Part shown: positions 1 to 41,286 of the stretch, piece by piece
How the letters are laid out: each line of letters starts with the position of its first letter
Position numbering within the stretch: the first letter of the stretch is position 1
Source: Flavobacteriales bacterium
GTDB taxonomy: Bacteria > Bacteroidota > Bacteroidia > Flavobacteriales > Flavobacteriaceae
Reading direction: 5' to 3'
DNA length: 41,286 nt
Assembly (NCBI GenBank): GCA_024229195.1
Contig: JAAESS010000109.1
Location: 1 to 41,286, forward strand
Notes under the pieces: generated by a model
The model's database searches: none
Told to the model about the DNA's origin: nothing
What the model saw: only the letters and a program-made list of their open reading frames with translations
Program-made: the position numbers and the translations under genes

Positions 1-1721
1 AGGGAAGCATAAAACTGATGTGTTTTACCACCACCTCTGGCAGGAGGGCCACCACGACCATCAAAAAAGATCACTTTGATATTGAACTTTCTTGATATTT
101 TTGTCAGCTCTTCCTTTGCATTAAATATGGACCAGTTGGCCATTAGATACTCTCCATCTTTGGTTCCGTCTGAAAACCCAAGCATGATGGTTTGTTTATT
201 ATTTCTGCTTTTTACATGTGCCCTGTATTCCTTGTTACTGTATAATTGATCCATGATCCCTGCTGAATTCACCAAGTCATCTACAGTTTCAAACAGAGGA
301 ACAATGTCAACACTTAATTCTTTCTTAAAGGCAGTCATTTTCAACATGGCAAAGACCTGCATGACATTGAGGGCGCTTTGGTTATTGCTGATGATATACC
401 TGTTGGCACCTTTTTCTCCGTTATTTTGTTGAATCTTCTTAATGGCTTCAATAGATCCAATTGTCTTAAAGACCAATTCGTCCTCAAATTGATCGGCACT
501 AATATCTTCATCGAGAGTCGCCAAAATATCTATTTGCTCCGCCTCATCAAGTTCATTATAATTTTCTGGAAGTGAAGAGGATCCGGAAGCAATTAGCTGC
601 TCCGTGATATTTGTAAAGACCTCGTTATGTATACGGCTGTCTTGTCTGATGTCAAGGGTTGCAAAATAAAATCCAAAAATCTTTACTTTGTGTATAAAGT
701 CTTTTAATTCGTTCAGGTAAAGCGATTGGTAATCGTTAATAAGCAAGTCTTTAATTTCGAGTAGTTTATTCAAAAACTCCTCATGGGTCAAAATGATTTT
801 TTCAGGCTCAATAAAACTCCTGTAGAGTTTGTTCTCAACCTCAATAACAATCGCTGCAACTTTTTTAAACGTAAGTTTTCGTCTCAGTTTTCTAATATCT
901 CTGTAATAACTCCTCAACACTGACTGTCTCAGTTTCTGAGCTACTCGCTCAGTGATTTCAGTTGTTACAAATGGATTTCCATCCCGATCTCCTCCGGGCC
1001 AGAACCCAAGACTCACAAACTCATTTTCGATATGCTTTTCTTCGTATATATTACTTTCAATATAGTTGTATATAGAACCAACCGCATGGTAAAATATATT
1101 TTCCAGGTACCATATTAGATTGACGGCTTCATCCAAAGGAGTAGGTTTCTCTATTTTGAGAAAAGGTGTTACTCCAAGTTGGGCCAATAGTTTTTTAATA
1201 TTGACTAGGTCATTTTGTTCGATTGCTGTTGTAAGATCTGTAATGATTCCAAGAACAGCCCCAGGATAAAATTGAGTTGGATGTGCGGTAAGTACGATCC
1301 TTACTTTAAAGGCCTCCAGATATTGTTGTAATGCTTCCTTTTTATTTTGAGAGAAGGCCTCTTCTTTTGTGTTTCTTAAAGTACCTTTCCCATCCAGATT
1401 ATGGATTACGGGAAAAGCCGCGTCTTCAACCGCATCGAACAACACTACCTGTCTTTCAATGTATTGAATGAATTTAAATAAGAGGTCAATTTTCTCACGA
1501 TCATCAGCGTTGTCTTGATATTTTTTGAAAAATGCATCTATAATTTCAACAGGAGTCAGTCCTTTGGCAAATCCTTTTTCACAGGCACTTTTTAACAAAG
1601 GCATCAGCACACCGGTATTTTTAATATTATCAAATGGCAGTGTGATAAAAATACTGTTATAGATCTGGTATTTGGTCAGAATATTCTGATCGAAGCGTTG
1701 AGTTTTGGGTTGTATATTCAT
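1..1721 (-). CDS. ppc: Phosphoenolpyruvate carboxylase, N-terminal part (runs off the left edge)
   Basis: Carboxylates phosphoenolpyruvate to oxaloacetate in the cytoplasm, an anaplerotic feed of the TCA cycle. The reverse strand reads 573 codons from an ATG at 1719-1721 with no stop before the edge; a full enzyme is about 850-900 residues, so roughly the last third is missing. Seen: TAHPTQFYPG around residue 145-154 (catalytic His motif, with Gln where many PEPCs have Glu), FWPGGDRDGNPF (GGDRDGNP substrate loop), LGFSDGTKDGEY, and at the edge FFDGRGGPPARGGG, matching the FHGRGGxxGRGGG signature with Asp for His. These differences fit a divergent Bacteroidetes-type PEPC rather than decay, since the frame is open throughout. 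It stands alone: the clpB terminator lies upstream and a -7 box sits about 22 bases before the ATG. Confidence 0.95.
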   Translation of the reverse strand, partial: MNIQPKTQRFDQNILTKYQIYNSIFITLPFDNIKNTGVLMPLLKSACEKGFAKGLTPVEIIDAFFKKYQDNADDREKIDLLFKFIQYIERQVVLFDAVEDAAFPVIHNLDGKGTLRNTKEEAFSQNKKEALQQYLEAFKVRIVLTAHPTQFYPGAVLGIITDLTTAIEQNDLVNIKKLLAQLGVTPFLKIEKPTPLDEAVNLIWYLENIFYHAVGSIYNYIESNIYEEKHIENEFVSLGFWPGGDRDGNPFVTTEITERVAQKLRQSVLRSYYRDIRKLRRKLTFKKVAAIVIEVENKLYRSFIEPEKIILTHEEFLNKLLEIKDLLINDYQSLYLNELKDFIHKVKIFGFYFATLDIRQDSRIHNEVFTNITEQLIASGSSSLPENYNELDEAEQIDILATLDEDISADQFEDELVFKTIGSIEAIKKIQQNNGEKGANRYIISNNQSALNVMQVFAMLKMTAFKKELSVDIVPLFETVDDLVNSAGIMDQLYSNKEYRAHVKSRNNKQTIMLGFSDGTKDGEYLMANWSIFNAKEELTKISRKFNIKVIFFDGRGGPPARGGGKTHQFYAS

Positions 1722-1742
1722 TTAATTTTGCAATAAGTCTTG

Positions 1743-1750
1743 CAAATTTA
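1743..1750 (-). promoter_or_regulatory. -7 box of the ppc promoter
   Basis: Reverse strand TAAATTTG fits the Bacteroidetes -7 consensus TAnnTTTG, 21 bases before the ppc ATG. I see no TTG at the usual -33 distance, so this is a half-supported promoter. Confidence 0.45.
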
Positions 1751-1883
1751 ATAAGAATCGTATGATAATACTATTTTAATCTCAGAATTACAGACTTGGT
1801 AATTTGTAATTTGATAATTTCATGAAACATGAATTTTATGCAAAAAAACTGCATATTTGTCAGCTTTCTATAGCGAAATAGAA

Positions 1884-1903
1884 AACCGCCTCGTGAGGCG
1901 GTT
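1884..1903 (-). terminator. Rho-independent terminator of clpB
   Basis: A perfect 9-bp GC-rich inverted repeat (1884-1892 with 1895-1903, AACCGCCTC/GAGGCGGTT) lies 17 bases beyond the clpB stop and is followed on the reverse strand by a T-rich stretch. It separates clpB from ppc, which is on the same strand. Confidence 0.85.
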
Positions 1904-1920
1904 CTTGTTTTAATCTGTTT

Positions 1921-4512
1921 TTATTGTTTATTTCTAAATACAAGCTGGTCATCAAATGCGTCGAGTAATATATGACTCTGCGCTGAAATCTTGCCGGCTA
2001 AAATTTCTTTTGAAAGCGTATTGAGTACTTCTTTTTGAATTACTCTTTTGATCGGCCTGGCTCCGAATTGTGGGTTAAAACCCTTTTTCGATAAACTTTC
2101 AATAGCATCTCTTGTAGCCTCTAAAATGATGTTTTTTTCTTTTAGCATTTTAGAAAGCGCATTGACTTGCAGCTCAACAATTTGAGTTACTTCTTCCTGA
2201 TTCAAGGGCGTAAACATGATGATCTCATCTATTCGATTGATAAATTCAGGTCTGATGGTTTTTTTCAATAAGCCTAATACATCAAGTTTCGTTGTTTCGA
2301 TGACAGCATCTCGAGCCTCCATATCCATATTTTCAAAATTTTCCTGAATGATATGGGCACCCATATTTGAAGTCATAATGATAATCGTATTCTTGAAATC
2401 AGCTACTCTTCCTTTGTTATCCGTTAACCTTCCCTCATCGAGAACTTGTAGCAAAATATTAAATGTATCCGGATGGGCCTTTTCAATTTCATCCAACAGG
2501 ATCACAGAATAGGGTTTTCTCCTGACAGCTTCTGTAAGTTGTCCTCCTTCATCATATCCAACATATCCTGGAGGCGCTCCGATCAACCTACTTACAGCGT
2601 GTCTTTCCTGATATTCACTCATGTCAATCCTTGTCATTGCAGACTCGTCATCAAATAAATAGTCAGCCAGCGCCTTGGCTAATTCTGTTTTTCCAACTCC
2701 GGTGGTTCCTAAAAACAAGAAAGAACCAATTGGCTTTTTACTGTCTTGTAGTCCTGCCCTTGATCGTCTCACAGCGTCCGAAACAGCTTCAATGGCCTCA
2801 TTTTGTCCGATTACACGAAGGTGAAGTTCATCTTCAAGTTTGAGCAGTTTTTCACGGTCACTTTGTATCATCTTCTGAACCGGAATACCGGTCCATTTGG
2901 CAACAACTTCTGCAATATCTTCACTGGTCACTTCTTCCTTGATCAATGAGTTTTCTTGGTTTGATTCTACTTCCTTTTGAAATTCAGCAAGTTTTTCCTC
3001 TTCCAATTTGATCTTACCATAACGTATTTCTGCCACAAGGCCGTAGTTTCCGTCTCGTTCTGCTCTTTCAGCTTCGAGTTTATATTTTTCTATATTCTCT
3101 TTTGTGGATTGAACTTTGTCAACAATTTCTTTTTCGCTCGTCCATTTGGCATTGATCTCGTTTCTTTTTTCTTTGAAATTAGCCAATTCCTCCTGAAGAG
3201 ATTTAAGCTTCTTTGTATCATTTTCTCTTTTGATCGCTTCAATCTCAATTTCAAGCTGCATTACTTTTCGATCTAGTACATCCAGCTCTTCTGGTTTTGA
3301 ATTGATCTCCATTCGCAATTTAGCAGCTGCCTCATCCATTAAATCGATTGCCTTATCGGGTAGGAATCTGTCACTGATATAGCGTTGTGATAATTCGACA
3401 GCAGCTATAATGGCGCTATCTTTTATTTCTACCTTGTGGTGGGTCTCATATTTGTCTTTGATTCCACGAAGAATAGAAATAGCACTTTCTGTATCAGGTT
3501 CATTTACATTCACTTTCTGGAATCGTCTTTCCAGCGCCTTATCTTTTTCGAAATATTTTTGATATTCATTTAATGTGGTGGCTCCGATGGCTCTTAGCTC
3601 ACCTCTTGCAAGAGCTGGTTTCAGTATATTTGCTGCATCCATAGCACCTTCGCCGCCTCCTGCGCCAACAAGGGTGTGGATCTCATCAATAAAAAGTACA
3701 ATCTCTCCGTCTGAAGAAGTTACCTCTTTGATGACTGACTTCAGTCTTTCCTCAAACTCACCTTTATATTTTGCCCCGGCAATAAGTGCTCCCATGTCAA
3801 GGGAATAAATCACCTTGTTTTGTAAGTTTTCAGGAACATCTCCTTTTACGATTCGATGCGCTAACCCTTCTGCTATGGCAGTCTTTCCAGTTCCCGGTTC
3901 ACCAATTAGAATTGGGTTGTTTTTTGTTCTTCTCGACAGGATCTGCAGGATCCGTCTGATCTCTTCATCTCGCCCAATGACCGGATCCAGTTTTCCGTCA
4001 TTTGCAAGCTGATTGAGATTTTTGGCATATTTACTTAAAGAGTTATAGGTGTCTTCAGCACTTTGTGAAGTCACTTTGTTTCCTTTTCGAAGTTCTTCAA
4101 TGGTACTGTTCAGATCTTTTTCGTTGATACCATTGTCTTTTAATAATTGAGTTGTATCACCTTTTGAATTTAATACAGCAAGTATTAAATGTTCAAGAGA
4201 CACATATTCGTCTTTCATTTTTTTGGCAATGTTGCCGGCATCGATAAGCATTTTGTTGGATGTTTTGGAGAGCATAAGATCTCCGCCTTCCACCTTCGGG
4301 TAACTTTGTATGATATTATCCAGAGTTCTATTGAAAAGTTCAACATTTACACCTAATTTTTTGAGTATAAATGGAGTTACATTTTCATCAACTTCTAAGA
4401 TACCTTTGAGTATATGTGCATTTTCAATTTGCTGATGCCCAAAGCCCTGTGCAATTTGCTGAGCCCTTTGCACGGCTTCTTGTGATTTTATAGTGAAATT
4501 ATTGAAATTCAT
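1921..4512 (-). CDS. clpB: ATP-dependent chaperone ClpB
   Basis: Hexameric AAA+ disaggregase that works with DnaK to rescue aggregated proteins in the cytoplasm. The 863 residues match the usual full length. In order: Clp N domain (residues 1-145), first AAA+ module with Walker A GEPGTGKT at 204-211 and a Walker B ending in FIDEIHT, the long coiled M-domain rich in Glu and Lys that distinguishes ClpB from ClpA/ClpC (about 400-530), second AAA+ module with GTTGVGKT and [10 protein letters not shown], and the C-terminal small domain. The second Walker A has Thr where most ClpBs have Pro. The start [13 protein letters not shown] is the standard family N-terminus. Monocistronic: terminators lie on both sides. 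The upstream region has TGAC repeats that may be a heat-shock control site (see findings). Confidence 0.98.
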
Positions 4513-4582
4513 TTGTTTTTAATTTTCGTTCAATCACTTTAGGGCAAAACATGTTCCACTCATGAATTACGCTTAAAGCTGT

Positions 4583-4624
4583 GTCAAAATGACCGAAATT
4601 TAGCTTATTAGCTGACTTTTTGAC
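4583..4624. promoter_or_regulatory. TGAC/GTCA repeats upstream of clpB
   Basis: GTCAAAATGAC (4583-4593) is an inverted repeat, and two direct TGAC copies (4613-4616, 4621-4624) follow. They lie 70-112 bases before the clpB start in an otherwise featureless AT-rich gap. Their position suggests an operator or alternative promoter, but I cannot name the factor and no consensus -7 box was found for clpB. Confidence 0.25.
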
Positions 4625-4716
4625 TTGTTTCATGTCAATTGGTTCATTGATTTAAAAAAATAAACAAAATAGTACTCAGGACATTTAATTGGTCAGAAAA
4701 GCCAATATGTTTCCCA

Positions 4717-4745
4717 TAAAAAAAGCCTCTGCGTTTGCAGAGGCT
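4717..4745 (-). terminator. Rho-independent terminator of the TlpA-like gene
   Basis: A 9-bp perfect stem (4724-4732 with 4737-4745, AGCCTCTGC/GCAGAGGCT) with a 4-base loop, followed on the reverse strand by a run of T's (4717-4723), begins 22 bases after the stop codon. Confidence 0.9.
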
Positions 4746-4766
4746 CTTCAATATTTTTAAATATTT

Positions 4767-5780
4767 CTAAAGTTCCAATGTGTTTAAAACTTCTTTAAGA
4801 TTTGGGTCAGATGGGCGAGGGGCATTTGAATTTACAATATTTCCTTCCTGATCAATTAGAATGAATCTCGGAATCCCTTCAATATTATAAGCTGTTACGA
4901 AATCAGAACTCCAATCATGATCTGCTAAGACCTGGATACCTCTTAAGTCTTCATCTTCAATCATTTTTAGCCACTTGTCTTTGTTCTCCATTTTATCAAT
5001 AGACAAGCTTACAAAAGCGATATTTTTACCTTTGTACTCTTCATCCATTTCTTTTAGATAAGGAATTTCTCTTTTGCAAGGACCACACCAGGTCGCCCAA
5101 ACATCGATATAGACATATTTACCCTTCAAATCTTCTAATGAAACATTTTTTCCATTTTGATCAGGATAACTAAAACCTGGAGAAGGATCCCCTTTTCTTA
5201 AGCCAATTAATTTTTGATGCTCTTTTTCATAGTTATCCTGAAAGAATATGATCATTTTGTTATTGGCATCTTTCTCCATTTTAACTACAGCTGAGTCAAG
5301 ACCTTTGGCGTTCTTCAGCATGTCATCCATTCTTTGCTTTAAATCTGTAATTTTAGCATCAAAAGGTGCCTTTTCCATTTCAAAGAAAGCTGAATAATTA
5401 CTGATGTTTTCGTCTTCAATAAACTGTAATTTCGTGGTCAGATATTTATTGGTTTCAGATCCGTTTCCTCCGAATTCAATAGATTCAGGGAAATTATTCA
5501 TATCGAAGTTTACCGTCATATCATAACCGTTCTTCAGGTAGAGAAATGATTGAGATTTACCTGTATTGATTCCGTGAAAGCCATCAGTTACCTTTAGCGT
5601 ATCCTTAAATGAACCATCATCATTTACTTTGATATGCTTCTCAAAGTTTCTTCCCAAAATAACAATACTGTCCAACTCAGCATTTTCTATGTTGCCCTGC
5701 AATGTTACAAAGGGATTATTTGGTTCTGTATTACAAGCCATAAAAACAACCAAGGCCATTATCATAAATAACTTCTTCAT
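4767..5780 (-). CDS. TlpA/ResA-like thioredoxin-fold lipoprotein
   Basis: Predicted periplasm-facing thiol-disulfide oxidoreductase. The 337-residue protein begins MKKLFMIMALVVFMAC, a lipoprotein signal with the lipidated Cys at 16. Residues about 25-130 form a beta-rich region resembling the DUF4369 domain usual in Bacteroidetes TlpA proteins; a charged helical linker follows; from about 198 there is an AhpC/TSA-thioredoxin domain with WATWCGPCKREIP (redox Cys 232 and 235) and a GIPRFILID cis-Pro segment. Members of this group reduce or oxidise extracytoplasmic protein thiols or maintain cytochrome c maturation; the substrate here is unknown. The frame stays open 31 codons upstream, but that extension overlaps the promoter -7 box and lacks signal character, so the ATG at 5780 is chosen. 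Single gene with its own promoter and terminator. Confidence 0.9.
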   Translation of the reverse strand: MKKLFMIMALVVFMACNTEPNNPFVTLQGNIENAELDSIVILGRNFEKHIKVNDDGSFKDTLKVTDGFHGINTGKSQSFLYLKNGYDMTVNFDMNNFPESIEFGGNGSETNKYLTTKLQFIEDENISNYSAFFEMEKAPFDAKITDLKQRMDDMLKNAKGLDSAVVKMEKDANNKMIIFFQDNYEKEHQKLIGLRKGDPSPGFSYPDQNGKNVSLEDLKGKYVYIDVWATWCGPCKREIPYLKEMDEEYKGKNIAFVSLSIDKMENKDKWLKMIEDEDLRGIQVLADHDWSSDFVTAYNIEGIPRFILIDQEGNIVNSNAPRPSDPNLKEVLNTLEL

Positions 5781-5804
5781 TTTTTTCTTTTTTTTAAAAC
5801 GGTA

Positions 5805-5834
5805 CAAATGTATGTTTTTCCCTGTAAAATTCAA
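5805..5834 (-). promoter_or_regulatory. Complete Bacteroidetes-type promoter of the TlpA-like gene
   Basis: Reverse strand TTG (5832-5834), 19 bases, then TACATTTG (5805-5812), a full match to TTG-N19-TAnnTTTG. It lies 25 bases before the ATG at 5780 and rules out the longer start. Confidence 0.75.
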
Positions 5835-6050
5835 TGTAACACTTGTTAAACATACATTAAAATTCTGCGTCATTATTTTATGACCTTTAAAATTTTGAAT
5901 GATTAATTTTTGACCTTAAAAGCTTCAATAAATTTAAGATCTAACAAGTGAAATTATGTTTATTTCTTCAATTTTAAGAAAATTGATTCGAGATTGAATA
6001 AGGTGTGATAAATAAATTTTTTTTTGATAAATAAATTGAGTTGAGTTTAG

Positions 6051-6058
6051 TATTTTTG
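6051..6058 (+). promoter_or_regulatory. -7 box of the transketolase promoter
   Basis: TATTTTTG, a TAnnTTTG match 21 bases before the ATG at 6080. The nearest usable TTG upstream (6024-6026) is 24 bases away, slightly long. Confidence 0.5.
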
Positions 6059-6079
6059 CGAACCTAAAAGCTATATAAG

Positions 6080-6925
6080 ATGCCGACAATAAATGAATTA
6101 AAAGATTTTTCAACTCAAGTTAGAAGAGATATCGTTAGGATGGTAAACGCTGTAAATTCAGGTCATCCAGGAGGATCTTTAGGCTGTGCCGAATTCATGA
6201 CAGCATTGTATCAGGAAGTAATGGACTATTCCACGGATTTTAATATGGATGGAAAAGATGAGGATCTGTTCTTTTTATCTAACGGACATATTTCTCCTGT
6301 TTTGTATAGCGTATTGGCGAGAAGCGGTTTTTTCCCTGTAAAGGAATTAGCAACATTCAGAAAGATCAATACCCGTCTTCAAGGTCATCCAACTACTCAT
6401 GAAGGTTTACCCGGTGTTAGAATGTCTGCAGGCTCTTTAGGACAAGGACTCTCGGTTGCAATTGGAGCAGCCAATGCAAAAAAGCTGAACGGAGACAATA
6501 AATTGGTTTATACCTTGCACGGAGATGGCGAATTGCAGGAAGGACAAATATGGGAGGCAGCCATGTATGCTGCAGGTAAAAAAGTAGATAATTTGATTGC
6601 CACGATTGATTACAATTTGAAACAGATCGATGGAGCAACTGACGATGTCATGCCTTTAGGAAACCTAAGAGATAAGTTTGAAGCTTTTGATTGGAAAGTG
6701 CTTGAGGTGAAAAACGGTAATGATATAGAAAGCGTAATTGATGGTTTAAAACGAGCTAAACTTGAAACTGGAAAAGGTAAACCTGTTTGTATCATCATGC
6801 ATACTGAGATGGGAAATGGTGTAGATTTTATGATGGGAACACATGCCTGGCACGGTAAAGCACCTAATGCAGAGCAATTAGAAAGCGCACTTGCTCAAAA
6901 TGCTGAAACCTTAGGAGACTATTAA
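6080..6925 (+). CDS. Transketolase, N-terminal (TPP-binding) subunit
   Basis: Half of a split transketolase of the pentose phosphate pathway, which moves two-carbon units between sugar phosphates using thiamine diphosphate. The 281 residues cover only the TPP-binding domain: SGHPGGSLGCAEFM near the N-terminus, LQGHPTTHEGLPG, GSLGQGLSVAIGAA and the TPP/Mg motif GDGELQEGQ ending in DYN. This is the normal length for the N-terminal subunit of split enzymes. The pyrimidine-binding C-terminal subunit, usually the next gene on the same strand, is absent: a reverse-strand gene follows tail to tail and the stop codons share the four bases TTAA (6922-6925). The partner must be elsewhere. A full-length active enzyme from this gene alone is not possible. 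Confidence 0.95.
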   Translation: MPTINELKDFSTQVRRDIVRMVNAVNSGHPGGSLGCAEFMTALYQEVMDYSTDFNMDGKDEDLFFLSNGHISPVLYSVLARSGFFPVKELATFRKINTRLQGHPTTHEGLPGVRMSAGSLGQGLSVAIGAANAKKLNGDNKLVYTLHGDGELQEGQIWEAAMYAAGKKVDNLIATIDYNLKQIDGATDDVMPLGNLRDKFEAFDWKVLEVKNGNDIESVIDGLKRAKLETGKGKPVCIIMHTEMGNGVDFMMGTHAWHGKAPNAEQLESALAQNAETLGDY

Positions 6926-7536
6926 GTGTCACTGCTGTAAAAGGTAGGAAGCTTCAATTTGAATTTTACCGCAATAAGTCTTACCGCTATGACCATAAGC
7001 GTGGTCAAAATATATATTAAATCCTGATCAATTTTGAATTTATTCAAGATCAAAAAGGTCGTTGCCCCGATGATACAAGCCGTTGCGTAAATTTCTTTTT
7101 GAAATATTAATGGGATTTCATTACTCAATGTGTCTCTGATCACCCCTCCAAAAGTAGCTGTGATCACCCCCAAAGAAACACATATAACGGGCTGAAAGCC
7201 ATATTTTAAACCTATTTCAGTACCAATAATTGTAAAGATACCGAGTCCTATTGTATCGAATAAAAAGAGTGATTTACTTAAATAAGCTATTTTTTTTCGA
7301 AAGGAGATCGCCAGGATAACAGAGATAAAAATAACATAGAGATAATTGAGGTTTTGCATCCAGGTGATGCGATCCGCACCAATTAACATATCCCTTAATG
7401 TTCCACCTCCAACTGCAGTCACAAAACCAATGATAAGTACGCCAAAGGTGTCCATTCTCTTTTTAATGGCAAATAATGAACCTGAAATGGCAAATGCAGC
7501 AGTACCCAAAAGATCGAGAAAGTCAAAGATACTCAT
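6922..7536 (-). CDS. TRIC-like / UPF0126 membrane protein
   Basis: Inner-membrane protein of 204 residues with about seven hydrophobic segments. It contains the two family repeats, each with a glycine-rich motif before Arg-Asp: AVGGGTLRD (residues about 41-49) and ATFGGVIRD (about 128-136). These duplicated units are characteristic of UPF0126 (YicG/YadS), related to trimeric intracellular cation channels, so a role as a monovalent cation channel is plausible but inferred from family. It lies 17 bases downstream of the mltF-like stop... read in the other direction, mltF precedes nothing here: this gene is last on the reverse strand after 7554-9032 transcription passes 7553, so its own start at 7536 lies just 17 bases beyond the mltF stop and the two are probably co-transcribed. 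Confidence 0.88.
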   Translation of the reverse strand: MSIFDFLDLLGTAAFAISGSLFAIKKRMDTFGVLIIGFVTAVGGGTLRDMLIGADRITWMQNLNYLYVIFISVILAISFRKKIAYLSKSLFLFDTIGLGIFTIIGTEIGLKYGFQPVICVSLGVITATFGGVIRDTLSNEIPLIFQKEIYATACIIGATTFLILNKFKIDQDLIYILTTLMVIAVRLIAVKFKLKLPTFYSSDT

Positions 7537-7553
7537 GTGCTAAATTCTTATAT

Positions 7554-9032
7554 TTATTGGGTCGCCAAGGTCTTATAATTTTTATACCTATCAAAGATTT
7601 CTTTGACATATTTATAAGGTTCATACCCTCTTACATATCCAAATTTAACTACAGGATCATTGTAAAATTTTGGTTTTGAAAGATTCAGAACATAATAATC
7701 CACTCCGTTATCCCAAACAAGAGAATCCTTACCGTTTTTCTCTGCAAGTTTTTGTGCATCCTTAACATGGCTATAACCACAGTTATAGGAGGCCATGGCA
7801 AATTTGATTCTTTGAATTGAATCCGGAACCTGATTCCAATAAGAATACATTCTTTTTAAATACTGGCTTCCCGCTTTAATATTTTGCTCAGGATCTGTTA
7901 TATCTGAAACACCCAGTTCTTTCGCGGTGGATGGCATCAATTGCATCAACCCTTTTGCCCCGGCCCATGATTGATTTTTTGAATTGAACATAGACTCCTG
8001 GTAGATGAGTGATTTGACAAGAATCCAGTCCCATCCTAGATCAGCCGAATATTTTTTTACAATCTCATCGTATTTACTGAATTTACCTGTAGTAGCCGTG
8101 TAATATTCGCTATCGAGTCTTTTATTAAACTGCCTTTTATTTTCAAAATACCTCTGATAAATGACATTGTAATCCGGTTTTCTTTTTATGGCTATTAAGC
8201 CATCATTGATTAAGTTTAACAAATCCGGTGAGGTTTTTCGGACAGCCCAAGCGATTCGTTGAGATAGACTAACAGGGGTATCGGTATCTATATTTGGAAA
8301 ATAACTTTTGTGAATGGATGCTTTATGATGGTCAATAATTGAATATTTAATTTTTCCATTTGAGACCATTTCAATGATCTGTTCATCAGATAGTTTACCT
8401 GGAAGAATTTCAATGTAAATGGAGTCACCCAATTCATTGGATAATTCCTTAAGTCTCTTATAGTAAGATGAATTTTTTCTCACGGAGACCGTATCATTGA
8501 TAAGGTCAATTACATCTGTGGCCAATGATGCTTTGATCTTATCTTTGGTCATTTTTCTCCAGTTTTTTGGCTTTCGTTGGATCAATGATTGATGCGTAAT
8601 CATATATGGTTCAGTAAAATTTACCGCCTCTTTTCGATCAGATGTAATGGTATATCCCAATGCAATGATATCTCCTTGGCCACGATTCAACATAGGAATC
8701 ACAGAGTCGACATTTTTTGCAAGAACAATTTCTAAATCAACCTCTAAATGATCAGTGAGTCGTTTGAAAATTTCATATTCAAAGCCCATGATCTTACCCT
8801 TGTACAGAAAATAGCCAGTGGGAGAATAAGTCGTGATCACGCGCAACACCCCTGCGTCTAGTATATCCTGCAGGTCAATATCAACCGGGGATACATTGTC
8901 TAAAGGTGATGTATTAAAAGTTGTTTCTTTCTTATCCTTAGAGCAGGAAAATAGGACACCAAATAGTGCCACAAACAGTAGCAGTTGAAATAGATTCTTT
9001 TGAATGATGAGCTTATTAGTTTTCATATTCAT
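7554..9032 (-). CDS. mltF: MltF-like membrane-bound lytic murein transglycosylase
   Basis: Cleaves peptidoglycan glycan strands with formation of 1,6-anhydromuramic acid, at the envelope. The 492 residues start with a lipoprotein signal (FGVLFSC, lipidated Cys 30). Residues about 55-300 are a type 3 periplasmic solute-binding domain (ILDAGVLRVITTYSPTGYF, MGFEYEIFK, GDIIALGYTITSDR), and about 320-480 an SLT domain with catalytic Glu346 in YQESMFN, the GAKGLMQLMPSTA motif, NIKAGSQYL and MASYNCG. This two-domain layout is MltF's: the first domain senses ligands and controls the second. A second in-frame ATG two codons in (9026) is equally possible as start. The UPF0126 gene follows after 17 bases and is likely in the same transcript. 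Confidence 0.93.
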   Translation of the reverse strand: MNMKTNKLIIQKNLFQLLLFVALFGVLFSCSKDKKETTFNTSPLDNVSPVDIDLQDILDAGVLRVITTYSPTGYFLYKGKIMGFEYEIFKRLTDHLEVDLEIVLAKNVDSVIPMLNRGQGDIIALGYTITSDRKEAVNFTEPYMITHQSLIQRKPKNWRKMTKDKIKASLATDVIDLINDTVSVRKNSSYYKRLKELSNELGDSIYIEILPGKLSDEQIIEMVSNGKIKYSIIDHHKASIHKSYFPNIDTDTPVSLSQRIAWAVRKTSPDLLNLINDGLIAIKRKPDYNVIYQRYFENKRQFNKRLDSEYYTATTGKFSKYDEIVKKYSADLGWDWILVKSLIYQESMFNSKNQSWAGAKGLMQLMPSTAKELGVSDITDPEQNIKAGSQYLKRMYSYWNQVPDSIQRIKFAMASYNCGYSHVKDAQKLAEKNGKDSLVWDNGVDYYVLNLSKPKFYNDPVVKFGYVRGYEPYKYVKEIFDRYKNYKTLATQ

Positions 9033-9093
9033 TTTTCATTTCCTTCTGTCGAATATTGTTTTTACAATGACGAGGGAATTATTGCAATTCATC

Positions 9094-9101
9094 CAAATAT
9101 A
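9094..9101 (-). promoter_or_regulatory. -7 box of the mltF promoter
   Basis: Reverse strand TATATTTG fits TAnnTTTG, 61 bases before the ATG. No TTG at the -33 spacing, so support is partial. Confidence 0.4.
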
Positions 9102-9158
9102 GGAAAATAATCGGAAGGTCCTTTTTGGTGATCAGATCTTGAAGACTGGAAAAAGTGC

Positions 9159-10160
9159 TTACTTGATATTCGAAAACATTTTTTTTCTAAGTATAAAATG
9201 CTCCCAGACGATACTAAAGCAATAGAAGTAATTGGTTTGTTTAAAAGACAGGGCGCGTCTTTTTGCTAGCATTTTTCGCAAATTGCGATAGAAGCTAAGA
9301 TGAGCCTTTATGATCGACCAGGTATGCACGGGTCTCAGTTCTAACATAAATTTAATTCCAGCGACTCCATCGAGGATCAATCGAAAAAAGATCACCAAAA
9401 AAACATAACGCTTCGGTACATTTTTAGCGATCGTAAAAAGACTATTCCTGAAATTAAGATATGTTTTTTGAGGATTCGATTCCTGAAGTGTTGCTCCTCC
9501 TACATGATATACCTTTGAAGTACCCACATATTGAATGCCATGGCCTTCATTTTGAACTCTCCAACAAAGATCAATCTCTTCCTGATGGGCAAAATATTGT
9601 TCATCAAAGCCACCTAGCTGGTGATAAACTTTTGATTTGATAAAGAAACAGGCACCAGAGGCCCAGAAGATATCTGCAACATCATTGAATTGTCCTTGAT
9701 CTTTTTCCAGTTCCATAAAAATTCTTCCCCTACAAAAAGGATAGCCAAAAAAATCAACAAATCCTCCGGCTGCTCCGGCATATTCAAATTTAGATTTATC
9801 CTTAAAATCTAGTAATTTGGGCTGTATGATTGCAGTTTTATTATTTTCTTCAAAGGCTGTTTTAATAGGTTTGAGCCAGTTTTCAGTGACCTCAATATCT
9901 GAATTAACCAAGGCATAAACATCAGCCTTTACATGTTTTAAAGCATCATTATATCCCTTAGCAAAGCCTCCATTCGTACTATTCTGAATAATATGAATCT
10001 GTGGATATTTTTCTTTAAGAAACGGAATTGAATCGTCAGTAGAATTATTGTCTGCTACATAAACATCAGCATCATCTAAACTATGCGCAATTACTGACGG
10101 AAGAAATTTTTCCATCAATTTTCGGCCATTCCAGTTTAAAATTATGATCGCTATTTTCAA
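9159..10160 (-). CDS. Family 2 glycosyltransferase
   Basis: Transfers a sugar from a nucleotide-sugar donor, probably to a cell-surface glycan. From the proposed start the protein is 333 residues: KIAIIILNWNG at the N-terminus, ADNNSTDDS (35-43), NGGFAKGYNDAL, the DxD-equivalent NSD at 86-88, WASGACFFIKS and GGFDEQYFAHQEEIDLCWR (acid-base/ED-W region), then a C-terminal helical segment with amphipathic or membrane-associated stretches. The pattern resembles rhamnosyltransferase-like GT2 members; donor and acceptor are unknown. The frame is open to a TTG at 10193, but that TTG is the end of a TATGTTTG -7 box, so translation probably begins at the TTG at 10158-10160, immediately before the conserved KIAIIILNWNG. 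No ATG is available before the conserved N-terminus. Confidence 0.88.
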   Translation of the reverse strand: MKIAIIILNWNGRKLMEKFLPSVIAHSLDDADVYVADNNSTDDSIPFLKEKYPQIHIIQNSTNGGFAKGYNDALKHVKADVYALVNSDIEVTENWLKPIKTAFEENNKTAIIQPKLLDFKDKSKFEYAGAAGGFVDFFGYPFCRGRIFMELEKDQGQFNDVADIFWASGACFFIKSKVYHQLGGFDEQYFAHQEEIDLCWRVQNEGHGIQYVGTSKVYHVGGATLQESNPQKTYLNFRNSLFTIAKNVPKRYVFLVIFFRLILDGVAGIKFMLELRPVHTWSIIKAHLSFYRNLRKMLAKRRALSFKQTNYFYCFSIVWEHFILRKKMFSNIK

Positions 10161-10190
10161 GGTAAATAGAAAAAAATGTTTTTGGGTGTG

Positions 10191-10198
10191 CAAACATA
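10191..10198 (-). promoter_or_regulatory. -7 box of the glycosyltransferase promoter
   Basis: Reverse strand TATGTTTG matches TAnnTTTG, 30 bases before the proposed TTG start. A TTG lies 15 bases upstream of it, shorter than ideal. The box overlaps the longer possible start at 10193. Confidence 0.5.
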
Positions 10199-10236
10199 AG
10201 TTTTTTCAACAATCAAAACTATAAAAGAAAACAATA

Positions 10237-10680
10237 TTAAGTGTAATTTGGAATTTCCTTCAAAAAATGATATCGCATCGCGTCGTGGTCCATTTGACAA
10301 TAATAATGTTCTAATCCATTGGTGAGAATCAGAAAATCTGCATTGAGTTCCATGTTGTATCTTGCAATTTGATCGAATGTATCTTGATTGATCTTTACCT
10401 GAGGCGCCTTGCATTCAACAATGATATGTGGAGAGCCTGTCTTGTTAAACACCAGTATATCAGTACGTTTGATCGTATTATTCACTTTGCATTGCTTTTC
10501 TACAGCAATCAATGAAAGGGGATATTTCTTCTCAACATGAAGGTAGGAAATGAAATTCTGGCGTACCCATTCTTCTTCAGTAAGTACTAGGTCTTTTTTT
10601 CTGATCTTATCGAAAATATAAAGCTTATTTTCTTTATTTTTGATCCGAAAGGAATACTTTGGAAGGTTAAGATTTGTCAT
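10237..10680 (-). CDS. Stand-alone HsdR N-terminal (PD-(D/E)xK nuclease-fold) protein
   Basis: A 147-residue protein made only of a type I restriction HsdR N-terminal-like domain. The nuclease-fold core is visible: RTDILVFN with Asp74, followed by PHIIVECKAP with Glu89 and Lys91, the D-(x)n-ExK arrangement needed for metal-dependent cleavage. No helicase, methylase or specificity subunit is nearby, so this is not a restriction system. Similar small proteins next to holA are, as I recall, common in Bacteroidetes, which argues for a conserved housekeeping role in DNA metabolism, unknown in detail. It is divergent from holA with a 30-base gap. A -7 box lies only 4 bases before the ATG, so the mRNA may be leaderless. 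Confidence 0.85.
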   Translation of the reverse strand: MTNLNLPKYSFRIKNKENKLYIFDKIRKKDLVLTEEEWVRQNFISYLHVEKKYPLSLIAVEKQCKVNNTIKRTDILVFNKTGSPHIIVECKAPQVKINQDTFDQIARYNMELNADFLILTNGLEHYYCQMDHDAMRYHFLKEIPNYT

Positions 10681-10684
10681 CAGA

Positions 10685-10692
10685 CAAAAGTA
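10685..10692 (-). promoter_or_regulatory. -7 box abutting the HsdR-N gene start
   Basis: Reverse strand TACTTTTG fits TAnnTTTG and ends 4 bases before the ATG at 10680. If used, transcription would begin at or next to the start codon. No TTG at the -33 spacing. Confidence 0.4.
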
Positions 10693-10710
10693 ATAAACTT
10701 CTTATTATTT

Positions 10711-11715
10711 ATGAATAGAATCAAACAGATCGTTGACGAGATCAGGTTAAAAAACACCAAGCCCATTTATTTTTTAATGGGGGAGGAGGCTTATTATATT
10801 GATAAGATATCAGACTTTATTGAGAATAATATTCTTTCAGAAGAGGAGAAAGGATTTAACCAGATGATTCTATATGGAAGAGATGTGACTGTCGACGATA
10901 TTGTTGGTAATGCCAAGCGATTTCCAATGATGTCCGAAAAGCAAGTAGTGATTGTTAAGGAGGCACAGGATTTATCAAGAAGTATAGAGAAGTTAGCGGA
11001 TTATGCTGAGAACCCACAGCCATCTACAGTTCTTGTGATTTGTTATAAGTATAAAACGATTGACAAAAGAAAAAAACTAGCCAAAACAATTGCTCAAACA
11101 GGTTGTTTATTTGAGAGTAAAAAATTATACGAGAATCAGGTAAGTGACTGGATCAATTCGTTACTGAGAGAAAAAGGTTATCAAATAGAACCGAAGGCTT
11201 CACATATGCTGGTTGAATTTCTTGGAACCAATTTGTCAAAGATTGCCAATGAGCTGGAAAAACTCATGCTGATCATAGACAATAGCTCTGTGATTACTGC
11301 TTTGCATATTGAGCAAAATATCGGTATCAGTAAGGATTTCAATAATTTTGAATTGAGAAAGGCGATTGGTGATAAAGAGCTGCTTAAAGCCAACCAGATC
11401 GTTCAATATTTTACCCAAAACCCGAAGAGTAATCCCTTGGTTATGACGATTTCTCTTTTAAATGCATTTTTCACCCAGCTCTTGTTATACCATGGTTTAA
11501 AGGATAAAGGTAAGATCAATGTAGGTAAGATGTTGAGAATAAATCCCTATTTCATTCCGGAGTACCAAAGAGCTGCAAAAAATTATCCAATGCGTAAAGT
11601 GGCTCAGGTCATTGCTCGGTTAAGAGAAGCGGATCTAAAAAGTAAAGGAGTTGGAGCAACAAATTTAGCACAAGGAGATATTCTAAAGGAATTGTTGTTT
11701 AAAATTATGCATTAA
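10711..11715 (+). CDS. holA: DNA polymerase III subunit delta
   Basis: Clamp-loader subunit that opens the beta sliding clamp at replication forks. The 334 residues are normal length. Seen: KPIYFLMGEEAYYIDKISDFI at the N-terminus (the family's degenerate nucleotide-binding start), RFPMMSEKQVVIVKEAQ, TVLVICYKYKTIDKRKKLAK, and the C-terminal collar region with LTNxSKIANELEKL-like and RLREADLKSKGVGA helices. It is divergent from the HsdR-N gene and convergent with the yggS-like gene. No consensus -7 box was found; the short shared gap must hold its promoter. Confidence 0.95.
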   Translation: MNRIKQIVDEIRLKNTKPIYFLMGEEAYYIDKISDFIENNILSEEEKGFNQMILYGRDVTVDDIVGNAKRFPMMSEKQVVIVKEAQDLSRSIEKLADYAENPQPSTVLVICYKYKTIDKRKKLAKTIAQTGCLFESKKLYENQVSDWINSLLREKGYQIEPKASHMLVEFLGTNLSKIANELEKLMLIIDNSSVITALHIEQNIGISKDFNNFELRKAIGDKELLKANQIVQYFTQNPKSNPLVMTISLLNAFFTQLLLYHGLKDKGKINVGKMLRINPYFIPEYQRAAKNYPMRKVAQVIARLREADLKSKGVGATNLAQGDILKELLFKIMH

Positions 11716-11757
11716 ACCAGATAATTTCCTATTCTTTCTGATCCAACATTAATTGAA

Positions 11758-12420
11758 TCAGGCAATATAATTTCTTGCACCGAATATGGCACTACCTACT
11801 CTTATCATATTACTACCATTGGCGATGGCCAGTTCATAATCTCCGCTCATACCCATAGAAAGAATAGAAAAGCCTGCACCCAAAGAATTCATTTTATCAT
11901 AAAATAATTTCAGTCTTTTGAATTCATTAGATACAACACTTTCATCTGAGCTAAAACTAGCCATCCCCATCAATCCGGTGATCTTGATATTTTTGAGTTG
12001 TGTCAATTCTTCAGATCCTAGAATTTCTTCAATGTTTTCAAAACTCAAACCAAACTTTGTTTCTTCAGTCGCGATCTTGGCTTGCAGGAGACATGAAATA
12101 ACACGATTGTGTTTAAGGGCTTGTTTGTTGATTTCTTTTAGAGTTTTAAAGCTGTCTATTCCGTGTATCAGATCCACAAAATGAGCCATATATTTTACTT
12201 TATTACTTTGAAGATGTCCAATCATGTGCCACTGGATATCTTTGGGGAGCGATTCATATTTACTCGCCATCTCCTGAATCTTGTTTTCACCAAAAACACG
12301 TTGACCTGCATCATAAGCTTCCTGTATATCAACAAGAGGTTTGGTCTTGGATACAGCAACTAAAGTAACCTGATTGGGTATAAGCTTTTTAAATCCTGTT
12401 AAATTTTGTTTTACAATCAT
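11758..12420 (-). CDS. YggS-family PLP-binding protein
   Basis: Pyridoxal phosphate homeostasis protein of the PLPBP/YggS family, a single-domain alanine-racemase-like barrel without known catalysis that buffers PLP and affects amino acid metabolism. The 220 residues fit the family. The PLP lysine is Lys25 in LVAVSKTKP; GENKIQE, WHMIGHLQSNK, GLMGMAS, LSMGMSGDYELAI and VRVGSAIFG (here IRVGSAIFG) are all present and hold the phosphate. It follows the DUF1015 gene by 22 bases and is probably co-transcribed with it; together they trail the serC-serA pair, whose SerC also uses PLP. Confidence 0.93.
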   Translation of the reverse strand: MIVKQNLTGFKKLIPNQVTLVAVSKTKPLVDIQEAYDAGQRVFGENKIQEMASKYESLPKDIQWHMIGHLQSNKVKYMAHFVDLIHGIDSFKTLKEINKQALKHNRVISCLLQAKIATEETKFGLSFENIEEILGSEELTQLKNIKITGLMGMASFSSDESVVSNEFKRLKLFYDKMNSLGAGFSILSMGMSGDYELAIANGSNMIRVGSAIFGARNYIA

Positions 12421-12442
12421 TTAAGTATTTTTATATTAATCG

Positions 12443-13678
12443 TTACTTTAGTTCATATATGGTTAGGCCGCTTCTCAATTTTGGTTCAATATAGCTGCTT
12501 TTCGGTGGCATCGTGAGGTTGTTGTCAGCCACACTTTTTAGTTGTTTAACAGATACCGGATAGGATCCAAAACCTACCTCAAATGCACCTGAATCCACAA
12601 GGTCCTTTAGTTGCATTTCATTTCCTTTTTCTGGTAAATAATGGATATTACTGTCATTAGAAGGATCTTTTATTCCGAGAATTGGTTCAAGGATTTTCTT
12701 AAATAATATCTGCGAATCCAAATGATCGAGTTCACTTATGGGATCAAAATTCGTCTTTCTCAAATAGAGTTTGTAAAAATCACCGTCAACATACATGGAG
12801 AAGTGATGCTTTTTAGAAGGTTGGTAATAGCGTTTTCCGAGATTCTCTATCCTGAAATACTCATCTAATGCCATCAGAAACTCTTTTTTATGCAAACCAT
12901 TCAAAGTTTTTATAAAACGAAAAAAAGACGTAATCCTTAAGTTTGACTCAGGGATAAAATAAGCCATAAAATGCTTACTGAGCTCTTTGGCCTTCTGATC
13001 ATCTCCTGACTTAATTTTTTGGTGAAGAAAATTTGATGAAGCTGTTCTGTGATGACCATCAGCGATATAGAGAGAAGGAATTGTATCGAATGCCTCAGTT
13101 ATTTGCTTGACTTCCTCTTCTTCTTCAATCAACCACATCAGATGTGTTCTGTTTTTATTGGTTGTAAATTCATATTCTGCCCTTTTAGATCGGTACTTGT
13201 CTATAAGAGAAGAAAGAAATTCATGATCAGGGTAGGTAATCAATACCGGTTCTGCGTTAAAACCTGTTATTTCAAGATAATTACCAAAAAGAGCCTCTCT
13301 TTCACTAAGGGTGTTTTCATGCTTTTTAATAACCGAATTTTGATAATCATCGATAGATGCTAATCCTATTATGCCCCAAAAAACATCTCCATTATGAGAT
13401 TTTTGATGTAAATAATACCTTGGTTTATCATCACTTTTGAATATGCCATTTTCCTTAAACTCTCCGTATCTGTTATGAACCATTTTAAAGCGTTTGTTGC
13501 CATGAACGGTTTTTTGGTATTTATATCCCGGACGTAGAATATGCAAAAATGAAAAAGGATTCAGTCTCAAGATATCATTCAATTCTTTTTTTTTATAGAT
13601 ATCATATGAACGCGTAGTTACAAGTGCTACTTTATCTCTTGTCGGTCTTATAGCGCGAAAAGGTTTAACTGAAGCCAT
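12443..13678 (-). CDS. DUF1015 family protein
   Basis: Conserved protein of unknown function, 411 residues from the chosen ATG. Family signatures seen: the N-terminal VKPFRAIRPTRDKVALVTTRSYD, an NPFSFLHILRP segment, YYLHQ, and the central SLYIADGHHRTASS with its paired His, which looks like a metal or nucleotide site. DUF1015 is commonly found next to serA and serC, as here; a role linked to serine or hydroxypyruvate metabolism has been suggested from context only. The frame is open seven codons further to a TTG (13699), but the ATG at 13676-13678 begins the conserved MASVKPFRAIRP and is preceded by a -7 box. A strong terminator separates it from serA, so it has its own promoter. Confidence 0.88.
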   Translation of the reverse strand: MASVKPFRAIRPTRDKVALVTTRSYDIYKKKELNDILRLNPFSFLHILRPGYKYQKTVHGNKRFKMVHNRYGEFKENGIFKSDDKPRYYLHQKSHNGDVFWGIIGLASIDDYQNSVIKKHENTLSEREALFGNYLEITGFNAEPVLITYPDHEFLSSLIDKYRSKRAEYEFTTNKNRTHLMWLIEEEEEVKQITEAFDTIPSLYIADGHHRTASSNFLHQKIKSGDDQKAKELSKHFMAYFIPESNLRITSFFRFIKTLNGLHKKEFLMALDEYFRIENLGKRYYQPSKKHHFSMYVDGDFYKLYLRKTNFDPISELDHLDSQILFKKILEPILGIKDPSNDSNIHYLPEKGNEMQLKDLVDSGAFEVGFGSYPVSVKQLKSVADNNLTMPPKSSYIEPKLRSGLTIYELK

Positions 13679-13684
13679 AATTTC

Positions 13685-13692
13685 CAAATTTA
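13685..13692 (-). promoter_or_regulatory. -7 box close to the DUF1015 start
   Basis: Reverse strand TAAATTTG, a TAnnTTTG match ending 6 bases before the ATG. A transcript from it would have almost no leader. No TTG at -33. Confidence 0.4.
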
Positions 13693-13735
13693 AAAGCAAA
13701 CAGCTAGTTTGTGTCTGCGAGGTTTTGGTTAAAAC

Positions 13736-13777
13736 AAAAATAGAGATTTATTATGGATATAATAAATCTCTATTTTT
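13736..13777 (-). terminator. Long-stem terminator between serA and DUF1015
   Basis: A perfect 19-bp inverted repeat (13736-13754 with 13759-13777) with a 4-base loop begins 18 bases past the serA stop. Each arm ends in a run of A or T, so it can act on both strands. Confidence 0.85.
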
Positions 13778-13795
13778 AAATTTTATGTAATAAAA

Positions 13796-14746
13796 TTAGC
13801 TTAAAATCTCGATGATCTGAGAAGCTAATTCTTCACCAATTCTATCTTGAGCTTCTTTTGTTGCAGCTCCAATATGCGGTGTTAATGAAATGTTTTTGTT
13901 CATTAACAGCTGGATTTCAGGATTAGGCTCATTTTCAAAAACATCTAATGCAGCATTTGAAATCTTACCTTCATCAATCGCCGCAATAAGCGCAATTTCG
14001 TCAATTACCCCGCCTCGAGCAGCATTTACAATTCCAGCCCCTGCTTTCATGATTTTGAACTCCTTTTCCCCAATCACATAATCTTCCTGGGCAGGAACAT
14101 GTAAAGAGATAAAATCTGCTTGCTCCAATACCGCTTCTTTGGAAATTGTATCAATCATAAAATTGACTTGCTGACCGTCGAAGAAATCCAATTGAATATT
14201 TGTAGCATCGATAAAAGGATCATAGGCAACTACTTTCATACCAACTCCTAATGCCACTTTTGCAGTAGCCTGACCTATTCTTCCAAAACCTAAAATACCT
14301 AAAGTTTTTCCTTTAAGTTCTACACCTTTAGCATAGGCCTTTTTAAGTTCCTTAAATTTTGAATCTCCTTCAAGTGGCATATTCTGATTTGAATCATGTA
14401 AAAAACGAACCATGCCAAATAAATGTGCAAAAACCAATTCTGCCACAGAATGAGAAGAAGCAGCAGGTGTATTGATCACTTTTATACCTTTATTTCTTGC
14501 ATAATCAACATCTATATTATCCATACCAACACCACCACGACCAATGATCTTTAAAGAAGGACAAGAATCGATAAGTTGTTCCCTAACTGTAGTGGCACTT
14601 CGAACAAGAAGCACATCAATGTTATTTTCATTTATAAAATTCACCAATTGCTCCTGAGCAACTGTTTTTAAGATGACTTCAAAGCCAGCATTTTCTAAAG
14701 CGATAACTCCAGATGTTGCAATTCCGTCATTTGCTAATACCTTCAT
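13796..14746 (-). CDS. serA: D-3-phosphoglycerate dehydrogenase
   Basis: First step of serine synthesis: oxidises 3-phosphoglycerate to 3-phosphohydroxypyruvate with NAD. At 316 residues it is the short type without the C-terminal ACT regulatory domain, so serine feedback through ACT is not expected. Seen: VRSATTVRE, GRGGVGMDNID (substrate loop), TPAASSHSVAELVFAHLFG, Rossmann motif GILGFGRIGQATAK, NAARGGVIDE with the catalytic Arg, DVFENEP, and LTPHIGAAT with the catalytic His. The open frame reaches a TTG at 14755, but the ATG at 14744-14746 starts the conserved MKVLANDGI. It follows serC by 26 bases, so the two form an operon; the step between them is in one pathway order (SerA product is the SerC substrate). 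Confidence 0.95.
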   Translation of the reverse strand: MKVLANDGIATSGVIALENAGFEVILKTVAQEQLVNFINENNIDVLLVRSATTVREQLIDSCPSLKIIGRGGVGMDNIDVDYARNKGIKVINTPAASSHSVAELVFAHLFGMVRFLHDSNQNMPLEGDSKFKELKKAYAKGVELKGKTLGILGFGRIGQATAKVALGVGMKVVAYDPFIDATNIQLDFFDGQQVNFMIDTISKEAVLEQADFISLHVPAQEDYVIGEKEFKIMKAGAGIVNAARGGVIDEIALIAAIDEGKISNAALDVFENEPNPEIQLLMNKNISLTPHIGAATKEAQDRIGEELASQIIEILS

Positions 14747-14772
14747 TTTATTCAATTTAAGTTTTTATTTAT

Positions 14773-15831
14773 TTAAAGAGCCTTCATAATATCAACCAAA
14801 GTCTGAATGCTTTCTGTTGGCATGGCATTATAAATACTGGCCCGGTAGCCACCAACAGATCTATGACCATTGATACCGCTTATTCCGGCAGCCTTCCACA
14901 TTGCATCAAACTGTTCTTTTTTAGTGTCATCAGTCAAAGTAAATGTGACATTCATAAGAGATCGATCTTCTTTGTTGGCAACACCCTCAAAAAGTGGGTT
15001 ATTATCTATCTCATTATAGAGAAGATTGGCCTTGTTTTCATTTATTTTTTCAATGGCAGCGATTCCACCTTGAGATTTCAACCACTCAAGTGTAAGCATC
15101 GATACATATACCGGAAATACCGGTGGCGTATTGAACATACTATCCTTTGAAATATGAATTTGATAATCAAGCATGGATGGGATCTGGCGCCCTGTTTTAC
15201 CTAGTATATCATCTTTAATAATTACCAGAGTTGTTCCGGCTGGTCCCATATTTTTTTGAGCTCCGGCATAAATCAGATCGAATTGACTAAAATCTAGTTG
15301 GCGTGAAAAAATATCTGAACTCATATCGCAAACCAATAGTTTATCAGTTTTAGGAAAATCCTTCATCTGAGTACCGAAAATAGTGTTGTTACTTGTACAA
15401 TGGACATAAGTTGCATCGGCAGGCACATCTATATTTTTTGGAATATAGTTGTAATTACTCTCTTTTGAGGATGCAAGTATTTCTGTCTTACCCAATAATT
15501 TTGCCTCCTTGATGGCTTTCGCACTCCACGTACCGGTATCGATATAAGTTGCTTTCCCGTTTTCCGGTAATAAGTTATAAGGAACCATTAGAAACTCCAG
15601 ACTTGCACCACCTTGCAGAAATAGGGCAGAATATCCTTTACCTTTAAGATCCAGTAATTCCAGTGCCAAATCTTTAGCATGTTCCATAACTTCAACAAAA
15701 TCAGCACTTCGATGAGATATTTCTATAAGAGAAAGATCTAAATCGTTGAAGTTAATTACTGCTTCTGATGCTTTCTTTAAAACTTCTTGTGGCAGTATAC
15801 ATGGGCCTGCACTAAAATTATGTTTTTTCAT
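14773..15831 (-). CDS. serC: Phosphoserine aminotransferase
   Basis: Converts 3-phosphohydroxypyruvate and glutamate to phosphoserine; also acts in vitamin B6 synthesis in some bacteria. PLP enzyme of 352 residues. Seen: HNFSAGPCILPQEVL at the N-terminus, FLQGGASLEFLMVP, HCTSNNTIFGTQ, CDMSSDIFSR, PLP lysine Lys193 in YAGAQKNMGPAG, and the C-terminal GHRSVGGYRASIYNAM with phosphate-binding Arg and His. The frame begins with TTG directly followed by ATG; the ATG at 15829-15831 gives the usual MKKHNFSAGP start. First gene of serC-serA. Confidence 0.96.
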   Translation of the reverse strand: MKKHNFSAGPCILPQEVLKKASEAVINFNDLDLSLIEISHRSADFVEVMEHAKDLALELLDLKGKGYSALFLQGGASLEFLMVPYNLLPENGKATYIDTGTWSAKAIKEAKLLGKTEILASSKESNYNYIPKNIDVPADATYVHCTSNNTIFGTQMKDFPKTDKLLVCDMSSDIFSRQLDFSQFDLIYAGAQKNMGPAGTTLVIIKDDILGKTGRQIPSMLDYQIHISKDSMFNTPPVFPVYVSMLTLEWLKSQGGIAAIEKINENKANLLYNEIDNNPLFEGVANKEDRSLMNVTFTLTDDTKKEQFDAMWKAAGISGINGHRSVGGYRASIYNAMPTESIQTLVDIMKAL

Positions 15832-16029
15832 CAATTTCAGGTTTAAATGAATCTGTTCAGTTTGATCTTACAAAATTGATAAAATTCTTCGAATTAGTGG
15901 CTAAGAAATTCTGAAAAATTAAGGTACTTTATTGAGTATAATTGAATCTCTACCCAGTAAAAATACAAGTGGTAAGATCCAATTCTGTATTTTCCTAATA
16001 AAATATACTAGTAACTTTAGAAATTCAGA

Positions 16030-17577
16030 CTATTTCGGCTGAAAGGTCACACATGGAATGATCAGTTCTTCCAAAGAGATTCCTCCGTGCTGATAAGTGT
16101 TTTTATAGTATTTGACAAAATGGTTGTAGTTATTCGGATAAGCAAAGAAATAATCTTCTTTTGCGAAAATAAAAGAACTACTCATATTCAGCGAAGGAAG
16201 CAAAATTTCTTTTGGATCTTTAATCTCATACACTTCCTTTTCATTATAACTCAAACTTTTTCCTGTCTTGTAACGTAAATTGGAACTTATGTTTTTGTCT
16301 CCAATTACTTTTGATGGTCTGGAAGTATTGATGGTACCATGATCGGTCGTGATAATCAATTTCAAGCCCATTTTCTGAGCTTTTTGAATGATTTCAAGAA
16401 GTGGTGAATTTTTGAACCAACTGAGCGTTAGTGATCGGTAAGCTTTGTCATCACTGGCTAATTCCTTGATCATATCCATTTCTGTTCTCGAATGAGACAG
16501 CATATCTACAAAATTATAGACAATAACAGTAAGGTCATTGTTTTTTGTCTTTGCAAAATTAGCAGCTAGTTCACGACCTTTACTAACTGATGTAATTTTA
16601 TAATATTCATGTTTAAGGTTGAGACCTAGTCTTTTGATCTGCTCAGTTAGGAATTCATTTTCAAACATATTTTTTCCGCCCTCATCTGTATCATTTTTCC
16701 AATAATTTGGATATTTCTTTTCCATGTCTAAGGGCATTAAACCTGAAAAAATAGCATTTCGTGCATATTGGGTGGCAGAAGGTAGAATACTGAAAAAAGA
16801 TTTTTCATCAATCGCCTTGTAGTATTCACTAATGACAGGCTCTAGAACCCGCATTTGATCATATCTAAGATTGTCGACTACAACAAGCAATGTACCTGGA
16901 TCTTTTTCAATTTGAGGAACAATTACATCTTTAAAAAGAGTATGAGACAAAATCGGTTTTTCTCCTCCATGGAACCAATCACTGTAATTGTTCTTTATGA
17001 ATTTATAGAATTGAGAATTAGCCTCTTCTTTCTGACTCTCAAGAATTTCAGTCATACCAATGTCTGAAATAGACTCAAGCTCAATTTCCCAATGGATGAG
17101 TTTTTTATACAATTCAATCCAGTCCTGATAAGTGTTGACCATTGCCAGGTCCAGCGATATTTTCCTGAATTCCTGTTGGTAATTCGACGTCGTTTTTTCA
17201 GAAACTAATCTTGAATTGTCAAGATTTTTCTTAAGACTTAACAGAATTTGATTGGGATTTACAGGTTTGATCAAATAATCTGCGATCTTTGATCCGATCG
17301 CTTCTTCCATAATATACTCTTCTTCACTTTTAGTGATCATGATCACTGGTAAATTAGGTAGTTTTTCTTTGATTAAAGAAAGGGTTTCTAGGCCAGATAG
17401 ACCTGGCATATTTTCATCTAGAAAAACAATATCGAATTGCTCCTCGCTAACACTTTCAACCGCATCGGCCCCATTCGTGCAAGGGGTAACTTCATAATTC
17501 TTTTTCTCTAAAAATAACATATGGGGTTTTAGAAGTTGGATCTCATCGTCAACCCAAAGTATTTTTCCTGAACTCAT
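16030..17577 (-). CDS. porX: PorX-type response regulator with PglZ/alkaline-phosphatase domain
   Basis: Cytoplasmic regulator tied in Bacteroidetes to type IX secretion; partnered elsewhere with the sensor kinase PorY and an ECF sigma factor. From the chosen ATG it has 515 residues, close to known PorX proteins. Residues 1-120 are a receiver domain: Asp10-Asp11, phosphorylation site Asp54 in IVFLDENMPG, Lys83 in MITKSEE, and YLIKPVNP. A helical linker follows, then an alkaline-phosphatase-superfamily (PglZ) domain with LVVVDNLRYDQM, PSATQYARNAIFSG (nucleophile Thr), DMLSHSR, TTDHGT and HGGISLEE as metal or catalytic positions. The structural literature describes PorX as a zinc phosphodiesterase of oligonucleotides. 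The frame is open 25 codons upstream, but MSSGKILWVDDE is the natural N-terminus. No porY or T9SS structural gene is nearby; it is divergent from the HD-lpx cluster. Confidence 0.93.
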   Translation of the reverse strand: MSSGKILWVDDEIQLLKPHMLFLEKKNYEVTPCTNGADAVESVSEEQFDIVFLDENMPGLSGLETLSLIKEKLPNLPVIMITKSEEEYIMEEAIGSKIADYLIKPVNPNQILLSLKKNLDNSRLVSEKTTSNYQQEFRKISLDLAMVNTYQDWIELYKKLIHWEIELESISDIGMTEILESQKEEANSQFYKFIKNNYSDWFHGGEKPILSHTLFKDVIVPQIEKDPGTLLVVVDNLRYDQMRVLEPVISEYYKAIDEKSFFSILPSATQYARNAIFSGLMPLDMEKKYPNYWKNDTDEGGKNMFENEFLTEQIKRLGLNLKHEYYKITSVSKGRELAANFAKTKNNDLTVIVYNFVDMLSHSRTEMDMIKELASDDKAYRSLTLSWFKNSPLLEIIQKAQKMGLKLIITTDHGTINTSRPSKVIGDKNISSNLRYKTGKSLSYNEKEVYEIKDPKEILLPSLNMSSSFIFAKEDYFFAYPNNYNHFVKYYKNTYQHGGISLEELIIPCVTFQPK

Positions 17578-17615
17578 TCTAAATCTATTCTCTATGATTA
17601 ATAAAATTAAACCTC

Positions 17616-17623
17616 TATTTTTG
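17616..17623 (+). promoter_or_regulatory. -7 box ahead of the HD-domain gene and lpx cluster
   Basis: TATTTTTG, a TAnnTTTG match in the porX/HD divergent gap, about 65 bases before the proposed start at 17689. No TTG at the -33 spacing. Confidence 0.4.
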
Positions 17624-17688
17624 CTGATAATCTTGTATTGCAAGGAATACAATTAATTCTGAAAAGTACAAAAATCAAAGTTAATATT

Positions 17689-18909
17689 TTGAAAAAATTA
17701 AAAATTTTTAATGATCCAATTTACGGTTTTATTGCGGTAAAAAATCCTTTGATTTATAAGATTATTGAACACCCTTATTTTCAGCGGCTAAGAAGAATTT
17801 CTCAAATGGGATTGTCCTATTTGGTTTATCCGGGAGCACACCACACAAGATTTCATCATGTGTTGGGTTGCACTTTTTTGATGCAAAAAGCAGTAGAAAT
17901 TTTACGAGTCAAAAATATAGACATCAGTGAGCCCGAAGAAGAAGCTTTACTTATTGCGATTCTTCTGCATGATATAGGACACGGCCCTTTTTCTCATGCG
18001 CTGGAGCACAGTTTTATAAAAGGAGTGGGTCATGAACAAGTTTCCTTAAAATTTATGGAACTGCTCAATAAAGAGTTTGATGGGGACCTGAGTCTTGCAA
18101 TCCAAATATTTAAGGGAGATTACCACAGAGGGTTTATGAACCAACTGATATCCGGTCAACTTGATATGGACAGACTTGATTATCTCAAGCGAGATAGTTT
18201 TTACAGCGGGGTAGCAGAAGGGAATGTCAATGTAGAAAGATTGATCACCATGCTCAATGTAAAAGATGATCAATTGGTGGTAGAATATAAAGGGATCTAC
18301 TCTGTAGAAAAATTTATCATGGCCAGGCGATTTATGTATTGGCAGGTTTACCTCCATAAAACAGGAATAGTTGCAGAAAAAGTAATGATTAAAATTTTGG
18401 AAAGAGCAAGAGCGCTTATTCAAAATGGAGAAAAATTAGAGTGTAGTAAAACCTTGACTGTTTTTTTGGGATCAGATATTAGGTATGACGATTTTGACCA
18501 TTCCTTATTAGAGTCATTTAGTCGTCTTGATGATTATGATGTCATGTCTGCTTTAAAATCATGGTGTGATCATAAAGACCTAATAATGTCTTACTTATGT
18601 AGTTCTCTGATAAACCGCAGATTGCCAAAAATAGAGATGAGAAATGAGGAATTTGAAGCTGAATACATTGAAAATATTAGAGGACAGGTAAAGGAAAAAA
18701 TGCAGGTGAACGAGCAAGAGCTGGACTTTTTGGTTTATCAAGGGAATGTAGAAAATAAGGCCTATGATCCTGATAAAGAGGTGATCAGTATCATGTACAA
18801 AAATGGAGAGCAAAAGGATATTATTAATGCTTCAGACAGTGAAAGTATTCAGGCTTTGTCAAAGACTGTAAGAAAGTATTACCTATGCTATCCAAAGAAA
18901 TTGCTTTAA
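17689..18909 (+). CDS. HD-domain phosphohydrolase (dGTPase-like)
   Basis: Metal-dependent phosphohydrolase of the HD superfamily, 406 residues. Metal-site motifs: HHTRFHHVLG (residues 51-60), LLHDIGHGPFSHALEH with His94-Asp95, and DMDRLDYLKRD. This arrangement resembles dNTP triphosphohydrolases such as SamHD1 and bacterial dGTPase-like proteins; the actual nucleotide is not known. The start is placed at a TTG (17689-17691) that begins KKLKIFNDPIYGF, the conserved N-terminus; a TTG at 17638 gives a longer frame with unrelated residues. It is co-directional with lpxD, 63 bases away, which has its own -7 box. Confidence 0.87.
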   Translation: MKKLKIFNDPIYGFIAVKNPLIYKIIEHPYFQRLRRISQMGLSYLVYPGAHHTRFHHVLGCTFLMQKAVEILRVKNIDISEPEEEALLIAILLHDIGHGPFSHALEHSFIKGVGHEQVSLKFMELLNKEFDGDLSLAIQIFKGDYHRGFMNQLISGQLDMDRLDYLKRDSFYSGVAEGNVNVERLITMLNVKDDQLVVEYKGIYSVEKFIMARRFMYWQVYLHKTGIVAEKVMIKILERARALIQNGEKLECSKTLTVFLGSDIRYDDFDHSLLESFSRLDDYDVMSALKSWCDHKDLIMSYLCSSLINRRLPKIEMRNEEFEAEYIENIRGQVKEKMQVNEQELDFLVYQGNVENKAYDPDKEVISIMYKNGEQKDIINASDSESIQALSKTVRKYYLCYPKKLL

Positions 18910-18933
18910 TCTGTATGGATTGTTAAATTTTAG

Positions 18934-18941
18934 TACTTTTG
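18934..18941 (+). promoter_or_regulatory. -7 box of the lpxD promoter
   Basis: TACTTTTG, a TAnnTTTG match 31 bases before the TTG start of lpxD. No TTG at the usual distance upstream. Confidence 0.5.
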
Positions 18942-18972
18942 CAACCATCAACACGAATATAAAACGTTACGA

Positions 18973-20010
18973 TTGAAATTCACAGCTAAACAAATCTCGG
19001 AAATCCTTCAAGGGGAAGTTTATGGAAATCCCAATGAAGAAGTTTCCAAACTTTCAAAAATTGAAGAAGGAGAGAAGGGATCACTTACCTTTTTATCCAA
19101 TCCAAAATACAATTCCTGGTTGTATACCACAGACGCTTCTGTGGTTATTGTCGATATTAAATTTATACCAGAGAAAGAAGTTTCCAGTACAATGATCAAG
19201 GTTGAGGATCCGTATATGGCCTTTACTAAATTATTGGAATATTACAATGATGTAAAGTTACACAGAGGAGGAATTGAGGAGCCAGTCTTTATTAATGGTT
19301 CGGCTTCATATGGAGATGACTTGTATTTAGGAGCATTTAGCTATTTGAGTGAAAATGTGCGTTTAGGAAATAATGTTAAAATTTATCCAAACGTTTTTAT
19401 TGGAGCCAACACTGTAATAGGTGATAACACAACGATTTTTTCGGGAGCCAAAATATATGCTGACACAGAAATAGGAAAGGATTGTGTTATTCATTCAGGA
19501 TGTATCATTGGCAGTGATGGTTTTGGCTTTGCACCAGACAAAACCGGTGGTTACAGTAAAATCCCACAAATCGGAAATGTGATTATTGGGGATCATGTAG
19601 ATATTGGATCAGGAACAACAATAGACAGGGCCACATTAGGATCAACCGTTATCAAACATGGTGTTAAACTGGACAATCAAATACATGTGGCACATAATGT
19701 TGAAATTGGTGAAAATACTGTAATTGCTGCGCAAACCGGAATTGCAGGATCCACCAAGATAGGTAAAGAATGTAAAATAGGAGGACAGGTCGGAATTGTG
19801 GGGCATATTACTATTGGAAATAATGTGAGAATTCAGGCACAGTCTGGAATCGGAAAGTCAATACCAGATAATGAAATCGTTCAGGGTAGTCCGGCGATGC
19901 CATATAATGAGTTTAATAAATCTTACGTGCATTTTAGAAATTTACCCAAGTTTTCTTCAAGATTAGATGAGCTTGAAAAGCTAAGGGATCAAAAAAATAT
20001 GGAAAAATGA
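18973..20010 (+). CDS. lpxD: UDP-3-O-acylglucosamine N-acyltransferase (first copy)
   Basis: Third step of lipid A synthesis: N-acylates UDP-3-O-acylglucosamine from acyl-ACP. 345 residues. An N-terminal uridine-binding domain (1-105) is followed by hexapeptide repeats forming the left-handed beta helix, with catalytic His241 in IHVAHNVEIG and the GSDGFGFAPD motif (180-188), and a C-terminal helix rich in charged residues. The start codon is TTG: there is no ATG nearby and MKFTAKQISEIL is the family N-terminus. Its stop overlaps the lpxC-fabZ start by four bases (ATGA), so the two are translationally coupled. Confidence 0.95.
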   Translation: MKFTAKQISEILQGEVYGNPNEEVSKLSKIEEGEKGSLTFLSNPKYNSWLYTTDASVVIVDIKFIPEKEVSSTMIKVEDPYMAFTKLLEYYNDVKLHRGGIEEPVFINGSASYGDDLYLGAFSYLSENVRLGNNVKIYPNVFIGANTVIGDNTTIFSGAKIYADTEIGKDCVIHSGCIIGSDGFGFAPDKTGGYSKIPQIGNVIIGDHVDIGSGTTIDRATLGSTVIKHGVKLDNQIHVAHNVEIGENTVIAAQTGIAGSTKIGKECKIGGQVGIVGHITIGNNVRIQAQSGIGKSIPDNEIVQGSPAMPYNEFNKSYVHFRNLPKFSSRLDELEKLRDQKNMEK

Positions 20011-21404
20011 GTGTAAATCAGAAAACAATTAAAAACGAAGTTTCTCTAGAAGGAATTGGCTTACACACAGGAAATAAGGTATCACTTACCTTTAAACCTG
20101 CGGAGGTTAATACTGGATTTACTTTTATTAGGACTGATCTAGAAGGGCAACCAGCCATTGAAGCACTGGCTTTATATGTGTCTGATACCCAAAGAGGTAC
20201 AAATATTGAAAAAAATGGTGTGGTGATCAATACCTCAGAGCATGTTCTTGCTGCTGTTGTAGGTTTGGATATAGACAATATAATTATTGAGATAGACGCT
20301 GCCGAGCCGCCAATTATGGACGGTTCTTCTAAATATTTTGTTGAAATACTTGAAAAGGCAGAGATCGTTGAGCAAGATGCAGAGAGGGATGTTTATGAAG
20401 TAAAGGATATCATATCATTTAAAGATGAAGAAACAGGGAGTGAGATCATGATCATGCCTTCAGACAAGTACGAGATCACCACAATGGTTGATTTTGGAAC
20501 TAAGATCCTTGGAACTCAAAATGCAACTTTAGACAAGCTCAGTGATTTTAAAGAAGAAATTGCAGATGCACGAACATTCAGTTTTCTTCATGAAATTGAA
20601 ATGTTGTTAGATAATAATTTGATCAAAGGTGGAGACCTGAACAATGCCATTGTTTACGTAGACAAACCACTTTCAGAAAAGACAATGCAGAAATTGAGTA
20701 AAGCATTCAAAAAAGATTCTGTTAAAGTAAAATCGAATGGCATACTTGACAACCTGAATCTTCATTGGGCTAATGAAGCTGCTAGACATAAATTATTGGA
20801 TGTTATTGGTGATCTTGCTTTGATCGGAACAAAGATCAAGGGTAAGGTGATTGCCAATAAACCGGGTCATAAGATCAATACTCAGTTTGCTAAGAAAATG
20901 ATGAAATTGATCAAGATCGAAAAGAGAAACAAAGTACCTTGTTACGATTTGAGTAAGCCTCCTTTGATGGATATTCATGCCATCATGAAACTTTTACCAC
21001 ACAGACCACCGTTTTTATTGATCGATAGAATTATTGAGCTATCAGATAAACATGTGGTCGGTATGAAAAATGTGACGATGAACGAGTCTTTTTTTATTGG
21101 TCATTTTCCTGGTGCACCGGTAATGCCAGGAGTATTACAGGTAGAAGCCATGGCTCAATGCGGTGGGATATTGGTATTGAGTACGGTGCCTGATCCTGAA
21201 AATTATCTGACGTATTTCATGAAAATGAATAATGTGAAATTCAAGCAGAAAGTATTACCCGGAGATACGCTCATTTTTAAAGCAGAGCTCGTGGGACCAA
21301 TTCGAAGAGGAATATGCCATATGCAGTCATATGGATACGCAAATAATAAATTAGTGGTTGAGGCAGAGTTAATGGCTCAGATCGTTAAAAATCCGGAGAA
21401 ATAA
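20007..21404 (+). CDS. lpxC/fabZ: Bifunctional LpxC deacetylase / FabZ 3-hydroxyacyl-ACP dehydratase
   Basis: A fusion of two enzymes typical of Bacteroidetes. Residues 1-310 are LpxC, the zinc deacetylase that commits UDP-3-O-acyl-GlcNAc to lipid A: metal ligands His79 (SEHVLAA), His261 and Asp265 (HKLLDVIGD) and the catalytic His288 in KPGHKINTQFAK. Residues about 315-465 are FabZ, which dehydrates 3-hydroxyacyl-ACP: LLPHRPPFLLIDRI, catalytic His366 in GHFPGAPVMPGVLQVEAMAQ and Glu380. The two enzymes compete for the same 3-hydroxyacyl pool, so the fusion ties fatty acid elongation to lipid A output. Overlaps lpxD by 4 bases upstream; lpxA follows after 15 bases. Confidence 0.97.
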   Translation: MSVNQKTIKNEVSLEGIGLHTGNKVSLTFKPAEVNTGFTFIRTDLEGQPAIEALALYVSDTQRGTNIEKNGVVINTSEHVLAAVVGLDIDNIIIEIDAAEPPIMDGSSKYFVEILEKAEIVEQDAERDVYEVKDIISFKDEETGSEIMIMPSDKYEITTMVDFGTKILGTQNATLDKLSDFKEEIADARTFSFLHEIEMLLDNNLIKGGDLNNAIVYVDKPLSEKTMQKLSKAFKKDSVKVKSNGILDNLNLHWANEAARHKLLDVIGDLALIGTKIKGKVIANKPGHKINTQFAKKMMKLIKIEKRNKVPCYDLSKPPLMDIHAIMKLLPHRPPFLLIDRIIELSDKHVVGMKNVTMNESFFIGHFPGAPVMPGVLQVEAMAQCGGILVLSTVPDPENYLTYFMKMNNVKFKQKVLPGDTLIFKAELVGPIRRGICHMQSYGYANNKLVVEAELMAQIVKNPEK

Positions 21405-21419
21405 TTAACACAAAAACTT

Positions 21420-22205
21420 ATGAATCAACCTTTAGCTTACATTCATCCTGGTGCAAAGATCGCAACCAATGTTGTTATAGAGCCTTTCTCAACCATTCAC
21501 AACGATGTTAAAATCGGATCCGGTACATGGATAGGATCAAATGTTACCATTATGGAAGGCGCAAGAATCGGTAAAAATTGCCGCATTTTTCCCGGAGCAG
21601 TAATATCAGCAATTCCACAGGATCTCAAATTTGAAGGAGAAGATTCTTTGACTGTTATTGGAGATAATGTAACCATAAGAGAGTGTGCTACGATCAATAG
21701 AGGAACAAAGGCTTATGGTAAAACCCAAATTGGTAATAATTGCCTGATCATGGCAACTGCCCATGTTGCGCATGATTGCGTGATTGGGGATAATGTTATT
21801 ATTGTAAACGGTGTTACCTTGGCAGGACATGTTAAAATTGGTGAATTTGCGATCATTGGTGGTTTGGCAGGTGTACATCAATTTATTCATATTGGAAAAC
21901 ATGCGATGATCTCAGGAGGATCACTTGTTCGTAAAGATGTTCCACCATTTGTAAAGGCGGCAAAAGAACCCTTATCTTATGTGGGAATCAATTCAATTGG
22001 ATTGAGAAGAAGAGGTTTTAGTTCAGATAAAATCAATGAGATTCAGAATATTTATCGTATTCTTTTCCAACAAAACAACAATACAACCCAGGCTTCACGA
22101 ATATTGGAAGCAGAATTGGACGCAAGTCCTGAAAGAGATGAGGTACTTACCTTTATCAACAATTCACAAAGAGGTATCATGAAAGGATACACAAGTAATT
22201 ATTAA
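21420..22205 (+). CDS. lpxA: Acyl-ACP-UDP-N-acetylglucosamine O-acyltransferase
   Basis: First step of lipid A synthesis: puts a 3-hydroxyacyl chain on the 3-OH of UDP-GlcNAc. 261 residues, the usual length. Hexapeptide repeats run through residues 1-180; catalytic His118 is in ATAHVAHDC, equivalent to His125 of the E. coli enzyme; GVHQFIHIG and the C-terminal helices with GLRRRGFS follow. Sits 15 bases after lpxC-fabZ in the same operon, so LpxA, LpxC and LpxD are made together. Confidence 0.97.
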   Translation: MNQPLAYIHPGAKIATNVVIEPFSTIHNDVKIGSGTWIGSNVTIMEGARIGKNCRIFPGAVISAIPQDLKFEGEDSLTVIGDNVTIRECATINRGTKAYGKTQIGNNCLIMATAHVAHDCVIGDNVIIVNGVTLAGHVKIGEFAIIGGLAGVHQFIHIGKHAMISGGSLVRKDVPPFVKAAKEPLSYVGINSIGLRRRGFSSDKINEIQNIYRILFQQNNNTTQASRILEAELDASPERDEVLTFINNSQRGIMKGYTSNY

Positions 22206-22216
22206 TAGAAAAGAAA

Positions 22217-22783
22217 ATGGCAAGTACATCAGATATTAGAAAAGGACTGTGTATTGTATTTAACAACGATACATACAAAATTATAGAGTTTTTACATGTT
22301 AAGCCGGGTAAAGGCCCTGCTTTTGTAAGAACTAAATTAAGAAGCTTAACAACAGGTAAAGTATTAGACAATACGTTTTCAGCAGGTCATAAAATTGAGG
22401 AAGTAAGAGTTGAAACAAGAAAATATCAATATTTGTATCCGGAAGGTGATATGTATCATTTTATGAATACAGATGATTATAACCAAATTGCATTGCAAAG
22501 GACTTCTTTAGATGCTCCGGAATTTTTAAAGGAGGGTGAGGTAGTAACGATCATCATCAGAACTTCGGATGAATTACCTTTATCTGTTGAGATGCCTTCA
22601 CACGTATATCTTGAAGTAGCTCATACCGAACCGGGAGTTAAAGGAAATACAGCCACAAATGCTACAAAACCTGCAACGATGGAAACCGGTGGAAAGGTTA
22701 ATGTTCCTTTGTTTATCAATGAGGGTGACAAAATTAAAATTGACACGGAAAAAGGATCTTATGTAGAACGGATGAAAGCATAG
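22217..22783 (+). CDS. efp: Elongation factor P
   Basis: Relieves ribosome stalling at consecutive prolines by entering the E site. 188 residues with the three-barrel layout: KOW-like N-terminal domain with tip lysine Lys32 in HVKPGKGPAFVRTK, an OB domain with MYHFMNTDDYNQI, and a C-terminal domain with PLFINEGDKIKIDTEKGSYVERM. Located inside the lpx cluster, 11 bases after lpxA and 5 bases before the second lpxD, hence co-transcribed. A modification enzyme for Lys32 is not encoded nearby. Confidence 0.97.
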   Translation: MASTSDIRKGLCIVFNNDTYKIIEFLHVKPGKGPAFVRTKLRSLTTGKVLDNTFSAGHKIEEVRVETRKYQYLYPEGDMYHFMNTDDYNQIALQRTSLDAPEFLKEGEVVTIIIRTSDELPLSVEMPSHVYLEVAHTEPGVKGNTATNATKPATMETGGKVNVPLFINEGDKIKIDTEKGSYVERMKA

Positions 22784-22788
22784 TTGAT

Positions 22789-23721
22789 ATGAAGTTTTCA
22801 AGAACCTATAGTTTACGGGAAATAGCGAGTATATTGGATGTTCCTTATGTGGGTGATGACAATTTTCCTGTTGAGGGGATGAATGAAATTCATGTCGTTG
22901 AATCCGGAGATATTGTATTTGTGGACCATCCTAAATATTACAATAAAGCACTTGAATCGGCCGCAACAATTGTTCTCATTAATAAAGAGGTTGATTGCCC
23001 TGAAGGAAAGGCATTATTGATCTCAAAGGATCCGTTTACAGATTTCAATCGCTTATCAAGTCATTTTAAACCCTTCAGAGCAACTAATGTAAATATTTCG
23101 CCAACCGCTTCTGTTGGAGAAGGTAGTATTATTCAGCCTAATGTGTTTATTGGAAATCATGTTAAAATCGGAAGTAATTGTATAATTCATCCGAATGTAA
23201 GTATTTACGATCATTGTGTTATTGGAAATAATGTGATCATTCATGCCGGAACAGTTTTAGGTTCGGATGGATTTTATTTTCAGAAAAGACCTCATGGTTT
23301 TGATAAATTAAACTCTGTTGGTCGTGTAGTGATTGAAGATCATGTTGAAATAGGAGCCGGCTGTACAATTGATAAAGGGGTTACAGGAGATACGACGATT
23401 GGTTGGGGAACTAAAATTGATAATCAAGTGCAAATAGCTCACGACACAATCATTGGTAAAAAATGTCTTATTGCGTCTCAGGTAGGAATTGCCGGGTGCA
23501 ATGTTATAGAAGATGAAGTGACCATTTGGGGTCAGGTTGGTATAAAAAGTGACGTAACTATTGGAAAAGGGGTTGAAATATACGCGCAATCAGGTGTTGG
23601 TATGGACCTTGAGCCAGGTAAAACCTATTTTGGTTCTCCGGCAGTTGAGGCTAGAGAAAAATTTAGAGAAATGGCCTTGGTGAGATCATTGCCAAAATTG
23701 CTGGAAAAAATTAAAAAATAA
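22789..23721 (+). CDS. Second LpxD-like UDP-3-O-acylglucosamine N-acyltransferase
   Basis: A complete LpxD paralogue of 310 residues. The N-terminal domain (1-100) is followed by hexapeptide repeats, with a His at position 218 in [10 protein letters not shown] lining up with the catalytic His of LpxD, and [14 protein letters not shown] matching the GSDGFGF segment of the first copy. The C-terminal tail is shorter than that of the first copy. Both copies keep the catalytic residue, so this is not a relic; it may use a different acyl chain or act on another amino sugar. It lies 5 bases after efp and 85 bases before sucD, which has its own -7 box. Confidence 0.88.
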
Positions 23722-23744
23722 GACAATTAATCATTTCATTCATA

Positions 23745-23752
23745 TATTTTTG
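23745..23752 (+). promoter_or_regulatory. -7 box of the sucD promoter
   Basis: TATTTTTG, a TAnnTTTG match 54 bases before the ATG at 23807. A TTG here could start a longer frame but it is part of the promoter box. Confidence 0.45.
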
Positions 23753-23806
23753 TATGATAGGAGTTGGTCAACAAGATTATATAATTTCAAAATAAAAAAT
23801 AAGCAA

Positions 23807-24679
23807 ATGAGTGTTTTAGTCAATAAAGATTCAAAAATTATTGTTCAGGGATTCACTGGAAGTGAAGGGACATTTCATGCCGGTCAAATGATTGATTACG
23901 GCACCAATGTTGTTGGAGGAGTTACTCCTGGAAAAGGAGGACAGTTACATTTAGATAAACCTGTTTTTAACACGGTTGAAGATGCTGTTAAAAAAGCAGG
24001 AGCGGATACTTCAATCATTTTTGTACCACCAGCTTTTGCAGCAGATGCTATAATGGAGGCGGCTGAAGCGGGGATCAAAGTAATCATTTGCATCACTGAA
24101 GGAATTCCTACAGCTGATATGGTAAAAGTTAAATCATATATAGACAAAAAAGATTGTCGATTGATTGGACCGAATTGTCCTGGAGTAATCACACCGGGTG
24201 AGGCAAAAGTGGGTATTATGCCTGGTTTTGTTTTTAAACAAGGAAAAGTTGGGATCGTATCAAAGTCAGGTACTTTGACATATGAAGCTGCCGATCAAGT
24301 AGTAAGAAGAGGATTAGGAGTTACAACGGCTATCGGAATTGGAGGAGATCCTATTATTGGAACAACGACAAAGGAAGCAGTTCAATTATTGATGAATGAT
24401 CCGGATACAGATGCTATTGTTATGATTGGAGAAATTGGAGGTCAGCTTGAAGCTGATGCTGCCAGATGGATCAAAGCTGATGGAAATAGAAAACCTGTTG
24501 TTGGTTTTATTGCCGGACAGACTGCGCCTGCAGGAAGAACCATGGGACATGCAGGAGCTATTGTTGGAGGTAAAGATGATACTGCACAGGCAAAAATGGA
24601 AATTTTGGCTGCAAATGGCATACACGTCGTGGAATCACCTGCAGAAATTGGACAAAAAGTATTGGATGTATTGAGTTAA
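23807..24679 (+). CDS. sucD: Succinyl-CoA synthetase (ADP/GDP-forming) alpha subunit
   Basis: TCA cycle enzyme making ATP or GTP from succinyl-CoA, working with the SucC beta subunit, which is not in this window. 290 residues from the ATG. CoA-binding domain: [33 protein letters not shown]; ligase domain with [37 protein letters not shown]; the phosphorylated His248 is in [11 protein letters not shown] longer frame from 23750 adds 19 unrelated residues that overlap the promoter, so the ATG at 23807 is chosen. Last gene of the lpx-direction block; a strong terminator follows. Confidence 0.97.
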
Positions 24680-24695
24680 TCAGATACATCTCGTT

Positions 24696-24733
24696 AAAAA
24701 AAGACCTGTCAATATCTGACAGGTCTTTTTTTT
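24696..24733 (+). terminator. Rho-independent terminator after sucD
   Basis: A 16-bp perfect stem (24696-24711 with 24717-24732) with a 5-base loop and a run of eight T's, 16 bases after the stop. GACCTGTCA/TGACAGGTC forms the GC-richer core. Confidence 0.93.
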
Positions 24734-24831
24734 GGTTCATTCTTTTTTTCAATCAATTTTTAACCAGCTTATTTTAGTGTTAAATAAACCTTAATAAAAC
24801 ATGTGAATTTTTTTCTAAAGGATAGGTTAAT

Positions 24832-24839
24832 TACTTTTG
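24832..24839 (+). promoter_or_regulatory. -7 box of the M16 peptidase promoter
   Basis: TACTTTTG, a TAnnTTTG match 22 bases before the ATG. No TTG at the -33 spacing. Confidence 0.5.
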
Positions 24840-24861
24840 ACTACTAATTAAAAAATTAAAC

Positions 24862-27825
24862 ATGAAACAATTTAAGCTAATTGCATATACGCTGAGTATT
24901 ATATTGTTTGTCAGTTGTAAAAACGCTGATAACCAGAACGAGTATATCGCATCTCAATTTACGGATGATAACGGGTATAACTTTGAAACGGTGTCTAATG
25001 ACCCTACGGGGTTGAGATTGTATACTTTAGATAATGGATTGAAAGTATATCTCAGTCAAAATAAAGATGAACCAACTATCCAGACGTTTATACCTGTGAG
25101 AGCCGGATCAAATTATGATCCGAAGGAAAGTACCGGACTGGCGCATTATCTTGAGCACATGGTATTTAAGGGTACTGATAAAATTGCAACAATAGACTGG
25201 GAAAAAGAAGAACTCTTGATTGCTGAAATTTCTGATCTTTATGAAAAACATAAAGCGGAGCCGGACGCTGATAAAAAACAAGTTATTTACAGACAAATAG
25301 ATAGTTTGTCATATGTAGCCTCCGGATATGCAGTTGCCAATGAATATGATAAAATGGTGAGCCTGCTGGGAGCTTCAGGAACTAATGCGCATACTTGGTA
25401 TGAAGAAACGGTTTATAAAAATAAAATTCCTGCAAATGAATTGGATAAATGGGCATCATTAGAAAGTGAGCGATTTGGAAAATTAGTTTTGCGTTTGTTT
25501 CACACTGAATTAGAAGCGGTGTATGAAGAATTTAACAGAGGTCAGGATAATGATGCTTGGAAAGCAAATGATGAAATGATGGCGGCTTTATTTCCAACCC
25601 ATCCATACGGCCAGCAATCAACCATTGGAACCAGTGAACATCTTAAGAATCCATCGATGGTCTCTATTAATAACTACTTTGATAAATACTACGTTCCTAA
25701 TAATATGGCGGTGGTTTTAGTTGGAGATATTGAGTTTGATAAAACCATTCAGAAAATTGATGAAACTTTTGGAAAACTAGAGTTTAAAGAAGTAGAGCAT
25801 CCTGTTCTGCCAAAAGAAGAGCCGTTAAATGGCATTAGTGTTCGAGAAGTGTTAGGACCAAAAAATGAAAATGTTTCTATTGCTTTTAGAACAGGGGGTA
25901 TTGGTACTGATGATGAAAAATATATTACACTTATTGATATGATTCTTGCAAATAGCAGTGCAGGATTGATGGATTTAAATTTGAATCAAAAGCAATTGGT
26001 TCAGAATGCAACTTCATCACCATTTTTTCAAAATGATTATGGTGTGTTAACTTTCTCAGGAATTCCAAAAGCGGATCAATCTTTAGACGAAGTAAAAGAT
26101 TTGATGTTAGAGCAGGCTGAGAAAATTAAAAAAGGTGAATTTGATGATTGGATGATCGATGCCGTTGTAAATGATTTAAAACTTAGTGAGACAAGACGTT
26201 ATGAAAATTCTACAGCATTGGCATCAATGTACTATAACGCCTTTATACATAAGCAAAACTGGAATGATAAAGTGCAATTTTTAGACGATTTAAAGAAAAT
26301 TTCTAAAGATGAATTGGTTGCTTTTGCAAATAAATTCTTTACTGATAATTATGTTGTCGTTTATAAAAGACAGGGAGTAGATAAGGATATTGCCAAAGTA
26401 GAAAATCCGGGAATTACACCAATTCAGATAAACAGAGGAGCAGAATCGGAATATTTAAAAGAATTTAATCAGATTGAATCTTCTGAATTACAGCCTTTAT
26501 TTGTTGATTATAAAAAAGAAATTCAAAAAGAAAAACTGGATAGTGGTATAGAAATGTCATACATCAAAAATAAAAATAATGACTTGTTTAATTTGAACAT
26601 CATTTTTGATATGGGTAAGGACAATGACAAAAAGTTAACTTTAGCTGTTGGTTATCTGGATTACCTGGGAACAGACAAATATACTGCTGAGGAGTTGAAA
26701 AAGGAATTTTATAAGCTCGGAGTGAACTACAGTGTAAATGCAGGTAGCGATCGTTCTTATATTACCATTTCGGGGTTACAAGAGAACATTGATAAAGGTT
26801 TAGAACTGTTAGAACATTTAATGAGCAATGTTACAGTAGATCAAGAAGCTTATGATAAATATGTACTCAGTATACTAAAAGGGAGAGAAGATGGAAAAAC
26901 ACAAAAAGGAAATATCCTGAGCAATGGTTTAATGTCATTCGCACAATATGGGGAAGACTCAAGATTGAGAAATATCTATTCTGTTGATGAATTAAAGAAT
27001 ATGGATCCATCAGAACTTACTGAAATTCTGAAAGATTTAGAAAACTATAAACACCGAATTTTTTATTATGGTAAAGATGTTGAAGCTGCTAAAGTTGCTT
27101 TAAATATGCATCATAATATTCCTGAGACTTTGAAGGATTATCCTGCTGCAAAGCAATACGAACAATTAGCGACTGGTAAGAATGTATATTTTGCAGATTA
27201 TGATATGGTACAATCAGAAATGATTTTTATAGCCAAAGGACAACAGTTCGATCCAAAGAAAATGGCTTTGTCAAATGTGTTTAATTCATATTTTGGATCA
27301 GGATTTTCATCAATAGTAATGCAGGAAATAAGAGAATCCAAAGGATTGGCTTATGCAGTTTCTGCAGGATATTTGCCCTCAGGTAAAAAACAAGACTATG
27401 ACAGAACCTATGCCTATATTGGAACACAAGCCAATAAAGTTCCGGAAGCTGTTGAAGCAATGTTAGGTTTATTAAATAATATGCCAGAATCTGAACAGCA
27501 GTTTATTACTGCCAAAGAATCTGCCCTAAAACAGATTGCAGCTCAAAGAATCACAAAGTCAAATATTTTTTGGAACTATGAGAGTTTGAAAAGAAGGGGT
27601 ATAGACTATGACAATAGGGAAGAGATGTACAAAGAGATTCAGAATATGACCATAGATGATGTGAGTAACTTCTTTGACAAAAACATCAAAGGACAAGATT
27701 ATTCGGTATCGGTTATCGGAAACAAAAAAGATATGGATATGAAGGCATTAGCAAAACTAGGAAAGGTAAATGAAATGGATATTGATTACTTATTTAACTA
27801 TCAGGAAACTGAAGTGAAGCAGTAA
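24862..27825 (+). CDS. M16 family (insulinase/pitrilysin) metallopeptidase lipoprotein
   Basis: Envelope zinc peptidase of 987 residues anchored by lipidation: the N-terminus has a lipoprotein signal (IILFVSC, Cys19). The inverted zinc motif HxxEH is His95-Tyr-Leu-Glu98-His99 in GLAHYLEHMVFKG; a long insertion rich in charge follows before the distal Glu region ELEAVYEEFNRG. The C-terminal half repeats the M16 fold without the zinc motif but with the substrate-gripping pattern (SKGLAYAVSAGYLPSG-like, here ESKGLAYAVSAGY). Such two-halved proteins degrade peptides in a clamshell. Natural substrate unknown. Monocistronic, with its own promoter and terminator. Confidence 0.93.
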   Translation: MKQFKLIAYTLSIILFVSCKNADNQNEYIASQFTDDNGYNFETVSNDPTGLRLYTLDNGLKVYLSQNKDEPTIQTFIPVRAGSNYDPKESTGLAHYLEHMVFKGTDKIATIDWEKEELLIAEISDLYEKHKAEPDADKKQVIYRQIDSLSYVASGYAVANEYDKMVSLLGASGTNAHTWYEETVYKNKIPANELDKWASLESERFGKLVLRLFHTELEAVYEEFNRGQDNDAWKANDEMMAALFPTHPYGQQSTIGTSEHLKNPSMVSINNYFDKYYVPNNMAVVLVGDIEFDKTIQKIDETFGKLEFKEVEHPVLPKEEPLNGISVREVLGPKNENVSIAFRTGGIGTDDEKYITLIDMILANSSAGLMDLNLNQKQLVQNATSSPFFQNDYGVLTFSGIPKADQSLDEVKDLMLEQAEKIKKGEFDDWMIDAVVNDLKLSETRRYENSTALASMYYNAFIHKQNWNDKVQFLDDLKKISKDELVAFANKFFTDNYVVVYKRQGVDKDIAKVENPGITPIQINRGAESEYLKEFNQIESSELQPLFVDYKKEIQKEKLDSGIEMSYIKNKNNDLFNLNIIFDMGKDNDKKLTLAVGYLDYLGTDKYTAEELKKEFYKLGVNYSVNAGSDRSYITISGLQENIDKGLELLEHLMSNVTVDQEAYDKYVLSILKGREDGKTQKGNILSNGLMSFAQYGEDSRLRNIYSVDELKNMDPSELTEILKDLENYKHRIFYYGKDVEAAKVALNMHHNIPETLKDYPAAKQYEQLATGKNVYFADYDMVQSEMIFIAKGQQFDPKKMALSNVFNSYFGSGFSSIVMQEIRESKGLAYAVSAGYLPSGKKQDYDRTYAYIGTQANKVPEAVEAMLGLLNNMPESEQQFITAKESALKQIAAQRITKSNIFWNYESLKRRGIDYDNREEMYKEIQNMTIDDVSNFFDKNIKGQDYSVSVIGNKKDMDMKALAKLGKVNEMDIDYLFNYQETEVKQ

Positions 27826-27844
27826 TTTTTTGTCCATTAACTTT

Positions 27845-27882
27845 AAACACCTCGTATTTGATGACGAGGTGTTTCTTTTTTT
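27845..27882 (+). terminator. Rho-independent terminator after the M16 peptidase
   Basis: An 11-bp stem (27845-27855 with 27864-27874, AAACACCTCGT/ACGAGGTGTTT), 8-base loop, and a T-rich tail, 19 bases after the stop. Confidence 0.9.
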
Positions 27883-27890
27883 ATTCGTAG

Positions 27891-27919
27891 TTGTTGTAAA
27901 ACACAAATTATTATCTTTG
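27891..27919 (+). promoter_or_regulatory. Complete Bacteroidetes-type promoter of fabG
   Basis: TTG (27891-27893), 18 bases, TATCTTTG (27912-27919): a full TTG-N18-TAnnTTTG match, 21 bases before the first ATG. A second TTG directly follows the first. Confidence 0.75.
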
Positions 27920-27940
27920 ATTTTCAAAATCACAAATTAA

Positions 27941-28690
27941 ATGATGAAATTATTAGAAAATAGGACGGCATTGATTACCGGTGCCTCAAGAGGAATTGGG
28001 AGTGGAATAGCTGTTGAGTTTGCAAAACAAGGCGCCAATGTAGCATTTACTTTTAACGCCTCTGTTGAATCTGCAAAGGAACTTGAAAAAGAACTGGAAG
28101 GATATGGTATCAAAGCAAAAGGTTATCAGTCAAATGCTGCTGATTTTGATGCTGCCCAAGAACTGGTCAAGGAGGTGTTAAATGACTTTGGAAGTTTGGA
28201 AATACTGATCAATAATGCGGGTATTACAAAAGATAACCTATTGATGAGAATCTCTGAAGAGGACTTTGATAAAGTCATCGAAGTAAATTTAAAGTCTGTT
28301 TTTAACTTGACTAAAGCTGTTATTCGTCCGATGATGAAACAAAGACAAGGCTCTATCATCAATATGAGTTCTGTAGTTGGTGTTAAAGGAAATGCGGGGC
28401 AGGCCAATTATGCGGCTTCTAAGGCAGGTATTTTAGGTTTTACAAAATCTGTAGCTTTAGAACTTGGGTCACGGAATGTACGATGTAATTCAATTGCGCC
28501 AGGTTTTATTGAAACAGAAATGACAGCAAAATTAGATGAAAAAACTGTGGATGAATGGCGTAAGGCAATTCCTTTGAAAAGAGGAGGTTCACCAGAAGAT
28601 GTAGCCAAAGCCTGTGTCTTTTTAGCTTCTGATATGTCTTCATATATTACAGGCCAAACCCTGAATGTTGATGGAGGTATGCTAACATAA
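27941..28690 (+). CDS. fabG: 3-oxoacyl-[acyl-carrier-protein] reductase
   Basis: SDR enzyme that reduces 3-ketoacyl-ACP with NADPH in fatty acid elongation. 249 residues. Seen: TGASRGIGSGIA (cofactor loop, 13-24), NNAGITKDNLLMRI, the Ser143/Ser144 region in NMSSVVG, Tyr157 and Lys161 in NYAASKAG, and the C-terminal DGGM. Two ATGs in tandem (27941, 27944) begin the frame; either may be used. ITxDNLLMRMxxxxW-like (here ITKDNLLMRISEEDF) is the FabG-specific signature, which favours FabG over a general SDR. Single gene with its own promoter and terminator. Confidence 0.93.
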   Translation: MMKLLENRTALITGASRGIGSGIAVEFAKQGANVAFTFNASVESAKELEKELEGYGIKAKGYQSNAADFDAAQELVKEVLNDFGSLEILINNAGITKDNLLMRISEEDFDKVIEVNLKSVFNLTKAVIRPMMKQRQGSIINMSSVVGVKGNAGQANYAASKAGILGFTKSVALELGSRNVRCNSIAPGFIETEMTAKLDEKTVDEWRKAIPLKRGGSPEDVAKACVFLASDMSSYITGQTLNVDGGMLT

Positions 28691-28713
28691 GAAATTATAA
28701 AAATTGAATAAAG

Positions 28714-28740
28714 AGCAAACCTGTAAAAGGTTTGCTTTTT
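28714..28740 (+). terminator. Rho-independent terminator after fabG
   Basis: A 9-bp stem (28714-28722 with 28728-28736, AGCAAACCT/AGGTTTGCT), 5-base loop and T run, 24 bases after the stop. Confidence 0.88.
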
Positions 28741-28780
28741 AGTATCCGGAAATACTTAAATTATAAGGTATATTTACATA

Positions 28781-28812
28781 TTGTTTTTTAAGATTATAAA
28801 ACCATAAATTTC
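28781..28812 (+). promoter_or_regulatory. Probable promoter of the VWA gene
   Basis: TTG (28781-28783), 21 bases, TAAATTTC (28805-28812), which differs from TAnnTTTG at the last base. It ends 10 bases before the ATG. Confidence 0.4.
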
Positions 28813-28822
28813 GCACTGATCA

Positions 28823-30835
28823 ATGAATACACTCAGCTTTGTTTTGAGTTTGACAGCACTTCTGCTTGCTGGCCTTCTGGTGTATTATCAGTATTTTTTT
28901 AAACAAAAAGTGACAAGAGATTCTAAGCTGCTTGCTGTTCTCAGGTTTGTCAGTATTTTGAGTGTTTTGATGTTGTTGATCAACCCTAAGTTTGAGAAAA
29001 AAGTTGTAGATGTTTCAAAGCCAAAATTATTATTGGCAGTTGATAATTCAGCATCTATATCTTATACTGCGTCGACTGATGTGATCAAATCTATTAAAGA
29101 ACAGTTTTTAGATGATGCCGATCTTAAGGATCGTTTCGACTTGTCGGTTTTTCAATTTGGATCTGGCTTAAGCACAGATACTCTATTGAATTTTAAGGAT
29201 CAGCAAACCAATATTTACAATGTCGTTGAGCAATTGGATGTATTAGCTCAAGCGCAAAATGCTGCAATTGTTATTCCAACAGACGGACATCAAACCTTTG
29301 GAAGAAACTATGCCTATCTAAAAACGAATAATACAGTTTTTCCGGTTGTAATAGGGGATACCATAGAGAATGAAGATATATCTATCAGCAGGATCAATGT
29401 CAATGCCTATGCGACACTTAAGAATAATTTTCCTGTTGAGATATTCTTAAATTCCAGTATAACTAAAAATGTAAGATCCAGATTGTTAGTAGAAAGAAGT
29501 GGAAAGGAACTCTATTCAACTCAAATATTATTTTCACCTGAGGAGGGGGCCAAACACGTCACTTTTTATTTACCTGCAGATAGTATTGGAATGCAACTGT
29601 ATAAGGCAAGACTGATTCCTTTTAAAGATGAGAAGGAAGTGAGAAATAATATTCAGAATTTTGGCGTTGAAGTGTTAGACGAAAAAATAGAGGTGGCCAT
29701 TGTTTACAGCGTAATTCATCCTGACCTTGGCATGATCAAAAGATCCATTGAATCCAACCAGCAACGTAAAGGAACATTAGTGCGCATTGACGAACTTAAA
29801 TCAGATCCGAATAAATATAATTTATTTCTTCTCTATCAACCTAATAGAGATTTTAATGAGTTGTTTGAAGAACTCGAGCGTGATATGAAGAACTATTTTT
29901 TGATTACGGGAAGTCAAACTGATTGGAATTTTTTAAATGAGGTTCAAAGTGATTTTTCAAAAGAAACATCTGGCTCAAACGAAGATTATTTTCCTTCTTT
30001 TCAAGGCGACTTCAATATTTTTTATACTGAAGATATTGGCTTTGAGTCTTTTCCTCCTTTAAAAGGTGAATTTGGTATTATCGATTTTAAGAGCAGTCAT
30101 GAGATTATGATCAGTCAAAAAATTAATAATGTAATCACAGGCCAACCTTTGTTGGCTACATACGGGAATAATGATTTTAAGCGGGTGGTACTTTTTGGAG
30201 AAAATATCTGGAAATGGAGGTCTCAGAGTTTTGGGCTCTACGAGTCATTTGAAAAATTTGATATTTTTTTTAATAGCCTAATTCAGTTTTTACAACTGTC
30301 AGAGCGAAATTCCGAAATGGACATTTATTACAAACCGGTTTACCATGCTCAGGAGCCTATTAAGATTCAAGTCAAAAATTATGACAGTAATCTAAATATT
30401 GAGCTAAATTCAAGATTGACTTTGAGCATTAATGATAGCTCGGATAAAATTCCATTTTACATTAATAATAATTATTATGAGGCTCAGATAAATTCTTTGG
30501 AAACCGGTACATACAGATTTGAGGTAAAAGATTTAGATTCTGATAAATCAAAACAAGGTTCATTTATAGTTGAATCATTTTCATTGGAAGAAGAAAATAC
30601 CCGACCAAATATTGAGGATTTAAAACTGCTGGCAAAGAATTCAGGCGGCCTGCTGGTATATCAGGATCAATTTATGGAACTAAAAACAAATTTGTTGAAT
30701 AAGCCTAAATTCCGATCTACTCAAATTGAACGTAATAAAATAATTTCTTTGATTGATTGGAGGTGGCTTTTAGGTCTAATTGTTTTATCTTTGAGCTTGG
30801 AATGGTTGCTTCGTAAGTACCGAGGTATGATTTAA
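28823..30835 (+). CDS. VWA-like membrane protein of unknown function
   Basis: Inner-membrane protein of 670 residues. Hydrophobic segments at about 4-24 and 37-53 place a large domain outside the cytoplasm, and a third at about 643-662 anchors the C-terminus. The section after the second segment begins LLLAVDNSASIS with Asp74, Ser76 and Ser78 in the DxSxS metal-site (MIDAS) pattern, and IPTDGHQTFG further on supplies the usual second loop; the domain is therefore von Willebrand A-like. Middle and C-terminal regions have beta-rich, Ig-like stretches and a glutamine-amidotransferase-like feel (YNLFLLYQPNRDF, TYGNNDFKRVVLFGENIWKWR). No known partner is named. The prohibitin gene follows 40 bases downstream with no terminator between, so they probably form one operon. 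Confidence 0.75.
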   Translation: MNTLSFVLSLTALLLAGLLVYYQYFFKQKVTRDSKLLAVLRFVSILSVLMLLINPKFEKKVVDVSKPKLLLAVDNSASISYTASTDVIKSIKEQFLDDADLKDRFDLSVFQFGSGLSTDTLLNFKDQQTNIYNVVEQLDVLAQAQNAAIVIPTDGHQTFGRNYAYLKTNNTVFPVVIGDTIENEDISISRINVNAYATLKNNFPVEIFLNSSITKNVRSRLLVERSGKELYSTQILFSPEEGAKHVTFYLPADSIGMQLYKARLIPFKDEKEVRNNIQNFGVEVLDEKIEVAIVYSVIHPDLGMIKRSIESNQQRKGTLVRIDELKSDPNKYNLFLLYQPNRDFNELFEELERDMKNYFLITGSQTDWNFLNEVQSDFSKETSGSNEDYFPSFQGDFNIFYTEDIGFESFPPLKGEFGIIDFKSSHEIMISQKINNVITGQPLLATYGNNDFKRVVLFGENIWKWRSQSFGLYESFEKFDIFFNSLIQFLQLSERNSEMDIYYKPVYHAQEPIKIQVKNYDSNLNIELNSRLTLSINDSSDKIPFYINNNYYEAQINSLETGTYRFEVKDLDSDKSKQGSFIVESFSLEEENTRPNIEDLKLLAKNSGGLLVYQDQFMELKTNLLNKPKFRSTQIERNKIISLIDWRWLLGLIVLSLSLEWLLRKYRGMI

Positions 30836-30875
30836 AAGGCCATTCTGTAAATCAGTTTAAACTAAATAATTTAAG

Positions 30876-31703
30876 ATGGCACAACAACCACAATTGCAAT
30901 TCCCAAAAGGGATATTACCAATAGTATTTATTGGAATCCTTGTATTGATTTTTATTTCAAAATCTACTGTTACACTTGACGCCGGTGAAGCAGGTGTTTT
31001 ATGGAAAAGATTTGGTGGAGGAGTTGTTACGGATCAACCGCCTTTAGGGGAAGGTTTTCATTTAGTAGCACCTTGGAATAAAGTTATTGTTTATGAAACC
31101 AGACAGCAGGAACTTACAGAGAAAATGAAAGTTCTTTCTTCAAATGGTTTAGATATCCAATTAGAGGCAACAGCCTGGTATCAGCCAGTAAGTAATGAAT
31201 TAGGTTTTCTGCATCAAACAAAAGGAACCAACTATTTAGACAGAGTTTTGAAGCCAGCTATGCGTTCTGCAACAAGAAGTGTTGTTGGAAGGTATACTCC
31301 TGAGCAAATTTATTCTTCAAAGAGAGATGCTATTCAGGAAGAAATTTTTGATGAAACGAAAAAGATTGTTGAAGATCAATACATTCAATTGAATGATGTA
31401 CTTGTAAGAGATGTAACACTTCCAACAGCTATTAAAGATGCGATCGAAAGAAAGTTAGGTCAGGAACAGGAATCTTTAGAATATGAATTTAGATTAGAAA
31501 AGGCTCAGAAAGAGGCTGAAAAGCAGCGAATCGAAGCTCAGGGAAAGGCTGATGCCAATAGAATATTGAGTGCATCCCTTACTGATAAAATCCTTCAAGA
31601 TAAAGGTATCGAAGCAACATTAAAATTATCTGAATCACCTAATACGAAAGTTGTAATCGTTGGTGGAGCCGACGGCCTTCCCTTAATTTTAGGTAACAAT
31701 TAG
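30876..31703 (+). CDS. Prohibitin/SPFH-family membrane protein
   Basis: 275-residue SPFH protein with one N-terminal membrane segment (about 13-29) and the prohibitin homology domain: LDAGEAGVLWKRFGGGVV, GLDIQLEATAWYQP, RSVVGRYTPEQIYSSKRDAIQEEI, then the helical coiled coil EYEFRLEKAQKEAEKQRIEAQGKADANR and a hydrophobic C-terminal end. Such proteins form ring- or cage-like membrane assemblies that scaffold proteases and other membrane proteins. It follows the VWA gene on the same strand and ends at a terminator. Confidence 0.92.
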   Translation: MAQQPQLQFPKGILPIVFIGILVLIFISKSTVTLDAGEAGVLWKRFGGGVVTDQPPLGEGFHLVAPWNKVIVYETRQQELTEKMKVLSSNGLDIQLEATAWYQPVSNELGFLHQTKGTNYLDRVLKPAMRSATRSVVGRYTPEQIYSSKRDAIQEEIFDETKKIVEDQYIQLNDVLVRDVTLPTAIKDAIERKLGQEQESLEYEFRLEKAQKEAEKQRIEAQGKADANRILSASLTDKILQDKGIEATLKLSESPNTKVVIVGGADGLPLILGNN

Positions 31704-31732
31704 AAAAGAATAAAGATTTAGAAAGTATAAAG

Positions 31733-31759
31733 AAGGCTGGTGTTTAACCAGCCTTTTTT
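31733..31759. terminator. Terminator between the prohibitin gene and the convergent gene
   Basis: A 9-bp stem (31733-31741 with 31747-31755, AAGGCTGGT/ACCAGCCTT), 5-base loop and T run, 29 bases after the prohibitin stop. Its T run overlaps the stop codon of the reverse-strand gene, so it probably serves both. Confidence 0.88.
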
Positions 31760-32621
31760 AGTAAGAATCTTTAACGTGAATAATGTCTTTTTTCACTTGA
31801 CCTTTTTGTAAAGCCCTGTAGTTTTCATAGCATTCAATGACCGCTTCTATGATCTGCAGATCACTTGCTTTATTGATGAATCTATTCGAGTAATTGCATT
31901 CCGAAAGTAAGTCATTCAATTCTTTACGACTCATGTCGAGATAGTCCATCATGATTTCCCGGCTATATTTCTGCTCCATCATATTTCGCATCTGGTCACC
32001 TTCTTTCATTTTTCTTAGGCGATTCATTTCCTTAGGCTTTTTACCAAACTTATTATACCAGAAGTCAACAGGATTAAATATGGCACCCAGTCCCGAATTA
32101 TAATTTCTATTGTAGGAGTTACCTCTTTCATAGGCCTGGGGTAATCCATTGATATGAATTCGACTATAGGAATCTTGAGGTACGTTTTTAGCATCCACCA
32201 CTAATACACCGATAAGTTTATGAGACTTGATGGTCACTTCTTGAATATTGACAACCTTTTCATGTATGGCGATCTCAAGCTCATTACCTTTTAACAGGTC
32301 ATTCGTAATTTTTAACTTGATTGACTGAAATCCAATGTAGGATATGAAAATAGTATCATTCACTACTGCCGGTATTTCAAACTGACCATTTGTATTTGTA
32401 ATTGTACCATCTACAGAGTTCAAATTTACGACATGAGCACTTTGTAATGGTTTTTTATCATTAATACTAATGATTCGACCTTTGAGAGAGTATATATTAT
32501 CATTCGGCTTTTTGATAACTGTATCAAGCGCCGATGAATTAATGTCTTTGGCCTCAATTTCTTGCGCAGAAACATTAAGACTGATAAAGATCAAAAAAAA
32601 TATACATACAATTTTTTGCAT
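31758..32621 (-). CDS. Exported protein with CarboxypepD_reg-like domain
   Basis: 287 residues, secreted: signal peptide ending in NVSAQ. Residues about 45-125 form a beta-sandwich typical of CarboxypepD_reg_2 (SLKGRIISINDKKPLQSAHVVNLNSVDGTITNTNGQFEIPA, then FISYIGFQSIKL), a domain usually at the N-terminus of SusC/TonB receptors in this phylum, here without any receptor. The rest, about 150-287, is polar and helical (NPVDFWYNKFGKKPKEMNRLRKMKEGDQMRN) and I do not recognise it. The ATG at 32619-32621 is preferred to an in-frame TTG two codons upstream. A weak TATCATTG (32625-32632) might be a -7 box. Confidence 0.82.
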   Translation of the reverse strand: MQKIVCIFFLIFISLNVSAQEIEAKDINSSALDTVIKKPNDNIYSLKGRIISINDKKPLQSAHVVNLNSVDGTITNTNGQFEIPAVVNDTIFISYIGFQSIKLKITNDLLKGNELEIAIHEKVVNIQEVTIKSHKLIGVLVVDAKNVPQDSYSRIHINGLPQAYERGNSYNRNYNSGLGAIFNPVDFWYNKFGKKPKEMNRLRKMKEGDQMRNMMEQKYSREIMMDYLDMSRKELNDLLSECNYSNRFINKASDLQIIEAVIECYENYRALQKGQVKKDIIHVKDSY

Positions 32622-32795
32622 GGGCAATGATACTAAATATTGCGTAAACTATTTGATAAATTATTGTGAAAAATATTGTTCTAAACAAAAATTACTTGAC
32701 ACGAAATGACCTTCATATGTGTCACAGGAATAAGAGACAATGTATTTTCCAGATAAGACAAAAACATTGTTTCTGTTTTTAAGAAAATAATTTAA

Positions 32796-33479
32796 TTATA
32801 ACTTGAAACTTACAATTCCACAATCCATCTCAATAATCTGACCCGACATGCGTTTACTTTTCTCAGAGACCAGAAACTCTGCCATTGCCGCGACATCTTC
32901 AGGTTGCAAATAGTTTTTCATAGGGTGTCTTTCTCGCATTTTCTCTTTGATCATATCATTACGTAGTAATTTATCCGCCAAACTTGTTTCTGTTATGGTG
33001 GGTGCTATGGCGTTGAATCTGACCTGAGCAGCAAGTTCAGCACCCAATGATTTAACAAGCGCTTCAACTCCAGCTTTCGCTACAGCAATACTTGCGTGAT
33101 AAGGCATTCCCATTTTAACTGCAACGGTGCTAAAAAGTACAACGGAAGGATCTGTACCTGCTTTCAAAACCTTTAAATATTTTTGAATAACCCTTACAGC
33201 ACCCAAAACATTAATTTCGAAGTCATTTTCAAAATCTGTTTGGGATAGTCTGTTTACGGGCTTCAAGTTAATACTTCCCGGACAGTAGACCAAAGCGTCC
33301 AAACTGTTCAATTCTGGTAAGTCATCGTTTAAAATGTCACAAGAATAATGAACAATATTAGTTTTAAGATTATCAGGTTCTGTCCGACTGATATTGATTA
33401 TTTCATAAGAACTATTCATCTCGTTGATGATAGCTTTTCCTATCCCTTTACTTCCACCTATGATTAAAACTTTTTTCAT
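32796..33479 (-). CDS. SDR-family protein lacking the catalytic tyrosine
   Basis: 227-residue Rossmann protein. The cofactor loop IGGSKGIGKA (7-16), CPGSI in place of NNAG, Asn90 and Ser117 are present, but the YxxxK motif reads Ile131-Ala-Val-Ala-Lys135: Tyr is replaced by Ile. The nearest Tyr is Tyr127, eight residues before Lys. The protein is otherwise intact and of normal length, so it is not a pseudogene; it may catalyse by another route or act as a cofactor-binding partner. It is last in a reverse-strand run after folE (50 bases). That context suggests a link to pterin or flavin chemistry, but this is inference. A TTTGTTCAA motif sits directly before the start. Confidence 0.85.
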   Translation of the reverse strand: MKKVLIIGGSKGIGKAIINEMNSSYEIINISRTEPDNLKTNIVHYSCDILNDDLPELNSLDALVYCPGSINLKPVNRLSQTDFENDFEINVLGAVRVIQKYLKVLKAGTDPSVVLFSTVAVKMGMPYHASIAVAKAGVEALVKSLGAELAAQVRFNAIAPTITETSLADKLLRNDMIKEKMRERHPMKNYLQPEDVAAMAEFLVSEKSKRMSGQIIEMDCGIVSFKL

Positions 33480-33529
33480 ACTATTTGTTCAACCGACTTC
33501 TATTTGCTAAAAATATTATCGATTAGTTT

Positions 33530-34228
33530 TTAAGAGTTAATAAAGTTTTGAAGTTCCACAATCTTTTTGTGCTGTTTGAACACACCGCCATAAAAAGCAG
33601 TTACAGTTGCCGAGGTATCGTCTTTTATACCTCTTGATGAAACACATAGGTGTTTAGCATCAATGATCACTGCAACATCTTCTGTGTCAAGCGCTTCTTG
33701 AAGGTCTTTGGCAATCTGGTTGGTTAAACGTTCTTGTACCTGAGGTCGTTTTGCGTAGTATTGAACAACTCTATTTAATTTTGACAAACCAATTACTTTT
33801 CCTGATGAAATATAAGCAACATGTGCCTTTCCGATGATAGGAACAAAATGATGTTCACAATTGGAATAAAAAGAAATATTTTTCTCAACCAACATTTGAT
33901 CATACTGATATTTATTATCAAAAAGTGCAATCTTTGGTTTGTTTTTAGGATCGAGCCCTGAGAAAATTTCTTCTATAAACATCTTGGCTACTCTATCAGG
34001 AGTACCTTGAAGAGAATCATCATTTAAGTCTAAACCGAGCGTATCCATGATTTCAGTGAAGTGAAATGCAATTCGCTTCTTTTTTTCTTCATCACTTATG
34101 AGAAAAGCTGTAGATTTCATTGGTGTGTCCATACTAGTTAGTATATGGTTATCACCAATTTCTTCGTGGTTTATAATTGAATTTTTTCTTGATTCGTTTT
34201 TGTTTAATAGGGCTTCATTTGTTTTCAT
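33530..34228 (-). CDS. folE: GTP cyclohydrolase I
   Basis: Makes 7,8-dihydroneopterin triphosphate from GTP, the first step to folate and tetrahydropterins. 232 residues including an extra N-terminal stretch of roughly 45 residues with no recognisable domain. The catalytic part has zinc ligands Cys124 and His127 (SNCEHHFVP) and Cys195 (KHLCVSSRG), GKVIGLSKLNRVVQYYAKRPQVQERLT and the GTPDRVAKM segment. It is between the flavin reductase and the SDR gene, all on the reverse strand; gaps are 74 and 50 bases. Pterins such as methenyltetrahydrofolate are photolyase antennae, and this gene is, as I recall, often beside photolyase genes in related bacteria; none is here. No -7 box was found ahead of it. 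Confidence 0.95.
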   Translation of the reverse strand: MKTNEALLNKNESRKNSIINHEEIGDNHILTSMDTPMKSTAFLISDEEKKKRIAFHFTEIMDTLGLDLNDDSLQGTPDRVAKMFIEEIFSGLDPKNKPKIALFDNKYQYDQMLVEKNISFYSNCEHHFVPIIGKAHVAYISSGKVIGLSKLNRVVQYYAKRPQVQERLTNQIAKDLQEALDTEDVAVIIDAKHLCVSSRGIKDDTSATVTAFYGGVFKQHKKIVELQNFINS

Positions 34229-34302
34229 AATTATCTTTTTTTAATGCTGTCTTGATATCGCAAAGCATTGGATTAAATTTATATTTAGTAGTTATGTTAT
34301 TC

Positions 34303-34920
34303 TTATTTTTTTGGTCTTTGGTATGGTAATCTTTTTTTTAGCTTCGGGATTGAATAGCCATCTAAACCATTTATAGCAACAATATTTCCTTTCGACAGAT
34401 CAATAAATCCGTCTTCGTTAAGCAGTTCATCGTCTATATACATTCCCATTATTTCACCAATAATCATGATCGTACCATTTATTTTAAAATGATGTTCTTC
34501 TCTGAATTTCATCTGCATTTGTACAGGCGCTCCTCTTACAAAAGGAGCCATAGAGACATGATCATAATCTTCAATTAATTCGGTCATTGCAAACTCAGAA
34601 ATATCAGCCTCGTATTTGGCAGAGCAATGATGGGCATCTTCAATAATATCCTCATGAATATGATTGATCGTGTAAGTTCCAGTTTCCTTAATATTTTGAT
34701 AAGTGTTACGAGGCACAGTGGTCGGTCTTGTTACAAAACCAAGTAAGGCAGGACTTGATCCTAAATGAATCACAGAACTGAATACCGCCACATTACTAAC
34801 GCCATCTTTGCTCTTTGTCGCAATTAAGTTCGCTGATTTGAAACCTGAGCAGGAATTGATCAGGTTAATGCGATAGAGATGCTCTAAGGTTGAGAGATAT
34901 TTTTGATCAAAATATTTCAT
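34303..34920 (-). CDS. Flavin reductase family protein
   Basis: FMN-binding split-barrel protein of 205 residues, likely an NAD(P)H:flavin oxidoreductase or a flavin-dependent enzyme. Seen: SANLIATKSKDGVSNVAVFSSVIHLGSSPALLGFVTRPT (FMN phosphate and isoalloxazine contacts), NTYQNIKETGTYTINHI, and the GEIMGMYIDDELL strand pair. Start overlaps the ABC1 gene stop by four bases (ATGA), so the two are translationally coupled. This type supplies reduced flavin; the acceptor is not evident. FolE follows after 74 bases. Confidence 0.88.
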   Translation of the reverse strand: MKYFDQKYLSTLEHLYRINLINSCSGFKSANLIATKSKDGVSNVAVFSSVIHLGSSPALLGFVTRPTTVPRNTYQNIKETGTYTINHIHEDIIEDAHHCSAKYEADISEFAMTELIEDYDHVSMAPFVRGAPVQMQMKFREEHHFKINGTIMIIGEIMGMYIDDELLNEDGFIDLSKGNIVAINGLDGYSIPKLKKRLPYQRPKK

Positions 34921-36230
34921 TTCAATGTTTGAAAATTATTAATATCAACATGTTTAGCTTTAAGGTCAAACATCAAATTATACAATCCAAAAAAAGTTCT
35001 ATTCATGTATATAAAGTGCTTGGAGCCTCTATTGCCATTCATTTTACGGAGCTCTGTGCTTTTGGTATATTTCTCACCTAGATCACTTATTTTTCCAAAA
35101 AAACCATGATCAGAGAAATCGAACACTTCGCTTTGAAATGGCTCTGTAAAAACAGTCAGCAATTCATGAAACATCTCAGAGAAGAAGCTGACTTCTTCTT
35201 TGCTGTCAGAGGGTATCAAAATTTCCAGTTCATATAATTTCTTTCTAAAAAACTCTGGGTTACTAAGATTTTCTTTTGTTGCTAATTCAAAATAAGGAAC
35301 ATAAAAGCTATCCGGAATAACTTTGATACACCCAAAATCAAGTGCTACCAGTTCCTTTTCAGGAGAAACAAGAAAGTTTCCTGGATGAGGGTCAGCGTGA
35401 ACTTTTTTGAGTACATGTATTTGATACATATAAAAATCCCATAAAGCCTGTCCGATTTTATCAAGATCTTTTTGCTCGTTGAAATGACTCACATATTCCG
35501 ATAAATGCTCTCCATGCATCCAATCCATCGTAAGAATTTTTTCAGAGGACAGTTCAGGATAATAATCCGGAAACACCAAGTTTGGTATGTGACGGCAAGA
35601 AGCAGCCATTTCCAGTGATTGATTGATTTCCTGATTGTAATCAGTCTCTTCTAGTAATTTGTCTTCCACTTCTTTAAAGTATTTATCAGACTCCTTACCT
35701 CTTATATTTAGCATTTTTATGGCAATAGGTTTAACCAGAGCCAAATCTGACCCGATACTGTTTGCTACTCCTGGATATTGAATTTTTACAGCTAATTCTT
35801 TTCCTTTGTTGTATGCTTTGTGAACCTGACCTATACTTGCTGCATTTACAGAAGTTGAATCGAAACTTTCATAAACCTCTTGGGGAGATTTTCCAAAATA
35901 CTTTTTAAAAGTCCTGATCACAAGGGCAGGAGAGAGTGGTGGCACAGAAAACTGCGACAGTGAAAATTTCTCTACATAGGCCTGTGGCATAATACTTTTT
36001 TCCATACTGAGCATTTGCGCTACTTTCAAAGCACTTCCTTTTAACTTTTTCAGACCATCATAGATGTCTTCAGCGTTATCTTCATTCAGCTTCGCTCTGG
36101 CCTCAACTTTATTTGTTGCCAGTTTATTTCCAAAGTATTTGATATAATTTACCCCAACCTTTGCACCAGTTTGCACTAGATTTGAGGCTCTTTCAACCTT
36201 TGTAATCGGAATTCTATCTATCGTATTCAT
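34917..36230 (-). CDS. ABC1/UbiB-family atypical kinase
   Basis: 437-residue protein kinase-like fold protein of the ABC1/ADCK/UbiB group, which acts in ubiquinone or other isoprenoid-lipid metabolism by ATP binding. Seen: KVAQM at 69-73 in place of the KxGQ motif, AASIGQVHKA (130-139, the nucleotide-binding loop), Lys149 in ELAVKIQYPG, HADPHPGNF at 278-286 and ALDFG at 296-300. The KxGQ position is Lys-Val-Ala-Gln, an Ala for Gly swap in the N-terminal inhibitory segment. Its start shares one base with the stop of the TetR-like gene (TAATG) and its stop overlaps the flavin reductase start by four bases, so all three are translationally coupled. Confidence 0.9.
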   Translation of the reverse strand: MNTIDRIPITKVERASNLVQTGAKVGVNYIKYFGNKLATNKVEARAKLNEDNAEDIYDGLKKLKGSALKVAQMLSMEKSIMPQAYVEKFSLSQFSVPPLSPALVIRTFKKYFGKSPQEVYESFDSTSVNAASIGQVHKAYNKGKELAVKIQYPGVANSIGSDLALVKPIAIKMLNIRGKESDKYFKEVEDKLLEETDYNQEINQSLEMAASCRHIPNLVFPDYYPELSSEKILTMDWMHGEHLSEYVSHFNEQKDLDKIGQALWDFYMYQIHVLKKVHADPHPGNFLVSPEKELVALDFGCIKVIPDSFYVPYFELATKENLSNPEFFRKKLYELEILIPSDSKEEVSFFSEMFHELLTVFTEPFQSEVFDFSDHGFFGKISDLGEKYTKSTELRKMNGNRGSKHFIYMNRTFFGLYNLMFDLKAKHVDINNFQTLK

Positions 36231-36886
36231 TAGTTCATGTAACTTTTTTCATTGTATAAAAATTTTCCTAGATCTATTACGCTTTTGAGGGGTTGTACGT
36301 TGAGCAGATCAAAACCGGTATTGATTGATTTTTCGATAAAAACATCTGTTTTTTCTAAACCTGCACTATCATCATTCATCCAAAATTTAAAACAAAGGAT
36401 CAACTGAACCCATAGACTTTCGGCTAAGGATTTACCCATTAACTTTTCAATTTTGGCATTTTTCAGGTCTAAAGTTTCGATTTCCAAGCTCTCTATCAAC
36501 TCGACGTATTTTGGTTTTAGGGTTGAGATTGTTTTGGGATATCTGGAGTTATTTTGATCCCTGTCCAGAATGCTGAGAACAAAGCTTCTATTCGCTGTTA
36601 GGATTTCAAAAAATGTATAGAAAAAAGTGAGTAATTTATTTCTTCCATTAAATGATCCATATTCTTCACTTTTTTCGAGTAAATCCATCGTTTGTTCAAA
36701 AAACGAATGAAAAATTGATTTTTCCACCGCTCCTAAATTTCCGAAAAACTCATAAAATTGCCCTTCATCAAAGTTATTCAGTTTTGCCAGTTGATACACG
36801 CTTTTTGGCGCTTCTCCATTTTCTAGGTAATAGTCCATATAGAAAGTGTAGATGTCGTTTTTCTTGATATTTTTCTTTCTTGCCAT
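36230..36886 (-). CDS. TetR-like transcriptional regulator
   Basis: 218 residues from the chosen ATG. The N-terminal 60 residues look like a TetR helix-turn-helix (MARKKNIKKNDIYTFYMDYYLENGEAPKSVYQLAKLNNFDEGQFYEFFGN), with YQLAK and YEFFGN in the recognition region, followed by an all-helical ligand-binding domain. It is the first gene of a coupled run with the ABC1 kinase and the flavin reductase, so it likely controls that run and itself. The frame is open 25 codons upstream, but those residues are a hydrophobic mix unlike a DNA-binding domain and overlap a possible operator, so the ATG at 36884-36886 is preferred. Effector unknown. Confidence 0.82.
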   Translation of the reverse strand: MARKKNIKKNDIYTFYMDYYLENGEAPKSVYQLAKLNNFDEGQFYEFFGNLGAVEKSIFHSFFEQTMDLLEKSEEYGSFNGRNKLLTFFYTFFEILTANRSFVLSILDRDQNNSRYPKTISTLKPKYVELIESLEIETLDLKNAKIEKLMGKSLAESLWVQLILCFKFWMNDDSAGLEKTDVFIEKSINTGFDLLNVQPLKSVIDLGKFLYNEKSYMN

Positions 36887-36896
36887 GATATATATT

Positions 36897-36912
36897 TTGT
36901 GTAAATATACAA
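36897..36912 (-). promoter_or_regulatory. Possible operator/promoter of the TetR operon
   Basis: TTGTGTAAATATACAA is an imperfect 16-base palindrome (6 of 8 positions symmetric) ending 10 bases before the TetR start. On the reverse strand it contains TATATTTA, one base off the -7 consensus. An autoregulatory site is plausible. Confidence 0.35.
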
Positions 36913-36946
36913 TTTGTTTAAGAAAAAACATAAATAGTTGAACAAA
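36913..36946. repeat. Imperfect inverted pair TTTGTTTAA / TTGAACAAA
   Basis: TTTGTTTAA (36913-36921) and TTGAACAAA (36938-36946) form an inverted repeat with one mismatch and a 16-base spacer, upstream of the TetR promoter. The second half is the same 9-mer found at three other intergenic places (see findings). Confidence 0.4.
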
Positions 36947-37008
36947 AAAACGTAAAACCACTCAGAAGTCCTTATTTATAGGAGTTTTGTGTACTCTGGA
37001 ATCAAATA

Positions 37009-37051
37009 AAACTTTTATGAGTCTTGTAATTCAGTTTTTTAATAAAAGTTT
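37009..37051. repeat. 10-bp inverted repeat
   Basis: AAACTTTTAT (37009-37018) and ATAAAAGTTT (37042-37051) are exact inverted copies separated by 23 bases, in the gap between the KCPFC protein and the TetR gene. No T run or strong GC core, so not a typical terminator. Confidence 0.4.
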
Positions 37052-37100
37052 GAAAAAGTCGCAATAGAGGTGTTTGTTCTTGTGACAATGTGGGCTGTGG

Positions 37101-37544
37101 TCAAGATTTAACCAAAAGAAAACGATAAAAATAATGAAAATTTCCATTGAACCAAGCACCAAAAAAGAAAGCGGTGTAGATGGTCCAAATTGGCAGCAAG
37201 GAGATGTTACCGTAAGAATCTAATAATAAAAGTATCAAGGCAGTAAGTACAATTATGATGGCTGTTTGAGATTTTTTTCCTTTGTAATTGAATAGAATAG
37301 AACCCAATACAAAAAGTCCAAGCAAGGGTTTCAAATGAATAAAAACGGGAACAAGAGCTGCATTATCAATATCAAAAAACATCATAAAAGCACCGGAATA
37401 AGCGGCTATGCAAAATGGACACTTTGGTAAAAGGATGAGTAAAACTGTCGATAAAAAAGAGACAAAACTATTTTTTTTGGATGGTGATTTTTCCAAAATT
37501 ATAATGGGCTTTGTCTTGCAGCATGGTGCCTTTTCTATTTCCAT
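37101..37544 (-). CDS. Small membrane protein with CC and KCPFC motifs
   Basis: 147 residues with about four membrane segments. The short N-terminal tail has EKAPCCKTK, a vicinal Cys pair, and the first membrane segment ends in LLPKCPFCIAAY. Paired Cys motifs in this layout recall MerC-type mercury or metal transporters, and I favour a heavy-metal or thiol-related role, but the family cannot be fixed from sequence alone. It stands alone between the TetR operon and the divergent xdhC gene. No promoter box was found. Confidence 0.7.
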   Translation of the reverse strand: MEIEKAPCCKTKPIIILEKSPSKKNSFVSFLSTVLLILLPKCPFCIAAYSGAFMMFFDIDNAALVPVFIHLKPLLGLFVLGSILFNYKGKKSQTAIIIVLTALILLLLDSYGNISLLPIWTIYTAFFFGAWFNGNFHYFYRFLLVKS

Positions 37545-37669
37545 TGTTGATTATTCTTTCTTGTGCTATTTCGATATGGATTCATTAATAATTAGCTAAA
37601 AATACGATAATTTAGTTTATTTAGATGGCAAAATTTACGAATAATGAAATATATAGACTAAAATTTGCC

Positions 37670-37677
37670 TATTTTTG
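37670..37677 (+). promoter_or_regulatory. -7 box of the xdhC promoter
   Basis: TATTTTTG, a TAnnTTTG match 16 bases before the ATG. No TTG at the -33 spacing. Confidence 0.5.
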
Positions 37678-37693
37678 AATAAAAAAATAGAGA

Positions 37694-38800
37694 ATGAAAG
37701 AAATAAAATCCATTTTAAAATTTTTTAAAGATGGCTTGTCATCAGGAGAGGAATGTGCAGTAGCTCAAGTAGTTAGAGTTGAAGGTTCTTCATATAGAAG
37801 AGAAGGAGCCAGGATGGTTGTATTTGAATCTGGAAATTTTGAAGGGGGTATCAGTGGTGGATGTCTCGAAGGAGATGCCTTAAAAAGATCGCAACTTGCC
37901 ATCTTAAAACAGGAATCTTCGATAGTGACATATGACACATCCAAAGAAATGGAAATTGGCATTGGACTCGGCTGTAACGGGATCATTGATGTTTTGCTCA
38001 CTCCTGTTAAAAGTGATTCAGAGAATATCAGGATTCTGGAAAAATGTGCATCTGAAAGAAAAACACATATTATCGTCACAATTACAGATTCCGATCTAAA
38101 AGATGAATCATTAAAATTAGGAAAATGCTTTTATTTTGATACTGAAACAAATAAGATCCAAGGAATTGAAAGCTCAGATCTAAAAAGTTATATGCAAAAT
38201 AAGATTGATCTTGTTCTGACGCAAAATAGATCAAGTACCTTCACTTATCCCTCAGAGTCAGGATCTCTGAGTTTTCATGTTGAATTGATTCCAGCTCAAT
38301 ATCATCTTGTGATCCACGGAGATAATTACGATGTCTATCCATTGATTCAAATGGCAGGATTGTTAGATTGGGAAATTAGTTTGGTAGGAAACGTACAAAA
38401 ATTGAAAAAAGAATTTTTACAACAGGTTAGAAACATTTATCCAAAGAATATGTCAGATCGACCAAAAATTGATGATCGAACGGCTGTGATTTTGATGGCG
38501 CATGATTTTAAAACAGATGTGCAAAACTTAAAAGATACGCTTGATAGCAAGGCACCTTACATCGCAAGTTTGGGCCCAAAAAAAAGATTTGAAAAGATGA
38601 AGGATAAGTTCAAGACAGATGGGTATTCTATGAGCGAGAAGGACCTAGAACGGATTCATGCACCTTGTGGCTTGGAAATTGGCGCTGATTCTCCGGAGGA
38701 AATAGCGTTGAGCATTTGTTCAGAAATCATCAGTTCTTTTACAGGTAAAAAAGGTGGGATGTTAAGAAATAAGCTAGACCCTATTCACGACAGGTTTTAA
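37694..38800 (+). CDS. XdhC/CoxI-family molybdenum cofactor insertion protein
   Basis: Binds molybdenum cofactor, helps its sulfuration and inserts it into xanthine dehydrogenase-type enzymes; in Rhodobacter capsulatus XdhC works with a NifS-like desulfurase. 368 residues with two parts: an N-terminal XdhC_CoxI domain (EGSSYRREGARMVV, Cys57 in GGISGGCLEGDAL, IGIGLGCNGIIDVLL) and a C-terminal Rossmann domain from about 205 (YHLVIHGDNYDVYPLIQMAGLLDWEISLVG). The usual closing HAPIGLDIGA reads HAPCGLEIGA here. It is tail to tail with a cysteine desulfurase (14 bases), with the molybdenum hydroxylase genes just beyond. Confidence 0.93.
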   Translation: MKEIKSILKFFKDGLSSGEECAVAQVVRVEGSSYRREGARMVVFESGNFEGGISGGCLEGDALKRSQLAILKQESSIVTYDTSKEMEIGIGLGCNGIIDVLLTPVKSDSENIRILEKCASERKTHIIVTITDSDLKDESLKLGKCFYFDTETNKIQGIESSDLKSYMQNKIDLVLTQNRSSTFTYPSESGSLSFHVELIPAQYHLVIHGDNYDVYPLIQMAGLLDWEISLVGNVQKLKKEFLQQVRNIYPKNMSDRPKIDDRTAVILMAHDFKTDVQNLKDTLDSKAPYIASLGPKKRFEKMKDKFKTDGYSMSEKDLERIHAPCGLEIGADSPEEIALSICSEIISSFTGKKGGMLRNKLDPIHDRF

Positions 38801-38814
38801 TCAGGATCAAAGTG

Positions 38815-39996
38815 TTATAAGGATCTTCGTTCCCAAAGGATATTATTTGATCTTTGTTTTGCCACCTCTTGACCCACTATTCCAATAATCTTATCAATGT
38901 CTGATTCTTTTGTAAACCTGCCCAGACTAAAACGAATTGATGAAAAAGCCATATTTCGTTCCAAACCCATGGCTAATAAGACATGAGAAGGATTTTCGTT
39001 CGCAGAGTTGCAGGCAGAACCATTTGATACTGCCATAGATTTACTCAAAGCACTCAGAAGTTTGAAACCATCAACATAAGCAAAAGAGATATTTAAAGTG
39101 TTAGGCAATCGCTCAGTAGTTCTGCTGTTTGAATATGACTCTTCAATTTCAAGTAATCCTGATTCTAATTGATTTCTCATATCGATGAAATGTTGCCCTT
39201 CTTTTTTCAAATCAGCATATGATATTTCTATGGCTTTTGAAAAACCTGCAATTGCCGGTGTATTTAGCGTGCCACCTCTTATCTTTTTTTGCTGTCCGCC
39301 GCCTTGAATAAAATTGCGAATAATTTGACTATCAGATCTGTTTTTAACATAAACCAAACCTATCCCTTTCGGACCATACAGTTTATGCGCTGAAAAACAG
39401 GCAAAATCCACCGTACTAAATACATCCTCCAAATCAATTTTCCCTAAACTCTGAGTTGCATCACTAAACAAATAAATTCCTTTTCCTTTAATGATTTCTC
39501 TAATTTTTTTTAAAGGTTGAATGATTCCGGTTTCATTATTTGAATGCATTATTGAGACTAAAATTGTTTCTGGGCGTATGGCTTGTTTCAATTGTTCAAG
39601 ATCGATCATACCATTAGCCTGAACATCGAGATACGTCATACTGACACCCTCATATCGCTCTAAAAAATCACAAGTATCGAGCACGGCCTTATGCTCAGTT
39701 TTACAGGTTATAATATGATTACCGCCAAGTTCAAATTTGCTACTAAAACTTTTTAATATCATATTGATACTTTCAGTTGCGCCTGAAGTATAAATAATAT
39801 CATCAACTGAAATTCCTAAAGTTCTTGCTATGACACTGCTAGAGTCAGTTATGTAATCCTTTGCAAGCCAACCATAACTGTGATGTGCACTTGATGGATT
39901 TCCAAAATTTTCACAAAAAAAGGGCATCATATAATCAAGCACTCTCTGATCACAAGGTGTTGTTGCATTGTAGTCTAAATATATTCTGTTATTCAT
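38815..39996 (-). CDS. Cysteine desulfurase (IscS/NifS-like), probably for molybdenum cofactor sulfuration
   Basis: PLP enzyme that takes sulfur from cysteine as a persulfide. 393 residues. Seen: YLDYNATTPCD, SGATESINM, TEHKAVLDTC, SDATQSLGKID, PLP lysine Lys205 in SAHKLYGPKG, and the persulfide Cys329 in SNGSACNSANENPSHVL, in a short loop typical of the IscS type. No scaffold protein (IscU/SufU) or other Fe-S assembly gene is adjacent. Its neighbours are xdhC and the molybdenum hydroxylase subunits, so a dedicated sulfur supply to XdhC-bound cofactor is the best reading, an inference from context. It is convergent with xdhC and divergent from the hydroxylase genes. Confidence 0.92.
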   Translation of the reverse strand: MNNRIYLDYNATTPCDQRVLDYMMPFFCENFGNPSSAHHSYGWLAKDYITDSSSVIARTLGISVDDIIYTSGATESINMILKSFSSKFELGGNHIITCKTEHKAVLDTCDFLERYEGVSMTYLDVQANGMIDLEQLKQAIRPETILVSIMHSNNETGIIQPLKKIREIIKGKGIYLFSDATQSLGKIDLEDVFSTVDFACFSAHKLYGPKGIGLVYVKNRSDSQIIRNFIQGGGQQKKIRGGTLNTPAIAGFSKAIEISYADLKKEGQHFIDMRNQLESGLLEIEESYSNSRTTERLPNTLNISFAYVDGFKLLSALSKSMAVSNGSACNSANENPSHVLLAMGLERNMAFSSIRFSLGRFTKESDIDKIIGIVGQEVAKQRSNNILWERRSL

Positions 39997-40374
39997 AAGT
40001 TCAACCGAAGAATCGGATAGTTTCGCACCCTCAAATTTAAGGTAATTTTGGAAATATTTGTTTTAAAATTGAATTTGACAGCTTTAAAAAGAAGAATAAA
40101 CCGACATGTTTTTATTGTTTTTTTTGACTGTTGCTTGTTTGTTCAAATGCTATTTTTGAAGCTTTTATAAGTCAAATAACTATGTTTTGCTTAACTAATA
40201 TTGCGAATTTATTCGTAACACTTGAACAAAATTGAAATAGTCAACAAATATCAAATCGAAAATATTACGGTCAATAATCATTAATATGGTAAATATAAAT
40301 GTGTCAATTTGTGATTACCATAAAAATTATCAAAATTGTTGTATATTTATGAACACTAATAATTCTAAAAACAA
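39997..40374. other. 378-base divergent gap between the desulfurase and the FAD subunit
   Basis: No gene. It contains two inverted copies of TTTGTTCAA (40138-40146 and 40222-40230), a small CGAAT/ATTCG palindrome (40204-40215), the TATGGTAA/TTACCATA inverted repeat described separately and a TATATTTA near-match to the -7 consensus (40342-40349), 25 bases before the FAD subunit ATG. This reads as a regulatory region for the molybdenum hydroxylase operon. Confidence 0.5.
40285..40322. promoter_or_regulatory. Inverted repeat TATGGTAA-N22-TTACCATA, candidate operator
   Basis: Exact 8-base inverted arms at 40285-40292 and 40315-40322 with 22 bases between. It lies 19 bases upstream of the likely -7 box for the FAD subunit gene, where a regulator would bind. 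Confidence 0.4.
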
Positions 40375-41244
40375 ATGATTCCTTCTAAATTTACCTACCA
40401 TAAAGCGACTACGCTAAAAGATGCGATTGCTTTATCTCAAGAACATGGGGAAGATGCAAAATATATGTCTGGAGGGCATAGTTTGCTACCCATGATGAAA
40501 TTGCGTTTTGCAACGCCTGAACATATTATTGATATTAGTAAAATCGAAGGTCTTTCCTATATTAAGGAAGACGGAGATTGTCTAAAAATCGGAGCACTTA
40601 CGACTCAAACTGAAATGGAGTATTCTGATCTGATCAATGAAAACTATTCCATTTTTTCAGATGCTATTCATTTAACTGCAGATCCTTCGGTAAGGAATAT
40701 CGGTACTATTGGTGGCAATATTGCTCATGGCGATGCAGCCAATGACCAACCAGCCTTAATGCTTGCAATGCGAGCAACCGTTATTGCAGAGGGTGTTGAT
40801 GGTCAAAAATCAATTCCGATTGACGATTTTTTTCATGGATTTTACATGACAGCTTTAGAACAATCGGATGTATTGGTCGAAATTCAGGTTCCCAAAGCAA
40901 AAAAAGGGGCAGGGGGAGCTTATCATAAAGTGGAAAGAAAAGTTGGTGATTATGCCACCGCCGGAGTTGCGGTTCATGTTGAGATCGATGATGATGGTAT
41001 TTGTCAGGAAGTTGGTATTGGACTTACCAATGTAAGTGCAGTTCCAATGCGCCTTGATAGAGGAGAAGAGTTAATAAGAGGTAAGAAAATAACAGATGAG
41101 CTGATTGCCCAGGTTGGAGTTGTCGCAAGTGAAGATTGCGAACCCACTTCTGACTTAAGAGGATCTGAAGCTTATAAAAGATCTATTGTAAATACTATTA
41201 CTCAGCGTATGATTAGGTTAGCGATCGAGCGTTCAAATCACTAA
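40375..41244 (+). CDS. CoxM-like FAD-binding subunit of a molybdenum hydroxylase
   Basis: Medium subunit of the xanthine dehydrogenase / CO dehydrogenase family: carries FAD that passes electrons from the 2Fe-2S clusters to an acceptor. 289 residues. FAD contacts: MSGGHSLLPMMKLR (31-44) and RNIGTIGGNIAHGDAANDQPALML (107-130), the latter closely like CoxM; C-terminal domain with KVERKVGDYATAGVAV and a GLTNVSAVPMR turn. Stand-alone FAD subunits belong to three-subunit enzymes, and the next gene fits the 2Fe-2S subunit, giving M-S order as in coxMSL. The substrate cannot be told without the large subunit. Confidence 0.93.
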   Translation: MIPSKFTYHKATTLKDAIALSQEHGEDAKYMSGGHSLLPMMKLRFATPEHIIDISKIEGLSYIKEDGDCLKIGALTTQTEMEYSDLINENYSIFSDAIHLTADPSVRNIGTIGGNIAHGDAANDQPALMLAMRATVIAEGVDGQKSIPIDDFFHGFYMTALEQSDVLVEIQVPKAKKGAGGAYHKVERKVGDYATAGVAVHVEIDDDGICQEVGIGLTNVSAVPMRLDRGEELIRGKKITDELIAQVGVVASEDCEPTSDLRGSEAYKRSIVNTITQRMIRLAIERSNH

Positions 41245-41256
41245 AAAAATATAAAA

Positions 41257-41286
41257 ATGAAACACAAAATAACTTTAACAATAAAT
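41257..41286 (+). CDS. Start of the probable 2Fe-2S (CoxS-like) subunit, cut by the right edge
   Basis: ATG at 41257 opens a frame for the last 10 codons (MKHKITLTIN), 12 bases after the FAD subunit stop. The pattern of a short beta strand with Lys/Ile/Thr ending in Asn is how CoxS/XdhS small subunits start, before a Gly and the cluster-binding cysteines. Only the position and these residues support the call. Confidence 0.6.
   Translation, partial: MKHKITLTIN

Follow-up and report, generated by a model that had tools for sequence, protein, structure and literature searches.

The window, that is, the whole 41,286-nucleotide stretch of DNA analysed here, is the whole of contig C109, and its right end is occupied by genes related to a molybdenum hydroxylase and its maturation. 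A small membrane protein of 147 aa, weakly MerC-like, is encoded at 37101..37544 on the minus strand, followed by an XdhC-family chaperone of the molybdenum cofactor (Moco) on the plus strand (368 aa, 37694..38800). Next comes an IscS/NifS-type cysteine desulfurase on the minus strand (393 aa, 38815..39996), pointing towards xdhC and away from coxM, which encodes the FAD subunit of a form I CO dehydrogenase (40375..41244, plus strand) and lies directly upstream of coxS. The coxS gene starts with the ATG at 41257 and is cut by the contig terminus at 41286 after ten plus-strand codons (41257-41286, MKHKITLTIN), which are identical to the coxS start on contig C96 (L003:562-1047). In the Pfam search, both XdhC domains (XdhC_CoxI/XdhC_C; PF02625, PF13478) and both FAD subunit domains (FAD_binding_5/CO_deh_flav_C; PF00941, PF03450) scored above cut-off. 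The open reading frames, Pfam and the coxS of C96 thus agree with the preliminary description, which had placed xdhC, the desulfurase, coxM and the start of coxS together at 37694-41286. The 378-base gap between the divergent desulfurase and coxM genes (39997..40374) presumably carries both promoters; promoter-like matches in 37000-41286 numbered 15, no excess over the mean of 17.0 obtained on shuffling, and an Rfam search of the window region returned no match.

The coxL gene lies outside the window and is known from contig C96, which carries, after coxS and in this order, coxL, G, D, E and F. CoxL of C96 passes the TIGR02416 cut-off (1208.7 bits vs 991.15), carries the loop AYRCSFR at 370-376 together with Q223 and E742 as the Gln and Glu of the Mo site, and possesses the counterparts of Oligotropha carboxidovorans Q240, C388 and E763; among solved structures, its four best relatives are large chains of CO dehydrogenase. 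Pfam identified the maturation genes as AAA (coxD), VWA_CoxE, XdhC plus YHS (coxF) and COXG. Accordingly, the M-then-S order, which the preliminary description had likened to form I coxMSL, does lead, on C96, into a large subunit with the predicted AYxCSFR loop, the coxDEFG genes it proposed to look for are all on that contig, and it is the expected subunits that follow there rather than some other gene. That the locus encodes a molybdenum hydroxylase of a different kind, for instance a dehydrogenase of aldehydes or glyceraldehyde, is rejected as extremely improbable: the best NCBIfam models for CoxM and CoxS are indeed glyceraldehyde dehydrogenase subunits, though under cut-off, but CoxL passes TIGR02416, its AYRCSFR loop includes the Cu-ligand cysteine, and none of coxD, E, F and G is missing.

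The assignment of C96 to the window organism was considered separately. The contig overlaps the last 591 bases of the window with 531 identical bases, and since this identity is 90%, C96 is, judged by the overlap, a sister genotype of the window strain; the two coxM products share 96% amino acid identity over 182 residues. It is very unlikely that C96 is foreign and that coxMS of the window leads into something else. Such a reading could appeal to an overlap short of 100% and to a mixed assembly of 415 contigs with 7.37% contamination, but in the related genome G004 the sequence to the right of the cox genes on C96 joins the left flank found on C109. DNA of G004 matches C96 to base 7294, about 100 bases beyond coxF, and about 85 bases later continues with the start of the window nifS, then xdhC, tetR and ABC1. 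Moreover, G001 and G009 hold the complete cox cluster on a single contig. The C109-to-C96 order is therefore supported by G004, as well as by G001, G009 and named records. Cultured strains with the locus in their records include Maribacter orientalis DSM 16471 (L096), Maribacter arcticus DSM 23546 (L077) and Robertkochia marina (L101). The composite gene order is the MerC-like gene (minus), xdhC (plus), nifS (minus) and coxM, S, L, G, D, E and F with its YHS tail (plus), coxS onwards being taken from C96; for the structural genes M-S-L, coxM and the coxS start are in the window, the end of coxM, coxS and coxL are on C96, and all are complete in G001 and G009.

The arrangement is not due to chance, as related genomes show these neighbours again. 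AYRCSFR is present in 53 of 53 related loci, and M-S-L-G-D-E-F were all matched in order in 37 of the 43 loci with CoxL at 90% or above, some of them cut at the contig end, the remaining six running into a contig end. The number 53 counts loci rather than genomes: a single assembly (Ww469) contributes three contigs (L067, L091 and L097), L059 differs very little from L079, and duplicates were kept in the locus and neighbour counts; L051, L092, L060 and L053 are the G009, G001, G020 and G468 loci under other names. Form I coxL above the TIGR02416 cut-off was found in 5 of 395 genomes of the class, the present one included. The preliminary description had called the form I order unusual for this phylum; the enzyme is uncommon, but the available text of three surveys already reports form I coxL in Bacteroidota (PMC6794299, PMC13203968, PMC13240472). 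We consider it highly probable that the right end of the window falls within a locus for a form I (Mo-Cu) aerobic CO dehydrogenase, carried by a member of the Flavobacteriaceae, and that this locus would work as proposed below; gene content, order, active-site residues, conservation and co-occurrence are read from the DNA itself, from coxS onwards on the sister genotype.

The XdhC of the window missed the equivalog cut-offs (TIGR02964, 61.4 vs 161.6 bits; NF045664, 137.5 vs 350) and, having missed that of TIGR02964, is assigned to the XdhC family rather than to the XdhC equivalog. For the desulfurase, the best NCBIfam model is IscS (TIGR02006, 426 bits, under the cut-off of 643), and Pfam Aminotran_5 matches above cut-off with 251 bits. 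It carries SAHK at 202, NGSAC at 325 and TEH at 100, motifs to which we ascribe presumed catalytic roles, and by the Aminotran_5 match and the SAHK and NGSAC motifs the enzyme is intact. Its tree places it in a clade of 41 rows with support 100/99, two rows being the same gene (L049 = L092); long branches were flagged for L006, L121 and L125, and the Flavobacteriaceae clade alone was used. In 36 of the 37 loci in which this could be tested, coxM has a divergent nifS next to it. The XdhC-NifS pairing put forward in the preliminary description is thus conserved, and it resembles XdhC-NifS4 of Rhodobacter capsulatus, for which the available text of PMC2997495 describes NifS4 as sulfurating Moco bound to XdhC. 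Both systems combine a protein of the XdhC family with an L-cysteine desulfurase, the two being proposed to cooperate; the present ones, a putative pair of partners, differ in being encoded side by side and in linkage to CO dehydrogenase. The absence of IscU/SufU neighbours was also upheld, no match being found among the ten window proteins of at least 120 aa in 31758-41244. As for a second desulfurase beside an XdhC elsewhere in the genome, seven of the 22 other aminotransferase-V matches (L005, L006, L008-L012) have no XdhC within about 1.5 kb, which clears the point for those seven.

In other form I systems, a NifS-like match was found in none of 13 plasmid-borne cox loci (18-20 kb read each) and in none of four other Bacteroidia loci, which indicates that these systems manage without a linked desulfurase. 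The 13 plasmid records were picked from the top 19 of 135 matching ones, with a CoxL identity of 56-67%, the active-site loop being checked for O. carboxidovorans only.

Whether the desulfurase serves CO dehydrogenase specifically is less certain. The xdhC-nifS pair might sulfurate Moco for every molybdenum hydroxylase in the cell and be a mere neighbour of cox, with no part in the CO dehydrogenase system as such, a reading which we regard as a real possibility and think probably wrong. It draws on G004 and G457, which keep the desulfurase with form I coxL found in neither (G457 being a 2.0 Mb assembly that may be incomplete), on other molybdenum-hydroxylase-like proteins in G004 and in the present genome, and on G053, in which a NifS of 42% identity adjoins another molybdenum hydroxylase. 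Against it, in the genus of G452 the cox-type NifS occurs in all seven form I genomes and in one of the seven others, namely G457, in which a coxM remnant adjoins the gene. Six genomes of the genus lack the cox-type NifS; in the five that were read, XdhC is a remote paralogue (about 30%) and the stretch read contains no NifS match, and the sixth gave no XdhC match. Owing to G004 and G457, strict dedication of the desulfurase to CO dehydrogenase was dropped, and the word "dedicated" in the preliminary description is too strong. The same applies to "self-contained", since moaA- and moeA-like genes of this genome lie on contig C171, yet 31 of 35 related loci have a moaA-like gene no more than 400 bases from xdhC. 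In five relatives, nifS is separated from coxM by MobA- and MocA-like genes, and in others xdhC has MoaA- and MoeA-like neighbours (all four named by eye).

The coxMSLDEFG cluster on pHCG3 of O. carboxidovorans OM5 shares with the present locus the coxMSL order, the CoxL active-site residues and coxD, E, F and G. It differs in that coxG follows coxF in O. carboxidovorans (Afipia) and directly follows coxL here, and in that the 20 kb read there, in which MHYT-domain genes flank the cox genes, contain no NifS-like or MerC-like match, both being linked here. Moreover, CoxF of O. carboxidovorans (280 aa) ends after the XdhC Rossmann domain and has neither YHS nor HMA in Pfam, whereas CoxF on C96 continues into a C-terminal YHS domain. 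By a permissive YHS motif, applied to tblastn matches covering at least 70% of the query, the tail is present in 46 of 47 CoxF rows (45 of 46 genes, L049 and L092 being the same gene), and in none of five XdhC paralogues read in cox-negative genomes. Pfam on 11 CoxF proteins placed YHS above cut-off in eight and under it in Deinococcus, and found HMA in its place once, in one Rhodothermales locus (L085). The motif suspected of binding copper in O. carboxidovorans CoxF (PMC4240915) was compared with the other XdhC-family proteins, and as these align too loosely at that place, no claim is drawn from it.

The MerC-like protein has invariant Cys8, Cys42 and Cys45 (PKCPxC) and is present in 30 of 30 related loci in which the xdhC start lies past base 2900; the alignment (A1) holds 30 of the 38 rows found. 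Of 60 relatives, G000, G001 and G009 were the only ones found to have it, each of them a form I coxL genome; it was not found in G020, the fourth form I genome of that set, whose contig is short. In the G452 genus it occurs in 7 of 14 genomes, the same seven with form I coxL, and in four of four other form I loci from Bacteroidia its gene lies directly upstream of coxM. Across the two sets of genomes searched, the protein thus occurs only where form I coxL does. It shares with Pfam MerC (PF03203) the character of a small helical membrane protein with an early CxxC motif, but the window protein has no match at E 1, and 3 of 30 homologues match weakly (best E 4.2e-5); NCBIfam gave nothing of use for the homologues. 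The predicted model (mean pLDDT 79.3) has five helices, and as Foldseek against PDB found no match at E 0.001 or better, no fold is claimed. A role in supplying copper, or another metal, to CO dehydrogenase maturation is proposed.

Proteins of the YHS and MerC types are found in metal resistance generally, and both features here might be unrelated to the active-site copper and serve, for example, metal sensing or detoxification, an explanation that deserves serious weight and falls somewhat short of an even chance. Copper binding by the two is a prediction, the MerC-like model lacks a fold match, and the YHS tail is missing in 8 of the 13 plasmid-borne CoxF proteins, of which seven are alphaproteobacterial (O. 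carboxidovorans among them) and the eighth is actinobacterial; the Deinococcus protein, a ninth, has it in degenerate form. This reading has to contend with the finding that the MerC-like protein and form I coxL occur together and that its gene stands before coxM, and with the near-universal YHS tail of the CoxF rows and its absence from the five paralogues. Neither feature belonged to the first reading of the locus, and neither was found in print in open papers; nor does the available text of the Bacteroidota surveys (PMC6794299, PMC13203968, PMC13240472), which treat the same enzyme form in the same phylum, describe them or the NifS.

In the mechanism that we favor, the desulfurase would draw sulfur from cysteine and hand it to Moco on XdhC. 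According to the available text of PMC4240915, sulfuration in O. carboxidovorans is modelled as taking place in the folded apoenzyme with CoxD, so that the site of NifS action could be either XdhC-bound Moco or the enzyme itself; alternatively, therefore, the desulfurase may aid CoxD-dependent sulfuration inside the enzyme. CoxD (an AAA+ ATPase) and CoxE (VWA) would act on the folded apoenzyme, and CoxF would deliver Cu(I), here via its C-terminal YHS domain, for which the MerC-like membrane protein may furnish the ion. In O. carboxidovorans, coxE and coxF mutants form an enzyme without Cu, and CoxF has been proposed as the Cu supplier (PMC4240915, available text). The mutant enzymes of both genes have been treated with Cu(I)-thiourea. 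The finished CoxLMS would then oxidise CO to CO2 and pass electrons to respiration.

Both the YHS tail and the MerC-like protein would, in our interpretation, serve copper supply to the Mo-Cu site. Tentatively, and with some doubt, we extend this to many non-alphaproteobacterial form I systems, which may have a copper route of their own, CoxF being a Cu chaperone that holds the ion on YHS (HMA in the Rhodothermales locus); in Bacteroidota, the CODH-restricted MerC-like protein would feed CoxF, and in Flavobacteriaceae the linked NifS-XdhC pair would give the bridging sulfur, with sulfur and copper arms side by side in one locus. The relatives that keep nifS with no detected coxL offer a natural comparison between an enzyme-specific and a general Moco service. 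The metal-binding domain fused to CoxF and absent from O. carboxidovorans is a concrete target for how copper reaches the Mo-S site, and the membrane protein, which tracks CO dehydrogenase across the genomes searched, is a second target for the copper route.

The window is the complete contig C109, and its right end encodes an XdhC-family protein (37694-38800, forward strand), an IscS/NifS-type cysteine desulfurase (38815-39996, reverse strand) and the FAD subunit CoxM (40375-41244, forward strand), followed by ten codons of a further gene, coxS, from 41257 to the contig end. A MerC-like membrane protein of 147 aa (37101-37544, reverse strand), omitted by the preliminary description, is a further conserved neighbour. 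The assembly (415 contigs, 3.0 Mb, 90.21% completeness, 7.37% contamination) contains a second contig, C96 (12,124 bases), which aligns gap-free to the window's final 591 bases with 531 identities and, therefore, comes from a sister genotype and not from the same strain. After the overlap, C96 carries coxS, coxL, coxG, coxD, coxE and the gene for CoxF, an XdhC-family member with a YHS domain at its C-terminus, and, on the opposite strand after CoxF, cytochrome oxidase subunit III (labelled CtaE). As judged by sequence comparison, this gene order across the gap between the contigs is independently supported by three related genomes, namely G001 and G009, which are of the same genus, and G004. 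The whole cluster lies on a single contig in G001 and G009; in G004, where form I coxL was not found in a search among 60 relatives, homologues of CtaE, DUF_8848 and o9859 (the last two being our own labels for C96 genes) share a stretch with those of the window's nifS, xdhC, tetR and ABC1. The match between G004 and C96 extends as far as base 7294, about 100 bases beyond coxF, and about 85 bases further G004 matches the window's nifS start, so that coxM to coxF are the part missing in G004.

The preliminary description had proposed a self-contained molybdenum hydroxylase module and had pointed to the right for the large subunit and coxDEFG. This direction was borne out on the sister-genotype contig, where coxG, coxD, coxE and CoxF are all present and the encoded CoxL reaches 1208.7 bits against TIGR02416 (cut-off 991.15). 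Among proteins of solved structure, its four best relatives are large chains of CO dehydrogenase, and it has the AYRCSFR motif together with counterparts of the active-site residues Q240, C388 and E763 of Oligotropha carboxidovorans CoxL. By these sequence features, the enzyme of the C96 locus is a form I CO dehydrogenase. Among 395 sampled genomes of the class, five, the present one included, passed the TIGR02416 cut-off. The motif was present in all 53 loci returned by a contig scan (L051-L103), of which 43 had a CoxL identity of at least 90%, with Flavobacteriaceae, Maribacter, Robiginitalea, Eudoraea, Gillisia, Robertkochia and Pelagihabitans among their titles and two titled just Bacteroidia or Bacteroidetes; the remaining 10 were from Cyclobacteriaceae, Rhodothermales, Calditrichia, Neomarinimicrobiota, Anaerolineae and Chloroflexi.

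Across these loci, CoxL (identity 91.5-97.7%, median 94.4; 42 loci) varies far less than CoxM (68.6-88.6%; 38 loci) and CoxF (55.2-80.4%; 38 loci). In the Eudoraea sp. Ww469 assembly, coxL occurs on three contigs (L067, L091, L097) and is complete on two, which points to a mixed assembly or to several copies. A second CoxL-like protein (41-44%) was found in all seven form I genomes of the genus of G452 (e.g., L126, L127), one with an in-frame TGA and one cut by a contig end, and had no match at E 1e-100 in the other seven genomes of that genus. The two such proteins read for the motif, L127 and, from G032, L050, have AYRGAGR, the form II type.

All seven genes were matched in the order M-S-L-G-D-E-F in 37 of the 43 loci, some genes being cut at a contig end, and the other six (L060, L067, L071, L080, L097, L099) run into a contig end. 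Where the coxM start was complete and at least 1.5 kb preceded it (37 loci), XdhC was found before coxM in 36 and the desulfurase upstream of coxM on the opposite strand in 36, the exception for the latter being L053, whose genome, G468, has nifS, xdhC, MoaA-like, MoeA-like and MerC-like genes on a different contig. In 31/35 loci, no more than 400 bases separate xdhC from a MoaA-like gene, and MobA-like genes occur between nifS and coxM in five, three of which also have a MocA-like gene (MoaA, MoeA, MobA and MocA being names given by eye). The surroundings therefore look like a neighbourhood for molybdenum cofactor (Moco) synthesis and maturation. "Self-contained" was too strong a term for the module, as moaA-like and moeA-like genes of the same genome sit on another contig, C171. 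The locus is genuine and conserved; it belongs to a known class, that of form I CO dehydrogenase, and carries a variant accessory gene set. The window XdhC is closer to that of G001 (L049; 72%) than G009 (L047; 63%), CoxM is closer to that of G009 (89%) than G001 (73%), and in the desulfurase tree the window pairs with G001 and G009 with G004; these mixed affinities suggest a mosaic history in which coxM-F were exchanged, with a break between nifS and coxM.

The desulfurase had also been called dedicated, which overstates a link that is strong but not strict. Form I coxL is present in 7 of the 14 genomes of the G452 genus, and a cox-type NifS (at least 72% identity) in those seven and in G457; among the 60 relatives, NifS of at least 60% identity occurs in the four form I genomes and G004. 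Beside nifS, G457 keeps a 27-residue match to the coxM start, with no match to the other cluster genes on this contig of 3.8 kb and no coxL found in its 2.0 Mb assembly, which may be incomplete. Since G457 and G004 keep NifS and form I coxL was not found in them, the nifS-xdhC pair can persist after CO dehydrogenase is lost. Further proteins resembling molybdenum hydroxylases are encoded in G004, and the own genome and five named genomes encode other desulfurase-type proteins, including a high-scoring SufS-like and a further IscS-like one (labels assigned from score and length). Elsewhere, in L086 and L088 (Neomarinimicrobiota), the cox genes are followed downstream by a NifS-like gene (41-43% identity), so a desulfurase may have become linked to form I cox independently there. 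Another NifS-like gene (L121 of G053, 8165-9298; 42% identity) is convergent to a different molybdenum hydroxylase large subunit, near MoaE/MoaC-like genes (named by eye). On contig C78 of the own genome (L004, 1203-5009), a molybdenum hydroxylase of two subunits, whose N-terminus resembles a twin-arginine signal, adjoins a rhodopsin-like gene (by eye).

In PMC4240915, coxE and coxF mutants of O. carboxidovorans were reported to make CO dehydrogenase without Cu, and CoxF was proposed as the Cu(I) supplier. CoxF of that species has 280 aa and terminates after the XdhC Rossmann domain, whereas the loci here have an extra C-terminal tail. A YHS motif was found there in 46/47 rows, or 45/46 genes (L049 and L092 being the same gene); in the remaining one, a Rhodothermales locus, an HMA domain replaces it. 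The YHS motif also occurs in three further loci of Bacteroidia that extend far enough to include CoxF (L134-L136). Among 13 plasmid-borne cox loci, five have the motif (Thermomicrobium, Natronorubrum, Paraburkholderia, Caballeronia and Deinococcus, the last degenerate and below the Pfam cut-off), and it is absent in eight (seven Alphaproteobacteria including O. carboxidovorans, and the actinobacterium Nonomuraea); therefore, not all form I systems need the tail. In the G452 genus, the five XdhC paralogues read from genomes lacking cox have no YHS either. That CoxF can bear either of two unrelated metal-binding domains at one and the same terminus fits a metal-holding tail, which may serve copper insertion.

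The MerC-like protein was found in all 30 loci in which the xdhC start lies beyond base 2900 of the locus, in exactly the seven form I genomes of the G452 genus, and in 3 of the 60 relatives, which all have form I coxL; G020, the fourth relative with that gene, gave no match and has a contig of just 7.2 kb there. In four form I loci from other Bacteroidia, coxM is immediately preceded by a MerC-like gene (~30% identity) in the same orientation. Cys8, Pro40, Lys41, Cys42, Cys45, Tyr49, Asn86 and Asn133 are invariant in an alignment of 30 sequences, of which three match Pfam MerC weakly; the window protein had no match to it. This protein may help to supply copper.

The presence of form I coxL in Bacteroidota has already been reported in PMC6794299, PMC13203968 and PMC13240472, from whose main texts words starting with "flavobacter" are absent, and PMC10305171 describes CO dehydrogenases in marine Bacteroidota MAGs. 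The NifS-XdhC principle was published for Rhodobacter capsulatus (PMC2997495), the only source, among the matches listed, in which "cysteine desulfurase" occurs with coxL/coxMSL. In the open-licence literature, Flavobacteriaceae, carbon monoxide dehydrogenase and Maribacter were combined only in a kelp microbiome paper, MerC and coxL only in a soil community study, and the YHS domain and CO dehydrogenase only in selenoprotein reviews; XdhC with YHS gave none. As far as the main texts of this literature were searched, the conserved nifS-xdhC-cox linkage in Flavobacteriaceae, the CoxF-YHS fusion and the CO dehydrogenase-restricted MerC-like protein are new. Copper is a more interesting lead than sulfur.
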